DNA of 64,000 nucleotides from Bacteroidota bacterium. GTDB lineage: Bacteria; Bacteroidota; Bacteroidia; Flavobacteriales_E; Vicingaceae. The notes under the pieces are model-generated. The model was not told the DNA's origin, made no database searches, and was given only the letters and a program-made list of their open reading frames with translations. Shown in pieces: positions 1 through 64,000 of this stretch (positions within the stretch are counted from its first letter, which is position 1; the number at the start of each line of letters is the position of its first letter). Location of the stretch: positions 62,001-126,000 of the forward strand of contig JABFGJ010000007.1 in the NCBI GenBank assembly GCA_013112545.1, given 5' to 3'. The translations under genes were made by a program, and so were the position numbers.

Positions 1-1967
1 GCTTCAATAAAGTCGAGTTCTTTGGCCGCTTGTTCCATTTCCTTTCGAGTGCGAAGAATGGCCTTTTCTACTTCGTCCTTTTTTAGGTATTTGTTGTTTC
101 TTTCAGCAGCTATTGAGGTTTGCTCTTGATCCAACTCATATTTTCTAGGTGCATTCGATCCATCAGCTACTTTGGTTTGCTTCAATATGGAATCATGTTT
201 TTTAATCAAAGCTTGTGGTTTTATGCCATGTTTGGTATTGTATGCAATCTGAATTTCTCTTCTTCGGTCTGTTTCATCCATGGTTTTTTGCATAGAGCCT
301 GTAATTTTATCTGCATAAAAAATCACCAAACCATTGACGTTTCTCGCTGCTCTACCAGCTGTTTGTGTAAGTGAACGATGTGAACGTAAAAAACCTTCTT
401 TGTCAGCGTCCATTACGGCAACAAGAGAAACTTCTGGTAAATCTAAACCCTCTCTTAATAAGTTGACCCCAACCAACACATCAAAAGTGCCTAAACGCAA
501 ATCACGTAATATTTCTACACGTTCTAAGGTGTCAACATCCGAATGAATATACCTTGTTTTTATTGCGTTTTTAATGAAATACTTGGTCAATTCCTCAGCC
601 ATTCGCTTTGTTAAAGTGGTCACAAGTATTCGTTCATTCTTATCTGTTCTTAAAGCAATTTCCTCCATCAAATCATCGATTTGATTTTGGGTAGGACGAA
701 TTTCTATTACAGGATCTAATAATCCTGTAGGGCGAATAACTTGTTCTACAACAATGCCTTCTGACTCTCTTAATTCATAATCGGCAGGAGTTGCGCTGAC
801 ATAAATCGCTTGATTTCGCAAGGATTCCCATTCGTCAAATTTTAATGGCCGATTGTCCATGGCTGCTGGCAAACGAAAACCGTATTCAACTAAATTAATT
901 TTTCGAGCTCTATCGCCACCATACATGGCGTTTACCTGAGAAACCGTAACATGACTTTCATCAACCACTAATAAATAATCATCTGGAAAATAGTCGATTA
1001 AACAAAAGGGTCGAGTGCCTGGTTGGCGTGCATCAAAATAGCGAGAGTAATTCTCGATACCTGAACAATAGCCCAACTCTTTCATCATTTCTAAATCATA
1101 AAGTGTCCGTTCTTCTAGTCTTTTAGCTTCTAATGGTTTTCCAATTTCTTTGAAATATTCAACTTGTTTAACCATGTCTTGTTGAATTTCCCAAACGGCT
1201 TCATTCATTCGATCTTGAGTGGTCACAAAGATATTGGCTGGGTAGATGTTCAAATTGTCAAAACGCTCTATGGTATTTCCATTTAAAGGATCAAAAGAGC
1301 GAATGTCTTCGATTTCATCACCAAAAAAACTGATGCGATAAGCGATGTCAGCGTAAGCAGGGTATAAGTCAACGGTATCTCCTTTAACTCGAAAAGTTCC
1401 GCGTTTAAATTCGCCCATGGTTCTGGCATACAATGCACTGACAAATTGATGCAGTAACTTATTGCGACTGATTTTCTGAAATTTTGAAATTTTTGTAATG
1501 TTCTCTTTAAAATCTAAAGGATTGGAAATTCCATAAATACAAGAAACAGAAGAAACCACAATGACATCTCTTCTACCAGAAAGCAAAGCTGAAGTTGCGC
1601 TTAATCGTAATTTTTCAATTTCATCATTTATTCCTAAATCCTTTTCGATGTAAGTATCAGAACCTGGCATATAGGCTTCAGGTTGATAATAATCGTAATA
1701 AGAAACGAAATATTCGACTGCATTGTCGGGGAAAAACTGCTTAAACTCGCCATACAATTGAGCTGCTAAAGTCTTATTATGACTCAAGACCAAAGTCGGC
1801 CGCCCTGTTTCTTGAATTACATTTGCAATGGTAAATGTTTTACCTGAGCCGGTTACACCAAGCAGGGTTTGAGCGACAACTCCATCGTTTAATCCATCAA
1901 CCAATTGTTTTATGGCCTGTGGTTGGTCACCTGTTGGTTTATAATCCGAAACGAGTTTAAAATCCAT
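1..1967 (-). CDS. uvrB: UvrABC excinuclease subunit B, 3' end beyond window
   Basis: UvrB is the DNA-loading helicase-like subunit of nucleotide excision repair; it receives damage from UvrA and recruits UvrC. The reverse-strand translation starts [19 protein letters not shown] at 1967 and stays open to the left edge. Visible landmarks are the Walker A motif GVTGSGKT near residue 40, the Tyr-rich beta-hairpin ([19 protein letters not shown]) near residue 90, and, at the window edge, the start of the C-terminal UVR motif ([16 protein letters not shown]) that contacts UvrC. About 655 codons are present, so only the last few residues are missing. A TAAATTTG -7-like element lies at 1972-1979, almost touching the start, with no matching -33 box. 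Identification is secure from the motifs. Confidence 0.97.
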
Positions 1968-2155
1968 GGGGCAAATTTACACTTTGACTTGATTGCATAG
2001 GGAAAGAATCCCTGAATCTTTGAATATTCATGTTGTTTTGGTTGCAAAAGTTTGAGTCTGTTTTTGTGATTTCTTGAATGTGTTGTGCTTATTTTTTGTA
2101 TTGCTAATCGCTTTGGATGGTGCAGCTTGGCAATGTGTATGTCTTTTGGCCTTGG

Positions 2156-3139
2156 CTATTTTTCCGTTTCTATATTCCACTCAATTGTTTTTAATCTTTC
2201 AGCAATTCTTTTTATTGTATTCATTATTTCATTCTCTGATGGGAATTCTCCAAAAACTAATTCTTTAAAACTGGTTTCATAAGTGACTTTAATTTGATTC
2301 CAAGTCTTTTCGGTTTCTGAAAATAATATTGTGGTAGTTGGATGGTTCGATAGCCAACCATTTTTATTTTTAAAACTTATCACATCATCATTAGCAACCT
2401 TTAAAAGCATTGCATCAAACTTTTTTGAATTAAAAAATGTGTTTAGTTCAGCGTCTTTTAATAGCATATGAATATCATAAGTGTACCTAATCTTATTGCT
2501 CAAATCGGTTATTGGGTCTTCCGTTTGAGAAAAACGAACTAAACTCATCAACTTTTCACAAAATGTTCTTTCTGCACGTAATATCAAAACATCAAAAGGG
2601 CTCATTCCATATTCTTTAATCACATTTTGTTGGTTAGTCTTCAACATCATTTCATAAATGTAAGTCGATACTGTTCCTGTTGTATATGGCTCAAAATGCC
2701 CAAGCCAAGTAGATTCTACAATGATGGTGTCTCTTACTTGTCCAAAATCTCCATTAAAACGCTTTTCATAGCTGTGAGCAGTTTTACGTATCATTCCCAT
2801 TTTGTGAGTTATTCCGTCAATGGCTATTTCTGGAATAACTTTAGAAACACATTTTAAAACCTTTTTAATTTTAGATTTAAGCTGATTGTTTGTCTCTCCA
2901 TCTTTTCTTAAAACTACTAAATCAATATCTTCTGAAAATCGGTCGATTAGCTGGTTGCATTTTGATAATGCTGTACCTCCTTTAAAGACAGTTTCTTTCC
3001 CAATTTCATTGTTGAAGATAGCGTGCAAAGCCAATGTTACCCAATAATCTTTTTCGATATAGATTTCCGGAATTCCTTTTTGTTGAGAAGTTGCAGTTAT
3101 AGCATCTTGGAATAGTTCTTTGTTTTCGTGTAGCTTCAT
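2156..3139 (-). CDS. AbiEii/AbiGii-family nucleotidyltransferase toxin
   Basis: A 327-aa protein of the AbiEii family, the toxin half of AbiE systems. Known members are nucleotidyltransferase-fold proteins that block growth, some by adding nucleotides to tRNA acceptor ends. The fold's signature is visible near residues 52-75: KGGTALSK followed by RFSEDIDLVV, the G-G/S then D-x-D metal-binding pattern. An upstream IEKDYWVTLAL segment is also typical. The start codon overlaps the stop of the upstream antitoxin gene by 4 bp, so translation is probably coupled. The 188-bp gap to uvrB shows no gene. The protein is full length and the active-site aspartates are intact, so it looks functional. Its target cannot be told from sequence. 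Confidence 0.9.
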   Translation of the reverse strand: MKLHENKELFQDAITATSQQKGIPEIYIEKDYWVTLALHAIFNNEIGKETVFKGGTALSKCNQLIDRFSEDIDLVVLRKDGETNNQLKSKIKKVLKCVSKVIPEIAIDGITHKMGMIRKTAHSYEKRFNGDFGQVRDTIIVESTWLGHFEPYTTGTVSTYIYEMMLKTNQQNVIKEYGMSPFDVLILRAERTFCEKLMSLVRFSQTEDPITDLSNKIRYTYDIHMLLKDAELNTFFNSKKFDAMLLKVANDDVISFKNKNGWLSNHPTTTILFSETEKTWNQIKVTYETSFKELVFGEFPSENEIMNTIKRIAERLKTIEWNIETEK

Positions 3140-3861
3140 TTAATATTCCAATTGATTATTGTTGGTAGTGTTTTTTTATCAATTCCGCAATTATATTCAG
3201 AAAGTGGATTTAGACTCTTTTTTAATGTTTGCAGTTCTATGGAAAAATCTATTTTTTCTAACAAAGCACCCAAAAAAGCTCTTACTCTAGGTGGATATGA
3301 CAAAGCACATTCAATGAGCTGTTTAATCTCTTTTGAGTTTAAATTTTTTAGTCGGTTCGAAATGATTTTTATTCCTGATTTTTTATTTAAATCTGGTATT
3401 TTTTTAAAATCTTTGAGAGCATCCAAAATTTCTAACAGAGTATAATTTTTATCTGTCACATCTACATAACTTTTTACTGGATTTCCTTTAATATTTCCAA
3501 TTGCTACAGTTATTCGTTTATCTCTACTTGCAATTTTTATATTTCTTGGTACTTGAGTTGTTAAACCCATTCTGTTGTATAAAGAAATTCCAGTGATGTA
3601 TGCAATTCTTTTGTTGTTTTGGAACAAATAGGGTTTCAACAGCTCTTCCTCATTAGGTTGTAACTCTCCAAATATGGTTTGTTTAGGTTTGTAAAATACA
3701 CCTGTGGAAACTCTTTTGATGATTTCTTTCTCAATTAAACGCTCAATTGCCTTCGCTGCTGCACAATATTCGTTAGCCTCAATAGAAAGTTGTTGGTACT
3801 TAAATGTTGTACCTTCTTTTAACTTGTTAATCTGCGTTTCTAATTTTCGAGCTACTTTCAT
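3136..3861 (-). CDS. AbiEi-like antitoxin (DUF6088-type winged-helix protein)
   Basis: A protein of about 241 aa upstream of and overlapping the AbiEii-type toxin gene. Its N-terminal 60 residues look like a winged helix (TFKYQQLSIEANEYCAAAK, then ERLIEKEIIKRVSTGVFYKP), followed by an AbiEi-like effector region. AbiEi proteins neutralise the toxin and repress their own promoter. An in-frame ATG six codons upstream (3879) is rejected as the start because a TACTTTTG -7 element occupies 3869-3876, downstream of it; the ATG at 3861 is the first one inside the expected transcript, giving a nearly leaderless mRNA. The family assignment rests on the winged helix plus the partner gene, so the pair is clearer than the exact subfamily. 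Confidence 0.82.
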   Translation of the reverse strand: MKVARKLETQINKLKEGTTFKYQQLSIEANEYCAAAKAIERLIEKEIIKRVSTGVFYKPKQTIFGELQPNEEELLKPYLFQNNKRIAYITGISLYNRMGLTTQVPRNIKIASRDKRITVAIGNIKGNPVKSYVDVTDKNYTLLEILDALKDFKKIPDLNKKSGIKIISNRLKNLNSKEIKQLIECALSYPPRVRAFLGALLEKIDFSIELQTLKKSLNPLSEYNCGIDKKTLPTIINWNIK

Positions 3862-3868
3862 AGAAAAA

Positions 3869-3898
3869 CAAAAGTACAATTTTTTGATTATTTGTCAA
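3869..3898 (-). promoter_or_regulatory. Bacteroidota-type promoter of the AbiE pair
   Basis: On the minus strand a TTGACA -33 box (3893-3898) is followed, 19 bp after its TTG, by TACTTTTG (3869-3876), matching the Bacteroidota consensus TTG-N19-21-TAnnTTTG. Transcription would begin only a few bases before the ATG at 3861. The -33 box lies inside one arm of the inverted repeat at 3891-3924. Confidence 0.7.
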
Positions 3899-3924
3899 GT
3901 AAACGAAACATAATACTTGACAAA
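3891..3924. promoter_or_regulatory. 11-bp inverted repeat, candidate antitoxin operator
   Basis: TTTGTCAAGTA at 3891-3901 and its exact reverse complement TACTTGACAAA at 3914-3924 are separated by 12 bp. The promoter-proximal arm contains the -33 box, so a protein bound here would block transcription. AbiEi antitoxins are known to autorepress by binding inverted repeats at their promoter, which makes this the likely operator. Not followed by a T tract, so not a terminator. Confidence 0.6.
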
Positions 3925-4088
3925 GTAAAATACATTTTTGCCTTTTTTTATAATAAATTTGTTGGTTAAACTCTTTTGCCCAGATCTAAAGTATGGCTAC
4001 AGATTATAAATATCATTTTTTTTCAACAAGCTGATATTCAATTAGAAAATAATATTCCCCGATTTAGTAAATCACCACTTCATCAAAC

Positions 4089-4442
4089 TCATTTGTGGCC
4101 CAAATTTTCCTTCAATCGATTTATCAATTCGGCTGAATCTATTATTTCAGAAATACTTTCTGAGCTCAATATTGTTTCGAGTTTACCATCAGAATTGGAT
4201 AAAATAACAGGGTACTTAAAAGTGGTGTTAAATTGCTTTTCAAATTCATCAATGTGTAAGAAACTCATCTCCGTTTCAGATTCTTTTACAAAGTCTTTCC
4301 AATTTTTTCGTTCGCCAAAATTGCCATGTGTTAGGCTACACAAATCACAAGAGTAGGTGGAAGGGCTAATGATCTTATGTGCAAACCCTATAGTGGAATT
4401 TAAGAGGTCTGATTTGGCATTGTAAACAAAGATTAATTTCAT
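4089..4442 (-). CDS. Conserved hypothetical protein with CxxC motif
   Basis: A 117-aa soluble protein with no signal peptide. It contains a CDLC motif at about residues 32-35 followed by THGNFGERKNWKDFVKES, a pattern I associate with a small Bacteroidota family that databases sometimes label 'GTPase', although no P-loop or other GTPase motif is visible here. The gene lies 2 bp after the S37-like peptidase gene on the same strand, so the two are very probably co-transcribed. The CxxC pair could bind metal or be redox active; this is inference only. It is the last gene of the minus-strand operon; 3862-4088 holds only the AbiE promoter region. Confidence 0.75.
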   Translation of the reverse strand: MKLIFVYNAKSDLLNSTIGFAHKIISPSTYSCDLCSLTHGNFGERKNWKDFVKESETEMSFLHIDEFEKQFNTTFKYPVILSNSDGKLETILSSESISEIIDSAELINRLKENLGHK

Positions 4443-4444
4443 GA

Positions 4445-5722
4445 TTACTCAATCTCAAGATTCAACCAACGCTCCAATGCATCCACCATTCTTGTTCGCT
4501 CTTCTTTGCTCATGTTTTTAATGCGAGCAGCTCCATGATCTTTACCGGCTAAAAAGAACCACTCGGCATCCAAGCCTTTTACAGGTCGTAATGCGGTTGC
4601 CGACCAAGTGTCTGAATTGCCATTGATGTGGATGAAATGATTCCCATTTTTCTGCATCCAAGCTTTGGCTTTTACAACAACATCGTTATTAAAATGAATA
4701 GGCATTTTATTGGGCATAAAAATCGCAGATGGATTTTTGTCATTGGGCAGGGCTTTAATCAAATCTTTAAATTCTGAAATATCATAAGCATAATAACCCA
4801 TCTGAGCTCCAGCTTGATAATAATGTGAAGCAAAATCTTCCATGCTTTTGTCGGCAAAAAAATCAATTCCAGAAACTCCTACAAAGTAGTATAATAAATC
4901 TTCAATCGGCGCATTGACATCTGGAATCGAATCGCAGTTGGAACCCCATTGCCAAAAAGAAAAAGGAAATTCTAAAACCGCATATTCAAAGGCTTGCTCA
5001 AACTCTAAATATGTAAAATGCAATTGAGCACCGTAAGTAAACCATCGCATTAAGGGTAAAACTTCTTCTCTTTCAGAAAGTAATCTTTTTTGTATGTTTT
5101 TTAATTTAGTTCTACATTCATCAGAGCCTACGGTATCTAGGAAAGTGTAAATTCTAGTATCTTCTAATCCATCGTTGATTGGAGCGACATAAGGTATGCT
5201 AACGTCCACATCTTTGGGGTAAAAATAGCGGTAAAAAATCGTGGTTTGCCCACCTTTGCTTATACCTGTGCTTAGCCATTTCCCTTTGTATATGTTTCTA
5301 AAAAGTTCGTTGATGTGATGCAAATCGGCTGCTACTTGCTCTAAATTTAGATAAGTATAATCGATAGAATCAGGAACACTTTTTCCAAAATAGCGATGTT
5401 CAATATTGAGTTGATTGGCATTTAACAATGCAGCAGGTTCTGTTATGCTGTTTCTCGTTTTGGCGTATCCATTAGTTACCATTACCGTTGCTTTGTCGAA
5501 TCCTACATGGCTTAAAAACACCCGTTGGTAGAAATATCCCAAACTTGGATTTTTATGATCGATGGGCTGCTTAATCTTTAACTCATAAGCAGCTTCATAA
5601 GCTTCTGGCGTGTTAATTTTCGTAAACTGAACATCGGGCAAATTGTATAATTCTTCTTTGATGTTTTGTGCTGATGCACATAAAGTGATCAGTAAAAATG
5701 TGAATGTTATAATTTGTTTCAT
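4445..5722 (-). CDS. Secreted S37/PS-10-type serine peptidase
   Basis: A 425-aa exported hydrolase resembling the tripeptidyl-aminopeptidase family S37 (PS-10). Residues 1-18 form a signal peptide ending LCASAQ. The alpha/beta-hydrolase nucleophile elbow is G-I-S-K-G with Ser155. The likely acid and histidine are in HINGNSDTW and LAGKDHGAARI near the C terminus. It would remove short peptides from proteins outside the cytoplasm, suiting a proteolytic lifestyle. The first 51 codons are present a second time upstream (6528-6686). The gene starts 11 bp after the broken yhcG gene, so its native promoter was probably displaced or is now read through that remnant. The complete catalytic set suggests a working enzyme. 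Confidence 0.82.
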   Translation of the reverse strand: MKQIITFTFLLITLCASAQNIKEELYNLPDVQFTKINTPEAYEAAYELKIKQPIDHKNPSLGYFYQRVFLSHVGFDKATVMVTNGYAKTRNSITEPAALLNANQLNIEHRYFGKSVPDSIDYTYLNLEQVAADLHHINELFRNIYKGKWLSTGISKGGQTTIFYRYFYPKDVDVSIPYVAPINDGLEDTRIYTFLDTVGSDECRTKLKNIQKRLLSEREEVLPLMRWFTYGAQLHFTYLEFEQAFEYAVLEFPFSFWQWGSNCDSIPDVNAPIEDLLYYFVGVSGIDFFADKSMEDFASHYYQAGAQMGYYAYDISEFKDLIKALPNDKNPSAIFMPNKMPIHFNNDVVVKAKAWMQKNGNHFIHINGNSDTWSATALRPVKGLDAEWFFLAGKDHGAARIKNMSKEERTRMVDALERWLNLEIE

Positions 5723-5727
5723 AGCTT
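5569..5727 (-). repeat. 159-bp direct repeat, copy in intact S37 gene
   Basis: This copy covers the first 51 codons and the bases just before the ATG of the intact peptidase gene. It matches 6528-6686 in length with about 6 mismatches (near 96% identity) and the same orientation. The two copies bracket the yhcG remnant. Confidence 0.9.
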
Positions 5728-5733
5728 ATTAAC

Positions 5734-6439
5734 TCAACTTTTCATTTCGTTTATTAATCTTTTCAACTCTTCTCTACTTGGTAAAATTGTCTGATATTTA
5801 CTCGCAAAAATTTGCTCATTATTTTCGGGCAGGGTGTATTCCACAACAGATTCCCTTTTATTTTGGCAAAGAATTATTCCGATTGTATTATTTTCATCTG
5901 TCAATTTTATTTCTCTGTCGTAATAGTTGACGTACATCTGCATCTGTCCAAGATCTTGATGTTTTAGTTCTCCAATTGTTTTTTAAAGATTCAATCTCAT
6001 AAAACATGCGTTCATTCTTATTGTCAATTCGCATTAGCTTTAAATAATGCGACCAAGTCAAATTAAAACTCCGAGCTGATGTTTCGGAAATGTTATTTTC
6101 AGAAATAGCAGACGACGTCTGCGATTTGTTTTTGAATACCGCAGACAGTGTTTGCGGTTTTGAATAAACAATATAAAATTGTCTCATCTGTTCAACATTT
6201 CTTTCTGAAAAACCTTTGCCAAACTCTTTAGTCAATACCTTTGAGAGTTCTTTTATGACTTTCTTTCCATATTCAGCTCTGTCCTTGCCATCTTGCTCTT
6301 CCTCTACAATCATTCTCCCAATTTCAAAGTAAGTCGTTACCATGGTTTGGTTGATAGTACGCACTACCTTATTTCTTGCAGATTGTAACAAATCTACAAT
6401 TTGGGTATAGAGTTTTGTGTTTGAAGGTTTGTTTGTCAT
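5734..6439 (-). pseudogene. Broken YhcG/DUF1016-family PDDEXK nuclease gene
   Basis: Two ORFs in different frames make up the two ends of one YhcG-type gene. Positions 6439-5972 encode the N-terminal DUF1016 helical domain (YFEIGRMIVEEEQ, GFSERNVEQMRQFY, up to NNW). Positions 5970-5734 encode the C-terminal end (LKHQDLGQMQMYVNYYDRE ... TIGIILC ... VEYTLP). The join falls at about 5971: NNW is followed by one base and then the C-terminal frame. Family members are about 350-370 aa, so roughly 110-130 residues holding most of the PDDEXK catalytic core are missing and the frame is shifted. The remnant is enclosed by the two 159-bp peptidase-gene repeats, so it is likely imported DNA in decay. A 181-aa N-terminal product could still be made. 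Confidence 0.85.
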
Positions 6440-6474
6440 ATAATAATCCAGATTGTTATTTTTATTTGCCCAAT

Positions 6475-6681
6475 TTAACCAACATTTGTGGTGACAGAAA
6501 TTTTAAGAATTTTTTTATTCACCAATAGCTTAATCTTTAACTCATAAGCAGCTTCATAACCTTCTGGCGTGTTAATTTTCGTAAACTGAACATCGGGCAA
6601 ATTGTATAATTCTTCTTTGATGTTTTGTGCTGATACACATAAAGAGACTAGTAAAAATGTGAATGTTATAAGTTGTTTCAT
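6475..6681 (-). pseudogene. Duplicated 5' fragment of the S37 peptidase gene
   Basis: The first 51 residues repeat the start of the downstream peptidase almost exactly (signal peptide, NIKEELYNLPDVQFTKINTP, AAYELKIK), then the frame runs into 17 unrelated residues and stops. It begins 9 bp after the amidase gene. This is the position expected of the original peptidase gene, so this end is probably the old gene start, cut off from its body when the yhcG segment arrived. A secreted 68-aa peptide could be made but has no evident function. Confidence 0.85.
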
Positions 6682-6686
6682 AGCTT
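6528..6686 (-). repeat. 159-bp direct repeat, truncated copy
   Basis: Second copy of the S37 gene start, matching 5569-5727 without gaps. Similarity ends abruptly at 6528, right where the coding frame loses sense, which marks one boundary of the inserted segment. Confidence 0.9.
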
Positions 6687-6690
6687 TAAA

Positions 6691-7350
6691 TCAATGGTCA
6701 TTTTGTATAGCTTCTATTCCTGAATAGATTGATTTTGCAATTTTTTTTATTGCTTTTGAATTTGTCTGAGTTTTTATATCGGCTTCTGTTTCTCGAATGC
6801 GCAATTCTATCATCAGGCTGGGTACTCCTGATTTTTTTAATAATAAAGTTGGACTTTCCATAAAATTGACTTTTGTCTGTAAGCTCATCTTTTTAATACT
6901 TTCAGCAAGAATATTAGCGTACTTTTTAGATTTAACATCGCTAGAATCTTTCGAAACTAAAATTTTGAAATCTTGTGGTATTGATAGCTGTTCTGAAAAG
7001 TTACTATGAATTGAAATCAATAAATCAGCATGGTTCATTGCTACCATTTCAGCCCTTTCTGAGATAGAAATATCTTGCTCATTAAGTCTGGTATAAACAA
7101 GTTGGATGTTTGGGTTTTTGTCTAAGCTTCTTAACTCTTGAACAATTTTTAAATTGATGTCTTTTTCAGAAATCCAATCTGATTTTGAGCCAAAATCATT
7201 ACCACCATGGCCAGCATCTAAGATTACAGTAAACTTGGTTTTGACTACTTTCTTATATGATGAAAATGACAAGACGATAACACTCGAAACAAGTAGAATT
7301 ATTAGGTATCTTATGTTTTTCATTTGTGGAATTACAATGCTTTTATTCAT
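6691..7350 (-). CDS. N-acetylmuramoyl-L-alanine amidase (Amidase_3)
   Basis: A 219-aa zinc amidase that cuts the lactyl-amide bond between MurNAc and the stem peptide of peptidoglycan. The family's zinc ligands are visible: His in VILDAGHGG (about residue 47), Glu in SEKDINL (about 61), and His in LLISIHSNF (about 115). The region SLMIELRI near residue 180 carries the Glu expected at the catalytic position. An N-terminal hydrophobic stretch (residues 15-30) is a signal or membrane anchor. The ATG at 7323 (MKNIRYL) is an equally good start and would place the hydrophobic stretch right at the N terminus. It lacks the long C-terminal repeats of some amidases and heads the minus-strand operon. 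Confidence 0.85.
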   Translation of the reverse strand: MNKSIVIPQMKNIRYLIILLVSSVIVLSFSSYKKVVKTKFTVILDAGHGGNDFGSKSDWISEKDINLKIVQELRSLDKNPNIQLVYTRLNEQDISISERAEMVAMNHADLLISIHSNFSEQLSIPQDFKILVSKDSSDVKSKKYANILAESIKKMSLQTKVNFMESPTLLLKKSGVPSLMIELRIRETEADIKTQTNSKAIKKIAKSIYSGIEAIQNDH

Positions 7351-7581
7351 CTATAGTTCAAAGCTCTTGGACTTTAAATCTTGATACTACTGCTTAAATT
7401 AATTCCTGCAATTTCTATATTTTTTTCTATTTAGCCCAATATTATATACAATTCTATACAGTATAAAGTTTCGACAGCGTAACACAATCTCTGAGTTATC
7501 TTCGATTCATGACATAGAATCCAATTTTTAAATGGGAGATTAAATGATTATCAGTATTATTGAAATGTAAAATACGTAGAA

Positions 7582-8370
7582 ATGATAAGGGATTTAATAA
7601 ACAAGCATCAGAAATACTCTAAAAGCGGTTTTAGGTATCGCGGATTAAATGCAAGCCGGATAGAAAACTTGACTGATACGGTTTTTGGTTTTGCCATAAC
7701 CTTATTGGTTATTGCTTCGCAAGTTCCTAAATCCTATGTAGAGCTTCAAGCCTCTATGTACGAGTTTGTTGGTTTTGTTGCTTGTGTTTTACTGCTTTTT
7801 GGGATTTGGAATAACCACAATAATTTTTTTAAGCATTATGGTTTGCAGGACAATGTCACAAAATCACTTAATTTTTTATTCTTGTTTGTTCTTTTGTTTT
7901 ACATCTATCCACTCAAGTATTTATTCTCTTTTTTAGGTTCCGTAATACTTATAAACCTGCTTATGTATTTTGACTTTAGCTCACCAGCTTTAATTCTTGC
8001 AAGGGATAAAACCATAATGGCCAATATGGATGCTGAACAATGGGCAGATTTGATGGTGCGTTTTGGCTTGGGTTTGTTTTTTATTTACTTGATTATTGGT
8101 TTAATGCATATAAATGCTCTAAAGAAAAAAGAATTACTTGAATTAAATGCAATAGAAATTTTTGATACAAAAGGGTTTATTTGGGCCTATTTCTACTTAA
8201 TCTTAACTGCCTGTGTTTCTATATTAGTAGTAATGATAGGAGGGGGAACCTTTTCTCTGTATTCAGGATTGTGCTATTTGACAATACCAATAGCGCTTCC
8301 ACTAATTCGCAAATTCCGTAATAAAAAATTTAAATCAAAACCGGATGAAATTTTGTTAAATAACGATTAA
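7582..8370 (+). CDS. TMEM175-family (DUF1211) potassium-channel-like membrane protein
   Basis: A 262-aa integral membrane protein. Residues 21-42 (GLNASRIENLTDTVFGFAIT followed by LLVI) match the TMEM175 first-helix signature R-x3-[FL]-[ST]-D-x-V-F-x-x-A-x-T-L-L, whose hydrophobic and Thr residues line the pore in characterised bacterial channels. About six hydrophobic segments follow (near 50-70, 90-130, 155-175, 195-220, 222-240). Bacterial TMEM175 proteins conduct K+ as tetramers. The gene stands alone: the amidase is divergent on the left, and DPP11 begins 57 bp to the right. The second half deviates from the classical second DUF1211 domain, so ion selectivity is uncertain. Confidence 0.75.
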   Translation: MIRDLINKHQKYSKSGFRYRGLNASRIENLTDTVFGFAITLLVIASQVPKSYVELQASMYEFVGFVACVLLLFGIWNNHNNFFKHYGLQDNVTKSLNFLFLFVLLFYIYPLKYLFSFLGSVILINLLMYFDFSSPALILARDKTIMANMDAEQWADLMVRFGLGLFFIYLIIGLMHINALKKKELLELNAIEIFDTKGFIWAYFYLILTACVSILVVMIGGGTFSLYSGLCYLTIPIALPLIRKFRNKKFKSKPDEILLNND

Positions 8371-8427
8371 TAATATTTTTAATCTATAAGCTTATTGAGT
8401 AGCTTCGCTAATCTTAAAATTTACATT

Positions 8428-10548
8428 ATGAAGAAAATTATTTCCCTTGTTTTAATCTCAGTTTTTAGTATTTCCATAAGCATTGCCAAAGAAGGCATGT
8501 GGTTGCCTATGTTGCTCAAAAGTTTGAATGAGAGCGATATGCAAAGCATGGGTTTAAAATTATCTGCAGAAGATATTTACAGTGTTAATCAGTCGAGCTT
8601 AAAGGATGCTATTGTTTCATTTGGAGGTTTTTGCACTGGCGAAGTGATTTCAGATCAGGGATTAATTTTAACCAATCACCATTGTGGATATGGACAAATT
8701 CAGTCGCATAGCTCTGTTGAAAACGATTACCTGACTAATGGATATTGGGCGATGACCAACAAAGAGGAATTGCAAAACCCAGGATTAACTGCCACTTTTA
8801 TTGTGCGTATGGAAGATGTAACTGATGTTGTTTTAGAAGGCATAGAACCAACCATGACTGATGCTGACCAACAAAAAATGATTTCCGAGAAAATTAAAAT
8901 ACTTACGAAAGAAGCAACAGAGGGAACTCATTATGAGGCCTACGTAAAACCTTTCTTTTATGGAAATGAATACTACATGTTCATTACTGAAACTTTTAAA
9001 GACATCCGTTTAGTGGGTGCACCTCCTTCTTCTATTGGAAAATTTGGCGGCGATACAGATAACTGGATGTGGCCTAGGCATACAGGAGATTTTTCCATGT
9101 TTCGAATTTATGCCAACAAAGACAATAAACCTGCTGAATATAGCGAAGACAATGTGCCATTTAAACCTAGAAACTTTTTACCCATTTCTATGAATGGCAT
9201 TCGAAAAGGAGATTTTACAATGGTTTTTGGTTTTCCAGGTAGAACTCAAGAGTATTTAACCAGTTATGCCATCTCTCAAATTAAAAATGAAATCAATCCA
9301 AAACAAATTGAAATTAGAAGAATCGCTTTGGATATTATGGATAAGCACATGAAGGCAGATGCTAAAGTTCGAATTCAGTATGCTTCAAAATATGCAAGCA
9401 TTGCCAATTATTGGAAAAAATGGATAGGAGAAAACAATGGTTTGGAAAAAGCAGGTGCAATTGACAAGAAAAGAGAGCAAGAGAAAGCCTTTATGGAAGC
9501 AACAGCTGGCAATACCTCTTTTGAGGATTTAATGAATCAATTTAGACATCGATACAAAACAATAGAGCCTTATGCCATTGCAAGGAGCTATTTTATTGAA
9601 ATTCCTTACCGTAAAATAGAATTATTCTCGATTGCAGCAGCCTTTAGAGGAGTTTTAGAAGCAGAAGATGTTAGTCAAGAGAAAATTGATGCATTAAAAA
9701 AGAGCGTAGAAAAACACTTTAAAGATTATGATTCGGATACTGATTTAGAATTGGCTATTGCGCTATTGGCAAAATATAAAGCTGATTTAGATTCCAAATT
9801 TGTTCCCAATTTTTACAGTAAAATTGGATCGAATGATGCTGCCTTTTATCAAAAAATATATCAAAAATCGCTCTTTAATTCTAAAGAAAAGCTATTGGCC
9901 ATGTTAAACAACTTTTCAAGTTCAAGTGCTAAAAAACTAAAAAAAGATATGGCTTATCAAATGATGACTCAGTTCTTTCAGATATACAATGACGCTATTA
10001 GACCCGAGTATTCGAGATTGAATAATGAGATAGATTCTTTGAGTAAAATTTATGTGAAAGGATTAAGAGATTTTGTTCCAGGAAAGTATTATCCAGATGC
10101 CAATTCAACTTTGAGATTAGCTTATGGGCAAGTAGATAATTACAAACCAAGAGATGCTGTAAAATATGATTACTTTACTGACACTGAAGGGATTTTAGAA
10201 AAATATAACCCCGAACATGTCGATTTTGATTTACCTGAGAAATTGGTTGACTTAATTGAAAAGAAAGACTATGGACAATATGCTGACGATGATGGATATA
10301 TGCATGTTTGTTTTACGGCTTCTAATCATACTACTGGAGGAAACTCTGGAAGCCCAGTAATAAATGGAAAAGGAGAGTTGATTGGACTTAATTTTGACAG
10401 AAACTGGGAAGGAACGATGAGTGATATTAACTACGATGTGGAGCAATGTAGAAACATTGCGGTTGACATTCGATATGTCTTATTTATCGTTGACAAATTT
10501 GCAGGTGCAGGCCATTTAGTGAAAGAAATGAAATTAGTAAAAGACTAA
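8428..10548 (+). CDS. dpp11: S46 dipeptidyl-peptidase 11 (Asp/Glu-specific)
   Basis: A 706-aa periplasmic serine peptidase releasing dipeptides with Asp or Glu at P1. The start is the ATG at 8428, because the signal peptide (KKIISLVLISVFSISISIA) follows it directly; an upstream in-frame TTG at 8395 is ignored. The chymotrypsin-like triad is visible as His85 in TNHHCGYG, Asp221 in WPRHTGDF, and Ser640 in GGNSGSPV. The S1 determinant 18 residues after the Ser is Arg658 (LNFDRNWEG), as in DPP11; DPP7 has Gly there. The C-terminal DIRYVLFIVDKFAGAG is also DPP11-like. The amn gene starts 1 bp after the stop codon, so the two are probably co-transcribed. Confidence 0.93.
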   Translation: MKKIISLVLISVFSISISIAKEGMWLPMLLKSLNESDMQSMGLKLSAEDIYSVNQSSLKDAIVSFGGFCTGEVISDQGLILTNHHCGYGQIQSHSSVENDYLTNGYWAMTNKEELQNPGLTATFIVRMEDVTDVVLEGIEPTMTDADQQKMISEKIKILTKEATEGTHYEAYVKPFFYGNEYYMFITETFKDIRLVGAPPSSIGKFGGDTDNWMWPRHTGDFSMFRIYANKDNKPAEYSEDNVPFKPRNFLPISMNGIRKGDFTMVFGFPGRTQEYLTSYAISQIKNEINPKQIEIRRIALDIMDKHMKADAKVRIQYASKYASIANYWKKWIGENNGLEKAGAIDKKREQEKAFMEATAGNTSFEDLMNQFRHRYKTIEPYAIARSYFIEIPYRKIELFSIAAAFRGVLEAEDVSQEKIDALKKSVEKHFKDYDSDTDLELAIALLAKYKADLDSKFVPNFYSKIGSNDAAFYQKIYQKSLFNSKEKLLAMLNNFSSSSAKKLKKDMAYQMMTQFFQIYNDAIRPEYSRLNNEIDSLSKIYVKGLRDFVPGKYYPDANSTLRLAYGQVDNYKPRDAVKYDYFTDTEGILEKYNPEHVDFDLPEKLVDLIEKKDYGQYADDDGYMHVCFTASNHTTGGNSGSPVINGKGELIGLNFDRNWEGTMSDINYDVEQCRNIAVDIRYVLFIVDKFAGAGHLVKEMKLVKD

Positions 10549-10549
10549 T

Positions 10550-11329
10550 ATGAAAACAAAGCAAGAGATTGTTTTAAATTGGTTGCCACGATACACTGGC
10601 ACTCCACTTGACGCCTTTGGCGAATATATTTTATTGACCAATTTTGCCAATTATTTAACCATGTTTTCTGAAGAATTTGGTGTAGAAATTATTGGGAAAG
10701 ATTATCCAATGCAAACTGCAACAGCCAACGGAATTACAATCATCAATTTTGGAATGGGAAGTGCGATGGCTGCAACTGTTATGGATTTGCTTTCAGCAAT
10801 AAAACCAAAAGCAGTTCTATTTTTAGGAAAATGTGGAGGTTTGAAAAAGAAAACCCAAATAGGCGATTTAATTTTACCGATTGCAGCAATTAGAGGGGAT
10901 GGAACTAGCGATGATTATTTGCCACCTGAAGTTCCTGCATTACCTTCATTCCGTTTACAACGCTCCGTTTCTTCTATGATTAAAAAACATGAAATGGACT
11001 ATTGGACTGGCACAGTTTATACCACCAACAGACGCGTATGGGAGCATGATGAAGAGTTTAAAGAATATTTGAGAGAAATAAGAGCAATGGCTGTGGATAT
11101 GGAAACCGCAACCATTTTTTCGGTTGGTTTTGTCAATGGTATTCCACATGGGGCATTGCTTTTAGTTTCTGATAACCCAATGATTCCAGAAGGAGTAAAA
11201 ACCTATGAGAGCGATAAAAAAGTGACTTCAAGTTTTGTCAATCATCACCTTCAAATAGGAATAGATTCGCTATTGGAGCTTAAAGATTCTGGAGAGTCTG
11301 TGAAGCACTTGAGATATGGTGAAGATTAA
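10550..11329 (+). CDS. amn: AMP nucleosidase
   Basis: A 259-aa enzyme of the nucleoside phosphorylase fold that hydrolyses AMP to adenine and ribose-5-phosphate. The short Bacteroidota form lacks the N-terminal domain of the E. coli protein. Typical pieces are NFGMGSAMAATVMDLL (phosphate-loop region), VLFLGKCGGLKKKTQIGDL, and AVDMETATIFSVGF, whose Glu binds the ribose; the late SDNPM motif carries the catalytic Asp. It follows dpp11 with 1 bp between stop and start. Adenine made here could feed the adenine deaminase encoded at 31175-32197. A weak hairpin with a short T run follows at 11360-11388. Confidence 0.93.
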   Translation: MKTKQEIVLNWLPRYTGTPLDAFGEYILLTNFANYLTMFSEEFGVEIIGKDYPMQTATANGITIINFGMGSAMAATVMDLLSAIKPKAVLFLGKCGGLKKKTQIGDLILPIAAIRGDGTSDDYLPPEVPALPSFRLQRSVSSMIKKHEMDYWTGTVYTTNRRVWEHDEEFKEYLREIRAMAVDMETATIFSVGFVNGIPHGALLLVSDNPMIPEGVKTYESDKKVTSSFVNHHLQIGIDSLLELKDSGESVKHLRYGED

Positions 11330-11359
11330 TTGCTAAACTAAATTCAACTTAATTATCAG

Positions 11360-11388
11360 AAACTTGTATTTTTATCAATGCAAGTTTT
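11360..11388 (+). terminator. Weak terminator after amn
   Basis: AAACTTG (11360-11366) pairs with CAAGTTT (11381-11387) around a 14-nt loop and runs into TTTT. It lies 30 bp after the amn stop and ahead of the TPR gene. The stem is short and AT-rich, so this is tentative. Confidence 0.35.
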
Positions 11389-11413
11389 AAAAACCTAAAC
11401 ACACCCCATATTG

Positions 11414-13111
11414 GTGAAACGCTATATTTTAATCCTGTTTTCTTTTTTTTGCTTAGGGTTGAATGCGCAAATTTTAAATAGCGACGAATTATACGAAAAG
11501 GCTGAAGAGTTTCGCGATTCCAGCTTCATTCTTGCCGACAGTTTAATCAACAAGGCAATAGAAAATTTTAAGTCAAATACTAAAGAAAAATCAAAATATA
11601 ACCTTGGAGCATTACATTACTTTGCTGCAAAAATAAATGCTGAAGTTGGCTTTTTTGAAGAAGCAGAAATTCATTTTAAGGTAGCTATTGCGGAAGTTGA
11701 GAAAGAGAAAGAGAAAGATACCTCGAAATTAGCAGCCTACTACATGCGAATGGCTGAAAATTCCATGGATAAAAATGAGCAAGATAAAAGCATAGTATAT
11801 GGTTTAGAAGCCATCGATTTAGCCGAAAAGATAAATGATACCTTACTACTAGGTGACCTAATGGCCGGATTGGCTGAAATTTATCGCTTAAGTAGGAATG
11901 ATAATTTATCATTGAAGTATAATAGAATTGCTTTGCAACTTTTAAGAAAAAAAGGGGGTGCCAATTCTTTAGCCCGAGTTTACAATAATTTAAGTACTGT
12001 TTTGGGTAAAATGGGCAATAACCATGAAGCTATTGATTCACTTAAAAAAGCGCTTACATTTTTAAATGAAGAGCATTATTTTGGGAAAGCAAAGTTGAAT
12101 TCGAATATCGCATATTGTTATCGCAATCTTGGGTTATATGATAGTGCCTTGTTTTACAATAGAGTATCCATCAAATATAAAAAATTGGCCAATGATGAAA
12201 TTGGTTTATCTTACAGTTTAGACGCCATTGGAAGAGCATATTTAGGTTTGGGAAATTTGGATTCGGCCGAAAGTTATGTGCTTAGGGCTAGGGAAATAGC
12301 TGTTAGGTTTAAAAAAATGTATAAGATAAAAGACATTACGGAACACTTGGTAGATGTTTATGCTGCGAAGAAAGATTTTGAGAAAGCATACCTATACATG
12401 GATACAGTAATGTTTTATGATGATTCTATCTATAATGAAGAAATAAGAGAATCAGCTGAACTTTATCAACGAAAATATGATTTGAACAAGAAAGAGCAAG
12501 AAATAGCCAAGCTTAAATCAGAACAAAAAATTAGTGAGGCGGAACAAAAATCTTTCTGGTGGATGTTTGTAAGTGTACTGGCTGTGTTACTCTTTATTAC
12601 CTCCTATATTTTCATGTTGTTTAAAAGAAAAGAACAAGCAAATAAAATGATAGAGCTAGATTTCCAAAATAGCCAAAAGGAAAACGAGCGAAACAAAGCC
12701 GAATTAAACCATTTTGCAAAAGATTTAATGCTAAAAAATAAGCAGCTAATCCACTTAAGTAAGCAGCTTGAAGAAAATAAGCTTGAATTGGAGAAATTAG
12801 AAGCCAAGAAATCTGAAAGGATTGATAAGTTATCTGATATTAAGATTCTTACCAAAGAAGATTGGACGCGATTTAAAAATTTGTTCGATAAGGTTTATCC
12901 GCATTTTTTTGAAAAGTTAAATCGTTCTGAATATAATTTCACCAAAGGTGAAAAACGACTCATGGCTTTAACGAAGTTGAATATGGATACCCAAGAGTTG
13001 GCAGATACCTTGGGAATATCAGCTGAAAGTGTCACAAAATCTAGATTTCGATTGAAAAAGAAACTTAATCTAACTTCAGGAGACTTAGACCATTTTATAC
13101 ATCAGCTTTGA
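11414..13111 (+). CDS. TPR-repeat membrane signalling protein with C-terminal HTH
   Basis: About 565 aa. A signal sequence (VKRYILILFSFFCLGLNA) is followed by seven or eight TPR-like helix pairs up to about residue 340, including YNNLSTVLGKMGNNHEAIDS and SLDAIGRAYLGLGNLDSAES. One membrane helix lies near residues 380-402 (WWMFVSVLAVLLFITSYIFM). A coiled coil covers about 405-475, and a C-terminal HTH follows (GEKRLMALTKLNMDTQELAD, then LGISAESVTKSRFRLKKKL). This layout is that of the SusR-like or LuxR-like sensor-regulators of Bacteroidota: a periplasmic TPR sensor and a cytoplasmic DNA-binding domain. The start is TTG 11411 or GTG 11414; GTG puts a Lys-Arg pair directly before the hydrophobic core. 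It stands alone, so its targets are unknown. Confidence 0.82.
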   Translation: MKRYILILFSFFCLGLNAQILNSDELYEKAEEFRDSSFILADSLINKAIENFKSNTKEKSKYNLGALHYFAAKINAEVGFFEEAEIHFKVAIAEVEKEKEKDTSKLAAYYMRMAENSMDKNEQDKSIVYGLEAIDLAEKINDTLLLGDLMAGLAEIYRLSRNDNLSLKYNRIALQLLRKKGGANSLARVYNNLSTVLGKMGNNHEAIDSLKKALTFLNEEHYFGKAKLNSNIAYCYRNLGLYDSALFYNRVSIKYKKLANDEIGLSYSLDAIGRAYLGLGNLDSAESYVLRAREIAVRFKKMYKIKDITEHLVDVYAAKKDFEKAYLYMDTVMFYDDSIYNEEIRESAELYQRKYDLNKKEQEIAKLKSEQKISEAEQKSFWWMFVSVLAVLLFITSYIFMLFKRKEQANKMIELDFQNSQKENERNKAELNHFAKDLMLKNKQLIHLSKQLEENKLELEKLEAKKSERIDKLSDIKILTKEDWTRFKNLFDKVYPHFFEKLNRSEYNFTKGEKRLMALTKLNMDTQELADTLGISAESVTKSRFRLKKKLNLTSGDLDHFIHQL

Positions 13112-13138
13112 TTACTTATACTAAAGAATTCTTTTAGC

Positions 13139-14086
13139 TTATTCTATTATTCCTAAATGAAACAAGGCGTCACCTTGATTGATTACTGGAGCATTGCTAT
13201 GCCCAATTATAATTCCATCTCGAGGAGCTTTAATTTTAGTTAGAAAATTCCCAAATGGATCTACAATTTTGCCAATTATTTCTTTGTTTTTTACTTGCTC
13301 ACCAGATTTGACAAGAGAATGAAAAAGTCCAGAGTTTTTTGCTCGAATCCATAAACTGTTTTTACAATGAACGGTTTCTGTGTTTTTTCTGTTGTATTCT
13401 ATCATTTCAAAATGATTCAAAACTTTTTTAGCTCCTCGAATTCCATTTTCAATCACATCTTGGTCAAAACGCATAGATTCGCCACCTTCATAAACTACAA
13501 TGGATTTGCCCATTTTAAAGGCTTCTTTTCGTATTGATTTATCAATAAGTTTAGACTCCAAACTTATAGGCGCATTAAAAGCTTTTGCAATCTCTCTCGC
13601 TTTTAAATCATTTGGAGCAAAGCGAGTTTGTGGAAAATTGTATCGATTGGCTCCTCCAGTATGAAAGTCTATCCCAAAGTCAATTTCTTTTAAAACAGTA
13701 TGTGTTAAATAATGTGCAACTCTTGCAGCCAATGAGCCAGTACTATTTCCAGGAAAACTCCGATTGATATCCTTACCATCTGGCACTTCTCTTGAGAAAT
13801 TTAAAAAACCATAGATATTCATAATCGGAATGGCGATTACTGTTCCTTTTTGGAGCTTGTCAAATACTTTTTGATCGATTAAACGACGCACAATTTCTAT
13901 ACCGTCAACTTCGTCGCCATGTAACCCTCCACTTAATAAAACCACAGGGCCTGGGTTTATACTTCTATAAACATAAATTGGTAAATCAATTTGAGTGCCT
14001 GAAGCTAATCGGGCAATATTTAAATTGACGATGGCTTTCTCTCCAGCTTGAATTACTTGGTTGTTAATGCTTAAAATCTTTCTCAT
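13139..14086 (-). CDS. Succinylglutamate desuccinylase/aspartoacylase-family M14 hydrolase
   Basis: A 315-aa zinc hydrolase of the AstE/AspA branch of M14. Zinc-site motifs are clear: GGLHGDEVDGIE (His and Glu, about residues 53-64), the RSFPG loop near 129 and the IDFHTGGANRYNFP His near 160. YEGGES near 220 holds the likely catalytic Glu. The last 80 residues form a beta-rich tail like a barrel-sandwich domain (SGEQVKNKEIIGKIVDPFG). Family enzymes remove an acyl or acidic residue from an amino group. It is the third gene of a minus-strand operon after a RimB-like protease and a RimK-like glutamate ligase (11 bp apart), so it may trim glutamate tails that RimK adds; that role is inference. 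Confidence 0.85.
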   Translation of the reverse strand: MRKILSINNQVIQAGEKAIVNLNIARLASGTQIDLPIYVYRSINPGPVVLLSGGLHGDEVDGIEIVRRLIDQKVFDKLQKGTVIAIPIMNIYGFLNFSREVPDGKDINRSFPGNSTGSLAARVAHYLTHTVLKEIDFGIDFHTGGANRYNFPQTRFAPNDLKAREIAKAFNAPISLESKLIDKSIRKEAFKMGKSIVVYEGGESMRFDQDVIENGIRGAKKVLNHFEMIEYNRKNTETVHCKNSLWIRAKNSGLFHSLVKSGEQVKNKEIIGKIVDPFGNFLTKIKAPRDGIIIGHSNAPVINQGDALFHLGIIE

Positions 14087-14097
14087 TTTAATTTGAA

Positions 14098-15006
14098 TTA
14101 TACACCAACCTTATCTTTTAATTTTGCTTTTTTGCCTGCACTATTTTCGCAATAGCTTATAATTTTTGCTGCAATATTTACTCTGGTTGACTTTTCAATT
14201 CCTTCTAATCCTGGTGAAGAATTGACTTCTAAAATTAAAGGACCTCTAGAAGATTGAAGCATGTCAACTCCAGCAATACTTAATCCCATAGCATTAGCTG
14301 CCTTTACAGCAGCGGCACTTTCGCTGCGTTTTAGCTTTATCATCGTACTCGACCCTCCACGATGCAAATTCGATCTAAATTCGCCTTCTTTTCCTTGTCT
14401 TTTCATGGCTCCAACTACTTTACCATCAACCACAAATGCACGAATATCAGCACCCCCTGCTTCTTTTATAAATTCTTGTACAAGTATGTTTGTATCCATG
14501 CCCATAAAAGCTTCAATTACTGATTTTGCTGCTTTTTGAGTTTCCGCCAATACAACTCCTAAACCTTGAGTTCCTTCCAATAATTTGATGATTAAAGGTG
14601 CACCTCCAACGGTTCGTATCAAGTGTGGAATATCTTTTGGGCTTCTGGCAAAAGCCGTTTTAGGAATACCCAGATGTTCTCTAGACATAATTTGGATGCT
14701 GCGTAGTTTGTCTCTAGAACGAGTTAATGCCACAGATTTTACAGTTGAAAAAACTTTCATCATTTCAAATTGGCGAACTATGGCAGCACCATAAAAAGTA
14801 ACAGAAGCACCTATTCTTGGAATTACTGCATTGTATCCTTCAATTTTCTCATTATCATAATAAAGGGCTGGCTCTCTACTTTCTGTGACAATATAACATT
14901 TAGTGTGGTCAAAAACTCGGACTTCATGGCCTCTTGCTTTGGCTTCTTGAACTAATCTTTTGGTGGAATATAAATTTGGATTTCTTGATAATATTGCGAT
15001 TTTCAT
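14098..15006 (-). CDS. rimK: RimK-family alpha-L-glutamate ligase
   Basis: A 302-aa ATP-grasp ligase. RimK adds glutamates to the C terminus of ribosomal protein S6. Length and motifs fit: an N-terminal Rossmann-like region ([20 protein letters not shown]), then ATP-grasp elements [19 protein letters not shown] (residues about 140-160), [20 protein letters not shown] (about 180-200), and the Mg-binding end [20 protein letters not shown]. The gene lies 4 bp after the zinc protease gene and 11 bp before the aspartoacylase-like gene. Whether S6 is the substrate here cannot be seen. Confidence 0.92.
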
Positions 15007-15010
15007 TGTT

Positions 15011-15445
15011 TTATTTTACTAGATTTTTTTGAGAAACATCAACTAAAAAGCCGTTCTTTAATACTTTTCGACCAATCAAAACTGGATATTTCATTTTACC
15101 TCGGTCAGTTAAGCTGACATCTGTTTTTCTTTTTTTGCCACCCAATTGGATGACGGTTTTTATAATATAACGTTTTTCTTTTCTACCATTGCTGCTTTTC
15201 ACTACTTTGCGGAAAAAGTTTTTTGTTCGAATAACTAAACCGACATATTTTTCATCACTGGGATCCAATACTTCAAAGTTTAAATATTCTACTCCATCTT
15301 TTTCTTCTACCCAAATTCGATGCGAATGTATAGCTGTAGAATAAGCTCCAGTATCAATTTTGGCCTCTATATCAAGAATTCCCAATTCTGGAAAATCGAC
15401 TTTTTCAACACGGCCAACAATGGTTTTATCTCTTTTAATATTCAA
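15011..15445 (-). CDS. RimB-like ATP-dependent zinc protease family protein
   Basis: A 144-aa retropepsin-like protein (PF05618 family). The catalytic Asp motif is [14 protein letters not shown] (about residues 29-42), corresponding to the DTGA/DTGS of aspartyl proteases despite the historical 'zinc protease' name. The end ([20 protein letters not shown]) is also typical. In Pseudomonas the RimB member acts together with RimK on glutamylated S6. Here it is the first gene of the operon, 4 bp before rimK. It has no signal peptide and is expected to be cytoplasmic. Confidence 0.85.
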
Positions 15446-15538
15446 ATTTTAATTTGATTCAAGGTTAATAAAATTAGGTTTGATAGGAGTTAAAAATGCA
15501 TTAAATTCACAACTTGTAAAAAATAAAATTGCTAAAAA

Positions 15539-17221
15539 ATGGCTGACGATAAGAAGATTATTTTTTCCATGGTAAATGTCACTAAATCATTGCCTTCTGG
15601 GAAACCAATTTTAAAAAATATTTATTTGTCTTTTTTCTACGGTGCGAAAATCGGAATAATTGGACTAAATGGTTCAGGAAAATCGACTTTAATGAGAATT
15701 ATTGCTGGAGAAGAGCAATCTTATCAAGGTGATGTTGTCTTTTCACCTGGTTATACGGTGGGAATGTTATCGCAAGAACCAAAATTAGACGAAACAAAAA
15801 CGGTTAAAGAAATAGTAGAAGAAGGAGCAGCTGAAACAGTAGCTGTTTTAAAGGCTTATGAAGCTGTAAACGAAAAATTTGGCGACCCCGAAGTGTTAGA
15901 GAATCCAGATAAAATGGAGGCTTTAATGAAAGAGCAAGAAAAATTGCAAGAGCAAATCGACGCATTAGATGCTTGGGACTTAGACAACCGTTTGAATCGT
16001 GCAATGGACGCTTTAAGGTGCCCAGATCCGGAAGCATCAGTGGCCAATTTGTCTGGTGGAGAGAGAAGACGAGTTGCTTTGTGTCGCTTGCTATTGAAAG
16101 AACCAGATATTTTATTACTCGATGAGCCAACCAACCATTTAGATGCCGAATCAGTGTATTGGTTAGAACAGCATTTGCAGCAATATAAGGGTACTGTGAT
16201 AGCTGTAACTCACGATAGGTATTTCTTAGACAATGTAGCTGGCTGGATTTTAGAATTAGATCGAGGAGAGGGGATTCCTTATCAAGGCAATTACACTTCT
16301 TGGCTAGAACAAAAATCGAAAAGACTGAAACAAGAAGAAAAACAAGAAAGCAAACGAAGAAAGAATTTAGAAAAAGAGTTGGAGTGGTCTAGAATGTCAC
16401 CCAAAGCTAGAAGAACAAAATCGAAAGCTAGGTTGAGCAACTATGATAAATTGTTGAGCGAAGGAGGAAAAGAAGAATTACAAACCCTAGAAATACCAAT
16501 TCCAAGTGGGCCAAGATTAGGAAATGAAGTAATTGAAGCCATAGATGTAGCTAAAGGGTACGGCGATAGATTGCTTTATGAAGGATTAAACTTTAAATTA
16601 CCTCCGGCTGGCATTGTTGGTGTAATTGGACCAAACGGAGCTGGTAAAACAACATTGTTTAGAATGATAATGGGCGAAGAAACACCGGACAAAGGAGAGT
16701 TTAAGGTAGGTTCTACGGTTAAGATTGGCTATGTTGACCAAAGTCATAAGGAACTTGACCCACAGAAAACGGTTTACGATGTTGTTTCTGGTGGCACTGA
16801 ACAAATTGAAATTGGAGGTAAATTAATTAACTCTAGAGCATACTTATCTCGCTTTAACTTTGCAGGAGGAGATCAGAATAAAAAGGTTGGGGTTTTATCT
16901 GGTGGAGAAAGAAACCGTTTGCATTTGGCCATGACCTTGAAAACAGAAGCCAATGTTTTATTACTCGATGAGCCAACCAACGATATTGATGTGAATACTT
17001 TAAGAGCCTTAGAAGAAGGTATCGAAAATTTTGCAGGATGTGCCGTTGTAATTTCTCACGATAGATGGTTTTTAGATCGAATTTGTACCCATATTTTGGC
17101 CTTTGAAGGCGATTCTCAGGTGTATTTCTTTGAAGGTGATTTTTCGGAATATGAAGAAAATAGAAGAAAACGATTGGGGAATGAACCTAAGAAGTTTAAA
17201 TATAGAAAGCTGGTAAAGTAG
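15539..17221 (+). CDS. ettA: Energy-dependent translational throttle protein EttA (ABC-F)
   Basis: A 560-aa ABC-F ATPase that binds the ribosomal E site and gates the first elongation step according to the ATP/ADP ratio. Two ABC cassettes are complete: Walker A GLNGSGKST (about 42) and GPNGAGKTT (about 363), signatures LSGGERRR and LSGGERNR, and two DEPTN Walker B motifs. Between them lies the charged coiled coil (EQKSKRLKQEEKQESKRRKN) of the P-site tRNA-interaction motif. Length matches EttA (about 555 aa). There is no membrane domain. The 107-108-bp tandem array begins 15 bp after the stop. Confidence 0.95.
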   Translation: MADDKKIIFSMVNVTKSLPSGKPILKNIYLSFFYGAKIGIIGLNGSGKSTLMRIIAGEEQSYQGDVVFSPGYTVGMLSQEPKLDETKTVKEIVEEGAAETVAVLKAYEAVNEKFGDPEVLENPDKMEALMKEQEKLQEQIDALDAWDLDNRLNRAMDALRCPDPEASVANLSGGERRRVALCRLLLKEPDILLLDEPTNHLDAESVYWLEQHLQQYKGTVIAVTHDRYFLDNVAGWILELDRGEGIPYQGNYTSWLEQKSKRLKQEEKQESKRRKNLEKELEWSRMSPKARRTKSKARLSNYDKLLSEGGKEELQTLEIPIPSGPRLGNEVIEAIDVAKGYGDRLLYEGLNFKLPPAGIVGVIGPNGAGKTTLFRMIMGEETPDKGEFKVGSTVKIGYVDQSHKELDPQKTVYDVVSGGTEQIEIGGKLINSRAYLSRFNFAGGDQNKKVGVLSGGERNRLHLAMTLKTEANVLLLDEPTNDIDVNTLRALEEGIENFAGCAVVISHDRWFLDRICTHILAFEGDSQVYFFEGDFSEYEENRRKRLGNEPKKFKYRKLVK

Positions 17222-17235
17222 GAGGGCAATAAATT

Positions 17236-17910
17236 GAATCTGCGAGATTTGCGGGAGAATAGAAAGTTGATTCTGCAGATTACACAGATTAAGGCTGATA
17301 AGATTTAAATGAATGAAATTGTATTAAAGTAAAAAATCTGCGAATATCAGTAAGATTTGCGGGAGAATAGAAAGAAGTATCTGCTGATTACACAGATTAA
17401 GGCTGATAAGATTTAAATGAATGAAATTGTTTTGAAGTAAGTATCTGCGAATATCAGCGAGATTTGCGGGAGAAAAGAAATAAGTTTCTGCTGATTACAC
17501 AGATTAAGGCTGATAAGGTTTAAATGAATGAAATAATATTAAAGTAAATAATCTGCGAATATCAGCGAGATTTGCGGGAGAAAAGAAAGTTGATTCTGCA
17601 GATTACACAGATTAAGGCTGATAAGATTTAAATGAATGAAATAGTATTAAAGTAAAAAATCTGCGAATATCAGCGAGATTTGCGGGAGAAAAGAAATTTG
17701 ATTCTGCAGATTACACAGATTAAGGCTGATAAGATTTAAATGAATGAAATTGTTTTGAAGTAAGTATCTGCGAATATCAGCGAGATTTGCGGGAGAAAAG
17801 AAATTTGATTCTGCTGATTACACAGATTAAGGCTGATAAGATTTAAATGAATGAAATAATATTAAAGTAAATAATCTGCGAATATCAGTGAGATTTGTGG
17901 GAGAAAAGAA
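17236..17910. repeat. Tandem array, six 107-108-bp units with 3-unit higher-order period
   Basis: This 716-bp gap between ettA and the four-helix-bundle gene is almost entirely repeat. The landmark GCGGGAGAA recurs at 17251, 17359, 17466, 17574, 17682 and 17789, with a diverged copy (GTGGGAGAA) at 17897, giving spacings of 108, 107, 108, 108, 107 and 108. Units fall into three types by the stretch before CTGCGAATATCAG: types at units 1 and 4 (TATTAAAGTAAAAA), 2 and 5 (TTTTGAAGTAAGT), and 3 and 6 (ATATTAAAGTAAATA). Units 4-6 therefore look like a copy of units 1-3 (about 323 bp). Each unit contains GGCTGATA and downstream TATCAGC, and also AGATT and AATCT, which can pair into a long hairpin. 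No spacers and no ORF run through it. Confidence 0.92.
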
Positions 17911-17937
17911 AAGATAGAAATTGATTAAAAATAAGAT

Positions 17938-18285
17938 TTGGAACACAACGATTTAAAAGACAGAACGAAAAAATTTGCATTGAATGTTATTTCTTATTCA
18001 AAAAGTTTAGGAAATGATTTAGCTGATACTGAAATGGCAAAACAACTCCTCAGAAGTGCGATGTCAGTTGGGGCAAATACTAGATCGGCATTTAAAGGTA
18101 GAGGCCGAAATGAATTTAATGGAAAACTTGAAATGGTGATTGAATCGGCAGACGAATGTGGATATTATTTAGAATTGTTGGAAGCTCAATCTGGAACGAA
18201 TCTAGAATTATCTGACCAATTGAAGCAAGAATCGGAAGAGCTTACTTCCATATTTGGTTCAATAGTTAAAAAGAATATGAATTAA
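17938..18285 (+). CDS. Four-helix-bundle protein (23S rRNA intervening-sequence type)
   Basis: A 115-aa helical protein of the S23/IVP family (PF05635). The match rests on DLKDRTKKFALNVISYSKSL, then QLLRSAMSVGANTRSAFKGR and FNGKLEMVIESADECGYYLE, the standard order of the family's helices. The first codon is TTG at 17938; no ATG fits. Family members occur inside 23S rRNA insertions, next to diversity-generating retroelements, and as stand-alone genes in Bacteroidota intergenic regions; their biochemical role is largely unsettled. It starts immediately after the tandem array and is followed by a perfect hairpin at 18292-18319, as if array, gene and hairpin were one unit placed between ettA and hisS. 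Confidence 0.85.
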   Translation: MEHNDLKDRTKKFALNVISYSKSLGNDLADTEMAKQLLRSAMSVGANTRSAFKGRGRNEFNGKLEMVIESADECGYYLELLEAQSGTNLELSDQLKQESEELTSIFGSIVKKNMN

Positions 18286-18291
18286 AAGAAC

Positions 18292-18319
18292 AAAATGTGA
18301 TGCTAAAGAATCACATTTT
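18292..18319 (+). terminator. Hairpin between four-helix gene and hisS
   Basis: AAAATGTGAT (18292-18301) and ATCACATTTT (18310-18319) form a perfect 10-bp stem with an 8-nt loop, ending in TTTT. It lies 7 bp after the four-helix gene stop and 9 bp before the hisS ATG. It may end the upstream transcript; because it is so close to hisS it could also affect hisS translation. Confidence 0.55.
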
Positions 18320-18328
18320 ATATGGATT

Positions 18329-19693
18329 ATGAAAATAGGAATACCCAAAGGATTTCGAGATTTTTCGCCAGCAGTAATGGCAAAGCGAAATTTTATATTT
18401 GATACCATTAAGGAAAGCTTCAAGCGCTATGGTTATGAGCAAATAGAAACGCCCACCATGGAAAACCGTGAAACCTTAACTGGAAAATACGGGGAAGAGG
18501 GAGATCGTTTGATATTTAGTGTTTTAAATTCAGGGGATTATCTAAATAAAGCAGATGCTGATGCAATTCAATTAAAAGATTCAGTAAAAGTAATTTCAAG
18601 CATTTCAGAAAAAGCACTCCGTTACGACCTTACCGTTCCTTTTGCTCGTTATGTGGTGCAACATCAGAATGAAATCGTATTTCCTTTTAAGCGTTTCCAA
18701 ATTCAGCCGGTATGGCGAGCAGATCGACCACAACGAGGAAGATATCGTGAGTTTTATCAATGCGATGCCGATGTCATTGGTTCCGATTCTTTGATCAATG
18801 AAGTTGAGCTCATTCAAATATTTGATGAGGTATTAACTAAATTGGGATTGAGTGACTTTTCCATTAAAATTAACAATCGAAAAATTCTCAGTGGAATTGC
18901 CGAAGTAATCGGAAGACCAGAAAAAATCATTGACATTACCGTTGCCATTGATAAATTGGAAAAAATTGGAATTGAAAAAGTTAAGGAAGAATTAGCGACA
19001 AAAGGGCTTACTAAAAACGAAATTGATTTAATTCAGCCATTATTTGAGCTAAAGGGAGAAAAGAATCAAGTATTAAATCACTTAAAAGACTATTTAAAAG
19101 CATCTGAAATTGGATTAAGTGGCATTGAAGAACTGCAATACATCTTCGATTTATTGGATGTTGTTAGTTTAAATAAAGCTAAAGTTGAATTAGATGTAAC
19201 CTTGGCTAGAGGATTGAATTATTACACCGGAGCCATTTTCGAAGTGGTATCAAATGAAGTTCAAATGGGAAGCATTTGTGGCGGTGGAAGATACGCTGAT
19301 TTAACGGGAATCTTTGGATTAAAAGACATGTCGGGCGTTGGCATTTCATTTGGTGCCGATCGCATTTTTGATGTGATGGACGAATTGAATTTGTTTCCCA
19401 AACAAGTTATCGAGTCAAGCCAAGTTTTATTTATCAATTTTGGTGTAAAAGAATCGACATTTGTTTTGCCGATTTTACAAAAAATGAGAGCATTAGACAT
19501 TCGAGCAGAAATCTATCCAGATACTGCAAAAATGAAGAAGCAATTAAAATACGCCGATCAAAAACAAATTCCTTATGTGGTTTTAGTGGGCGAACAAGAA
19601 ATGGAATCAGGTGAATTAACACTAAAAAACATGGAAAGCGGAGATCAAATTAATGTTACTGTAGATCAGTTGATTAAAAAATTCTCTAAATAA
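18329..19693 (+). CDS. hisS: Histidyl-tRNA synthetase
   Basis: A 454-aa class II aminoacyl-tRNA synthetase charging tRNA-His. Class II motif 1 is in KESFKRYGYEQIETPTMENR. Motif 2 is RADRPQRGRYREFYQCDADV. The histidine-specific loops are ARGLNYYTGAIFEV (HisA) and SICGGGRYADLTG (HisB); GVGISFGADRIFDVMDEL is motif 3. The C-terminal anticodon-binding domain (about residues 360-454) is present. No start other than ATG 18329 fits. hutH follows after 24 bp, giving a histidine-themed pair. Confidence 0.97.
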   Translation: MKIGIPKGFRDFSPAVMAKRNFIFDTIKESFKRYGYEQIETPTMENRETLTGKYGEEGDRLIFSVLNSGDYLNKADADAIQLKDSVKVISSISEKALRYDLTVPFARYVVQHQNEIVFPFKRFQIQPVWRADRPQRGRYREFYQCDADVIGSDSLINEVELIQIFDEVLTKLGLSDFSIKINNRKILSGIAEVIGRPEKIIDITVAIDKLEKIGIEKVKEELATKGLTKNEIDLIQPLFELKGEKNQVLNHLKDYLKASEIGLSGIEELQYIFDLLDVVSLNKAKVELDVTLARGLNYYTGAIFEVVSNEVQMGSICGGGRYADLTGIFGLKDMSGVGISFGADRIFDVMDELNLFPKQVIESSQVLFINFGVKESTFVLPILQKMRALDIRAEIYPDTAKMKKQLKYADQKQIPYVVLVGEQEMESGELTLKNMESGDQINVTVDQLIKKFSK

Positions 19694-19717
19694 ACAGCAT
19701 CGTAAAAGCAAAACGTT

Positions 19718-21208
19718 ATGACAGAATCATTTCATTCAATCAGTAGTGATTTTTTAAGCCTAGCTGAGGTAAAAGAAATCATTGGAAAGCATAAAAAATT
19801 AGTATTAAGCGAATCAGCTATTGAAAAAATAAACAAGTGTAGAAGTTTTTTAGACGATAAAATTGAACGATCAGAAGACCCCATTTATGGGATTAATACT
19901 GGTTTTGGCTCTTTGTGTGATACAGAAATTTCGAAAGTTGACTTAGGTCAATTACAAACCAATTTGGTGATGTCTCATGCTTGTGGAATGGGGGATGAGG
20001 TTCCTCAAGAAATAGTCCGTATCATGCTTTTGCTAAAAATTCAGGGTTTATCTCAAGGTCATTCCGGTGTACAAATAGCAACAGTTCAACGTTTAGTAGA
20101 TTTTTTTAACAATGACATTACCCCCATTATTTATGAGCAAGGATCCTTAGGTGCTTCTGGAGATCTTGCACCTTTAGCTCATTTGTCACTTCCATTATTG
20201 GGCATGGGCGAGGTGTATCACAATGGAATTCGAAGCACTGGTGCTTCTATTAATCATAAAATGGGCTGGAAAGCTATAGAATTGCAGTCAAAAGAAGGTT
20301 TGGCTTTATTGAATGGAACTCAATTTATGAGCTCGTATGCCGCACACCTGCTGATTAAATTAGAGCATTTGAGTAAATGGAGTGATTTTGCTGCGGCCAC
20401 AAGTATTGATGCCTTTGATGGTCGAATAGAACCTTTTGATTCTTTGGTGCATGAAGCAAGACCACATGAAGGCCAAATAAAAACGGCTGAAACCATTCGA
20501 ACAATTTTAGCAGATAGTGAAATAATAAAGCGCAAAAAAGCACATGTACAAGACCCTTATTGTTTGAGATGTGTTCCGCAAGTACATGGAGCTTCTAAAG
20601 ATGCTATTGCTTATGCAAAAAAAGTGGTAGAGGTAGAAATTAACTCCGTTACGGATAATCCAACCATTTTTATTGAAGGAGATAAAATTATTTCTGCAGG
20701 GAATTTTCACGGCCAACCACTTGCATTAATCTTAGATTTCTTAGGAATTGCAGCTGCTGAATTGGCGAGTATTTCTGAACGTAGATGTTATAAATTAGTT
20801 AGTGGGACTCGAGGTTTACCTGCTTTTTTAGTTAATAATCCTGGCTTAAATTCTGGCTTTATGATTGCGCAGTATGCGGCGGCATCGGCAGTTAGCCAGA
20901 ATAAACAACTAGCAACACCTGCTTCTGTGGATACTATCGATTCATCAAACGGACAGGAAGATCATGTGAGTATGGGAGCAAATGCAGCAACAAAACTATT
21001 TCGTATTGTTCAGAACTTAGAAAAGGTAATAGCTATAGAATGGTTTTCTGCTACACAAGCTTTAGAATTTAGAGAGGAAAAAACAGCGAGTAAAATTCAA
21101 CAAGCAATTAAAATATATCGAAGTCGAGTTCACTTTCTTAAAAACGACGAAGTGATGTATCCATATATGGAGCAAAGCAGAGAGTTTGTTCGAAAGTATG
21201 AAGTGTAA
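19718..21208 (+). CDS. hutH: Histidine ammonia-lyase
   Basis: A 496-aa lyase that deaminates L-histidine to urocanate, the first step of histidine breakdown. The MIO prosthetic group would form from Ala146-Ser147-Gly148 in GSLGASGDLAPL. Family hallmarks include GINTGFGSLCD, the QDPYSLRC-like segment (here QDPYCLRCVPQVHG), and NSVTDNPTIF. Aromatic ammonia-lyases share the fold, but length and context (24 bp after hisS) favour histidine as substrate. No hutU, hutI or hutG is nearby, so the rest of the pathway lies elsewhere. A strong bidirectional terminator follows. Confidence 0.92.
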   Translation: MTESFHSISSDFLSLAEVKEIIGKHKKLVLSESAIEKINKCRSFLDDKIERSEDPIYGINTGFGSLCDTEISKVDLGQLQTNLVMSHACGMGDEVPQEIVRIMLLLKIQGLSQGHSGVQIATVQRLVDFFNNDITPIIYEQGSLGASGDLAPLAHLSLPLLGMGEVYHNGIRSTGASINHKMGWKAIELQSKEGLALLNGTQFMSSYAAHLLIKLEHLSKWSDFAAATSIDAFDGRIEPFDSLVHEARPHEGQIKTAETIRTILADSEIIKRKKAHVQDPYCLRCVPQVHGASKDAIAYAKKVVEVEINSVTDNPTIFIEGDKIISAGNFHGQPLALILDFLGIAAAELASISERRCYKLVSGTRGLPAFLVNNPGLNSGFMIAQYAAASAVSQNKQLATPASVDTIDSSNGQEDHVSMGANAATKLFRIVQNLEKVIAIEWFSATQALEFREEKTASKIQQAIKIYRSRVHFLKNDEVMYPYMEQSREFVRKYEV

Positions 21209-21214
21209 AATCAT

Positions 21215-21245
21215 AAAAAAGACTTGATAAAATCAAGTCTTTTTT
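21215..21245. terminator. Bidirectional terminator between hutH and PUR-family gene
   Basis: AAAAAAGACTTGAT (21215-21228) pairs perfectly with ATCAAGTCTTTTTT (21232-21245) across a 3-nt loop. With A and T tracts on both sides it can stop transcription from hutH (plus) and from the convergent gene (minus). Confidence 0.92.
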
Positions 21246-21251
21246 ATTGGG

Positions 21252-21665
21252 TTATAAATCGTCAAAACTTACATCAGAAAAACCACCAGCTGGCTTAGCT
21301 TCATCTTTGGGTTTTGTATCAGTTGAATCTGTTTTTGTTATTTGTGCTTCTCTTTGTTCGTCAAGTTCAGCCCGAGACACAATTTCCTTTCCGCCATTTA
21401 ATTCCGAAATTTTCTCTAGTGTAGCGTTTAATTGTTCGGTAAAACTTCCGAAATCTTCTGGGTATAAAAACAACTTATGTTTATCGTAAAAGAATTTACC
21501 ATTGTCATTGTTAAACCTTCGTTTACTTTCTGTAATTGTTAAGTACAAATCATTTGATTTGGTAGCTTTTACATCAAAAAAGTAAGTTCTATTTCCCGCG
21601 CGCAGCGATTTTGAATAAATATCATCAGCCCGTCTATTGGTGCCGCCATTCTCATTTTCCTCCAT
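21252..21665 (-). CDS. PUR-family DNA/RNA-binding protein (DUF3276)
   Basis: A 137-aa protein of the bacterial PUR-alpha-like family (DUF3276). The single PUR repeat spans about residues 14-80: DDIYSKSLRAGNRTYFFDVK, then NDLYLTITESKRRF and KHKLFLYPEDFGSFTEQL. The C terminus is acidic and disordered. Relatives in Bacteroidota and Borrelia bind single-stranded nucleic acid and can act in post-transcriptional control. The start is the ATG at 21665; the TTG one codon earlier is ignored. Its coding end lies only 6 bp from the shared terminator with hutH. Confidence 0.88.
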   Translation of the reverse strand: MEENENGGTNRRADDIYSKSLRAGNRTYFFDVKATKSNDLYLTITESKRRFNNDNGKFFYDKHKLFLYPEDFGSFTEQLNATLEKISELNGGKEIVSRAELDEQREAQITKTDSTDTKPKDEAKPAGGFSDVSFDDL

Positions 21666-21806
21666 CAATCAGTAGTTTTTTAATCAATAATTAGTCGTTT
21701 TAAGTTATGTACAAACAAATCTAATTAAAAATACCTTTAGTTGTGAATTGAAAAAAAAATCAAAATTTTATACACTAAGAAATCGCCACATACAAAATGA
21801 AAAGTT

Positions 21807-22325
21807 CTATGGTGTAATCTCTACTCCTTGGGTCATAAATGATAAACCTTGCTGACCAATTGTTGACACCATAACAGCTTCAAAAAGCGGTTTGTTGTTG
21901 GGGTTTTTAACTGCCCAATCAAAAATGAAATTTCCTCCTGTTCCTCCTAAAGTATCTGTTTCAAAGAGCATAATTTCAGCGGTTTCCATCGAATTGATGT
22001 AGATGGGTTTGTCTATATAAGCGTTTATCATGTTGCCTTTAGTATCGAAATAATTGGCACTTTTAATGTAGATTTTATCGGTCTTACTTGTGTTTCTTAA
22101 ACTAACTGTTGCAGTTAAATTATGTGATCGGTGCTGACTAATACTATATATGTGGGTGTAAACAGATAAATAAGTTGAACCTTCTGTTAAACTATCTAAT
22201 TCGCTGGGATTTGCAAGTCTTTCATTCCAAGCTTCATCTGCTGGCATAGGGTCTTCTTTTGGTGCTTCTGATGAGCAACTACTAATGAATGCAAATACAA
22301 ATAAGAGAAAAACGATCCTTTTCAT
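21807..22325 (-). CDS. DUF3124 lipoprotein
   Basis: A 172-aa secreted lipoprotein. The lipobox is FISSC with Cys17 as the lipidated residue, followed by SSEAPKEDP, a typical Bacteroidota lipoprotein tether. The body (YLSVYTHIYSISQHRSHNLT, then ATVSLRNTSKTDKIYIKSAN and FDWAVKNPNNKPLFEAVMVS) matches the DUF3124 pattern, a beta-rich domain of unknown function. It is a single gene with a terminator-like hairpin upstream (22503-22539), separating it from the Rnk-like gene. Confidence 0.8.
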   Translation of the reverse strand: MKRIVFLLFVFAFISSCSSEAPKEDPMPADEAWNERLANPSELDSLTEGSTYLSVYTHIYSISQHRSHNLTATVSLRNTSKTDKIYIKSANYFDTKGNMINAYIDKPIYINSMETAEIMLFETDTLGGTGGNFIFDWAVKNPNNKPLFEAVMVSTIGQQGLSFMTQGVEITP

Positions 22326-22502
22326 AAGCCTATTTTTTTGTTAAAAAAATGATTCTGTTACTTTCAAGTTGAAATTATTAATGCTCTAATTTAGTTTTAA
22401 TTCACAAACTGTAATATTATTTACAGGTACTTAGTATCATTTTCAAATTAACCAACTGTTTATAAATTGACCATATTGATTTATCCTGAAATGAAATTAG
22501 CA

Positions 22503-22539
22503 AAAAAAAATAAGAACGTAAACCGCTCTTATTTTTTTT
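22503..22539. terminator. Terminator downstream of the Rnk-like gene
   Basis: AAAAAAAATAAGA (22503-22515) and TCTTATTTTTTTT (22527-22539) form a perfect 13-bp stem around an 11-nt loop. It is 60 bp past the end of the minus-strand Rnk-like gene, with T tracts usable in both directions. Confidence 0.8.
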
Positions 22540-22599
22540 GAATTGCTTTCTCAATAGTGTATTGATACTGAGGGTGATGATCGATGTGTGAAATTCAAA

Positions 22600-23016
22600 T
22601 CAGATTTCTTCTTGATCTATTAATTCAAGTTCTGTGTTATCAACACTTTCTATCGTTATCCATTCGTCACCTTTTGGAAAATGCCAAAGCACTTTATCAC
22701 CTTCTCTATATCCAATAAGAGCAGTACCCATAGGAGCCATGATTGATAGTTTTCTATTTTGAAAATCAGCAAAAGCTGGCATTACAATTTTTAATCCTAC
22801 CTTTCTTCCGAAAGAGGTAAAAACTGTAACTACACTGCCTAATCTGACTATGTCTTTAGGCATATCTTCTTCTTTTCTAATGTCGGCAACTTTTAATTCT
22901 GCGCTTAATTTTTCGCGACACTTTATGACCATAGGGTCAACTGATTGATGGTTTTTTGCTAAGCTAGTCAAGACTTCATAATCTTTCTCTGCTACAATAA
23001 TGCTTGATGTTTTCAT
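22600..23016 (-). CDS. Rnk-type GreA/GreB-family factor
   Basis: A 138-aa protein with a short N-terminal helical region (ISVAEKDYEVL-like, residues 6-16) and the GreA/GreB C-terminal FKBP-like domain (DIVRLGSVVTVFTSFGRKVG, then MAPMGTALIGYREGDKVLWH). Its length matches Rnk, a Gre relative that binds RNA polymerase but has only a short coiled coil and no cleavage activity. It starts 1 bp after the pntB stop, so it is the last gene of the pnt operon, an unusual partner for a transhydrogenase. Confidence 0.82.
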   Translation of the reverse strand: MKTSSIIVAEKDYEVLTSLAKNHQSVDPMVIKCREKLSAELKVADIRKEEDMPKDIVRLGSVVTVFTSFGRKVGLKIVMPAFADFQNRKLSIMAPMGTALIGYREGDKVLWHFPKGDEWITIESVDNTELELIDQEEI

Positions 23017-23017
23017 A

Positions 23018-24400
23018 TTAAATTCGTTTAAGTTCTTCTAAAATTTGTTGTAAGCTATTTTTTGCATCCCCAAATAGTAATCTACAATTTGATCGATCAA
23101 ATAGTGTATTTACTGCACCAGAATAACCAGAGGCCATACTACGTTTCAAAACGATAACTTGTTTTGAATTATAAGCCTTAATAATTGGCATACCAAATAT
23201 GATGCTATTTTCGTCTTCTTCTGCTGCGGGGTTAACGACATCGTTGGCACCTATAATTATAGTTGCATCAAAGTCTTGCATGTTGTGATTTACTTCTTCC
23301 ATGTCAACAATGTCTTTGTAATCTATATTGGCTTCAGCTAGCAATACATTCATGTGTCCTGGCATTCTACCTGCTACTGGATGTATAATGTAACTTACTT
23401 TCGCTCCGTTATCTTCTAACCTTTTTTGGATTTCAAAACATTCTTTTTGAGCTTGAGCTACTGCCATACCGAAACCTGGAATAATGGCAATGTTCTTTGA
23501 AAAGGCCAATAAGGTTGCTGTTTCTGGTGAGCTTATGCTTTGTATGTTTTGTTCTACATTGCTTTCAGATGTAGTATTTGCCATTTTTATGCTTCCAATC
23601 AAAACCGTTTTAAGAGAGCGATTCATGGCTTTGCACATTTGCATGGTTAACAATATACCAGTTGAGCCAACTAAAATACCTCCTAAAAGCATGATGGTGC
23701 TTTCAAATATAATTCCTGATAGGGCAGTAGCAACTCCTGTGACTGCATTTAAAATTGAGATTAAAACTGGCATGTCGGCACCACCAACAGGAATGGCAAA
23801 CAAAGTACCATAAACCAAAGCAAGTGCTGCTACTGCTATGCTGAGCATTAAAAAATTAAACTGTAGGGGTTGTAAAAAATGTATTAAAGGAAGAATCAAG
23901 ATGAAGATTAAAGTTGAAATGGCATAGATTCTTGAGTTAATTCCCAATTTCATTTTACCACTCAATTTATAATATGCGATAATACTTCCAGTGAAAGATG
24001 CAGCACCTAATACAACTCCTAGTAACAGTATCAATTTATCTACTATACCAAAGTGGCTAGCATCTTGAATTAAGGATTCGTTTATGCCAATAATCATAGC
24101 ACAAAGACCACCAAAAGCATTAAATAATGAAATTAATTCAGGCATTTGGGTTATCGCATATTTTTGCGAAAGGTATTTACCTATAAAAGTTCCAAATAAT
24201 AATAAAGCAACAACTAACACACCATTTGGTATGGTGTCACTTGTTATATACCAATAAATAGTAGCGATTATGGCAATGGCCATGGCAGATGCTGAAACCT
24301 GATTTCCAAGTTTAGATTTTAAAGGATTAGCCATGTATTTTAGGCCAATAATAAAACCAATAGCCGACAAGAGGTAAATAAAACTTATGTATATATTCAT
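23018..24400 (-). CDS. pntB: NAD(P) transhydrogenase subunit beta
   Basis: A 460-aa subunit carrying the proton-conducting membrane domain (about nine helices, residues 5-250) and the NADP(H)-binding dIII domain (about 285-460: IIPGFGMAVAQAQ, IHPVAGRMPGHMNVLLAEAN, IIIGANDVVNPAAEED, KRSMASGYSGAVN). With the alpha subunits it couples hydride transfer from NADH to NADP+ to proton entry, supplying NADPH. It starts 4 bp after the small alpha-2 gene. All signature stretches are intact. Confidence 0.95.
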   Translation of the reverse strand: MNIYISFIYLLSAIGFIIGLKYMANPLKSKLGNQVSASAMAIAIIATIYWYITSDTIPNGVLVVALLLFGTFIGKYLSQKYAITQMPELISLFNAFGGLCAMIIGINESLIQDASHFGIVDKLILLLGVVLGAASFTGSIIAYYKLSGKMKLGINSRIYAISTLIFILILPLIHFLQPLQFNFLMLSIAVAALALVYGTLFAIPVGGADMPVLISILNAVTGVATALSGIIFESTIMLLGGILVGSTGILLTMQMCKAMNRSLKTVLIGSIKMANTTSESNVEQNIQSISSPETATLLAFSKNIAIIPGFGMAVAQAQKECFEIQKRLEDNGAKVSYIIHPVAGRMPGHMNVLLAEANIDYKDIVDMEEVNHNMQDFDATIIIGANDVVNPAAEEDENSIIFGMPIIKAYNSKQVIVLKRSMASGYSGAVNTLFDRSNCRLLFGDAKNSLQQILEELKRI

Positions 24401-24404
24401 CTTA

Positions 24405-24713
24405 TTATTTCTTTTTTGGTTTTGAGAACATGGCTAACATACGGTGGGTTACAAAAAAGCCACCTGAAACATTTATTATACCAATAACTACTGCTAATGA
24501 AGCAATAATTGTTGCTGGGATATTACTTAAAGGGGTAGTTAATAATTGAATAATTCCTCCAATTACAATAATTCCACTAATAGCATTAGCTCCGGACATT
24601 AAAGGAGTGTGTAATACTGCTGGTACATTTTTAATTACTTCAATTCCAATAAAAATACTGAGTGCTATTACATACACTCCATCTATTTGTGAGAGATAAA
24701 ATGATTCCATCAT
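24405..24713 (-). CDS. pntAB: NAD(P) transhydrogenase alpha subunit, membrane part
   Basis: A 102-aa protein with three hydrophobic helices (about residues 12-30, 42-60, 64-88). It corresponds to the C-terminal membrane domain of E. coli PntA, which is a separate gene in many bacteria. The stretch HTPLMSGANAISGIIVIGGI is the conserved core. Its ATG overlaps the stop of the NAD-binding subunit gene by 4 bp, so the two are translationally coupled. Confidence 0.93.
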   Translation of the reverse strand: MMESFYLSQIDGVYVIALSIFIGIEVIKNVPAVLHTPLMSGANAISGIIVIGGIIQLLTTPLSNIPATIIASLAVVIGIINVSGGFFVTHRMLAMFSKPKKK

Positions 24714-25831
24714 AATAATATGTTTTCTTTTTTAAGTAGTTGTTGATTAATAATTCTTCCTTGATCTATAACTTTAGTTGCTTTTAAAATTTCATTATCC
24801 TTTTCGTTTTCAATATGGCTCACAAAGTAGTTTAAAAAGGATGAAAAATTATTGGATAATAAATAAGAAATTGAGTTTGAACAGCGGTTTAATAGTGAAA
24901 CCAATCCAATGATATGTACCCCATTGTAATCAATGATTTCATTTCTTTTTGTCAGTTCACAGTTTCCTCCATTTTCGGCAGCCAAATCAATTATAACAGT
25001 TCCTGGCTTCATTAGTTCAACTGTTGACTTTAAAATTAAAGTTGGAGCTTTTTTACCAGGTATTTTTGCTGTTGTTATGATAACGTCTGCTTCAATCGAC
25101 TCCTTTGCAATCCTTTCATTAACTAGTTTTAAATACTCTTCAGATTGTTCAATGGCATAACCCCCTGCATCTTTATTCTCGACAGACCCTTCTATTTCTA
25201 TAAATTCTGCACCTAAACTTTTAATTTCATTTTTTGTGCTACTTCTTACATCAAAAGCCTTAACACTTGCTCCAAGTCTTTTTGCAGTTGCAATGGCTTG
25301 TAATCCTGCAACACCCGCTCCTAAGATCAAAAATTTAGCTGGCCTTAATGTTCCACCCGCACTTGTAACCATTGGAACAACCATGTGAGACATTTCAGCG
25401 GCGGTTAGTACAGCCTGATATCCCGAAATTGAAGCAACCGAAGAAATGATGTCCATGGGTTGTGCAATTGTACTCCTAGGAATTAGGTCTAAACTGTAAA
25501 CATCAGTTGTTGAATTGAGATACGGTTGTATAACTGCATTGTTGTTTAATACATTATAAAAACCAATAAAGGTCTTATTATCTAAGTTTTGCCCTTCTTC
25601 TACTAAGCTACCAAAACTTAGTATGAAGTCAGACTTCTCAATAAGTTCTGCTTTTGTTTCAATAATCTCAGCTCCTGAAGTTTTATACATTTCGTCAGTA
25701 TAACCTGATGCTATTCCAGCACCTTTCTCTACGCGAATGGTAAAATTGTTTTTCAATTTTTCAACCCCAATTGGGCTAAGTGAAACTATTTTATCACTAT
25801 TTATTTCTTTTAAAACGCCAAGTTTTTTCAT
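24710..25831 (-). CDS. pntAA: NAD(P) transhydrogenase alpha subunit, NAD-binding part
   Basis: A 373-aa soluble subunit with the alanine-dehydrogenase-like fold that binds NAD(H). Visible are the RVEKGAGIASGYTDEMY segment near residue 34, the Rossmann motif LGAGVAGLQAIATAKRLGA (about 168-186) with D of KAFDVRS, and ITTAKIPGKKAPTLI. It is first of three pnt genes, followed by the Rnk-like gene. A TATATTTG -7-like element lies upstream at 25875-25882 on the minus strand but without a clear -33 box. Confidence 0.94.
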   Translation of the reverse strand: MKKLGVLKEINSDKIVSLSPIGVEKLKNNFTIRVEKGAGIASGYTDEMYKTSGAEIIETKAELIEKSDFILSFGSLVEEGQNLDNKTFIGFYNVLNNNAVIQPYLNSTTDVYSLDLIPRSTIAQPMDIISSVASISGYQAVLTAAEMSHMVVPMVTSAGGTLRPAKFLILGAGVAGLQAIATAKRLGASVKAFDVRSSTKNEIKSLGAEFIEIEGSVENKDAGGYAIEQSEEYLKLVNERIAKESIEADVIITTAKIPGKKAPTLILKSTVELMKPGTVIIDLAAENGGNCELTKRNEIIDYNGVHIIGLVSLLNRCSNSISYLLSNNFSSFLNYFVSHIENEKDNEILKATKVIDQGRIINQQLLKKENILL

Positions 25832-25950
25832 TTCTGATTATTTAAATATAGTTTTCATATTTAGTAATTTGTATCAAATATAAATTAATAAACCAAACTT
25901 TAAAGTCGAGTAAGCTATTGAACTAAAGTTGTTTTATTTTAAAAATTCTC

Positions 25951-26304
25951 TTATTGTGCTGATAAAACTAAATCAATGTTGAGCTTTTGTTTTGCATCTT
26001 CGATGCAATTAGAATGATTGGCGTCAACCGACATTATTTTAAATTTATGATTCCTGTATTTGCCACCTTCATTCAATCGGCTAACAATTTCAGTAATTTG
26101 ATTTAGAGTTTTTATTTTTGGATTATCAAAAAAATCATCATTAGAGTGTAATAAACTCAATGCATCAAGTCCTAAAGGTTTAATTTGATATGTATCCATG
26201 AAGTAAAACACACATGACTCACCACCAAACTTATTGATTGTATTATCGAGATCTTTCACAGAAAAGTCCTTAACTAACTGTAGTGGTATGAGTGCTTTTT
26301 TCAT
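25951..26304 (-). CDS. Hypothetical protein, possible USP-like fold
   Basis: A 117-aa protein I cannot name. It starts MKKALIPLQLVKDFSVKDLD with no signal peptide; a beta strand followed by an alpha helix and a later FKIMSVDANHSNCIEDAKQK could suggest a small alpha/beta fold like a universal stress domain, but no nucleotide-binding G-x2-G-x9-G motif is seen. It lies 12 bp after another unknown gene (26317-26745) and 119 bp before pntAA, all on the minus strand, so it may share transcription with either. Confidence 0.65.
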   Translation of the reverse strand: MKKALIPLQLVKDFSVKDLDNTINKFGGESCVFYFMDTYQIKPLGLDALSLLHSNDDFFDNPKIKTLNQITEIVSRLNEGGKYRNHKFKIMSVDANHSNCIEDAKQKLNIDLVLSAQ

Positions 26305-26316
26305 CGCTTAAATGTT

Positions 26317-26745
26317 TTACTTGTATCTTATATCTTCTTGATTGTAATCGTTTTTCTCCCCGTATATTGCTTTATGAATTTGGTTTTTTAAGTTTCTGTA
26401 TTGTTTTAAATAGTTGAGGTAATTATTTCGATGTATCTCATGTTCCGAAATTAAATCAAGATCGCACTGATAATTCTCACATAGTTTATCGTTGGGCTTA
26501 CTAACCTTATAATTTAGCAATTCATCAAACAATTGAAGATTCTTCTTTTGAATTAAATCTAATTTTTTTAAAAAATCATTGCCATCAACATCGTCGTCAA
26601 GGTCTAATGTGAATAATTTTTTTAAGGCAGAAATTTCTTTCTGAATAAAAGTAAGGTGCTCTAACCAAGTTTTTAATTCAAAATTATTTAACTTATGAGT
26701 AATATCTATGTCCGTTTCATTATCAAATACAATCATATCATACAT
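26317..26745 (-). CDS. Hypothetical helical protein
   Basis: A 142-aa soluble protein, strongly helical and charged (FELKTWLEHLTFIQKEISAL, LDLIQKKNLQLFDELLNYKV, YLNYLKQYRNLKNQIHKAIY), probably with coiled-coil character. No known domain is recognised. It is the first of two co-directional unknown genes placed between gdhA and the pnt operon. A TATTTTTG -7-like element is present upstream (26783-26790, minus strand) without a -33 match. Co-occurrence with the 117-aa neighbour suggests a shared task. Confidence 0.65.
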   Translation of the reverse strand: MYDMIVFDNETDIDITHKLNNFELKTWLEHLTFIQKEISALKKLFTLDLDDDVDGNDFLKKLDLIQKKNLQLFDELLNYKVSKPNDKLCENYQCDLDLISEHEIHRNNYLNYLKQYRNLKNQIHKAIYGEKNDYNQEDIRYK

Positions 26746-26810
26746 ATTAAATGTTCAAATAATCCAATACCTGTTCGACAAACAAAAATACTTGTCAAAT
26801 GTTAATTTTT

Positions 26811-26846
26811 AGGGTGTAATTAATTTGCTTAAATTAATTACACCCT
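26811..26846. other. Perfect 16-bp hairpin downstream of gdhA
   Basis: AGGGTGTAATTAATTT (26811-26826) and its exact complement (26831-26846) flank a GCTT loop. It lies 31 bp after the gdhA stop. Neither side has a T tract in the reading direction needed, so it may act in RNA stabilisation or termination without a tail, or as a protein site. Confidence 0.65.
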
Positions 26847-26876
26847 AAGTATATCTTTAGTTTTAATAAATTCTAA

Positions 26877-28181
26877 TCAAGGGAAAATTCCCCTTTGTAT
26901 ATATGCTTTTTCAATTCTTAATATTGCCATGCAATAAGCTGCAGTTCTAAAATCTAATTTTTTAGTTTTAGAATAATCATAAACTTTCATGAAGGATTCT
27001 TTCATCTTTTTTTCAAGTTTTAAGATTACTTCTTCCAATTGCCATAGTTCACCATTTCTATTTTGCAACCATTCAAAATAACTAGCTATTACGCCTCCTG
27101 AATTACATAATATATCAGGAATAATGGTAACTCCTTTTTTCAATAAAATTTTCTCTCCTTCTACATTTGTAGGGCCATTGGCTCCTTCTGCAATTAAAAC
27201 AGCTTTTATGTCTGCAGCATTTTTCTCTGTAATTTGGTTTCCAAGCGCTGCTGGAATAAGAATATCGCATTGAGTTCCGAAGAAGTCTTTATTATCCATT
27301 TCTGTAGCATCATTATAACCCACAATGCTTCCTTTATTTGATTGCATGTAATTAAAAAGACTATCTACTCCAATTCCATTGGCATTTTTAATGCTTCCAA
27401 AAGCATCTTGTACAGCAGTTAGTTTTGCTCCTTCTTTTTCTAAAAATAGAGCAGCCCAGTATCCAACATTTCCAAAACCTTGCACGATAAAGGTTTTACC
27501 TTTTAAATTAACCTTGTTTTTTTCTGCCCAGAATTTAATGGTAAGAAAAACCCCGTAACCTGTTGCTCTATCTCTTCCTTCTAATCCACCGCTGCCTACA
27601 GGTTTTCCTGTTACAACATGTTGATTCATAGAGCGCTGAGTTTGAGGTTTTGCACTCATATAAGTGTCAGCTATCCAAGCCATGGTTTGAGCACTCGTAT
27701 TTACATCTGGAGCTGGAATATCGTATTCCGGTCCGATATTATCTCCTAGAGCATAAGTAAACCTTCTGGTAATACGCTCTAATTCTGACTGTGAATACAA
27801 ACTTGGGTCAAGTTGAATACCACCTTTACCACCTCCATATGGAAGACCTGCTAAAGATGTTTTCCATGTCATCCACATAGCTAAAGCTCTTGCTGCGTCT
27901 ATATCAACAGTTGGGTGGTATCTTAAACCTCCTTTGTAAGGGCCAAGTGCATTATTGTGCTGAACTCGATAGCCAGTAAATATTTCTACATCACCATTAT
28001 CCATTTTTACAGGAAAGTGTACTATAATTTCGTTGTTAGTAATGCTAAGAATTTTACGAATACTTGGGTGAAGCTTTATAGAATCAGCTGCGCTATTAAA
28101 TTGTTCAAGCACATTTTCAACCATGTTTCTAGCATTTGGTTTTTTGATTTTTAATTTTTTATTTGCCAAAATTGGTTCCAT
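26877..28181 (-). CDS. gdhA: Glu/Leu/Phe/Val-type (glutamate) dehydrogenase
   Basis: A 434-aa enzyme interconverting glutamate and 2-oxoglutarate plus ammonia. The substrate and catalytic region is YKGGLRYHPTVDIDAARALA ... LPYGGGKGGIQLDP, with the catalytic Lys in GGGKGG. The Rossmann part contains FIVQGFGNVGYWAALFLEKE (G-x-G-x2-G). The C-terminal helix set is complete. Sequence resembles the approximately 430-aa NAD-linked type more than E. coli GdhA; cofactor use is not certain. A TACATTTG -7-like element at 28281-28288 (minus) suggests a leader of about 90 nt. Confidence 0.92.
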   Translation of the reverse strand: MEPILANKKLKIKKPNARNMVENVLEQFNSAADSIKLHPSIRKILSITNNEIIVHFPVKMDNGDVEIFTGYRVQHNNALGPYKGGLRYHPTVDIDAARALAMWMTWKTSLAGLPYGGGKGGIQLDPSLYSQSELERITRRFTYALGDNIGPEYDIPAPDVNTSAQTMAWIADTYMSAKPQTQRSMNQHVVTGKPVGSGGLEGRDRATGYGVFLTIKFWAEKNKVNLKGKTFIVQGFGNVGYWAALFLEKEGAKLTAVQDAFGSIKNANGIGVDSLFNYMQSNKGSIVGYNDATEMDNKDFFGTQCDILIPAALGNQITEKNAADIKAVLIAEGANGPTNVEGEKILLKKGVTIIPDILCNSGGVIASYFEWLQNRNGELWQLEEVILKLEKKMKESFMKVYDYSKTKKLDFRTAAYCMAILRIEKAYIQRGIFP

Positions 28182-28323
28182 ATTTAGTTAATTATCAGCA
28201 ACCTGAGTTACTTATTTGAAATTTTTTAAATTAAATGACGGTTATAAATTAAACGTTTAGATTTAATTATTTTGCTAATTCAAATGTATATATTTTTATG
28301 TATTATGCTTATTTTATAATGGA

Positions 28324-28506
28324 CTAAATTGATACTACTAATTTTCGTTTTTTGCTGCTTACTTTTTTAGGTGGTTTAGTTTCACTTAATTCAGTAGTAT
28401 TACTTTCATATTCACTGCACGACCACACTTTTTCTTTTTGCAAAGTTAGTACACAACTGTGAAGGTACACACAACTTTGACAAAGATTTAAACCAGTTGA
28501 ATTCAT
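28324..28506 (-). CDS. Small Cys-rich protein, possible zinc ribbon
   Basis: A 60-aa protein starting at the ATG 28506 (MNSTGLNLCQSC). The Cys pattern CQSC, then C five residues later, then C (CSEYE) could hold a metal. The C-terminal third is basic (KPPKKVSSKKRKLVV). I recognise similar small proteins in other Bacteroidota but know no function. A longer reading from 28548 adds 14 residues that do not fit the Cys-motif-near-start pattern. It sits alone between gdhA and the two-component system. Confidence 0.6.
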   Translation of the reverse strand: MNSTGLNLCQSCVYLHSCVLTLQKEKVWSCSEYESNTTELSETKPPKKVSSKKRKLVVSI

Positions 28507-28704
28507 TATGAATGATTTTTTTGTGCCAAAAGGCAAAATCAATACCAACCGATTTAAAAAAATGGCGACATTGGGTGTAATGTCTTGTGTATTATTGTTT
28601 TGTGAATTTTTGAGTGTAAATAACTAAACTTACATTCTGAGGAATAATTGGTCGAGTGGGTATAAATTACCCGGTAAATTGAAAATTAATTAGATAGGAT
28701 TAGG

Positions 28705-30027
28705 TTAGTCATTTAACTTTTGGCGCAGTGTTTTTCTATCAATTTTTAATATCTCCGCTGCTTTTGTTTTGTTATTATCGGTGCTATTCAGTACTTTAAT
28801 GATGTAACGTTTTTCCATCTCTTTTAAGGAAACAAAATCTTCCCTTGGAAAGTCGATAGTGTATTTCAGGCTTTCTGGAAGATCAGCAATTCCAATTGAT
28901 TTATTAGACATGATGACTGCTCTTTGTATAACATTTTCTAATTCTCGAATATTGCCAGGCCAATCATATCTCATTAAAACTTCAAGGGCATCATGATCAA
29001 TTTTTATAAAACGGTCTTTGTATTCCAAGCCATATTTTAAGATGAATTTATCTACTAGCAAAGGGATATCTTCTTTTCTTTCACGAAGTGGAGGGACTTT
29101 AATCTCTACAACAGTTAAGCGATAATACAAGTCTTCTCTAAAACTACCATTCGCAACCTGCTCTTTTAAATTACTATTTGTAGCTGTAATTATCCGGATA
29201 TCAAGTTTTTCGATTTTTTGAGAACCAAGTTTCATGACCTCTTTCTCTTGCAAAACTCGGAGTAATCTATTTTGAACAGACATTGAAGCATTGCCTATTT
29301 CATCAAGAAAAATTGTTCCGCCTTTCGCTGCTTGAAAAAAACCATCTCGATTTGAGTCAGCGCCAGTAAATGCTCCTTTTACATATCCAAATAATTCAGA
29401 TTCTAAAAGGTTTTCAGGAATCGCACCACAGTTGACTGTTATAAAAGGAAAATGGGCGTATTTACCTTGATAATGTATTGATCGAGCAACCAATTCTTTT
29501 CCTGTTCCATTCTCACCGTGGATAAAGATAGTCGCTCTGTTGTCTTTTACACGTTCAATTACTTGAATAACAGTGTCGATAGAATTGGATTTTCCAATCA
29601 TATCACCATAGGTATGATCGTTTTTCTTAAGCTCATTCTCAACTTCCTGTTTTTGCTTTGTATGAAATGTTTTCTCAATCGCTTCTTTTAATTCTTCTTT
29701 TGTAAAAGGCTTATTTAAAAAAACAACCGCTCCTGATTTAATCGCCAACAACGAGTCTTGAATGGAAGGATAACCACTAATGACTAACTTAGGTAAGTGA
29801 GGGAAATGTTCAGTTGTGAATTTTAATAATTCCATGCCGTCAATTTCTGGCATTTTTAAATCAGTGATGAGCAATTGTATGCTTGTGTCTTTTAGAATAT
29901 AAACAGCTTCTTTTACAGACACAGCCTTGTAAACATGATAGTTTAGCAAATGTAGTTGTCGTTGCAATAATTCGAGTATGTTTAAATCATCATCAACAAT
30001 TAATATGTTTTCTTTTTCTAATGCCAT
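28705..30027 (-). CDS. NtrC-family sigma-54-dependent response regulator
   Basis: A 440-aa regulator with three domains. The receiver domain spans about 1-120, with the phosphorylated Asp in LLITDLKMPEIDG. The AAA+ sigma-54 activation domain spans about 140-370, with Walker A GENGTGKE, the sigma-54 contact loop GAFTGAD, and WPGNIRELENVIQRAV. A Fis-type HTH ends the protein (NKTKAAEILKIDRKTLRQKL). When phosphorylated it would open sigma-54 promoters. The partner kinase gene lies 4 bp upstream. No clear -24/-12 element was found in the adjacent gaps, so targets are elsewhere. Confidence 0.93.
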   Translation of the reverse strand: MALEKENILIVDDDLNILELLQRQLHLLNYHVYKAVSVKEAVYILKDTSIQLLITDLKMPEIDGMELLKFTTEHFPHLPKLVISGYPSIQDSLLAIKSGAVVFLNKPFTKEELKEAIEKTFHTKQKQEVENELKKNDHTYGDMIGKSNSIDTVIQVIERVKDNRATIFIHGENGTGKELVARSIHYQGKYAHFPFITVNCGAIPENLLESELFGYVKGAFTGADSNRDGFFQAAKGGTIFLDEIGNASMSVQNRLLRVLQEKEVMKLGSQKIEKLDIRIITATNSNLKEQVANGSFREDLYYRLTVVEIKVPPLRERKEDIPLLVDKFILKYGLEYKDRFIKIDHDALEVLMRYDWPGNIRELENVIQRAVIMSNKSIGIADLPESLKYTIDFPREDFVSLKEMEKRYIIKVLNSTDNNKTKAAEILKIDRKTLRQKLND

Positions 30028-30031
30028 GTTG

Positions 30032-31129
30032 TTATTTGGGTAAAATTACTGTGAAACAAGCTCCTTTGTCTTTCAAGTTTTTTACACTTATTTTTCCTTT
30101 ATGACTACTTACAATTCCATGAACTACGCTTAATCCTAATCCGGAACCATCTCCTACAGGCTTAGTTGTATAAAAAGGTTGAAATATTTTCTCTAAAGCG
30201 TCCTCGCTAAAACCTTTGCCTTGGTCACTTATTTCTATATATACAGAGTTTTCTTTTTCTCCAGCACTTATGCATACCAATCCTCCTTTCGGGGAAAAAT
30301 AAATGCAATTCATCACCAAGTTAAAGATAATCTGAGTTAATTGAATTGGATCTGCTTTTAATGTAATAACTTCTTTTTCAATTTTTACTATGTATTTTAC
30401 TTCGCTTTTTCTAAATGAAGAGTCAAGTAAGTCAATCGCCCCTTTAATTATAGGTACTAAATTTACCTCCTTCATTTCTTGGGGCATTTCGCAGGCAAAA
30501 AACATTAGCTTTTTAACAACTTCTCTAGAAAAAATAGTGTTTTGTATAATTTTATCTAAATCAGATAGGGCATTTTTATCATACTTAAAATCTTCTTGAA
30601 GCAATTCAGCAAAACCAAGAATATTAGCCAATGGAGTGTTTAATTCATGAGCTATCCCTGCCGTCAATTCTCCCAATATAACTAATCTGTCTGCACGCTC
30701 CATTTGCCTTTTTAGAGAAGCTTCATTTTGGTTGGTCTCAATTCGCTCAATAAAATCGCCAATTTTTATGGCAACATTATCTAATAACAGTTGCTCTTCT
30801 ATTAAAAAATTAGTTTCACTTGAATTCGTAAAAAACACTTTTAAAGTCCCTGCCTTTTTTTTAAAAACCTTGATGTTTGAACATATCCATGCTTCGCTTA
30901 TTGCTTGTTTTGCTGTTAAAATCTCAAAATCATGAACTTTGATTAGAACTTCAACTTTATCTGGAAATTGAAATGCTTTTTTTAAGCTGTTTGCTATTTC
31001 TTTTAAGGTTTTTTCTTTGTTTTTAGAATTCGATTTTACAATGATGGAAGTAATTTCATATAGGCAGCCTAATTCTTTTATTCGCTCATTTAATTGCTCT
31101 TTAGTTTTATTTTCATTGATGTCCATCAT
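30032..31129 (-). CDS. Soluble sensor histidine kinase
   Basis: A 365-aa kinase with no membrane segment. The N-terminal 130 residues look like a GAF-type or similar sensory region. The H-box is LGELTAGIAHELNTPLANIL (His about 162), followed by N-box NLVMNCIYFSPKG, G1 DQGKGF and G2 GDGSGLGLSVVHG. It is encoded directly upstream of the NtrC-type regulator and forms a two-component pair with it. The cytoplasmic sensory domain implies an internal signal. Confidence 0.92.
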   Translation of the reverse strand: MMDINENKTKEQLNERIKELGCLYEITSIIVKSNSKNKEKTLKEIANSLKKAFQFPDKVEVLIKVHDFEILTAKQAISEAWICSNIKVFKKKAGTLKVFFTNSSETNFLIEEQLLLDNVAIKIGDFIERIETNQNEASLKRQMERADRLVILGELTAGIAHELNTPLANILGFAELLQEDFKYDKNALSDLDKIIQNTIFSREVVKKLMFFACEMPQEMKEVNLVPIIKGAIDLLDSSFRKSEVKYIVKIEKEVITLKADPIQLTQIIFNLVMNCIYFSPKGGLVCISAGEKENSVYIEISDQGKGFSEDALEKIFQPFYTTKPVGDGSGLGLSVVHGIVSSHKGKISVKNLKDKGACFTVILPK

Positions 31130-31174
31130 TCATAAAATTAACCAACTAAAATTGAAATTAGCACTGGTATTGGA

Positions 31175-32197
31175 TTAAGCAATCTCGAAGTACAAATCAT
31201 CAATCATTTCACACCAACCAATTTTTTCTTCTTCATCTAGCCATGTGGCTATAAAACCGTTTTTAAGTAGGGTAGAAACATCATCTAAATTCAAGTTTAT
31301 TGCTTCAGCAGTTGCAATAAAGTTTTCATTCATATAACCTCCAAAATAGGCCGGGTCATCTGAGTTTAAAGTGACTAATAAGTTTTGATTTAGCATGGAT
31401 TTTAGTGGATAATCAGCTAAATTTTTTATCACTTTTAATTCTAAGTTAGATAAAGGGCATAGCGTTAAAGGCATTTGAATTTGAGCTAAATGAGCCACTA
31501 ATTCCTTATCGTCTAAACATCTATTTCCATGATCAATCCGATTTACTTTAAGCTCGTTTAAAGCTCCCCAGATATACTCAGCAGGGCCTTCTTCGCCAGC
31601 ATGAGCACAGAGTTTAAACCCTTCCTTTGCAGATGCTTCAAACACTTGTTTGAATTTTTCTGGGGGGTTTCCCAATTCAGATGAGTCAAGGCCTACGCCA
31701 TCAATTATTGATTTAAAAGGTAGGGATTGCTTTAAAGTTTCAAATGCAGCTGCTTCACTTAAATGCCTTAAGTAGGACATGATTAAACGATATGAAATAC
31801 CCAATTCTGTTTTTCCTTTTTCCAACGCTTTGTGAATGCCTTGAATTACTATTGAAAAATCAATACCTCTTTCTGTATGGGTTTGGGGATCAAAGAAGAT
31901 CTCTACATGTTTTACATTTTGAGACTGTACCTTAGTTAAATAAGCCCAAGTTAAATCAAAAAAATCTTGTTCGTACATCAAGACATTAGCTCCAGCATAA
32001 TAAATGTCCAAGAATTCTTGCAAATTATTGAATTTGTATGCCGCTTTAACTTCTTCAATGTTATTGTATTTTAGTTTTATGCTGTTGCGTTTAGCAATTT
32101 CAAACATTAATTCAGGCTCAAATGTGCCTTCTATGTGGAGGTGAATTTCAGCTTTTGGTGCAGCTTCAATAAATCTTTTGATTTTTGAGTCAATCAT
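31175..32197 (-). CDS. Adenosine deaminase-family enzyme, probably adenine deaminase
   Basis: A 340-aa zinc amidohydrolase. Zinc ligands and catalytic residues are visible: EIHLHIEGT near residue 17, HAGEE near 205, HGNRC near 230 and LNSDDPAYFGG near 285. The segment VEIFFDPQTHTERGI (about 98-112) and HIEGTFEPELMFEIAKRN match the adenine-deaminase subgroup of this family (Aah1-like) rather than true adenosine deaminase, so the product is probably hypoxanthine from adenine. This would use the adenine released by AMP nucleosidase (10550-11329). It sits 45 bp downstream of the two-component operon's kinase start, same strand. Confidence 0.85.
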   Translation of the reverse strand: MIDSKIKRFIEAAPKAEIHLHIEGTFEPELMFEIAKRNSIKLKYNNIEEVKAAYKFNNLQEFLDIYYAGANVLMYEQDFFDLTWAYLTKVQSQNVKHVEIFFDPQTHTERGIDFSIVIQGIHKALEKGKTELGISYRLIMSYLRHLSEAAAFETLKQSLPFKSIIDGVGLDSSELGNPPEKFKQVFEASAKEGFKLCAHAGEEGPAEYIWGALNELKVNRIDHGNRCLDDKELVAHLAQIQMPLTLCPLSNLELKVIKNLADYPLKSMLNQNLLVTLNSDDPAYFGGYMNENFIATAEAINLNLDDVSTLLKNGFIATWLDEEEKIGWCEMIDDLYFEIA

Positions 32198-32323
32198 CTT
32201 TCTCTATTTATTTTACAAGTTTCGCAATTTGTAAAATAGCATACAACAGGAATGCACATTTAGCTTTAGTTTATTCTATTGTGAATTCAAAATTTAATTA
32301 AAAAATAGTTTTAAAAAAAGTAA

Positions 32324-32339
32324 TGGACTTTGTTGTCCA
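32324..32339. promoter_or_regulatory. Palindromic operator candidate for the Rrf2 regulator
   Basis: TGGAC-N6-GTCCA, with partial extension (TAA and TTA flanks) on either side. It overlaps the -33 box of the promoter for the Rrf2 gene, the usual arrangement for autorepression by Rrf2 dimers. I saw no second copy upstream of the other genes of the cluster. Confidence 0.6.
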
Positions 32340-32364
32340 CTATTATTTTTCTTTCTTACTTTTG
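32333..32364 (+). promoter_or_regulatory. Promoter of the Rrf2-led stress cluster
   Basis: TTG at 32333-32335, a 21-bp spacer, then TACTTTTG at 32357-32364, fitting the Bacteroidota promoter consensus. Transcription would begin at about 32370, some 10 bases before the Rrf2 ATG at 32382. Confidence 0.68.
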
Positions 32365-32381
32365 CCTGATAAATTATAACA

Positions 32382-32816
32382 ATGTTTTCAAAAGCGTGCG
32401 AATATGGAATACGATCTGCAATTTTTATTGCAGAACAATCAATGGAAGGAAAAAAAGTTAGCATCAAAGATGTGACGCAAGCTTTAGACTCACCAGAGGC
32501 TTATACTTCTAAAATTCTTCAGAAGTTGAAAAACAATGGAATTATAGATTCAGAGAAAGGACCTAGAGGAGGTTTTTCGATAGACAATGAGCGAATGGAG
32601 TCTGTGATGTTGAAGGACATCGTATTTACATTTGATGGGGAAAGTGTTTACAGCAACTGCGGATTAGGATTAAAACAATGCAATGCTTTAAAGCCTTGTC
32701 CGGTTCATCATCAATTTGCTATAATTAGAGACGAAATAAATAAACTACTCGAGGGGTCAAGCATAAAAACTTTAGCTCTTAATTTACAAGAAGGCCTGTC
32801 CTTTTTAAAAAGATAA
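32382..32816 (+). CDS. Rrf2-family Fe-S transcriptional regulator
   Basis: A 144-aa repressor with an N-terminal winged helix (MFSKACEYGIRSAIFIAEQS, then SPEAYTSKILQKLKNNGIID and GPRGGFSI) and three Cys (Cys93, Cys100, Cys106) spaced like the cluster ligands of IscR and NsrR. It probably senses NO or Fe-S status through a [2Fe-2S] or [4Fe-4S] cluster. It heads a run of plus-strand genes for NO and oxygen chemistry, favouring an NsrR-like role, and a palindrome overlaps its own promoter. Exact signal and cluster type are inference. Confidence 0.88.
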   Translation: MFSKACEYGIRSAIFIAEQSMEGKKVSIKDVTQALDSPEAYTSKILQKLKNNGIIDSEKGPRGGFSIDNERMESVMLKDIVFTFDGESVYSNCGLGLKQCNALKPCPVHHQFAIIRDEINKLLEGSSIKTLALNLQEGLSFLKR

Positions 32817-32859
32817 ACAATACTAACAAAAACAAATTAACTACTTAAAAATTAAAATT

Positions 32860-33150
32860 ATGGAAAGCGTAAAATTAAATTGGTTCGACAAACAAGCAGA
32901 TCAGTTTGAAAAAGACAGATTTGGTTTAATGGCTATGATGATTGCAATTCAAAGCTGCTGGGGTTCAGTTGCAGCGGGCTTGTCTTATAATAGCGACAGC
33001 ATGTTGTGGTTGTCATTATGTGCAACTTTTACTATGATGAATAATGCAGTTCTTATTGCACAAGGACCTCCTAAATATTGTGTAGGTATTTTTTGGGCAG
33101 CAACAGTAGTAAACACAGCTGTAGTTATTTTGCAGCTTTTTGTATTATAA
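32860..33150 (+). CDS. Small membrane protein of the stress cluster
   Basis: A 96-aa protein with an amphipathic N terminus (VKLNWFDKQADQFEKDRFGL) and three hydrophobic stretches (about 22-42, 48-68, 72-96). It contains Cys33, Cys53 and Cys73. No domain is recognised. It lies 43 bp after the Rrf2 gene and 3 bp before the truncated globin gene, so it is part of that transcript. Being bound to NO-detoxification genes, it may help with gas or electron handling at the membrane; this is a guess from position only. Confidence 0.7.
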   Translation: MESVKLNWFDKQADQFEKDRFGLMAMMIAIQSCWGSVAAGLSYNSDSMLWLSLCATFTMMNNAVLIAQGPPKYCVGIFWAATVVNTAVVILQLFVL

Positions 33151-33153
33151 TGT

Positions 33154-33549
33154 ATGATTCAAAAAAAAGAAATAAACTCCATTGAAGATATTCGACTTTT
33201 GGTTGATGAATTTTACGGTAAAGTCCGAAAAGACAAATTGCTAAAAGACATCTTTGAAGATAGAATTCAAAACCGATGGCCTGAACATCTAGATAAAATG
33301 TATCGGTTTTGGCAAACCGTTTTACTTGAGGAGCACACTTATTATGGTAGCCCATTTGTGCCTCACGCAACAATGCCAGTAGAATTGGAGCATTTTGAAC
33401 GGTGGGTGAAACTTTTTTTTGAAACCTTGGATGAATTTTTTATTGGAGAAAATGTAATGAAAGCTAAATTACAAGGCAGCCGTATGGCAACCATGTTTAA
33501 CTCAAAAATTCAATTTTATAAAGAAAACACAACACAAGCGATTTTATAA
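33154..33549 (+). CDS. Group III truncated hemoglobin
   Basis: A 131-aa single-domain globin. It follows the group III pattern: IEDIRLLVDEFYGKVRKDKL, MYRFWQTVLLEEHTYYGSPF, and the proximal His in LEHFERWVKLFFETLDEFF. Such globins bind O2 and NO and are linked to NO or peroxide protection. It is 3 bp after the small membrane protein gene and upstream of the RIC repair gene, in the Rrf2-led cluster. Confidence 0.9.
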   Translation: MIQKKEINSIEDIRLLVDEFYGKVRKDKLLKDIFEDRIQNRWPEHLDKMYRFWQTVLLEEHTYYGSPFVPHATMPVELEHFERWVKLFFETLDEFFIGENVMKAKLQGSRMATMFNSKIQFYKENTTQAIL

Positions 33550-33624
33550 TAGATTAAACAAACGGAATAGATTAAAGAGAAGCTATAAAATAGAGAAGAG
33601 AATTAAATTTTAAAATTATAAATT

Positions 33625-34347
33625 ATGAGTATTACAAGTAAAGACATTGTTGGAGAATTGGTAGCCAAGGATTATAGGATGGCAACCGTATTTAAGACAG
33701 CAGGTATTGATTTTTGTTGCCGAGGTAACAGAAGTATTGAAGAAGTGTGTGAAAAGAACAATTTAGATTCGGCTGAACTAATAAAAAAATTAGAATCAGT
33801 TCAAGTGAAAAATGATGGAGCAATTGATTTTGACTCATGGTCTATCGATTTATTAGCGGATTACATTGAGAAAAAACACCACCGATATGTGGAAGAAAAG
33901 ATTAAAGAGATTAAACCATTTTTAAACAAAGTGGTTAGAGTTCACGGAGCTCAACATCCTGAATTAGTTGAAATTGAAGAGCAGTTTCTTGCATCAGCAG
34001 GGGAGTTAACGATGCACATGAAAAAGGAAGAATTAATCATTTTCCCTTTTGTACAAAAATTAATGAAGCATAAAGCCAGTGGAGATAAAATGGAGCCAGC
34101 ACACTTTGGCACCATAGAAAACCCAATAAGCATGATGAAAGAAGAGCATGATATTGAGGGTGTTCGGTTTAGAAGAATTTCAGAATTAAGTTCTGACTAT
34201 AATCCACCAGCAGAAGCGTGCACTACTTACCGTGTGACTTATGCTATGCTTAAAGAGTTTGAAGATGATTTACATACACACATACACCTTGAAAACAACA
34301 TCTTATTCCCAAAAGCAATTGAATTGGAAAAAATGCTTGCAAATTAG
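33625..34347 (+). CDS. ric: Iron-sulfur cluster repair di-iron protein (RIC/ScdA/YtfE)
   Basis: A 240-aa protein that restores Fe-S clusters damaged by NO or oxidants. The N-terminal ScdA domain ends in DFCCRG (about residues 28-33); the hemerythrin-like C-terminal domain supplies di-iron ligands in KKHHRYVEEK, GAQHPEL, MHMKKEELIIFPF, EEHDIEG and HTHIHLENNILFP. It is 75 bp downstream of the globin gene. A good hairpin terminator follows (34388-34425), so the first transcript of the cluster probably ends here. Confidence 0.93.
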   Translation: MSITSKDIVGELVAKDYRMATVFKTAGIDFCCRGNRSIEEVCEKNNLDSAELIKKLESVQVKNDGAIDFDSWSIDLLADYIEKKHHRYVEEKIKEIKPFLNKVVRVHGAQHPELVEIEEQFLASAGELTMHMKKEELIIFPFVQKLMKHKASGDKMEPAHFGTIENPISMMKEEHDIEGVRFRRISELSSDYNPPAEACTTYRVTYAMLKEFEDDLHTHIHLENNILFPKAIELEKMLAN

Positions 34348-34387
34348 GCAATGCAATTTTTAATTAGTGTGTTTAGTATTATTATCG

Positions 34388-34425
34388 AAGAAAACTTGGG
34401 TCACTCTAAAGATCCAAGTTTTCTT
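34388..34425 (+). terminator. Terminator after the RIC gene
   Basis: AAGAAAACTTGG (34388-34399) pairs exactly with CCAAGTTTTCTT (34414-34425), extendable by three more pairs including one G-U, leaving an 8-nt loop. The T-rich 3' arm serves as tail. It divides the cluster into two transcription blocks. Confidence 0.75.
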
Positions 34426-34448
34426 GTTTAAAACAGGAGAATCATTAT

Positions 34449-34772
34449 ATGTTTCGAGTTTCAATCATCAATCATTATGGACAAGAGGAATGCTTGGATT
34501 ATAAAGAGAATCAGTACAGAAACTTGATGGAACTTATAGTTGACCGATTGGGAGAAGACATAGGTGATTGCAAAGGAAGAGCTTGGTGTGGCACCTGCCA
34601 TGTCGAGCTAATCGAAGGAGAATTAAAATCGGAAATGGATTCCGATGAAAAAACAACCTTATCAGGCTTATACAATTACAAAGAATCTAGTAGATTGGCA
34701 TGTCAACTAATTCCAGATCAACAATTAAATGGATTGAAATTTAAATTATTATCAGAAGACGATTATGAATAA
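34449..34772 (+). CDS. 2Fe-2S ferredoxin
   Basis: A 107-aa plant/adrenodoxin-type ferredoxin. The cluster ligands are visible in CKGRAWCGTCHVE (Cys-x5-Cys-x2-Cys, about residues 40-48) plus a distal Cys in SSRLACQL. An AGGAG stretch 9-10 bases before the ATG is a rare Shine-Dalgarno-like site in this window. The hemerythrin gene overlaps its 3' end by 8 bp. It could supply electrons to the desaturase encoded two genes downstream or to the RIC system. Confidence 0.87.
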   Translation: MFRVSIINHYGQEECLDYKENQYRNLMELIVDRLGEDIGDCKGRAWCGTCHVELIEGELKSEMDSDEKTTLSGLYNYKESSRLACQLIPDQQLNGLKFKLLSEDDYE

Positions 34773-35226
34773 ACCCATTAAAAGACATGAAGCTTTAAAA
34801 GAATTGAGTAAAGACCACCATCATGGCTTGATGCTCAGTTGGAAAATACGAGCAGGATTTAAAAACAATGTTGAGCCAAAACGAATTATGGACTATGTGA
34901 ATTGGTTCTGGAAGGATTATTTAGAAGAGCACTTCGAAATTGAAGAAGAAGTGGTTTTTCCAGTTCTTGGCGATGATCATGAATTGGTTAAAAAAGCATT
35001 ATCTGAACATCGAAAAATTCGAAGAATATTGAAAGAAGATGGAAATTTAGTGAAGAGATTGATTGCGATAGAAGAGAAATTGGAGAAACATATCCGATTT
35101 GAAGAGCGAGTGCTGTTTAACGAAATTCAAAATGTCGCTAATGTAGATGAGCTGAAAGCTATACAGGATAAGCACTCTAGCCAAATTTTCAAAGAAAATT
35201 CATCAGATCTTTTTTGGAAAAAATAA
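34765..35226 (+). CDS. Hemerythrin-domain protein
   Basis: A 153-aa four-helix di-iron protein. Ligand-bearing segments are LSKDHHHGLMLSWK (about 13-26), EEHFEIEEEVVFPVL (about 56-70), LSEHRKIRRIL (about 81-91) and LEKHIRFEERVLFNEI (about 108-123). Hemerythrin-like proteins bind O2 or NO or sense iron. It overlaps the ferredoxin gene by 8 bp and precedes the desaturase gene by 31 bp. It lacks the ScdA domain and so is not a second RIC. Confidence 0.87.
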   Translation: MNKPIKRHEALKELSKDHHHGLMLSWKIRAGFKNNVEPKRIMDYVNWFWKDYLEEHFEIEEEVVFPVLGDDHELVKKALSEHRKIRRILKEDGNLVKRLIAIEEKLEKHIRFEERVLFNEIQNVANVDELKAIQDKHSSQIFKENSSDLFWKK

Positions 35227-35257
35227 AGAGGACAATTGTTTAATTTTGAAGAAAAAT

Positions 35258-36343
35258 ATGCAAGCATTCAACACGATTAAATTTACAAATCCAAGCCAGT
35301 CAGAATTTGTAAAAACTCTCCGAAAAAGGGTGGATGCTTATTTTAAAGAAAAAGGCATTCCAAGAACTGGAGGAACGACAATTAAAATAAAAGCCATTGT
35401 TATGTTTTGTCTTTACACAGTTCCATATTTTTTAATGCTTTTTGGCTTTATAAGCAATGCATGGATGATGCTTTTAATGGCTGTTTTAATGGGCTTTGGT
35501 ATGGCAGGAATTGGCCTAACAGTGATGCATGATGCCAATCACGATACTTTTTCAAGAAAAAAATGGTTGAATAGATTAATGGGCTTTTCCTTAAACTTTT
35601 TAGGAGGGAATGTCAACAACTGGAAAGCTCAACACAATATTTTGCATCATTCTTTTACCAATATAGAAGGCTACGATGAAGACCTAGAAGCAGGAAAAAT
35701 TCTTCGATTTTCTCCAAATTCAGATAAAAAATGGATACACAAATATCAATTCCTTTATGCATGGCCGCTATACTGCCTAATGACTTTATCCTGGACTTTT
35801 TCCAAAGATTTTTTTGATGTGTATCGTTATCGAAAAATTGGATTGCTCAAACAATTAAAAACCAATTTCAAAAAGGAAATGACTTTAATTGTTGTTACAA
35901 GAGCGATTTATTTTATCTACATGGTGGTATTGCCTTTATTGCTGATGGACATTACTTGGTGGCAATTAATCATTGGATTTTTAACAGTTCATTTTATAGC
36001 TGGTTTAACCTTGGCTTTAATATTTCAATTGGCTCATGTGATGGAAGAAACATCATTTCCAGTTCCTAAAAACGGGAGCATAACAAATCAATGGGCAGTT
36101 CATCAATTAGAAACCACACTCAATTTTGCTAACAACAGCAAATTATTTTCTTGGCTAATTGGAGGTTTAAATTTTCAAATTGAGCATCACTTATTTCCCA
36201 ACATTAGCCATGTTCATTACAGTAAAATTGCACCAATAGTTGAGTTGACAACAAAAGAATTTAATTTACCTTATCATAAACAAGAAACCTTTGGTTCAGC
36301 CTTGGTTTCGCATGGAAGGTTGCTTTATCAATTGGGGAGATAA
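35258..36343 (+). CDS. Membrane fatty acid (acyl-CoA type) desaturase
   Basis: About 361 aa. The three His boxes of membrane desaturases are present: HDANHDTF (about 97-104), HNILHHSF (about 128-135) and QIEHHLFPNISHVHY near residue 310. Four membrane helices surround them. It would insert a cis double bond in a lipid acyl chain using O2 and two electrons, probably delivered by the ferredoxin gene upstream. The start is the ATG 35258; the TTG at 35246 is ignored. Regiospecificity is not predictable. Its place in a stress operon suggests membrane adaptation to changing O2 or NO. Confidence 0.9.
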   Translation: MQAFNTIKFTNPSQSEFVKTLRKRVDAYFKEKGIPRTGGTTIKIKAIVMFCLYTVPYFLMLFGFISNAWMMLLMAVLMGFGMAGIGLTVMHDANHDTFSRKKWLNRLMGFSLNFLGGNVNNWKAQHNILHHSFTNIEGYDEDLEAGKILRFSPNSDKKWIHKYQFLYAWPLYCLMTLSWTFSKDFFDVYRYRKIGLLKQLKTNFKKEMTLIVVTRAIYFIYMVVLPLLLMDITWWQLIIGFLTVHFIAGLTLALIFQLAHVMEETSFPVPKNGSITNQWAVHQLETTLNFANNSKLFSWLIGGLNFQIEHHLFPNISHVHYSKIAPIVELTTKEFNLPYHKQETFGSALVSHGRLLYQLGR

Positions 36344-36405
36344 AATGATAAAGTCAAAAAAAACATATTAGTATCTCTGAGAAAAAATACATTAAAAAAG
36401 ATTAC

Positions 36406-38187
36406 ATGGTACATTCCTTTCACATTCCCGTAATGGGGCTTTCTTACACAATTGACACTCCAATAAAAGTGGCGCATTATGGCATCAACTCTGTTGTTTC
36501 AATTATAGAAGATACTTTACTTGAAGTTGTTAGAAAAACTTATTTAGAAAAAGAAGGCAAAACTTTTCAGGCTATTCCAGATCATGAAGAAGATTCTAAA
36601 GCTAAACGAGTGACAGAATACTTAAACATGATGTATGACATCACAAGTCAAAAATTTCAAAAATTTAAAGAAAATTGCACGTTAGCTGAAGCTAAAAAAT
36701 ACATACAATTATTATCTGAAGATTCTTATATCAAAAAAGGCTATGAAAATTTATCGAAATTAAAATCTAGTGATTTTGATTTGATATCTTATGTTAGAAA
36801 ACATGCAGAAATAGGAGCTGTTGATGTTAACATCATGACTAAAGTAGATAAAGTAAACTACAAAAACGGAGAAGCATTACCAAGAGAATTTAACGATGCA
36901 CATGCTTCTTTAAGAGGTTTTGCTCAAAGCAAACTAAATTCTTCTGTAGTCCTTTCTGCTGGTTTAAATCCTTCTTTAGTTAGTTATATGGCAAACTTCA
37001 GTGATTTTTTCCCAAATGATGAAGGTCAGTTTAAGAAGAAGATAATTTTAAAAGTTAGTGATTATCGCTCTGCTTTAATTCAAGCTAAGTTTTTAGCTAA
37101 AAAAGGCTTGTGGGTTACCGAATTTAGAATCGAGTCTGGTTTGAATTGTGGTGGTCATGCATTTGCAACAGATGGTTTATTGATGGGGCCAAACTTACAT
37201 GAGTTTTGTGTCAATAGAGAATCGATGTATTCTGAACTTAAAACACTTTACATTGATGTTTTAAAAGAAAAAGGTTTAGAAACTCCGAAAGGAGAATTGC
37301 AATTGAAGATATCTGCTCAAGGTGGAGTAGGTACAGCTCTAGAGCATAAGTTTTTGTTAGAATATTATAAATTAGATTCTGTAGGTTGGGGTTCGCCATT
37401 TTTATTAGTACCCGAGGTTTCTGCTTTAGATTCTAAAACAAGAGATGAGCTTTCTGCTGCTTCGGAAAAAGATCTGTATTTAAGCCATATTTCGCCTTTA
37501 GGTGTTCCGATGAATAATATGCGGACTAGCTCAATGGGAGCCAAACGTTTGGAGCGAATTGAGATGGATAAACCTGGAAGTCCTTGTGTAAAAAAATACC
37601 TCGCTTTCAATACCGAATTTTCTGATAAACCACTTTGTACTGCTTCAAGGAAGTACCAATCTAAGAAAATTAAAGAACTAAACACTCTAGACTTATTAGA
37701 GGAAGATTATCAAGAAGCTTATGATCAAATCACAGAGAAAGAGTGTATTTGTACAGGTTTAGGAACTTCCTTTTTAATAGAAAATAATCAGTCAACTAAA
37801 GTGGTAGGCGAAGGAGTAACATTATGCCCAGGACCTAATATGGCTTATTTTAGCAAGCAGGTAAGCATGCAAGAGATGATTTCTCATATCTATGGCCGAG
37901 CAAATGTGTTAACTCGTCAAGATAGACCTCACATGTTTGTTAAAGAGTTGATGTTGAATATCGATTATTTAAGAAATCAAATTAAAGATAACCGCAAAAA
38001 GCCAGATTCTAAAAACCTAAAACGATTAAACTTGTTTATTGACAACTTAAATCAAAGCATAACATATTACATTGAATTATTTAGCAAGTATGCGCAACAA
38101 TTGGGTGATCATGCAGCATTGTCGATACAACAATTTAAATCTGAAAAAGAAACGATAAGTCAACTTTCAAAAGAGTTAAACTCTTGA
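36406..38187 (+). CDS. Uncharacterised 593-aa Cys-rich protein, flavoprotein-like barrel
   Basis: No known family is recognised with confidence. The start (HIPVMGLSYTIDTPIKVAHY, then GINSVVSIIED) and a later KISAQGGVGTALEHKFLLEY ... VGWGSPFLLVPE (residues about 301-337) are arranged like strand-loop elements of FMN-dependent TIM barrels such as nitronate monooxygenase and glutamate synthase. Eight Cys occur, including SGLNCGGHAF (248), PGSPCVKKYL (394), PLCTASRKYQ (411), ECIC (447, 449) and TLCPGPN (474), enough for an Fe-S site. It lacks a signal peptide and membrane helices. It sits 62 bp after the desaturase gene and 17 bp before nadA. An oxidoreductase role is inference. Confidence 0.75.
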   Translation: MVHSFHIPVMGLSYTIDTPIKVAHYGINSVVSIIEDTLLEVVRKTYLEKEGKTFQAIPDHEEDSKAKRVTEYLNMMYDITSQKFQKFKENCTLAEAKKYIQLLSEDSYIKKGYENLSKLKSSDFDLISYVRKHAEIGAVDVNIMTKVDKVNYKNGEALPREFNDAHASLRGFAQSKLNSSVVLSAGLNPSLVSYMANFSDFFPNDEGQFKKKIILKVSDYRSALIQAKFLAKKGLWVTEFRIESGLNCGGHAFATDGLLMGPNLHEFCVNRESMYSELKTLYIDVLKEKGLETPKGELQLKISAQGGVGTALEHKFLLEYYKLDSVGWGSPFLLVPEVSALDSKTRDELSAASEKDLYLSHISPLGVPMNNMRTSSMGAKRLERIEMDKPGSPCVKKYLAFNTEFSDKPLCTASRKYQSKKIKELNTLDLLEEDYQEAYDQITEKECICTGLGTSFLIENNQSTKVVGEGVTLCPGPNMAYFSKQVSMQEMISHIYGRANVLTRQDRPHMFVKELMLNIDYLRNQIKDNRKKPDSKNLKRLNLFIDNLNQSITYYIELFSKYAQQLGDHAALSIQQFKSEKETISQLSKELNS

Positions 38188-38204
38188 AGAAAATAAGAAT
38201 GTAG

Positions 38205-39137
38205 ATGAATAACGATGAATTAAAGCAAAAGATTAAGGCACTGAGAGAGGCTAAAAATGCTATTATTTTAGCTCATTATTATCAGCGTGAAGAAATTCAA
38301 GAAATTGCCGATTTTATTGGAGATAGCTTAGAACTTGCGAGAAAAGCTGCTGAAACTAAAGCAGATATTATTGTTTTTGCTGGAGTTTACTTCATGGCTG
38401 AAACGGCTAAAATCTTAAACCCAAATAAAAAAGTGTTATTGCCAGATTTACAGGCTGGTTGTTCATTGGCCGATGGATGTCCTCCAGATGAATTTGCCGC
38501 TTTTTTAAAAGAAAACCCAAATCATCAAGTAGTGACTTACATTAATTGCAGTGCAGAAATAAAAGCAATGAGCGATTATGTTTGTACATCTTCAAACGCG
38601 GTAAAAATAATTGAATCTATTCCAAAAGAACAACCCATTATTTTTGCACCTGACAAAAATTTGGGGCGATACTTGGAGCAAGTAACGGGACGAAAATTAA
38701 AACTGTGGGATGGCAGTTGCATTGTGCATGAGGCATTTAGTTTTGATAAGTTAAACGAAATCAAAAAAAAGCATCCCAATGCGGCCATTATAGCTCATCC
38801 TGAAAGTGAGGAACACATACTAAAACTAGCTCATTTTATTGGCTCAACTTCTCAGCTTTTAAAATTTGCTAAAGAAAGTGAATATCAAGAACTGATTGTA
38901 GCTACAGAAGCGGGTATTTTAACTAAAATGCAAGTAGATGTTAAAGATAAATTGCTGATTCCTGCTCCTGCACAAGAAGACAATTCTTGTGCTTGCAGTG
39001 AATGTGCATTTATGAAAGTAAATACCTTGGAAAAGCTTTATGATTGCTTGAAAAACGAAACACCTGAAGTGAAAATTGATAGTCTTTTAAGTGAAGCCGC
39101 ATTAAAGCCTATTCAACAAATGCTCAATCATGGCTAA
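38205..39137 (+). CDS. nadA: Quinolinate synthase
   Basis: A 310-aa [4Fe-4S] enzyme that condenses iminoaspartate with dihydroxyacetone phosphate to quinolinate in NAD biosynthesis. The three cluster Cys are expected in [15 protein letters not shown] (about 83-97), [20 protein letters not shown] (about 110-130) and [12 protein letters not shown] (about 262-273). The cluster is sensitive to O2 and NO, which fits its position at the end of a stress and Fe-S repair cluster. nadB overlaps by 8 bp. Confidence 0.96.
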
Positions 39138-40665
39138 GATTTCAATTGAATACGATGTCATTATTGTCGGAGTAGGAATTGCAGGCTTGAGTTTAGCATT
39201 GTATTTGGCCGAAGCCAACAAAAAACATCGGATCGTTTTGATTTCTAAAGAAGCCTTAGATATTTGCAATACTTCTTTGGCTCAAGGAGGAATAGCTGCC
39301 GTAACTGACCAACAAAAAGACAACTTTAAAAAACACATTAAAGACACCTTTAAAGCGGGTTTAAAAACAGGGGATTTAGCCATAATCAAACAAGTAATAA
39401 ATGCCGCACCAGCTTGCATCAACGACTTATTGAACTGGGGAGTAGAATTTGATAAAAATGGCTTAAACTTCGATTTACATCGAGAAGGCGGTCACAATCA
39501 AAATAGAATTCTTCATAAATCAGATCAGACTGGGAAAGAAATTCATCAAAAATTATTGGCTGCCATTTCTAAACATCAAAACATTGAAGTTTTAGAAAAA
39601 CATACAGCGATTGATATTTTGCCTCAAAAAAACAAGGGCATGTTGCTGAATTGTTTAAATGAAAAGGGACTAGAGCAATTTATACCGGCTCATTATATCG
39701 TGTTGGCAACAGGAGGCAGTGGACAAATTTTTGCGCATACTACCAATTCTTCTATCGCTACTGGAGATGGTTTGGCAATGGCCGCAAGAATCGGAGCAGC
39801 AATTCAAGACATCAACTATTTTCAGTTTCACCCAACAGCCATTTATGAAGAAGGAAAGCAACAATTAACGCTAATTACAGAGGCTTTAAGAGGTTTTGGA
39901 GCTCATATCGTTAATGAAAAAGGAGAGCGCTTTCTATTTGATTATGATACAAGTGGAGAATTGGCAAATCGCTCGGTTGTGGCCAGTGCCATCTATGCTG
40001 AGCTTAAAAAAACAAATAAAAACTGTGTATATCTGCGTTTAAAACACTTAAAAGCAGAAGAATTAAGTCACAAATTCCCCACAGTCATTGAGCAATGCAA
40101 AAAACGGGGAATCAATCCCTTTAAAGAGGATATACCAATTATTCCTGCTGCTCATTATCAATGCGGTGGAATCAAAGTGAATATAGACAGTGAAACTACG
40201 ATTCCCAATTTATTTGCTATCGGCGAATGTTCGAGAACCGGACTACATGGTTCAAATCGATTGGCATCCAACTCTTTGTTGGAATCGGTGTTTTTTGCCA
40301 AAAATGCAGCACAGCGCATACATCAACGCTTGACTGACAATGCTAATTTGTCCCAATTAATTGAGCTTCCGAAAACGTCCGATTCTAATATGCTGGAGCC
40401 GCTTCAGGCTGAAAAGCAAATCTCATTCTTAAAGCTCAAGTCGGAAATACAAAACCGATTAAGTGCTGTTTATCATTTAAAAGAAATGGAAAATGAGCTA
40501 GAAGAACATGAAGCTTGGCTTAAAGCTCAATTGAAAAAGTTAAAAGTGATGAAACAGCATAAGAGCCTTGAATTTATTGAGCTAAAAAATATATTGGAAG
40601 TAGGACTTTTGTTTATTCAGGCTAAAAAAAATCAGTTTAAAGTACCAGAATCTATACAGAATTAA
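39130..40665 (+). CDS. nadB: L-aspartate oxidase
   Basis: A 511-aa FAD enzyme oxidising L-aspartate to iminoaspartate, the substrate of NadA. Features are the FAD Rossmann motif [19 protein letters not shown] near residue 10, [30 protein letters not shown] near 195, [10 protein letters not shown], the catalytic Arg region [20 protein letters not shown], and the end of the FAD site [15 protein letters not shown]. It overlaps nadA by 8 bp. The last 84 codons (from 40412) occur again at 43033-43289 with about 94.5% identity, so this 3' end may be a recombinant replacement. Confidence 0.95.
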
Positions 40666-40668
40666 GCC
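40412..40668 (+). repeat. 257-bp direct repeat, copy in nadB 3' end
   Basis: This copy forms the last 84 codons of nadB plus the stop and three bases. It aligns to 43033-43289 without gaps, with about 14 differences concentrated near 40490-40560. The copies bracket a 2.36-kb segment. Confidence 0.92.
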
Positions 40669-41109
40669 ATGATGACATTTAAATTAATATTGTTGATTCC
40701 TCTTGTTTTATTCAATTATAGTTGTATATCGCAAGTAAAAACAACTAAGATTCAAATTCAAAATAAAGAAGCTATTAAAGGCAACACAGAAGAAATGTTA
40801 AGCAAGGAAGAAGTTAAACTGTTGAACTCTCTTTTAGAAAACTCACGAGATACATTTGATTTTGATGGGAAGAAAATAGCTTTTATAACAGGTAGTTCAG
40901 GAAGCCGCATTTTGCCAAAAACTGATTTTTTTAATACCTGTGTTAATCCGTGGTTAGAGAGAGAAGAAAAACCACAAATTTTTATGGTTTTATTGAACGA
41001 AAAAAAAAAGAATAAATCAGGTGGTTATGATGCTTTTGTTCTTTCTTGGGTTAAGGTGTTTACTAATAGACAAAAACAAAAAGCTATTGAACAACTTAGC
41101 AATAATTGA
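40669..41109 (+). CDS. Hypothetical lipoprotein
   Basis: A 146-aa protein with a hydrophobic N terminus and a possible lipobox (LVLFNYSC, Cys19). The rest (FDFDGKKIAFITGSSGSRIL, KTDFFNTCVNPWLEREEKPQ) is unlike any family I can name. It begins 3 bp after the nadB stop, so it can share that transcript, but it lies just inside the segment bounded by the nadB repeats and is probably part of the inserted DNA. Confidence 0.65.
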   Translation: MMTFKLILLIPLVLFNYSCISQVKTTKIQIQNKEAIKGNTEEMLSKEEVKLLNSLLENSRDTFDFDGKKIAFITGSSGSRILPKTDFFNTCVNPWLEREEKPQIFMVLLNEKKKNKSGGYDAFVLSWVKVFTNRQKQKAIEQLSNN

Positions 41110-41313
41110 ATATTTAGCCAAGTAAAAAAACAGGTAGTTTTCTCTAATTCCGTTAGGTGGTTTAGCCCATTACATAAAAAGTTATCTACAATACCTCAAA
41201 TCCGAAGTAATCCTTTTGCTGCACTGCCTTTCCGCTTGCATTTAGGTCAATTTTTATTGGCTTGGCAAAACAATAATAATAAGAGCCAAAAAACCTTAAA
41301 ACTTGCTTTGTAA
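41110..41313 (+). pseudogene. Possible C-terminal gene remnant
   Basis: An open frame of about 66 codons with no usable start ends at TAA 41311-41313. Its second half (NPFAALPFRLHLGQFLLAWQ, then NNNNKSQKTLKLAL) reads like the C-terminal end of a real protein. It lies in the 287-bp gap between the lipoprotein and the FG-GAP-like gene, inside the nadB-flanked segment. No family was recognised; it could be chance. Confidence 0.3.
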
Positions 41314-41396
41314 TTGATATAATAACACTTAATGAATGAAATTCTAAACTCCATTAGTTATATTTGAATAGTCAAAATACTAAAAAAACATTCACT

Positions 41397-42905
41397 ATGA
41401 AAAAGCCAACCTACACTTCCTTGTTTCTCGCCTTACAATTTGTCGTACAAATGACTTTCGCACAAACCCAAATTGGTACAGATATAGATGGGGAAGCAGC
41501 ACGAGATTTATCTGGCACTAGCACTACATTAAGTGCAAATGGTAATGTTATGGCAGTTGGTGCTGAGAATAATGTAGGGAAATATGGTGTTTCATCAGGC
41601 CATGTTCGTGTATTTGTCAGAAATGGGAATGCTTGGGTACAACAAGGCGCAGATATAGAAGGAGATTCCACTTTTGAAGCTTTTGGAGTTTCTTGCGAAT
41701 TAAACCATGATGGAAGTATTTTGGTTGTTGGAGCTGACAATAGTGACCTTTTTATTTATTCAGCAGGTCGTGTTAGTGTTTACAAGTGGGATGGGAATTC
41801 TTGGAATCAAATGGGTCAAGATTTATTTGGAAAATCAGGTATTAGCTATTTTGGTGCATCGGTTGGTATCAATGCAAGTGGAACTAGGGTGGTTGCCGGC
41901 GGCCCTATTAGTAATACAAGTAGTGGTCAAAACTCTGGTTATGTTCGGGCTTATGAATGGAATGGAACATCCTGGATTCAGATGGGTCAAGATATAAATG
42001 GACAATCAGGAACTGATCGTTGTGGAACCTCAGTGGCTATGAGTGCAGACGGAAATAGAATTATTATTGGCTCTCCTGAAAATGATGCTATGGGAATAAA
42101 CGCAGGTTTAGCAAGGGTGTATGCGTGGAGTGGAACTACTTGGAATCAAATGGGACAAGATTTAGTAGGAAATGCGGCTAGTGCTTATTTTGGAAAAGCC
42201 TGTGATATAAGTGGAGATGGGCTTAGTATTGCCATTGGTGCTCCAAGAGATACGATAAACAATTATAAAGGATATGTAAATACTTATACTTGGAGTGGTA
42301 CTACTTGGGTGTTAAAAGGAGCTTCAATACTTGGAGTAGATCCTGGGGGGGCTTTTGGTAATGCTTTGAATTTTAATTATGATGGATCTCTATTAGCCAT
42401 TGCTGCATTTGAAACCAATATTCGAACAGGTACAAGCAGAATTTTTGAATATGATGGTAATTCTTGGTTGAAAATTGGTCAAAATATTGTGGGGGAGGCA
42501 CTTAGAGATGAGGCTGGGGTTTCCATTGCTGTTGATTCTATTGGAAATACAGTTTCAATAGGAGCTCGTTATAATCAAGGAAATGGATACAATGCTGGCC
42601 ATGTTCGAGTGTATGATATTAGCCAAATTGTGACTGTCAACGAAATTGCACTTCAAGAGGATAGGATAGATGTGTTTCCCAATCCTTTTCAAGAGCGATT
42701 TACGATACAACTTAATGAAAGCTTAAACGGGAAAATAGTTGTTAGAAACAGTTTAGGGCAAGCTATAGAAGAAAAGAACATAAGTCAACAAAAACTAGTT
42801 CAAATTGAATTAGGAAATGCCAAAGAGGGTTTATATTTTGTAGAAATACAAAGACTAAATGGAACAAAAAGCCTACATAAAGTTGTAAAACTAGAAGTAC
42901 ATTAG
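41397..42905 (+). CDS. T9SS-exported repeat protein (FG-GAP/beta-propeller-like)
   Basis: A 502-aa secreted protein. A signal peptide (residues 1-22, ending TFAQT) is followed by about seven repeats of 50-55 aa with the pattern 'W-x-Q-M-G-Q-D-hydrophobic-G...FG-x-S-hydrophobic-x-x-x-G-x-hydrophobic-hydrophobic-x-x-G-x-P', as in SWNQMGQDLFGKSGISYFGA and TWNQMGQDLVGNAASAYFGK. Such repeats form beta propellers. The last 80 residues are a T9SS type A sorting domain (IDVFPNPFQERFTIQL ... EGLYFVEI). The ATG at 41397 is used; a TATATTTG -7-like box at 41359-41366 covers the upstream TTG. It lies within the nadB-flanked insertion. Confidence 0.85.
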   Translation: MKKPTYTSLFLALQFVVQMTFAQTQIGTDIDGEAARDLSGTSTTLSANGNVMAVGAENNVGKYGVSSGHVRVFVRNGNAWVQQGADIEGDSTFEAFGVSCELNHDGSILVVGADNSDLFIYSAGRVSVYKWDGNSWNQMGQDLFGKSGISYFGASVGINASGTRVVAGGPISNTSSGQNSGYVRAYEWNGTSWIQMGQDINGQSGTDRCGTSVAMSADGNRIIIGSPENDAMGINAGLARVYAWSGTTWNQMGQDLVGNAASAYFGKACDISGDGLSIAIGAPRDTINNYKGYVNTYTWSGTTWVLKGASILGVDPGGAFGNALNFNYDGSLLAIAAFETNIRTGTSRIFEYDGNSWLKIGQNIVGEALRDEAGVSIAVDSIGNTVSIGARYNQGNGYNAGHVRVYDISQIVTVNEIALQEDRIDVFPNPFQERFTIQLNESLNGKIVVRNSLGQAIEEKNISQQKLVQIELGNAKEGLYFVEIQRLNGTKSLHKVVKLEVH

Positions 42906-42915
42906 TCTATATTTT

Positions 42916-43047
42916 CTAATTCGTCCAAAGGTTTAAAAGTTTGATCAAAACTTCAAAAACTAAGACATAGGAAAAAGGGATAAATACGATAAAGCCCAAA
43001 CCAAGCGTAAGGATGGTTGCAAATGCAATAAAAAAAGCAAATCTCAT
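42916..43047 (-). pseudogene. Truncated membrane-protein gene end or 43-aa ORF
   Basis: The minus strand encodes a 43-residue hydrophobic stretch (MRFAFFIAFATILTLGLGFI ... FEVLIKLLNLWTN) ending at TAG 42916. It looks like the last membrane helix of a larger protein whose upstream part was lost where the nadB 3' copy begins (43033). The ATG at 43047 lies inside that copy and would make a short membrane peptide by chance. It supports 43032/43033 as a recombination joint. Confidence 0.5.
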
Positions 43048-43289
43048 TCTCAAAGCTCAAGTCGGAAATACAAAACCGATTAAGTGCTGTTTATCATTTA
43101 AATGAAATGGAAAACGAGCTAGAAGAACATGAAGATTGGCTTATTGCTCAATTAGAAAAGTTAAAGGCGATGAATAAACATAAGAGCCTTGAATTTATTG
43201 AGCTAAAAAATATATTGGAAGTAGGACTTTTGTTTATTCAGGCTAAAAAAAATCAGTTTAAAGTACCAGAATCTTTACAGAATTAAGCC
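43033..43289 (+). pseudogene. Duplicated nadB 3' fragment
   Basis: A 257-bp second copy of the nadB end. Its frame is still open for 84 codons ([35 protein letters not shown] ... PESLQN) and stops at the same place as nadB. Differences from nadB change conservative residues only ([15 protein letters not shown] versus DWLIAQLEKLKAMNK). It has no start and is cut off abruptly on its left. It is probably the original nadB end, displaced when the 2.36-kb segment entered. The remainder of the 42906-43406 gap holds the hydrophobic minus-strand remnant and the valS promoter region. Confidence 0.9.
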
Positions 43290-43406
43290 GAGACAAAACC
43301 TTCACAACATTTTACACCTTCCAAAACCGAGCTGTTTTTAGGCATTAGATTTTTCAAGCCATTAGCCATAGAAATATTAACTTTGTCGCCTTTAAAAAAT
43401 GACCTC

Positions 43407-46028
43407 ATGGAGATTGCAAAAAATTACGATTCGTCGAAAACAGAAGAGAAGTGGTACGCACATTGGCAAGCCCAAAATTTCTTTCATTCAGAACCAGATG
43501 AAAGAGAGGCTTATACGATTGTCATTCCTCCACCAAATGTGACAGGCGTTTTGCACATGGGCCACATGCTCAACAATACCATTCAAGATTTATTGGTTAG
43601 AAGAGCCCGATTGCTGGGAAAAAATGCCTGTTGGGTTCCAGGTACTGACCACGCATCCATTGCTACGGAAGCTAAAGTTGTTCAGCGATTAGCCAAACAA
43701 GGAATTAACAAGTCGGACCTAACGCGTGAAGAGTTTATGAAACACGCATGGGAATGGACAGATGAATATGGCGGAACGATTTTAAAACAATTAAAAAGAT
43801 TGGGTGCTTCTTGCGATTGGGAAAGAACTCGATTTACCTTGGAAGAAGATTTATCGGAAGCGGTAATTGATGTGTTTATCGATCTGCATGAAAAAGGCTT
43901 GATTTATCGTGGTGCTAGAATGGTTAATTGGGATCCAGCTGCTCAAACTGCTTTGTCGGACGAAGAAGTAGTTCACAAAGAAGTGAACTCCAAATTGTAT
44001 TACCTCAATTATCAAATTGAAGGAAGTGAGGAGTCCTTAACCATTGCTACAACTCGTCCGGAGACGATACTTGGGGATACGGCCATTTGTGTAAATCCAA
44101 CAGATGAACGTTATGCGCATTTAAAAGGTAAACGCGCCATTGTGCCTTTAATCAATCGCTCCATTCCAATTATACAAGACGAATATGTGGATGTTGAGTT
44201 TGGAACTGGTTGCCTGAAAGTGACTCCTGCTCACGATTTAAACGATTATAACTTAGGCATAAAACACAATTTAGAATCCATCGATATTTTAAATGACGAT
44301 GGAACTTTAAATGAAAACGCCCAATTGTATGTTGGCCAAGATCGTTTTGAAGTAAGAAAGCATATTGTAAAAGATTTAAAAGCAAAAGGGATTTTAGCAA
44401 AAGAAGAAGACTTGCAAAACAAGGTGGGTTTTTCTGAAAGAACAGATGCTGTGATTGAGCCTAAACTATCGATACAATGGTTTTGTGATATGCAAAAATT
44501 AGCAAAACCTGCTTTAGATCACGTAATGGATGATACCATTCAGTTTTATCCTAAGAACACGAAGAACACGTATAAGCATTGGATGAGCAATATCAAAGAT
44601 TGGTGTATTTCACGCCAATTGTGGTGGGGACATCGTATTCCAGCTTTTTATTTTGGTCAAGGGCCTAAAGATTTTGTAATTGCTAAAACACAAGAAGAGG
44701 CTTTACAAAAAGCAAAACAAGCAAGTGGAAATGAGCAATTGACAATTAGTGATTTGCGCCAAGATGAAGATGTTTTAGATACTTGGTTTTCTTCTTGGTT
44801 GTGGCCAATTTCCGTTTTCGATGGCTTTAAAAATCCCGACAATCCAGATATCAATTATTATTACCCAACCAACGATTTGGTAACAGCTCCCGAAATTATG
44901 TTTTTCTGGGTTGCACGTATGGTGATGGCTGGCTATGAATACAAAGGTTTACCGCCTTTCAAAAATGTTTATTACACAGGGATTGTTCGCGATAAGCAAA
45001 GAAGAAAAATGAGTAAATCCTTGGGGAATTCACCAGATCCAATCGAGTTGATTGAAAAATATGGAGCTGATGGTGTAAGAGTAGGCATGTTGTTGAGTTC
45101 GCCAGCGGGCAATGATTTAATGTTTGACGAAGGCTTGTGCGAGCAAGGAAGAAATTTTTCGAATAAAATTTGGAATGCCATACGTTTGGTAAAATCTTGG
45201 GAAATTTCCGATGAGGTTGAGCTTTCTGAAGCTGCTGAACTTGGAGATGCTTGGTTTCAATCCAAATTTGATGCAGTACTTGTAGAAATTAACGATGCTT
45301 ATGATAAGTTCCGAGTTTCTGATGTTTTAATGATGACCTATAAATTGGTGTGGGATGAATTCTGCTCTTGGTATTTAGAAATGGTTAAACCAGAATATCA
45401 ACAGCCAATCGCTCGAAAAACATATGATCAAGTGATTGCCAATTTTGAAAAGGTGCTTGCTGTATTACATCCCTTTATGCCTTTTATTACTGAAGAAATA
45501 TATCACTTGATAGAAACAAGAAATGATGAAGATTGCTTGATGGTTGGAAAATGGCCAGTAGCCAATACAAGTAATAAAATGGCTGATGAATTTGAGCAAA
45601 CAAAAGAAATTATCACTCAAATTCGTAACATTCGAAAGTCAAAAAACATTGCTTTTAAAGATGCGATTGAACTAAAAGTTAAATCAGAAGCAACAGCAAA
45701 TCAGTTTGATGTTATTATACAAAAGCTGACCAATTTGTCGAGCATAGAATACGTAAACGAGCAAGTGGAAAATTGTATTTCTTTTGTAATTGGTGCTAAT
45801 GAGTTTTATATTCCTATCGGTGAACAAATTGATGTAGAAGCAGAGAAAATAAAAATCCAAACGGAGATTAAATACCTCGAAGGATTTTTAAAAGCAGTAA
45901 AAGGAAAACTTTCCAATGAGAAGTTTGTAAAAGGAGCTCCAGAACAAGTGGTTGCTAATGAGCAAAAGAAACTAGCCGATGCTGAAACAAAAATCGAATT
46001 GTTGAATAAACAGTTGGCGGCTTTGTGA
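43407..46028 (+). CDS. valS: Valyl-tRNA synthetase
   Basis: An 873-aa class I synthetase that charges tRNA-Val and edits misactivated threonine. HIGH-type motif is HMGHMLNN near residue 45, and KMSKSLGN near residue 535. The editing domain is seen in [20 protein letters not shown]; the C-terminal coiled coil ([20 protein letters not shown]) is complete. The ATG at 43407 is taken as start because a TAACTTTG -7-like element (43378-43385) overlaps the upstream TTG at 43383. The nadB 3' copy lies 117 bp upstream. Confidence 0.96.
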
Positions 46029-46215
46029 TGACAAATTAAGCTATTTTAGAAGTGTTTATAATAGTTAAGAAATTTTGCTACAAACAACATTGTGACAACA
46101 CCTTTTTTTAAATAGTTTATAGTAATTTTGTGTGAAATTAATACTATTAACAGTATATTTGACGAACTTTGAACAAAATGCGTATTGAAACGCTATGTTA
46201 AAAAGCATATAAATC

Positions 46216-46455
46216 ATGGAAGCAAATCCTAAAATATTCTTCACACCGAATACAGCGAGCCTAATTCTTGAGGCATTTGGTAAATCACAAAATTCTGATG
46301 GCTATCTAATAGATTCTTCCACAGAAGAATTAATTTTAACTCCTGAAAATGAAGAGATTCATATTTCTAAATTTGGTGGACTTAAAAAAGGCTCAGAAAT
46401 TTTTCTTAAAAATGACTTATCGACAATTATAAACCTAGTCGAAGGTAAATACTAG
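46216..46455 (+). CDS. Hypothetical 79-aa protein
   Basis: A small soluble protein of unknown family, with a likely alpha/beta composition (KIFFTPNTASLILEAFGKSQ, then EEIHISKFGGLKKGSEIFLK). It lies 8 bp upstream of a 286-aa unknown gene on the same strand, suggesting a two-gene operon. A TAATTTTG -7-like element occurs at 46123-46130 with no -33 match, implying a leader of about 80 nt. The pair lies between two housekeeping genes and might be accessory. Confidence 0.6.
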   Translation: MEANPKIFFTPNTASLILEAFGKSQNSDGYLIDSSTEELILTPENEEIHISKFGGLKKGSEIFLKNDLSTIINLVEGKY

Positions 46456-46463
46456 TTTGTATT

Positions 46464-47324
46464 TTGAGTATTAAAAAGACTATAAAACCAAGCGATGTTA
46501 TTTCTATAATTAAAAAGTATTCAGAAAAAGAAGGTACTTCAATACTTTTTGATAATGAAATTTTAAAAGATATAGATTCTTCATACTCTTGGGAGTCTAA
46601 AGACAAGGTACTTTGTCTTAATACTGATAAAATAATTGAGGATGGTTTTAAGGCGGAATTACTATTAATTTTAAAAGAATATTTTGAAAATGGTAGTGTC
46701 ATCATCCTAAATGACATAAAGCCTACAATTACTGCTTATACTCATTATGCGAAAACGAATAAAGATCAGGCTATTCTTGAGTTTTTTAGACCAATAATCC
46801 CATTTGATGACTTTCAAGCTCTAAAAATGTCTTTATTCCTAAGATATCAAGATTTGAATAAAAAGCCGATAGCATATTTGAAAGAGGATATTATTAGTAA
46901 GTACGGTTCAAGAGGCGGAAATATATCGAATCTATGTTCGAAAAAATATTTTGAAGAAGAGTTTAAACCTCTTTACAATCAAGTCAGTAATGAAAAATTT
47001 AACGAGTATTACGAAGCGGTTGTAATGGAAAAGGCGAAAGCTCTATTCGTTTCAAGTAAACATGATATTGAAAAATTGGAAGAAGACTTCGTGGCAACTT
47101 TAAATAAAGCTAAGCGTTTTGCTATGAAGTTATTTAAAATTTACGCTAGAGGTCAGCAGAATGTTGCTTTAACAAGAAGGTTTGTTAGCAGAATAGATAA
47201 AGCTGATGATTCAGATTTTAATACTGAAATTCCTTTTGAAGAATTTACGATCCAGAAATTGAAAGAAGATGCCGAGCTTCCATCAATAGAATTTGAAGTG
47301 AAAATTCTAAAATATTTTAAATAG
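46464..47324 (+). CDS. Hypothetical 286-aa protein
   Basis: A soluble, Lys-, Ile- and Glu-rich protein with no family I recognise. The start is TTG at 46464, the only one available before residue 100. Segments of note are YSWESKDKVLCLNTDKIIED, RYQDLNKKPIAYLKEDIISK followed by YGSRGGNISNLCSKKYFEEE, and a long charged helical stretch (about residues 200-240). No signal peptide or membrane helix is visible. It pairs with the 79-aa gene 8 bp upstream. Size, composition and pairing recall accessory two-gene systems, but no catalytic motif supports a specific role. Confidence 0.6.
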   Translation: MSIKKTIKPSDVISIIKKYSEKEGTSILFDNEILKDIDSSYSWESKDKVLCLNTDKIIEDGFKAELLLILKEYFENGSVIILNDIKPTITAYTHYAKTNKDQAILEFFRPIIPFDDFQALKMSLFLRYQDLNKKPIAYLKEDIISKYGSRGGNISNLCSKKYFEEEFKPLYNQVSNEKFNEYYEAVVMEKAKALFVSSKHDIEKLEEDFVATLNKAKRFAMKLFKIYARGQQNVALTRRFVSRIDKADDSDFNTEIPFEEFTIQKLKEDAELPSIEFEVKILKYFK

Positions 47325-47405
47325 TTTAAAGAGCGAAATATTAATTTCAAGAAGCCTTAGCTCTGTCTAAGCATAACCATGTTAATGTCTTAAATTCGCT
47401 TTACA

Positions 47406-48308
47406 ATGATGGACTCTAGTTTATGTTTTGCTTCTGTTGATATTGGCTCAAACGCAGTGCGTTTGTTTTTTGGTTATGTCTTTGAAACCAAGGCTGGACC
47501 TGTATTTAAAAAAGCATCTTTGGTGCGATTGCCCATTCGTTTAGGTTCAGATTCTTTTCACAAAAAGGCCATTAATCGAGAGAAAATCGATGATATTATC
47601 AGCGCCATGCATGCTTTTAAGCATTTGATGGAAGCCTTTAATGTTATTTCTTATAGAGCCTGTGCAACTTCAGCCATGCGCGATGCTTCCAATGGAAAAG
47701 AAGTCGTGTCAGAAATTTTAGACCTTACTGGGATTAATATCGAGTTAATTGATGGAGAATCTGAGGCGGGATTGATTTTCGAAAACCACATCGCCGAGAA
47801 ATTAGAAGCCAATGAAGCTTTTATTTACATGGATGTAGGTGGAGGTAGCACTGAATTTACTTTGTTTCGAGATGGACAAAAAATAAATGCAAAATCATTT
47901 AATATTGGAACCATTCGCTTGAAAGATGATTTGGTAGAACAAAAAACATGGAATGACTTAAGGTCTTGGTTAAATGAAATTAAAATATCGCATCAACCTA
48001 AAAAAATCATCGGTTCAGGCGGTAACATCAATACCCTTTTTAAATTAACCCAGCTGAAAGACATGCAGCCCTTAACTCGTCGAAAAATTGAATCTTGGCT
48101 TAAGATATTAAAAAGCCTTTCATTCGATGAAAAAATATATCAACTAGGCCTTCGCCCAGATCGTGCCGATGTAATTGTGCCAGCTACCGAATTGTTTATT
48201 GAAGCCATGGAACACAGCGGATGCAAAGAAATTATCGTTCCTAAAGTCGGTTTGGTTGACGGAATCATCCATCAGCTTTATGATGAATATAAGAAAGGGA
48301 AGAATTAG
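47406..48308 (+). CDS. Ppx/GppA-family phosphatase
   Basis: A 300-aa exopolyphosphatase/guanosine-pentaphosphatase-like protein of the actin-like ATPase fold. The phosphate-1 loop is SVDIGSNAVRLFFGYV (about residues 10-25). The catalytic Glu region is EAGLIFENH (near 125), the second phosphate loop is YMDVGGGSTEFTLF (near 145), and IGSGGNINTLFKL follows near 205. It would hydrolyse polyphosphate or pppGpp. Only the core domain is present, with no C-terminal HD-like domain, as usual for the short type. Confidence 0.88.
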   Translation: MMDSSLCFASVDIGSNAVRLFFGYVFETKAGPVFKKASLVRLPIRLGSDSFHKKAINREKIDDIISAMHAFKHLMEAFNVISYRACATSAMRDASNGKEVVSEILDLTGINIELIDGESEAGLIFENHIAEKLEANEAFIYMDVGGGSTEFTLFRDGQKINAKSFNIGTIRLKDDLVEQKTWNDLRSWLNEIKISHQPKKIIGSGGNINTLFKLTQLKDMQPLTRRKIESWLKILKSLSFDEKIYQLGLRPDRADVIVPATELFIEAMEHSGCKEIIVPKVGLVDGIIHQLYDEYKKGKN

Positions 48309-48324
48309 AATCCTTTAGTTTAAA

Positions 48325-48387
48325 AGTTATAAGTATGATTATAACTTTCATGTTATTTGTAATAACTTATAAGTATAATTATAACTA
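48325..48387. repeat. Paired 20-bp palindromic repeats between ppx and DUF5686 gene
   Basis: TTATAAGTATGATTATAACT (48327-48346) and a copy with one mismatch (48367-48386) are 40 bp apart. Each is itself a near-palindrome (arms TTATAA/TTATAA type, AGTTATAA with TTATAACT in the first). The site lies between convergent genes. It could be a weak pair of terminators or binding sites; there is no strong T tract. Confidence 0.6.
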
Positions 48388-48481
48388 TAGAGATTTGTAG
48401 AGATTGTGTAATTGTAATAATTAGCCTTTTGATGTATTGGTTCTAACTGCTCAAATAGAATTATTTAAACATAATCTCAAG

Positions 48482-50917
48482 CTACAAACTTAGCGTAGTC
48501 GTTAATTTAAAGGCGAAGTTGTCTTCCATATTTGGCAACTGATATTCCCCATAACGATAATAAGCACCTACACCAAAGCCAAAATAAATCCCTTTGAAAA
48601 AGTACTTGATGCGCAATAAATTGTTGACTTGAATACCAGATTCGAAATAACCTTTTTCAAAAGTTTTGAAATCAAAATTTTGATGCTTTTCTACAGCATC
48701 TAGTTTACCATAAGCTACCGAACTTACAATCAAGATCTCTGGTTTGAATTTGGCCGATTGAAACAAGAGTTTTCCAAAATTATGTCTCCAAAATAAATTG
48801 ACATATTGCTCGGCAAAAAACTCATTGGGAAGCATGGTTTCAAAACTATAAGAAGATGTAATTTTAACTTCTTCATTGTATATTCCACGCATGGTGTATT
48901 GCGCTGTTAAAGGAATAGATTTGTCGATTAAGCCTGCATTTATTTGGAATGATGTGACTCCTAAATGTTTGATTGTAGCAGATTTAAAAATGCTTAAATC
49001 ATAGCGGTTATAATCATATTCGCCAAGCAATAAACCCTTAAAACCATGGCTGTATTTAAAATAGATGACTGGATATTTGGTAACTATGGGCAATGTGAGA
49101 CCTAAAAATTCGGTGAACTTCTCTTGAAAAGAAAAACGAAAGTTTATTCCTGCCTCAGTTAAACGATATGAATAATTAGTAAGCTCTTGATTCTCTTTAG
49201 CGTCATAGTTGTATTTTGAGTTAAGTGTTCTAGTTTGTTGGTTTCCAAAAAAAGTGAAATGGAAATCGCGCAAAGCTCGAAAAGAAATTTCTGTTTGATA
49301 AAGTTCGATTCCGTCTAATTGATCGTTCACCAGGTTTTGAATGTTGCTAGTTGAGGTTAAATCCCTCGTTTTCTTAAAATATTCAACACCGCCTATGTTT
49401 ATTAAATCATTTGCATACGATAGCTTCATTTCAAATTGTTTTTCTGAATTCGGCTGCCAACGTAGGTGAGAACCATATTTCCAAGCTTTGTCTTTAAAAC
49501 CATATCCTGCAAAAGCACCAAGGTGGAGGTTTTTAATAATTCCATCGCCAGTTTCAAAGCCTAAACCCAGTCGTGTTCCTTCGAACTCGTTAAATTTGGC
49601 CAATTTGTTTAGCATTAAATTAAACTTGCCAATAGGCACAAAACCTTGGGCAAAACCTTTAGTCAGATAGACGATTTTATCAAAATTTTCTGCTTCACCT
49701 ATGCTGTCAATGTATTGATAAGAGGCCAATTCATTTCTGCTCAATGGAACCTCGCGAACAGTTTTCCAATAGGCTTCGTTTTTAAATTTAATATCATCCG
49801 CCATTTTCAGGTTTACGTTTCCTATTTCATTTTTCTGAAGCGCTGACTTTAGCTGAATTTTTCGAATATAAGATTTACCAACTCCCTTTATATTCATACT
49901 TAAATCTGCATCAGCTTCAAAAAGAATATCGATGTGCAATTGCACTGGAAACCACTGTTTATTTTCTATTAATTGATAACGCTGTTGCACGCTCACCGGA
50001 AAAGCATTACTATCGCTTTGTGTAGCAGCAAAATGCTCAACGGCGTATTGGTTTGAATTGATAGACAGTACTCCTTTTAAACCGGTAAAATACTTGTTTC
50101 TTCGAGGACGAAAGGAAATGATAAAACTCGTATCGGCACCTGAAAACAGGGTATCTTCAAGTATGAATAAATACTTAGAAGTGCTTCCTTTACTAATTGG
50201 GCTCAAGTAGTTTAATCCGTAAATCTCAACATAATCTTCGTAGAGCGAAAAAGATTGTAATTGTGTGCCAAGCAAACTGAAAAAAGGTGTTTTTAAACCT
50301 GAGATTCTAGATTCTGTTACTAGCTCCTTAGAATGATGAGGTGGAATATAATTGCGCTCAGCAATGGATTCCATTAAGAAAAGAATTTTACTCATTTCGA
50401 AGCTATCCACTTTTTCAGCTATGGCACTTTGTATAGTGATGGAGTCTAAACTCGATTTAATGCTGCTGTCTAAGGGAGTGGTGAAAACCATTTTATTGTA
50501 AGACTCATAAAAGAAAGCCGTATTTTTTTCTGGATTGTTACGGTTTCTATTCTCTACAGCTAAATGGATAATGCGATGAGCTGGATTTTCTCCAGGAACG
50601 ATGACTACCTCGCTCAAATTGTAGGTGCTTGGGCTTAATTTAATGTTGAAATTTTGAGATGTGATTTGAGCCTCAGTTAAATGCAATTTTTCATAACCAA
50701 TGGCACTAAATGTTAAGCTGCTAAATGTACCTTCTTTAACAGTAAAACGTCCATCAATATCTGCGCTTATACCGGTATTGCTATTGTTGTAGAGTATAGT
50801 AACAAATGGAACAGCCTTATTGGTTTTGGCATCTTTAATCGACCCACTAACTTTAGATTGAGAATAAGCCGCAACAACATAAATTAGAAATAAAAAAAGG
50901 ATGAAATGCTTTTTCAT
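48482..50917 (-). CDS. DUF5686 outer-membrane protein with carboxypeptidase-like domain
   Basis: An 811-aa envelope protein. The signal peptide (residues 1-19, ending AYSQS) is followed by a carboxypeptidase regulatory-like domain (KVSGSIKDAKTNKAVPFVTI ... GRFTVKEG ... FSAIGYEKLHL), as in TonB-dependent receptors. The DUF5686 region begins near residue 105 (SEVVIVPGENPAHRIIHLAV) and includes a helical part. The last 400 residues are a beta-barrel with alternating hydrophobic strands ending in Phe-Lys-Leu-Thr. There is no TonB plug domain. Function is unknown; a surface assembly or transport role is likely. It stands alone, with the ppx gene convergent. Confidence 0.85.
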   Translation of the reverse strand: MKKHFILFLFLIYVVAAYSQSKVSGSIKDAKTNKAVPFVTILYNNSNTGISADIDGRFTVKEGTFSSLTFSAIGYEKLHLTEAQITSQNFNIKLSPSTYNLSEVVIVPGENPAHRIIHLAVENRNRNNPEKNTAFFYESYNKMVFTTPLDSSIKSSLDSITIQSAIAEKVDSFEMSKILFLMESIAERNYIPPHHSKELVTESRISGLKTPFFSLLGTQLQSFSLYEDYVEIYGLNYLSPISKGSTSKYLFILEDTLFSGADTSFIISFRPRRNKYFTGLKGVLSINSNQYAVEHFAATQSDSNAFPVSVQQRYQLIENKQWFPVQLHIDILFEADADLSMNIKGVGKSYIRKIQLKSALQKNEIGNVNLKMADDIKFKNEAYWKTVREVPLSRNELASYQYIDSIGEAENFDKIVYLTKGFAQGFVPIGKFNLMLNKLAKFNEFEGTRLGLGFETGDGIIKNLHLGAFAGYGFKDKAWKYGSHLRWQPNSEKQFEMKLSYANDLINIGGVEYFKKTRDLTSTSNIQNLVNDQLDGIELYQTEISFRALRDFHFTFFGNQQTRTLNSKYNYDAKENQELTNYSYRLTEAGINFRFSFQEKFTEFLGLTLPIVTKYPVIYFKYSHGFKGLLLGEYDYNRYDLSIFKSATIKHLGVTSFQINAGLIDKSIPLTAQYTMRGIYNEEVKITSSYSFETMLPNEFFAEQYVNLFWRHNFGKLLFQSAKFKPEILIVSSVAYGKLDAVEKHQNFDFKTFEKGYFESGIQVNNLLRIKYFFKGIYFGFGVGAYYRYGEYQLPNMEDNFAFKLTTTLSL

Positions 50918-51005
50918 TTGAGGTGCAATTTAAACAGAAGTAGGCAATTTTGGGTGATTAATTAAAACTTGAATTTTTGGGTGATAATAGAGGTTTTGGT
51001 TGGGA

Positions 51006-51971
51006 TTATGCTCTAAAATCAAATCTTTTTCGGTGTAAATACAAATTTTCTAAGGAAGGATATTGATTTGGGGAATTGGGAAGTAAAATCGATTTATTGG
51101 CAAATTGATTTAAATTATAGGAGGATTTTAAATTCTCTATAAAATTATCTTTCACCAAAACTTTATAATCATCAGATATTGAAATCAAACCTCTGTCAAA
51201 AGCACGATGTAAATTAGGACTTAAAGAAATACCATTTTGGATTGAACAGTCATAACTTTCTGAAAAAGGAGTGATGTGGCATGCATCAACCATTGAAATT
51301 GTTGAAGTGGCATCTATTCTCAAGCCAGAGATAGCACAAGTGTTATTGTAAATTTTAGGGATTTCTCTCTTGAAAATTCCGCTTCTCACATAAACTTCTT
51401 CTTGAAAGCTTTCTTCATCGATGGAGTTTTTTATTTCTATAATTCCCTTCTTATATGATTCCGAATCCTCATTTATAAGACCAACATTAAATATATCTGT
51501 TTGATACGAAAATGAAGTGTTCTTGTGTTCTGGGAAATATTTCTCTAATAAAGTTAATTTTAGGATTTCAGAAGATTCAGGATTTATCAATAGATGAGTT
51601 AAGTCTTGGTCTATCTTAGCATGTTTTACCGCTTTTATTAAGTTTCCAATACTTCTCATGGAGCCTTTGTAATTTATTGCATTTTCAAAACCTAGCTTGG
51701 CTTCTAGTGACCAAAAAGGCTCGGACTTCATGTGATAAAAAGGAAGAGCAAAATTTAATGTATGATTTGTCAGAACTAGTTTATTCCAATAATTTCGAAA
51801 AGTGGCCACAAATTCAGGTGTAACTTCTATGTGATTGTTTGTGTAAAAGCCTGTCCTAAAAAGATGAATTAAACTTAAAAGCAATATTGGCTTATGTGGC
51901 GCTCCTCCATTATTATGGGCTCTCTTGAGACTTTTAAATTTCTTGATGTAATATGCTAGCTTATTATTCAT
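51006..51971 (-). CDS. HNH endonuclease with sulfur-binding-like N domain
   Basis: About 321 aa. The C-terminal HNH nuclease motif is CAISGLRI ... DACHITPFSE ... NGISLSPNLHRAFDRGLISI (about residues 212-270). The N-terminal half (HNNGGAPHKPILLLSLIHLF, RTGFY) resembles the sulfur-binding domain of McrA-like Type IV enzymes that recognise phosphorothioate DNA, whose A-P-H-K-P loop is conserved here. It may cut modified foreign DNA. Its ATG overlaps the meaB stop (ATGA), so it is translated as the second gene of that operon, an odd partner. No dnd genes are in the window. Confidence 0.82.
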   Translation of the reverse strand: MNNKLAYYIKKFKSLKRAHNNGGAPHKPILLLSLIHLFRTGFYTNNHIEVTPEFVATFRNYWNKLVLTNHTLNFALPFYHMKSEPFWSLEAKLGFENAINYKGSMRSIGNLIKAVKHAKIDQDLTHLLINPESSEILKLTLLEKYFPEHKNTSFSYQTDIFNVGLINEDSESYKKGIIEIKNSIDEESFQEEVYVRSGIFKREIPKIYNNTCAISGLRIDATSTISMVDACHITPFSESYDCSIQNGISLSPNLHRAFDRGLISISDDYKVLVKDNFIENLKSSYNLNQFANKSILLPNSPNQYPSLENLYLHRKRFDFRA

Positions 51972-52981
51972 CACAAAAAACCATCCAATAATTGTTTGGC
52001 CGCATCGTAAGGAGATAAGCTGCCAGAAATAACTTTGTTTGAGAAAAAATGATAATCAGCTTTGATTTTTTCGTTTTCAAATAATTTCTGATGCAAAATT
52101 TCTTCAATGCTTTTCTGAAACCAAGAATCGAGTTGATCTTTTCTATTCGTTAAGAAGTAGCCATTGCTTTTGCTGTGTTTTTCATAAGCCGAAATCATGT
52201 TCCAAGCTACATCCATATTGGTGTTTTCTAGGGCAGAACACAAGCCAACTTGAGTGGTCCAGCCACTTTTAGCTTTTGGGAAAAGGTGTAAAGCATTTCG
52301 GTATTCGCGCATGGCCAATTGAGCCGCTTTTAGGTTATCGCCATCTGCTTTGTTGATTAATAAACCATCGGCCATTTCCATTATTCCACGTTTAATGCCT
52401 TGCAGTTCGTCGCCTGCGCCAGCCAACATAAGCAACAAAAAGAAATCGGTCATTTGACGCACTTCTGTTTCCGATTGGCCAACACCAACCGTTTCTACAA
52501 TCACTACATCAAAGCCCGCAGCTTCACAAAGCAAAATGCTTTCTCTACTAGCATGGGCAACCCCACCCAAAGAACCAGAAGTAGGGCTGGGGCGAATAAA
52601 AGCATTGGGGTGTATGCTTAGCTTATTCATCCGAGTTTTGTCACCCAAAATGCTGCCTTTTGTTCTTTCGCTGCTTGGGTCTATCGCCAAAACTGCTACT
52701 TTTTTCCCTTCTGCTTGTATGAGGTGCAAACCAAAACTTTCGATAAAACTGCTCTTGCCAACGCCTGGAACTCCAGTAATTCCTATGCGGATGGAATTGT
52801 TCTCAATTTGCATGCAGGCACTTACAATAGTAGAAGCCATATCTCGGTCGCTTGGCTTTTTACTTTCACATAAAGTAATCGCCTTACTAAGCGCAGTAAA
52901 ATTTCCAGATTTTATTCCTTCAATTAAACTTTCAGCCGTATAAACTTTTGCTTTTTTACGAATGTATTTTTTGTTTTTCAT
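51971..52981 (-). CDS. meaB: Methylmalonyl-CoA mutase-associated GTPase
   Basis: A 336-aa G3E-family GTPase that protects and loads methylmalonyl-CoA mutase. The P-loop is GITGVPGVGKSSFIES (about 62-77), with IDPSSERTKGSILGDKTRM near 100 and RPSPTSGSLGGVAHASRE near 125. The switch region is VIVETVGVGQSETEV, and the guanine motif NKAD follows near 210. No mutase gene is in the window. The gene has an ATGA overlap with the HNH nuclease gene. Length and motifs are complete. Confidence 0.95.
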   Translation of the reverse strand: MKNKKYIRKKAKVYTAESLIEGIKSGNFTALSKAITLCESKKPSDRDMASTIVSACMQIENNSIRIGITGVPGVGKSSFIESFGLHLIQAEGKKVAVLAIDPSSERTKGSILGDKTRMNKLSIHPNAFIRPSPTSGSLGGVAHASRESILLCEAAGFDVVIVETVGVGQSETEVRQMTDFFLLLMLAGAGDELQGIKRGIMEMADGLLINKADGDNLKAAQLAMREYRNALHLFPKAKSGWTTQVGLCSALENTNMDVAWNMISAYEKHSKSNGYFLTNRKDQLDSWFQKSIEEILHQKLFENEKIKADYHFFSNKVISGSLSPYDAAKQLLDGFL

Positions 52982-53263
52982 AGATACCCGTATGCATTAA
53001 TGCGAAAATTACGCAGAATGAATTGCTTCGAGGATGAATGTTCACCAAAGGCGAATTTAATCTATTTTATGCGTTTTGAGTATTACTAGTTCGAGATTTA
53101 AACTAAGTTGAGATATACTGAAAAAAGATATGATTTAGCTTTTTGAAATACAACACGAAGGAATATTAAGTCCCATATCAAATAAAAATTTGGATAATTT
53201 TGTCGCATATAACTGTATGATAATTCGGGTGTAATACGAAATCCCTAGATTGATTTTAAGAAG

Positions 53264-54502
53264 ATGATAAACAATAAGATAGAGCTTTTGGCTCCAGCTG
53301 GTTCTTACGAATCGCTAACAGCCGCAATGAATGCTGGTTGCAATGCTGTATATTTTGGTGTAGAACAGCTAAACATGCGGTCGCGCTCTTCCATCAATTT
53401 TACTTTAGAAGACTTAAAAGAGATTAGCAGAAGATGTAAAGAGCGCAATGTGAAAAGCTATCTTACGCTAAATACCATCCTTTATGATCATGATATTAGC
53501 CTCATGAAATCAATAGTAAATCAGGCTAAAGAGAGTGGGATAGATGCTATAATTGCATCAGATCATGCGGCGATGGCCTATTGTAAATCCATAGGAATGC
53601 CTTTGCACATTTCTACACAATCGAATGTGACCAACCTTGAAACGGTTGAGTTTTATGCTGCTTTTGCCAATGTGATGGTTTTGTCGCGGGAATTGAGTTT
53701 GCGTCAGGTTGCTGAGATTTCAAAAGGGATAGAAAAAAAACAAATCAAAGGGCCTTCTGGAGAATTGGTCAAACTTGAAGTTTTTATACATGGAGCACTT
53801 TGTATGGCCGTTTCAGGAAAATGCTATCTGAGTTTACATTCTAATAATGCATCGGCAAATAGAGGGGCTTGCATTCAAAATTGTAGAAAACAATACATCG
53901 TTACCGATAAAGAAGATGGGGTAGAATTGGAAATCGACAACGAGTATATCATGAGTGCCAAAGATTTGTGTACCATCGGTTTTTTAGATAAAATAATTAA
54001 ATCAGGGGTAACCATTCTCAAAATTGAAGGTAGAGGTCGCTCAGCAGATTATGTAGATACCGTTGTGCGCTGTTATAAAGAAGCTTTGACTGCTATAGAA
54101 AATAACGATTACAGCAAAGAGAAAATAGCAGATTGGGAAAAACAACTTGCTACAGTTTATAATCGAGGTTTTTGGGATGGCTATTATTTAGGCCGAAAAA
54201 TGGGAGAGTGGAACGATTCTTACGGTTCTAAAGCTACTGAGAAAAAGATATTTATCGCTCGTGGAATTAAATATTTCAACAAGAGTAAAGTAGGGGAGTT
54301 TAAGGTTGAATCTCATGTTTTGAAAAAAGGAGATAAGTTTATGATTACTGGACCCAATACTGGCGTTATAAAAGCAGTATTGGAAGAAATGAGAGTTAAT
54401 GATGTTGTTGTTGATTCGGTTTCAAAAGGAGATGTGTTTTCGCTAAAAATAGATGAAACTATTCGTCCTTCGACTAAATTGTATAAAATTGTAAGTGAAT
54501 AA
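53264..54502 (+). CDS. trhP: U32 peptidase-family tRNA hydroxylation protein
   Basis: A 412-aa protein of the YegQ/TrhP group, which is needed for 5-hydroxyuridine at tRNA position 34. The U32 signature is EVFIHGALCMAVSGKCYLSL ... NRGACIQNCRKQY (about residues 170-210), with four clustered Cys that could hold an Fe-S site. The N terminus (IELLAPAGSYESLTAAMNAG) is also typical. A TAATTTTG -7-like element lies at 53195-53202. Its stop overlaps the ATG of a ferredoxin gene by 1 bp, so the ferredoxin is probably its electron partner. Confidence 0.9.
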   Translation: MINNKIELLAPAGSYESLTAAMNAGCNAVYFGVEQLNMRSRSSINFTLEDLKEISRRCKERNVKSYLTLNTILYDHDISLMKSIVNQAKESGIDAIIASDHAAMAYCKSIGMPLHISTQSNVTNLETVEFYAAFANVMVLSRELSLRQVAEISKGIEKKQIKGPSGELVKLEVFIHGALCMAVSGKCYLSLHSNNASANRGACIQNCRKQYIVTDKEDGVELEIDNEYIMSAKDLCTIGFLDKIIKSGVTILKIEGRGRSADYVDTVVRCYKEALTAIENNDYSKEKIADWEKQLATVYNRGFWDGYYLGRKMGEWNDSYGSKATEKKIFIARGIKYFNKSKVGEFKVESHVLKKGDKFMITGPNTGVIKAVLEEMRVNDVVVDSVSKGDVFSLKIDETIRPSTKLYKIVSE

Positions 54503-54729
54503 TGTTTCAAATTTTATTTCACAGAAAAAAATGTATTGGTTGCAATGCTTGTGTGGAAGCAGCTCCTGAAAGATGGCGAGTTTCTAAAAAAGATGGGCGA
54601 TGCAATTTAATAGATGGAAAAGAGAAAAAAGGCATTTACAAAGTGATGCTTAGTTTTGATGAATACGAGCAAAACCTAGAAGCAGCAAACAATTGTCCGG
54701 TTAAGGTAATTCAACTTACAGAGCTTTAG
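54502..54729 (+). CDS. 4Fe-4S-type ferredoxin
   Basis: A 75-aa ferredoxin of the monocluster type, with ligands CIGCNAC (residues 11-17) and the distal Cys in NNCPVKVI near residue 65. The first motif has three Cys plus the distal one, so a [4Fe-4S] or [3Fe-4S] cluster is possible. It overlaps trhP by 1 bp (TAATG), a strong sign of translational coupling and joint work in tRNA hydroxylation. Confidence 0.9.
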   Translation: MFQILFHRKKCIGCNACVEAAPERWRVSKKDGRCNLIDGKEKKGIYKVMLSFDEYEQNLEAANNCPVKVIQLTEL

Positions 54730-54772
54730 AAGATTTGGCTTTAATATAGAATGAGATCATAGAATTAATTAA

Positions 54773-55492
54773 ATGTTTAGACATCAAGGAGAAAGTCGAA
54801 CAACAAAGCACAATCTTCGTGTAGCAACGATACTTTCTTTTGTAGCTGGCATCGTTAATATTACTGGTTTTTTGGCCTTTCACCAATTAACTACCAACGT
54901 AACGGGTCATTTTGCTCTATTTATAAGAGATGTAGCCAGTTTTGATATTTTAAAAGGCACAATTTACTTTCTCTATATTTTATCATTCCTATTCGGATCT
55001 TTCCTATCGAGTTTTCTTATTGAAAGGTTTAGAGAGAGCAAGAAACTCAACGTTTATGTTCTTCCAACTCTCATTGAAAGTTTAATTTTATTAACGATAG
55101 CAATTGCAAGTAATTTTATACTTTTTAAATATCCAGACTTAATTGTTTGTTTATTGCTTTTAGCAATGGGTTTACAAAATTCTTTTGTGACAAAAATCTC
55201 AGATACTATTGTAAGAACAACCCATTTAACAGGACTTTTTACCGATTTAGGAATAGAGATTTCGCAGCTTTTTTTCCCAAAATCTTATCCAAACAGAGAT
55301 AAAGTCAAATCGTACATAAAACTTCGTGTATTTATCATTAGTTTTTTCTTTTTAGGAGGAATAGTTAGTGGCTTTTTATATACCAAAATGGGTTTAAAAT
55401 TAAATACCTTGATTTTTGGAGCCGCAATTCTAATCATTAGTTTGCTATACGATGATTTAAGCGATAAATTAGTAAGAGCTAAGAGTGAATAA
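54773..55492 (+). CDS. YoaK/DUF1275-family membrane protein
   Basis: A 239-aa protein with about six hydrophobic helices. The family core is visible at residues 18-50: LSFVAGIVNITGFLAFHQLT then TNVTGHFALF. A second conserved stretch is LLLAMGLQNSFVTKISDTIV, with TTHLTGLFTDLGIEIS. Function of the family is not established. It lies 43 bp after the ferredoxin gene on the same strand; it may be co-transcribed but shows no link to tRNA modification. Confidence 0.85.
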   Translation: MFRHQGESRTTKHNLRVATILSFVAGIVNITGFLAFHQLTTNVTGHFALFIRDVASFDILKGTIYFLYILSFLFGSFLSSFLIERFRESKKLNVYVLPTLIESLILLTIAIASNFILFKYPDLIVCLLLLAMGLQNSFVTKISDTIVRTTHLTGLFTDLGIEISQLFFPKSYPNRDKVKSYIKLRVFIISFFFLGGIVSGFLYTKMGLKLNTLIFGAAILIISLLYDDLSDKLVRAKSE

Positions 55493-55600
55493 AGTTTTAT
55501 GAAAACAAATCCTTGTTTGTAATTAAATAAAATTTGGATATTTACGTTTAGAAAAGGAAATTTAATGCTTAAAAATCCTTTTTTTGTAAAAAATTAGCTT

Positions 55601-56182
55601 ATGAAACTAATCCAAACTATCCTATTTGCAATCACGATTTCCCTATTATTTTCAAGTTGTGCCTTAATAGTAGGCGGGTCTAAATACAATGCAATCGTAG
55701 AAGTAGTAGGAGCACCAGATGCATCTATCTATTACAAAGGTAAAAATATAGGGATTGGAAACGCAAGCATTAGAATTCCTAGAAACCAAGCCGATAAATT
55801 AATTTTTGCTGTTCGCAAAGATGGCTGCGATGAAAAGCAATATGTTTTTACAACAAGAAAATATAGAGGTTGGGCTTTTGCAGGATCTTTAATAACCTAT
55901 ACGATAATTTTGCCAGGCGGTGTTCCAATTCCTCTTGGTGTTATATTTGACTTTGCTTTCAGCGCCAATTGGAAACCAAATAAATATGAAACTGGAATAC
56001 AAAAAATGGATTATAAAAACTACAAATACACTTTAGAGTATAGTGATTGTAATTCGAAACCAGCAGAAGACATTAATTTTAGTATCAAAGAGCAACTTAA
56101 AGGGCTTGAAGAATTATTCAATAATGGAGACATTACCGAAGAAGAATATAAAGCTTCAAGAAAAAAAGTTCTGGGATTATAA
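55601..56182 (+). CDS. Lipoprotein with C-terminal SHOCT domain
   Basis: A 193-aa lipoprotein with lipobox LLFSSC (Cys20). The middle (VVGAPDASIYYKGKNIGIGN) resembles a PEGA-like beta domain; a hydrophobic stretch near residues 92-115 (WAFAGSLITYTIILPGGVPI) may sit in the membrane. The last 35 residues (EQLKGLEELFNNGDITEEEY, then KASRKKVL) are a clear SHOCT motif, a short oligomerisation helix pair. The precise role is unknown. Confidence 0.78.
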   Translation: MKLIQTILFAITISLLFSSCALIVGGSKYNAIVEVVGAPDASIYYKGKNIGIGNASIRIPRNQADKLIFAVRKDGCDEKQYVFTTRKYRGWAFAGSLITYTIILPGGVPIPLGVIFDFAFSANWKPNKYETGIQKMDYKNYKYTLEYSDCNSKPAEDINFSIKEQLKGLEELFNNGDITEEEYKASRKKVLGL

Positions 56183-56277
56183 TGCCAATTTGGATAAGCA
56201 ATTGTTTTAATAGTTAATTGTTAATACTTTCTATTTGATTGACTGCTATATCAAGCTAAAGCCAATAATTTTGGGGC

Positions 56278-57216
56278 ATGAGGTTAATTTTTCTTTTTTG
56301 CTCCCTATTTATTTCAACAGTAATTATTGCACAACCTGCAAGTAAAAGAATTACTAGGTCAGAATACATTAATTTATATAAAGATGATGCTATACGTGAA
56401 ATGCACCGGAGTGGAGTTCCTGCTAGCATTACCTTGGCTCAAGGAATTTTAGAATCTGGTGATGGAAATAGTGCATTAGCTCGCTATGCCAATAATCACT
56501 TTGGAATTAAATGCCATTCTGATTGGACAGGCAAAACATTTATTCAAGATGATGATTCAAAAGATGAATGTTTTAGAAAATACAAACATGTTTTAGAGTC
56601 TTTTCACGATCATTCTGAATTTCTTCAAAAGAAAAGATATGCCTTCCTTTTTGAGTATAAAATCACTGATTATAAAGCTTGGGCGCATGGGCTAAAAAAA
56701 GCTGGATATGCTACGAACCCCAAATATCCTCAGTTATTAATTAAAATTATTGAAGAAAATAATTTAGCTCAGTATGATACAGCTAAGGCATCAAAGTCTA
56801 AGAAAGAGAAGTCCAAAAAGGAAAACTCCAAAAACTCCAAAAATGAAAAACCCAAAAGAAAAGGGAGTCATGAGGTTTTAGTTCATGAAAATAACATCCG
56901 CTATATCATTGTAAAACCAGAAGATAGCTTTGAGAAAATTGCAGATGAATTCCAAATGGGTTTGTGGCAATTGTATAAATATAACGACCTTGATAAGGAA
57001 GTAGAATTGTTCGATAATGGTGTTTTATTTTTACAACCTAAAAGAGCTAAGGCCAAAGAAGATTTACACATCGTTGGTACCGGTGAAACCATGTGGGATA
57101 TCTCTCAAAAATATGGGATCAAACTTTCTAAGCTTTACAAAAAGAATAGAATGAATGAGGGTGAAGAGCCCAATGTTGGTGACAAAATCTACATGCGAGG
57201 TAGAAAGCCGCAATAA
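56278..57216 (+). CDS. Secreted glucosaminidase with two LysM domains
   Basis: A 312-aa exported cell-wall hydrolase. A signal peptide (residues 1-20) precedes the glucosaminidase domain at about 28-165, with PASITLAQGILESGDGNSAL (catalytic Glu region), NNHFGIKCHSDWTG and the Tyr/Trp-rich YKAWAHGLKKAGYATNPKYP. A charged Lys/Ser linker (about 172-198) follows, and then two LysM repeats (YIIVKPEDSFEKIADEF and LHIVGTGETMWDISQKYG) that bind peptidoglycan. It would cleave beta-N-acetylglucosaminyl bonds. It is convergent with the outer-membrane protein gene. Confidence 0.92.
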   Translation: MRLIFLFCSLFISTVIIAQPASKRITRSEYINLYKDDAIREMHRSGVPASITLAQGILESGDGNSALARYANNHFGIKCHSDWTGKTFIQDDDSKDECFRKYKHVLESFHDHSEFLQKKRYAFLFEYKITDYKAWAHGLKKAGYATNPKYPQLLIKIIEENNLAQYDTAKASKSKKEKSKKENSKNSKNEKPKRKGSHEVLVHENNIRYIIVKPEDSFEKIADEFQMGLWQLYKYNDLDKEVELFDNGVLFLQPKRAKAKEDLHIVGTGETMWDISQKYGIKLSKLYKKNRMNEGEEPNVGDKIYMRGRKPQ

Positions 57217-57249
57217 ATGCTATTGCCGATATTTTAAATCAGTTTTAAT

Positions 57250-58722
57250 TTACCATTTCCACCCAACGGTAAACATCAAGTGATGTGCAGCTTGATTAGT
57301 TTTAGCTGCTGCCTCAGATGTATTGTAAACAGGGTCTATATAAGACATGTTGCTTTGCATGTAAGTAAGGTCAACATTGTAGTTTTTACTTCTAAAACCT
57401 GTGCCAATAGAGAAGGTATTCCGAGTTTCATCTGGCTTTAAATTTACATTGCTTTGAAAGGGATTACTTTCGTATCGATATCCTGCTCGCAACACAAAAG
57501 GCTCTATGCGATACTCAGCTCCAACTCTAAGGTTTTGCGAATTAGTTAAAGTGCTAGTGATTTCATTGTTGATTTCAGCGAAATCAAATTCATACTGATT
57601 GGCATCATTTAATCTTGCTGCTGCATAATTTACCAATTCATAATCAACGTTAATCAACCCTTTTTCTCCAAATACATAAGCAAGGCTGGCATTGTATCGA
57701 GTTGGTGTTCTTAAACGATATTGATAGGTCGCTTCTGTTTTCAAACTTTCAAAACTTTGACCATCTGAAAATTTTGATTTTGCTTGATAGGTATAGCTCT
57801 CGGTCATTCCAAAGAAGGTAGGAGAGTGTATGCTTCCGCCAACTCGTAAAGAATTCGTGACTCGATAAATGGCACCAATCTTAAAATTTACCCCTGTTCC
57901 TGAAGTAATTAAATTACTTTCTTCTGAGTAATCATTTGCTAAAAACTCATCGGATTGTGCCGGAGGATCATAAGTGTATTTTTCTGTAAAAATTTTATTG
58001 GATTCAAAGTGTATGCTTTGAAAGGCGATCGTAGCACCCAAAGCCAAACGATCTAGATAATTTCCTCCAAAACTAAAGAAGGTTTCACCTTGTCTGCCAC
58101 TGCGCGCTATACGTCGTGATTGTTCTACATTGTCTTGAAAATAAACAGACCTAGCATGAACATTCGGGTTGATGGAATCAATTAAATAAGTTTCATAAGC
58201 TTCAGATGGGCCATAAGGATAGGCATAATTCCACACATCGCTAGTTGTTGCGTTCACTTCGTTAAGGGTCAGTACATAGTCATCTACAATTGAGCTGCTT
58301 GCATCGTTTCCATACAAGCGCTCTTGGTTGTTGAAATTGTTTAGTCGATTATAACCAACAGCAAAGGAATAGTTTTTCCAACCATTTGGGTCTCCTTTAT
58401 AAGCTCCTACATATCCGATATTGCCAAGATTAAACTTGACAAAATTCTCATCTCGTTTACTGTTTCTATAAGCGGTGTTTCTTGTGTCAACCATAAAGTC
58501 TGTGCTTAATGTAAACTCAGAATTTCGATAAACTCCAAGCGCAGCTGGATTTACTGAAAGGGCAGAAAGGTCGCCGCCAACAGCTCCCATAGAACCACCT
58601 AATGCATTAAATCGAGCTGTTCCAAGATATTCGAGTCTTGAATAGCGTAAAGCATCATTAAAGTTTTGTGCACTTGCAAACAATGGCAAGGCTAAAACAG
58701 TGTAAATTATTAATTTTTTCAT
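57250..58722 (-). CDS. Outer-membrane FadL/OMPP1-like transport protein
   Basis: A 490-aa beta-barrel protein. The signal peptide (residues 1-18, ending LFASAQ) is followed by SRLEYLGTARFNALGGSMGA, then VGGDLSALSVNPAALGVYRN, a motif typical of the OMPP1/FadL/TodX-like family of Bacteroidota. Repeated beta strands run to the C terminus, which ends in a Trp-Lys-Trp. The family transports hydrophobic molecules. It starts 14 bp after the low-complexity lipoprotein gene on the same strand, and the two form an operon. Confidence 0.85.
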   Translation of the reverse strand: MKKLIIYTVLALPLFASAQNFNDALRYSRLEYLGTARFNALGGSMGAVGGDLSALSVNPAALGVYRNSEFTLSTDFMVDTRNTAYRNSKRDENFVKFNLGNIGYVGAYKGDPNGWKNYSFAVGYNRLNNFNNQERLYGNDASSSIVDDYVLTLNEVNATTSDVWNYAYPYGPSEAYETYLIDSINPNVHARSVYFQDNVEQSRRIARSGRQGETFFSFGGNYLDRLALGATIAFQSIHFESNKIFTEKYTYDPPAQSDEFLANDYSEESNLITSGTGVNFKIGAIYRVTNSLRVGGSIHSPTFFGMTESYTYQAKSKFSDGQSFESLKTEATYQYRLRTPTRYNASLAYVFGEKGLINVDYELVNYAAARLNDANQYEFDFAEINNEITSTLTNSQNLRVGAEYRIEPFVLRAGYRYESNPFQSNVNLKPDETRNTFSIGTGFRSKNYNVDLTYMQSNMSYIDPVYNTSEAAAKTNQAAHHLMFTVGWKW

Positions 58723-58736
58723 CGTATCAGCTTTAT

Positions 58737-60131
58737 TTATCTATTAGGTCTAGTTGCTGGTCTTGATCCACCACCATTATTCCCACCACCTCTAGAAGGA
58801 GTATAAGAAGGTCTAGAATTATTATAACTCGGTCTAGAATTATTATAATTATTATTTGGTCGAGTTGACTGCTGTGGTCTTACTGCAGGTGATTTAGGCT
58901 GGCTGGGCTGCACCTGATTACCTTGATTGTAAGAATTTCTTGCAGGTCTTGTATAATTCGGCCTTGTTTGAGGAACCTCTCTAGATGGACTTGTATTGGG
59001 TTGTGTTCGCTGATTATTTGGCATAGTAGGTCTTGCGTTTTCAACAGGTCTTTCTATTCTATTGTTTGTAGGACGTGTAGGTCTTGTGTATGAATCAGGA
59101 TTTTTATCAGATTGATATTTCGAAGGGGTTTCAGGTCTTGAATTATTTTCTCTGATTTCTGGTCGAACCACATTAGGACGAGTACTAGTATTGTTATCTC
59201 CACGTTCAGGGCGAGTTTCATATTTCAACCTTGAATTTGAATGATTTGCGGCAGGTCTATTTGGACTTCTATTTGAAGATCCATAACTTACAGAGCCTGC
59301 ACCACCTCTTGGTGTAGAGGTTCTTCTAATTCCACTATTTGCATGGCCAGTTGATGCTCCTGAATAATATCCATTATAGGAACTCCCATCGTAAAAACCA
59401 TGATTGTAACCTCTCCAATAACTACTAGCGTAAGGTGAATAGCCATATCCATATCCTGAATATGGATTCCAAGCATTCCATCTACTCCATGGGTTGAAAG
59501 GATCATAATAATTAGGACCATAAGCAGCCCAATTGTTCCAACCCACCATTCCAAATCCAAGTCCGAACCCCATGTTAAAACCTGACCAAGAATTCCATCC
59601 AAAGCTCAGACCATAATTGGAAGCGTAAGGATTCCAAAAGTTATAATTGCCATATAAACTTGGGCTACAAAAATAAGGGTCGTGAGTGTATAATATTCGA
59701 TCTCTTTGATAAGGGTCGTAAGTATTAATTGAACGAACAGGAGAGTTTATATTGATTACTGTTTGAGCATAAGCAGGGTCGTAGTATTCTGTATCATTGG
59801 ATTCGGAATAATTTTGATTGTCAGCATAGTTAGTCGTATTGGGCACAGCGTTATTTTCTGCTCTTTCTTGTTCAGTATATCTGTTTTGACTGTAATAACT
59901 CTCAGGAGTATTCTGATAATTATCGGCATTGTTGTACGGATTGCTGTGATTATTGTCGTAAGTGATGTTATTCGTTTTATTAAAATCTTCTTTTGGATTT
60001 TTCTTCACCTGTTGAACTGGATCATTTCCAGGGGTGTAATAAGCATCGTCATACATATAAGGAGTATATGCGCAGCTAAATAATAGCATACTTATTGATA
60101 AGAGGCTAAAGGTTTTAATTGAAGTTTTCAT
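58737..60131 (-). CDS. Low-complexity Tyr/Asn/Pro/Arg-rich lipoprotein
   Basis: A 464-aa lipoprotein with lipobox MLLFSC (Cys20). Residues 25-130 are Asn/Tyr/Asp-rich, about 140-265 are rich in Gly, Tyr, Trp and Ser (GYGYSPYASSYWRGYNHGFY), and residues 270-464 form a strongly basic Pro/Arg/Asn tail with short repeats such as NNSRPSYNNSRPSY. No folded domain is recognised. Such tails may bind polysaccharide or anionic polymers at the cell surface. It is encoded upstream of the outer-membrane transporter gene, 14 bp apart. Confidence 0.75.
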   Translation of the reverse strand: MKTSIKTFSLLSISMLLFSCAYTPYMYDDAYYTPGNDPVQQVKKNPKEDFNKTNNITYDNNHSNPYNNADNYQNTPESYYSQNRYTEQERAENNAVPNTTNYADNQNYSESNDTEYYDPAYAQTVININSPVRSINTYDPYQRDRILYTHDPYFCSPSLYGNYNFWNPYASNYGLSFGWNSWSGFNMGFGLGFGMVGWNNWAAYGPNYYDPFNPWSRWNAWNPYSGYGYGYSPYASSYWRGYNHGFYDGSSYNGYYSGASTGHANSGIRRTSTPRGGAGSVSYGSSNRSPNRPAANHSNSRLKYETRPERGDNNTSTRPNVVRPEIRENNSRPETPSKYQSDKNPDSYTRPTRPTNNRIERPVENARPTMPNNQRTQPNTSPSREVPQTRPNYTRPARNSYNQGNQVQPSQPKSPAVRPQQSTRPNNNYNNSRPSYNNSRPSYTPSRGGGNNGGGSRPATRPNR

Positions 60132-60231
60132 AAGCTGAATTTTTCGTTTCTAATAAACATCTTCCTTTACATAAATTGATACTTTTGCTAGTGAAGAATT
60201 ATTTGGTTAAATACAAATTTTATACCACAAA

Positions 60232-61710
60232 ATGGCAAAAGGACTTACAAGCAGAAAAGAAGATTATTCTAAATGGTACAATGAAATTGTTGAAGGTGCA
60301 GACTTGGCTGAACACTCAGCTGTTAGGGGCTGTATGGTTATTAAACCCTACGGTTATGCTATTTGGGAAAAGATGCAGCAGCAATTAGATAAAATGTTTA
60401 AAGAAACTGGGCATACCAATGCATATTTTCCATTGTTTGTACCTAAATCTTTGTTTGAAGCAGAGGAGAAAAACGCTGAAGGTTTCGCCAAAGAATGTGC
60501 TGTTGTCACTCATTATCGATTAAAATCCAATCCAGATGAACCTGGGAAATTGATGGTTGATCCAGAGGCTAAGTTAGAAGAGGAATTAGTTGTAAGACCA
60601 ACCAGCGAAGCGATTATATGGAATACTTATAAAGGATGGATACAATCCTATAGAGATTTGCCAATATTAGTAAATCAATGGGCGAATGTGGTGCGTTGGG
60701 AAATGCGTACACGTTTGTTTTTAAGAACTGCTGAGTTTTTATGGCAAGAAGGACATACAGCTCATGCAAGTAAAGAAGAAGCCATTGAAGAAACCGTACA
60801 AATGGTAAATATTTATGCTCAATTTGCCGAAGAGTTTATGGCTATGCCAGTTGTAAAAGGAGTGAAGTCAGAAAGTGAACGTTTTGCAGGTGCTGAAGAT
60901 ACCTATTGTATAGAAGCATTAATGCAGGATGGCAAGGCTTTACAAGCTGGGACTTCGCATTTTTTAGGGCAAAATTTCGCCAAAGCTTTTGATGTGAAAT
61001 TTGCAACTAAAGAAGGTACACAAGAGTATGTTTGGGCTACATCTTGGGGTGTTTCAACTAGGTTGATGGGAGCCTTAATTATGACGCATTCTGACGATCA
61101 TGGCTTGGTGTTGCCACCAAAGTTGGCCCCATTTCAAGTTGTTATGATACCTATTTATCGCGACGAAGCGCAGTTTGAAGCAGTGGTTGGCCGCTTAAAA
61201 GAGATTAAAAAAGAACTTGAAGCAAAAGGAATTAGTGTAAAACTAGATGACAGAGATACTCAAAAGCCTGGTTGGAAATTTGCCGAGTATGAATTTAAAG
61301 GTGTGCCTTTAAGGTTGGCAATGGGACCTAGAGATTTAGAAAATGGTACCATAGAAGTTGCTCGAAGAGATACCCTAGAGAAAAGCAATTTGGATCAAAA
61401 TGACTTGGTGAATAAAGTAAGTCACTTGCTTGAGAAAATTCAAGAAAATTTATTTCAAAAATCCATTGATTTTAGAGAAGAATCGAGCCATAAGGCAGAT
61501 TCTTATGATGAATTTAAAAAGATTTTAAAAGAGAAAGGGGGATTTATATACGCTCATTGGGACGGAACAACTGAAACGGAAGAACAAATACAAAAGGAAA
61601 CTAAAGCAACCATTCGTTGTATTCCTTTAGCTGGAAAAAAAGAAGCAGGAAAATGTATGGTAACAGGAAAACCTTCGGAGCAACGTGTTATTTTCGCTAA
61701 AGCATATTAA
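60232..61710 (+). CDS. proS: Prolyl-tRNA synthetase (eukaryote/archaeal-like type)
   Basis: A 492-aa class II synthetase charging tRNA-Pro. Motif 2 region is [20 protein letters not shown] in form (here [20 protein letters not shown]), with [14 protein letters not shown] and [20 protein letters not shown]. The length and absence of the bacterial INS editing domain identify the short eukaryote-like type, common in Bacteroidota; the C-terminal Zn-like domain is at about 440-492 ([20 protein letters not shown]). A TACTTTTG -7-like element lies at 60180-60187 with no -33 match. An unknown gene follows after 2 bp. Confidence 0.95.
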
Positions 61711-61712
61711 AC

Positions 61713-62393
61713 ATGGAGAAAAGCGAAAATTATATACAGATTATTGAGTTAATAAAAAACAAAGCATCTTTAAAGCAAGAGATATATAGAAATACCTTAG
61801 CTGCATTCAACGAACTTAAAAATTGCGGACATAAGCTTATCAATGATTTGATTGGAGAAATGAATCAATTTGATAAAGACGTTTTAATTGAGTGTAGTGA
61901 AAACGGAGATTTTGAATTTAGCCTAAAAATTGGTGGAGACATCATTATGTTTCATATGCACACCAACGTATTTGATTTTCATCCAGACCATGCAATGTTT
62001 AAAACAACGTATGTAAAAGAGGATCGGGATCGTAGCTATTGTGGTATGATAAACATTTATAACTTCTTAGCTGATTCTGCAAAATATCATCGCTATGAAG
62101 ACACCGGATATTTGATTGGAAGAATTTTTATAAATTCGGAAAAACACTATTTTGTAGAAGGAAGAAGGAAGCTGAATTTTATACACAATGATTTTATAAA
62201 TGAAGTTATAGACTCTAAAGCTATTTACGATGTCATAGAACATGCAATTATATACTCTATGGGTTTTGATTTATTAACACCACCTTACAAAGAGGTACAA
62301 GAAATAAGGGTAGGTCAATTGATGAATGAGTCTTCTAAAATGATGCTAAAAACTGCTAAACGAATGGGTTATAAGTTTTCATTTGAAGATTAA
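61713..62393 (+). CDS. Conserved hypothetical protein in proS operon
   Basis: A 226-aa soluble protein that I recognise only as typical of Bacteroidota without a known role. It begins with a helical region (residues 1-65) and continues with a mixed region containing LKIGGDIIMFHMHTNVFDFH, a His-rich stretch that could bind metal, and DRDRSYCGMINIYNFLADSA. It starts 2 bp after the proS stop, so it is co-transcribed. No catalytic motif can be named. Confidence 0.75.
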   Translation: MEKSENYIQIIELIKNKASLKQEIYRNTLAAFNELKNCGHKLINDLIGEMNQFDKDVLIECSENGDFEFSLKIGGDIIMFHMHTNVFDFHPDHAMFKTTYVKEDRDRSYCGMINIYNFLADSAKYHRYEDTGYLIGRIFINSEKHYFVEGRRKLNFIHNDFINEVIDSKAIYDVIEHAIIYSMGFDLLTPPYKEVQEIRVGQLMNESSKMMLKTAKRMGYKFSFED

Positions 62394-62433
62394 AAAAAAT
62401 TATTTTTTTTGCATAAAAATTTTCAAAAAAAAG

Positions 62434-62465
62434 TTGTGTCATAATTAGAAAATCTATTACATTTG
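62434..62465 (+). promoter_or_regulatory. Promoter of tRNA-Glu and rpsT
   Basis: TTG at 62434-62436, a 21-bp spacer and TACATTTG at 62458-62465 match the Bacteroidota consensus. Transcription would start near 62471, about 20 bases before the tRNA. Confidence 0.72.
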
Positions 62466-62492
62466 CACTCCTAATTTTTGGGAACAAAATAC

Positions 62493-62564
62493 GGTCCGTT
62501 CGTCTAGGGGTTAGGACGCCAGGTTTTCATCCTGGTAACAGGGGTTCGATTCCCCTACGGACTG
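62493..62564 (+). tRNA. tRNA-Glu (TTC)
   Basis: A 72-nt cloverleaf. Acceptor arm GGTCCGT (62493-62499) pairs with ACGGACT (62557-62563), with a G-T closing pair. The anticodon arm is CCAGG-TTTTCAT-CCTGG with anticodon TTC at the centre of the loop, and the T arm has GGTTCGATTCC. The discriminator is G62564; the CCA end is not encoded. rpsT starts 19 bp later on the same strand. Confidence 0.97.
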
Positions 62565-62583
62565 CAAATAAAACTAAAAAACT

Positions 62584-62835
62584 ATGGCTAATCATAAGTC
62601 AGCTCTTAAGAGAATTAGACAAATAAGAAAAAAGAATTTGCATAATAAATATTATGCGAAAACAACGCGTAATGCGATTGCTAGATTAAGAGAGTCTGAA
62701 GATAAAAAGGAAGCTCAAACATCTTTACCAAAAGTAATTAGCATGATTGATCGATTAGCTAAAAGAAACATTATTCACGATAACAAAGCATCTAATTTAA
62801 AGTCAAAATTGACGAAGAAAGTAAACGCTTTGTAA
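62584..62835 (+). CDS. rpsT: 30S ribosomal protein S20
   Basis: An 83-aa basic helical protein that binds 16S rRNA in the small subunit body. The start is MANHKSALKRIRQIRKKNLH, followed by YYAKTTRNAIARLRES, and the end is SNLKSKLTKKVNAL; this is the standard S20 helix pattern. It is co-transcribed with the tRNA-Glu gene upstream and is followed by a strong terminator. Confidence 0.96.
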   Translation: MANHKSALKRIRQIRKKNLHNKYYAKTTRNAIARLRESEDKKEAQTSLPKVISMIDRLAKRNIIHDNKASNLKSKLTKKVNAL

Positions 62836-62859
62836 TAAGTTGAATGTAAACGAAATTAG

Positions 62860-62893
62860 AAACGCTCCTTGAGAAATCTAGGAGCGTTTTTTT
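62860..62893 (+). terminator. Terminator after rpsT
   Basis: AAACGCTCCT (62860-62869) pairs with AGGAGCGTTT (62880-62889), followed by TTTTTT. The 10-bp GC-containing stem with a 10-nt loop and T tract is a standard intrinsic terminator, 24 bp after the rpsT stop. Confidence 0.92.
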
Positions 62894-62903
62894 ATGCCTT
62901 GTT

Positions 62904-63602
62904 TTAATCTTCTATATTTGGTTGAACAATGATGGCCTTGGTGTCTAGGTTTAAGCAAACTAAATTTCCTTGATAAGGGTCTTTTATGTTGATACAGCCA
63001 TTGTCAATGTGAATTTTTCGATTTGATGATTTTAATCGGGCAACAATGTCTTCAATTGCTTTGGGTGAATGACCTAAGACAACTTGTTTTTTTTCTAAAA
63101 GTCTTTTGTTGGGCTTAAACTCCTTTATATACATCATAGAATGAGTGTCTTCAAAAGGGGTGTTTTTAGAGAAATCAAAACCAGCATGGACTAAGTAAAA
63201 CCGATCTAATACTATGTAATGGTAGGCATTAGATAATAATTTTTCATATGTTTCTATAAGTCTTCCACCTTGAGCCAATTTCTCGGATTTAAATACAGCA
63301 AGAACTTTTTTTAATTTGTCTATTCCTTGTTGATTTGCTTTTAAAACCATGTCTTCATGGTTTCCTTTCAAAATATACACAGCAATTCCTTTTCGTTGGA
63401 TTTTTAGTACAGTATCTAGTACTTTTTCACTCGAAGGACCTCTATTTATTAAATCGCCTATTAAGAATAGTTGATCTTCCTTATTTAGCTTTAAGCTTTT
63501 TAAAAGTGCTTTAAATGTTTTGGAACATCCATGAATATCACTTATTGCAAATCTTCTACCATTTACAGGTTTTGGAACCTCTATAAACTTTACTTTATCC
63601 AT
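62904..63602 (-). CDS. Serine/threonine-type metallophosphatase
   Basis: A 232-aa calcineurin-like phosphoesterase. The five metal motifs are visible: FAISDIHGC (residues 17-25), FLIGDLINRG (about 46-55), LKGNHED (about 78-84), the His in YLVHAGFDF (about 138), and VVLGHSP (about 177). Diadenosine-tetraphosphatase or protein-phosphatase activity is possible; substrate is unclear. It is convergent with rpsT and lies downstream of a T9SS cargo gene on the same strand. Confidence 0.88.
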   Translation of the reverse strand: MDKVKFIEVPKPVNGRRFAISDIHGCSKTFKALLKSLKLNKEDQLFLIGDLINRGPSSEKVLDTVLKIQRKGIAVYILKGNHEDMVLKANQQGIDKLKKVLAVFKSEKLAQGGRLIETYEKLLSNAYHYIVLDRFYLVHAGFDFSKNTPFEDTHSMMYIKEFKPNKRLLEKKQVVLGHSPKAIEDIVARLKSSNRKIHIDNGCINIKDPYQGNLVCLNLDTKAIIVQPNIED

Positions 63603-63607
63603 TCAAT

Positions 63608-64000
63608 TTATTTTCCTGAAACCAAGAATTTATTTTCTATTTTAAAATCTTCGCCAAAAATCCGTAAAAAGTAGATACCATTTTTTAAATGATTAACCGA
63701 TAATTTGATTTTATTGTATCCTTTTGGATATATTTTTTTTGTTTGCGAAAAAACAAGTTTACCTTGAATATCCATAACCTTTATTTCAAGGGTCTGCGCT
63801 TGATGTAAGTAAAAAGAGGAGTTTATTTCATTGCTGCTTGGATTTGGATATAATTGTGTGCTTTGGTTTGAGTCCTCATTTTTTTCAGATTCAATTATGC
63901 CCAGTGCTTCTTTATTGTATAATCGCTGTACACTATCTGCTTCTTGGTTTAGCTCTTGAATACTATCTGAAACACTAATTAAAAACCCTATGGAAATACT
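63608..64000 (-). CDS. T9SS cargo protein, C-terminal part only
   Basis: The minus strand is open from the right edge to a TAA at 63608-63610. The visible 130 residues end with a T9SS type A sorting domain: LYPNPSSNEINSSFYLHQAQ, then TLEIKVMDIQGKLVFSQTKK, and GIYFLRIFGEDFKIENKFLV. The preceding part (SDSIQELNQEADSVQRLYNK) looks like a linker or helical region. The N-terminal and functional part is beyond the window, so only secretion and surface or extracellular location can be inferred. Confidence 0.8.
   Translation of the reverse strand, partial: SISIGFLISVSDSIQELNQEADSVQRLYNKEALGIIESEKNEDSNQSTQLYPNPSSNEINSSFYLHQAQTLEIKVMDIQGKLVFSQTKKIYPKGYNKIKLSVNHLKNGIYFLRIFGEDFKIENKFLVSGK

Follow-up and report, generated by a model that had tools for sequence, protein, structure and literature searches.

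A tandem array of short hairpin-forming units lies directly in front of an S23/IVP-type gene at the ettA-hisS junction of the window, by which we mean the whole stretch of 64,000 nucleotides that was analysed. The first-pass annotation had read array and gene as a possible RNA-protein or mobile pair, and the question raised by the locus is whether the repeat belongs with this gene or with another. We consider it probable that the array derives from a repeat-bounded unit whose gene encodes a GxxExxY protein, that it has no such gene left and was amplified in tandem, and that the S23 gene is a separate unit which shares the same hot spot.

Structure of the array and its hairpins

The features of the junction are collected in Table 1.

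Table 1. Features at the ettA-hisS junction (positions are those of the window).
Feature	Position	Strand	Basis
ettA (ABC-F ATPase), upstream neighbour	15539..17221	+	ORF; name carried over from the first-pass annotation
Tandem array, gene-less, partial unit plus six ~108-bp units	17232..17911	+	Tandem Repeats Finder, R1 covariance model
One hairpin (conserved core) of the array	17442..17515	+	ATYWGYG-word arm, ~15-nt loop, inverted CRCAGATT-type arm
S23/IVP-type four-helix-bundle gene, 115 aa, TTG start	17938..18285	+	PF05635, TIGR02436, PDB 2rld
Perfect 10-bp hairpin 3' of the S23 gene, arms 18292-18301 / 18310-18319	18292..18319	+	Read directly
hisS, downstream neighbour	18329..19693	+	ORF

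Tandem Repeats Finder confirmed the six units of 107-108 bp that had been described between ettA and the four-helix-bundle gene, placing the array at 17238-17911 (6.3 copies of 108 bp) with a top-scoring period of 323 bp, equal to three units. Counted from GATTACACAGATT, the units start at 17278, 17386, 17493, 17601, 17709 and 17816 and measure 108, 107, 108, 108 and 107 bp, the sixth being cut by the array end. A partial unit opens the array at about 17232, 10 bp past the ettA stop codon, and 26 bp separate the array end from the S23 start codon. The proposed A-B-C-A-B-C order stood for units 2 and 5 (3 of 107 positions differ) and units 3 and 6 (3 of 96), which are near-copies, but not for units 1 and 4, which differ at 10 of 108 positions. 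Since unit 4 is closer to units 3 (4 of 108) and 6 (4 of 96) than to unit 1, a three-unit block appears to have taken part in the growth of the array, with later homogenisation or exchange. One other array of the source genome likewise scores best at three units (342 bp).

What is conserved in the array is a hairpin that spans the border of two units, to which the first contributes its end and the following one its start; the sequence between hairpins is specific to each array. In the hairpin, an arm of about 31 nt, whose ATYWGYG words mostly follow at 9 or 10 bp, is joined by a loop to the same arm in inverted form; across all matches to R1, a covariance model of the hairpin, word spacing was 9 bp in 50 cases, 10 bp in 37 and 19 bp in 14. 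Within the window R1 matched at 17232-17300, 17335-17408, 17442-17515, 17550-17623, 17658-17731 and 17765-17838 with scores of 51.6-82.3 bits, partly by construction as three of the six were R1 training sequences. What may be a remnant of the start and stop codons of GxxExxY was seen, by eye only, in a unit spacer of the window and is not claimed.

The foldability ascribed to each unit was borne out, both strands of one window unit giving z scores of -2.1 and -3.3 against shuffles. Over six folded strands, one of which (from the L055 pair) was cut in a shifted register, hairpins folded better than shuffles on either strand with z between -1.6 and -3.6. In the hairpin alignment 89% of cells pair. 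The covariation that the first-pass annotation had named as a check was present in the score, 0.147 exceeding all 500 shuffles (0.129), but pairs with a double change were no commoner than in shuffles (6 versus 8.1) and cells with such a change only slightly more numerous (39 versus 33.4). The inverted design is kept; a conserved RNA does not follow from the covariation. A covariation-proven RNA structure was rejected because the double changes do not stand out and because this alignment (A4), which holds both strands of palindromes, was fitted to the R1 model. A known RNA family was rejected as well, since Rfam 15 gave no match at E<=1 for 16800-18500. With respect to transcription signals, a consensus scan found no terminator-like site in the array, both detected sites lying within the S23 gene, and terminators were rejected as the identity of the array. 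Promoter-like sites in 17150-18400 numbered 3 against 5.8 in shuffles, i.e. fewer, by consensus scan.

The gene behind the array is of the IVP type as annotated. Its open reading frame matches PF05635 (E 1.7e-13, 51.1 bits versus a curated cut-off of 33.8), TIGR02436 (E 1.2e-17, 64.1 bits versus a cut-off of 24) and PDB entry 2rld (E 1.3e-15), and it sits between two protein genes, not inside 23S rRNA as an intervening sequence. The perfect hairpin reported behind it was present, and is not among the sites detected by the terminator scan.

The gene that accompanies the repeat

The hairpin core of the window recurs in three further arrays of the source genome, and besides these as two single copies (contig positions C2:303835 and C5:37804). 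The arrays lie at C6:114191-115941 (114-bp period), at C2:298304-299015 (104-bp period) and at C6:167.7 kb, where one of two units matches R1; spacers and periods vary among arrays, and the hairpin alone is common to them. A GxxExxY gene (PF13366, TIGR04256) lies inside an array on C6 with hairpins on either side. R1 was searched with Infernal's stricter filters against 46 genomes of the order, and after matches no more than 5 kb apart had been pooled, the hairpin was found at 26 distinct places in 10 genomes. A search with the 13-mer GATTACACAGATT at two mismatches was no better overall than its control (67 and 78 matches versus 68 and 72), and led to two more arrays.

Two places in other genomes were recorded separately. 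In genome G015 (83% complete, and lacking a PF13366 match) the hairpin core was seen in another gene-less array, at positions 2882-4246 of locus L147 (contig C110), which numbers about 10-12 units and has a 119-bp period and a higher-order period of 461 bp. In G039 a lone hairpin of the window family follows the hisS stop codon directly (L260 1598-1672, contig C126), on the opposite side of hisS from the window array.

The 26 places were scanned for both genes up to 1.5 kb on each side with profiles built in this analysis, some flanks being cut by contig ends; expected numbers are Poisson counts from rounded genome sizes. A GxxExxY gene was found at four places (G000:C6, in the source genome, G010:C139, G013:C18 and G043:C3, the last in two frames) where 0.10 were expected (P 4.6e-6). 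In contrast, an S23 gene was found at one place, the window itself, against 0.29 expected (P 0.25), and the pairing of repeat with IVP protein, together with the idea that copies lie beside PF05635 genes more often than chance, was not upheld. The other 22 places have no GxxExxY gene within 1.5 kb; most copies are thus gene-less, which counts against deriving them from GxxExxY units. The window array is among them, and the source genome has three open GxxExxY genes elsewhere.

The words of the repeat gave the same contrast. Around 40 GxxExxY loci of the order, which account for 42 of the 57 matches listed (the 15 omitted include fragments, duplicates and contig ends), repeat words occurred at 3.24/kb within 350 bp versus 0.22/kb at 1-2.5 kb, about 15-fold, with three or more words at 13 of the 40. 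In a wide set of 77 loci, drawn from the best 80 of at least 571 relatives after three near contig ends had been dropped and possibly including some from the window's own order, the densities were 4.26 and 0.52/kb. By contrast, the words were not enriched at 67 S23 genes of the order (0.23/kb near, 0.24/kb far), mostly the best-scoring among the matches listed and not a random sample; none had three or more. Of 30 phylum loci for the window's S23 protein one was the window's own, and none of the other 29 had two or more words in its flanks. A repeat-S23 pair was rejected on these grounds and on the absence of S23 from 25 of the 26 hairpin places. PF05635 is found in all 46 genomes of the order and PF13366 in 20.

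The GxxExxY protein (about 125 aa) is predicted from fold and residues to be a PD-(D/E)XK nuclease of the Cas4/RecB type. A structure model built with 41 sequences had a mean pLDDT of 94.9, and its best PDB match, the only one at E<=0.001, was 4ic1 (SSO0001; E 6e-4, TM 0.59, 29% identity), a Cas4 protein; weaker structural matches included lambda-type exonucleases. By sequence no PDB chain scored better than E 0.56, and the link to Cas4 by sequence profiles was weak, below cut-offs. Five residues (E27, D67, E77, K79 and Y95) do not vary at all and Q91 hardly does, which is the pattern of an active PD-(D/E)XK nuclease with a QxxxY motif.

Inverted framing and exchanged sites

Framing was scored by local alignment of the 220 bp upstream of a gene with the reverse complement of the 220 bp downstream, with a threshold of at least 28. 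GxxExxY genes were framed by inverted repeats at 29 of 39 loci of the order (one of the 40 places, containing Ns, was dropped) versus 7 of 540 positions drawn at random from these loci, and at 60 of 77 wide loci from several phyla versus 1 of 622. S23 genes were framed at 42 of 67 loci of the order versus 4 of 877, and at 24 of 28 phylum relatives of the window's S23 protein, one further locus near a contig end having been dropped, versus 0 of 157. Control ORFs in the order loci, chosen mechanically as M plus 150-600 codons, reached the threshold in 4 of 154 cases and never reached 34. These controls (random positions and other ORFs) replaced a mismatched-pair control, whose background was inflated because unrelated units share word types. 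The remaining 10 of 39 and 17 of 77 GxxExxY loci fall below the threshold, which counts against a GxxExxY unit. Going by record titles, framed wide loci come from Bacteroidota, Cyanobacteria, Planctomycetota, Verrucomicrobia, SAR324, Desulfobacteraceae, Acidobacteria and Ignavibacteria. Both loci from Neomarinimicrobiota (26 and 22) and the one from Nitrospiria (27) stay under the threshold, though words are visible. Three plasmid loci scored 53, 36 and 20.

The two families differ in the period of their arms, which was 7 or 14 bp for S23 (31 of 42 in the order, 21 of 24 in the phylum) and for GxxExxY 8-10 bp in 20 of 29 (order) and 8-11 bp in 50 of 58 (wide). GxxExxY end words follow a CRCA-type consensus, e.g. 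CGCAGATT, CGCAAAGA and CGCAGAGG, and also CRCAGAT(T) and CRCARAG. Two or more CRCARA words per side were present at 54 of 77 wide loci and 15 of 40 of the order, compared with 0 of 67 and 0 of 29 S23 loci, and the facing orientation of CRCARA words on the two sides of the gene outnumbered its reverse (343 versus 150 wide, 118 versus 36 in the order). End words differ between units (CRCAGAT, CGCAAAG, CGCAGAG), which is unusual for a fixed-end transposase and is a further point against a GxxExxY unit. Each family tends to sit between its own short-period inverted repeats, as mobile elements do. The 8-mers GTCCGTGA, GGACCACA and ATTCCGCA were each seen near six S23 genes of the order and were absent from distal stretches; the genes that share them possibly form a subfamily distinguished by its end sequence.

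The earlier suggestion of an unrecognised mobile unit with IVP genes thus gained support in another form, for S23 genes generally, which tend to lie between inverted 7-bp words and are present or absent at conserved sites in congeners, but not for the gene of the window. Its flanks (L208) have no inverted repeat, the score of 19 being background (control mean 20); the absent 7-bp ends fit decay without proving it. Relatives of the window's S23 protein were found in 16 plasmid records. On a Planktothrix agardhii plasmid (L368 1850-2700) an S23 gene with AATCGTA/AATCCCC heptamer ends is flanked by DISARM drmD and an MmeI-like gene, so that S23 units also occur beside defence genes on plasmids.

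Comparison of congeners revealed sites with and without units. A GxxExxY unit of about 587 bp is present in G044 (contig C42), while matches to the flanking genes lie 13 bp apart in G045 and 45 bp apart in G042; G043 has at this site a gene-less hairpin (63 bp) with the same end word, and no match for the site was found in G041. Between hutI-hutG and gft, the source genome has a gene-less array, and in G013 the same place holds a GxxExxY gene preceded by repeat words and followed by hairpins. At L109 of the source genome, 3.6 tandem copies of 255 bp, each made of a palindrome and a truncated GxxExxY start, end at an intact gene; this is plausibly an intermediate between unit and array.

For S23, two units lie within one 8-kb stretch of G008. 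The first is also present in G007; in G010 its place is taken by 81 bp that contain a palindrome built on a different heptamer, and in G011 and G012 by an unrelated ORF (about 200 aa) common to both. G010 and G012 do have the second unit, which is replaced in G007 by a different ORF of about 127 aa (L389, contig C56) and in G011 by 288 bp free of a long ORF. The S23 and GxxExxY profiles found nothing in these replacements, and no match spanning the sites was found in G009. The two places are thus exchange sites, whichever way each of them changed. The ORF of G011 and G012 (L387 529-1174, contig C77, and L388 269-916, contig C22) is membrane-bound by its look. No target-site duplication was legible at the compared sites, the genomes being too diverged to tell, and presence or absence was seen at the level of congeners, with no strain-level insertion or excision.

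The ettA-hisS junction itself was compared across relatives. hisS was found in 44 of 46 genomes; among the best 30 of these 44 loci, ettA lies upstream in 13, including the source genome. The gap, measured between the matched parts of the two genes (last codon of ettA, first codon of hisS), is 16-181 bp in the 12 relatives with none of the repeat's words, versus 1110 bp with 18 words in the source genome. Clear 7-bp periodicity was seen in four of the 12 (G038, G013, G040 and G034; lag-7 identity 0.51-0.55), and the AT-rich gap of G029 (0.61) is a possible fifth case; these gaps resemble the ends of S23 units with the gene missing. The junction is thus a site of repeated landing or decay, and the simplest account of the S23 gene and GxxExxY-type array of the window is that two units share it. 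Strong hairpins without 7-bp periodicity were seen at this junction in G030 and G031 (L250 and L251; MFE -46 and -36 kcal/mol), a third palindrome type.

Origin of the array and related systems

The following scheme is proposed for the array. A full unit would consist of a GxxExxY gene between inverted repeats of 8-11-bp words (CRCAGATT, CRCARAG) and would insert into intergenic DNA, the nuclease acting at hairpins formed by the unit ends. The gene would be lost more readily than the ends, which would persist together as a hairpin, and hairpins would stay single or multiply in tandem via unequal exchange or slippage. In the window, unit ends would have entered the ettA-hisS junction, where several relatives have other short palindromes, and would have been amplified to six units, the three-unit block included. 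The adjoining S23 gene would belong to another type of repeat-bounded unit, independent of the first, from which the ends were lost but not the gene, and the three open GxxExxY genes of the source genome could act on gene-less copies in trans. That the array derives from a GxxExxY unit is the part we hold with good confidence. Observed directly are the association of repeat and gene, the inverted framing, the presence or absence of units in congeners, gene-less hairpins where relatives have the gene, and the array with truncated GxxExxY genes in its units. Movement of units, cutting or binding of hairpins by GxxExxY and service in trans are what we infer, and the enzymatic scheme is offered as tentative. 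The 26 bp between array and S23 gene stay a coincidence under derivation from a GxxExxY unit, which counts against it.

The same proximity (17911 to 17938) speaks for a functional pair, in which a structured repeat RNA is bound by the IVP-type protein. Such a pair also has a parallel in the S23-family ORF within a structured rRNA insertion (PMC4990558) and in the resemblance of PF05635 proteins to Avd of retroelements (PMC10053308), and the hairpin covariation score above all 500 shuffles fits it. It is nevertheless very improbable, given that S23 genes elsewhere lack the window repeat (0 of 67 in the order at three or more words, 0 of 29 in the phylum at two or more), that 25 of 26 hairpin places are without S23 within 1.5 kb, and that neither the double changes (cells 39 versus 33.4, pairs 6 versus 8.1) nor Rfam speak for a conserved RNA. 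A service to the host as DNA or RNA, e.g. as mRNA stabilisers, processing sites or nucleoid or gyrase sites, with the GxxExxY link merely historical, would suit intergenic hairpins that fold well on all six strands (z -1.6 to -3.6) and whose arms are conserved while spacers vary between arrays. Yet the 12 relatives with the same gene order do without the array in their gaps of 16-181 bp, unit number, period and spacer vary by array, and no terminator-like site lies in the array; we consider this reading improbable.

Somewhat more weight, though still unlikely in our judgement, is given to GxxExxY and S23 units being immobile, that is, old resident genes at which local repeats (through slippage or hairpin-templated copying) promote gene loss that mimics presence and absence. 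Consistent with this, no target-site duplication was legible and no strain-level movement was seen, a search for relatives of one GxxExxY query found them, at its sensitivity, in 8 of 72,556 plasmid records and in none of 50,697 phage records, the S23 heptamer varies from unit to unit, and where one S23 unit lies, a different gene is common to two congeners, so that change in either direction may have occurred there. Against it are the trace-free sites in G045 (13 bp) and, at ettA-hisS, in G036 and G045 (16-20 bp), the different contents of one junction in different genomes, and a CRCA-type consensus that GxxExxY words hold across several phyla.

On a broader view, there may be two large classes of minimal mobile elements that have gone unrecognised, one with GxxExxY as its protein and 8-11-bp words in its bounding inverted arrays, the other with S23/IVP and 7-bp words. 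The first class would be driven by a stand-alone Cas4/RecB-like PD-(D/E)XK nuclease recognising word arrays and not fixed ends, the 23S rRNA intervening sequence would be the special case in which an rRNA helix received an S23 unit, whose inverted ends now form the stem cut by RNase III, and arrays of the window type would be gene-less relatives served in trans. We regard this generalisation as speculative. The role of intergenic GxxExxY and "four helix bundle" genes is not explained in the literature consulted, and both recur widely; tying each family to its own repeats and to exchanged sites gives one testable picture of intergenic repeat DNA and suggests concretely how rRNA intervening sequences may have arisen. 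To our knowledge GxxExxY is not a DDE or other known transposase, and a small PD-(D/E)XK nuclease as sole protein is not among the known types of transposase chemistry. If true, a mobile unit with only such a nuclease would add a new transposition chemistry.

In the open-access literature, subscription journals and preprints being outside this scope, neither repeat-gene pairing was described, GxxExxY and four helix bundle protein never occurred together in one paper, and none of six 15-17-base strings of the repeats was found; mentions of GxxExxY or PF13366, as far as the excerpts extend, do not concern repeats. An inverted-repeat-bounded gene with gene-less palindromic derivatives is a kind already known. 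Like insertion sequences and MITEs, the units enclose a single gene in inverted repeats, have gene-less derivatives whose ends are similar, and correspond to empty sites in relatives; unlike them, the gene is GxxExxY and end sequences vary by unit. Terminal inverted repeats round one gene are a property of most GxxExxY units elsewhere (29/39, 60/77) and not of the window array.

With 23S rRNA intervening sequences there is the likeness of an S23-family gene between complementary ends (PMC4990558) to S23 genes elsewhere with inverted ends, but the window gene lacks such ends, lies between ettA and hisS, and adjoins an array of another repeat type. In that paper (2016) the ends form a 28-bp stem of terminal inverted repeats, the mobility of the element and its repeats are discussed, and function and origin of the intervening sequences are called unclear more than 25 years after their identification; no link from the rRNA element to genome-wide heptamer ends was seen there. 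Intergenic direct repeats of the TAACTGA heptamer with a 7-bp period have been described from Bacteroidetes, Cyanobacteria and Beggiatoaceae (PMC4679880). They resemble S23 ends in their 7-bp period, unlike the window array, whose words are 9-10 bp apart; a term search of that text gave no mention of S23, four helix or GxxExxY. CRISPR arrays are alike in their regularly spaced hairpin-forming repeats and in the linked nuclease, which resembles Cas4. In the window, however, the spacers copy each other and the neighbours are ettA, S23 and hisS, and a CRISPR-like array was rejected because its spacers are repeated and not unique.

REP/REPIN elements carry a GTAG or CGTC tag at one palindrome end and have a Y1 (PF01797) RAYT transposase as partner. 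The family described here is like them in its small intergenic hairpins, single or tandem at several places in the genome, in a gene flanked by the same palindromes, and in gene-less copies that outnumber genes (22/26 places here). It is unlike them in that the linked protein is a PD-(D/E)XK nuclease and not a Y1 HUH transposase, that the tag is absent from four representative units, and that the ends are 8-11-bp words. The one PF01797 gene of the source genome (C2:31429) is away from all R1 places, and REP/RAYT membership was rejected because this gene lies by its own 261-bp array and because the tag is missing. That array (L386 1943-3337, on contig C2 of the source genome) consists of 5.4 tandem copies of 261 bp with CGACCCCTTCGGGGTCG-type hairpins beside the PF01797 gene at C2:31429-31773, a REP-like array with another enzyme and other hairpins in the same genome as the window.
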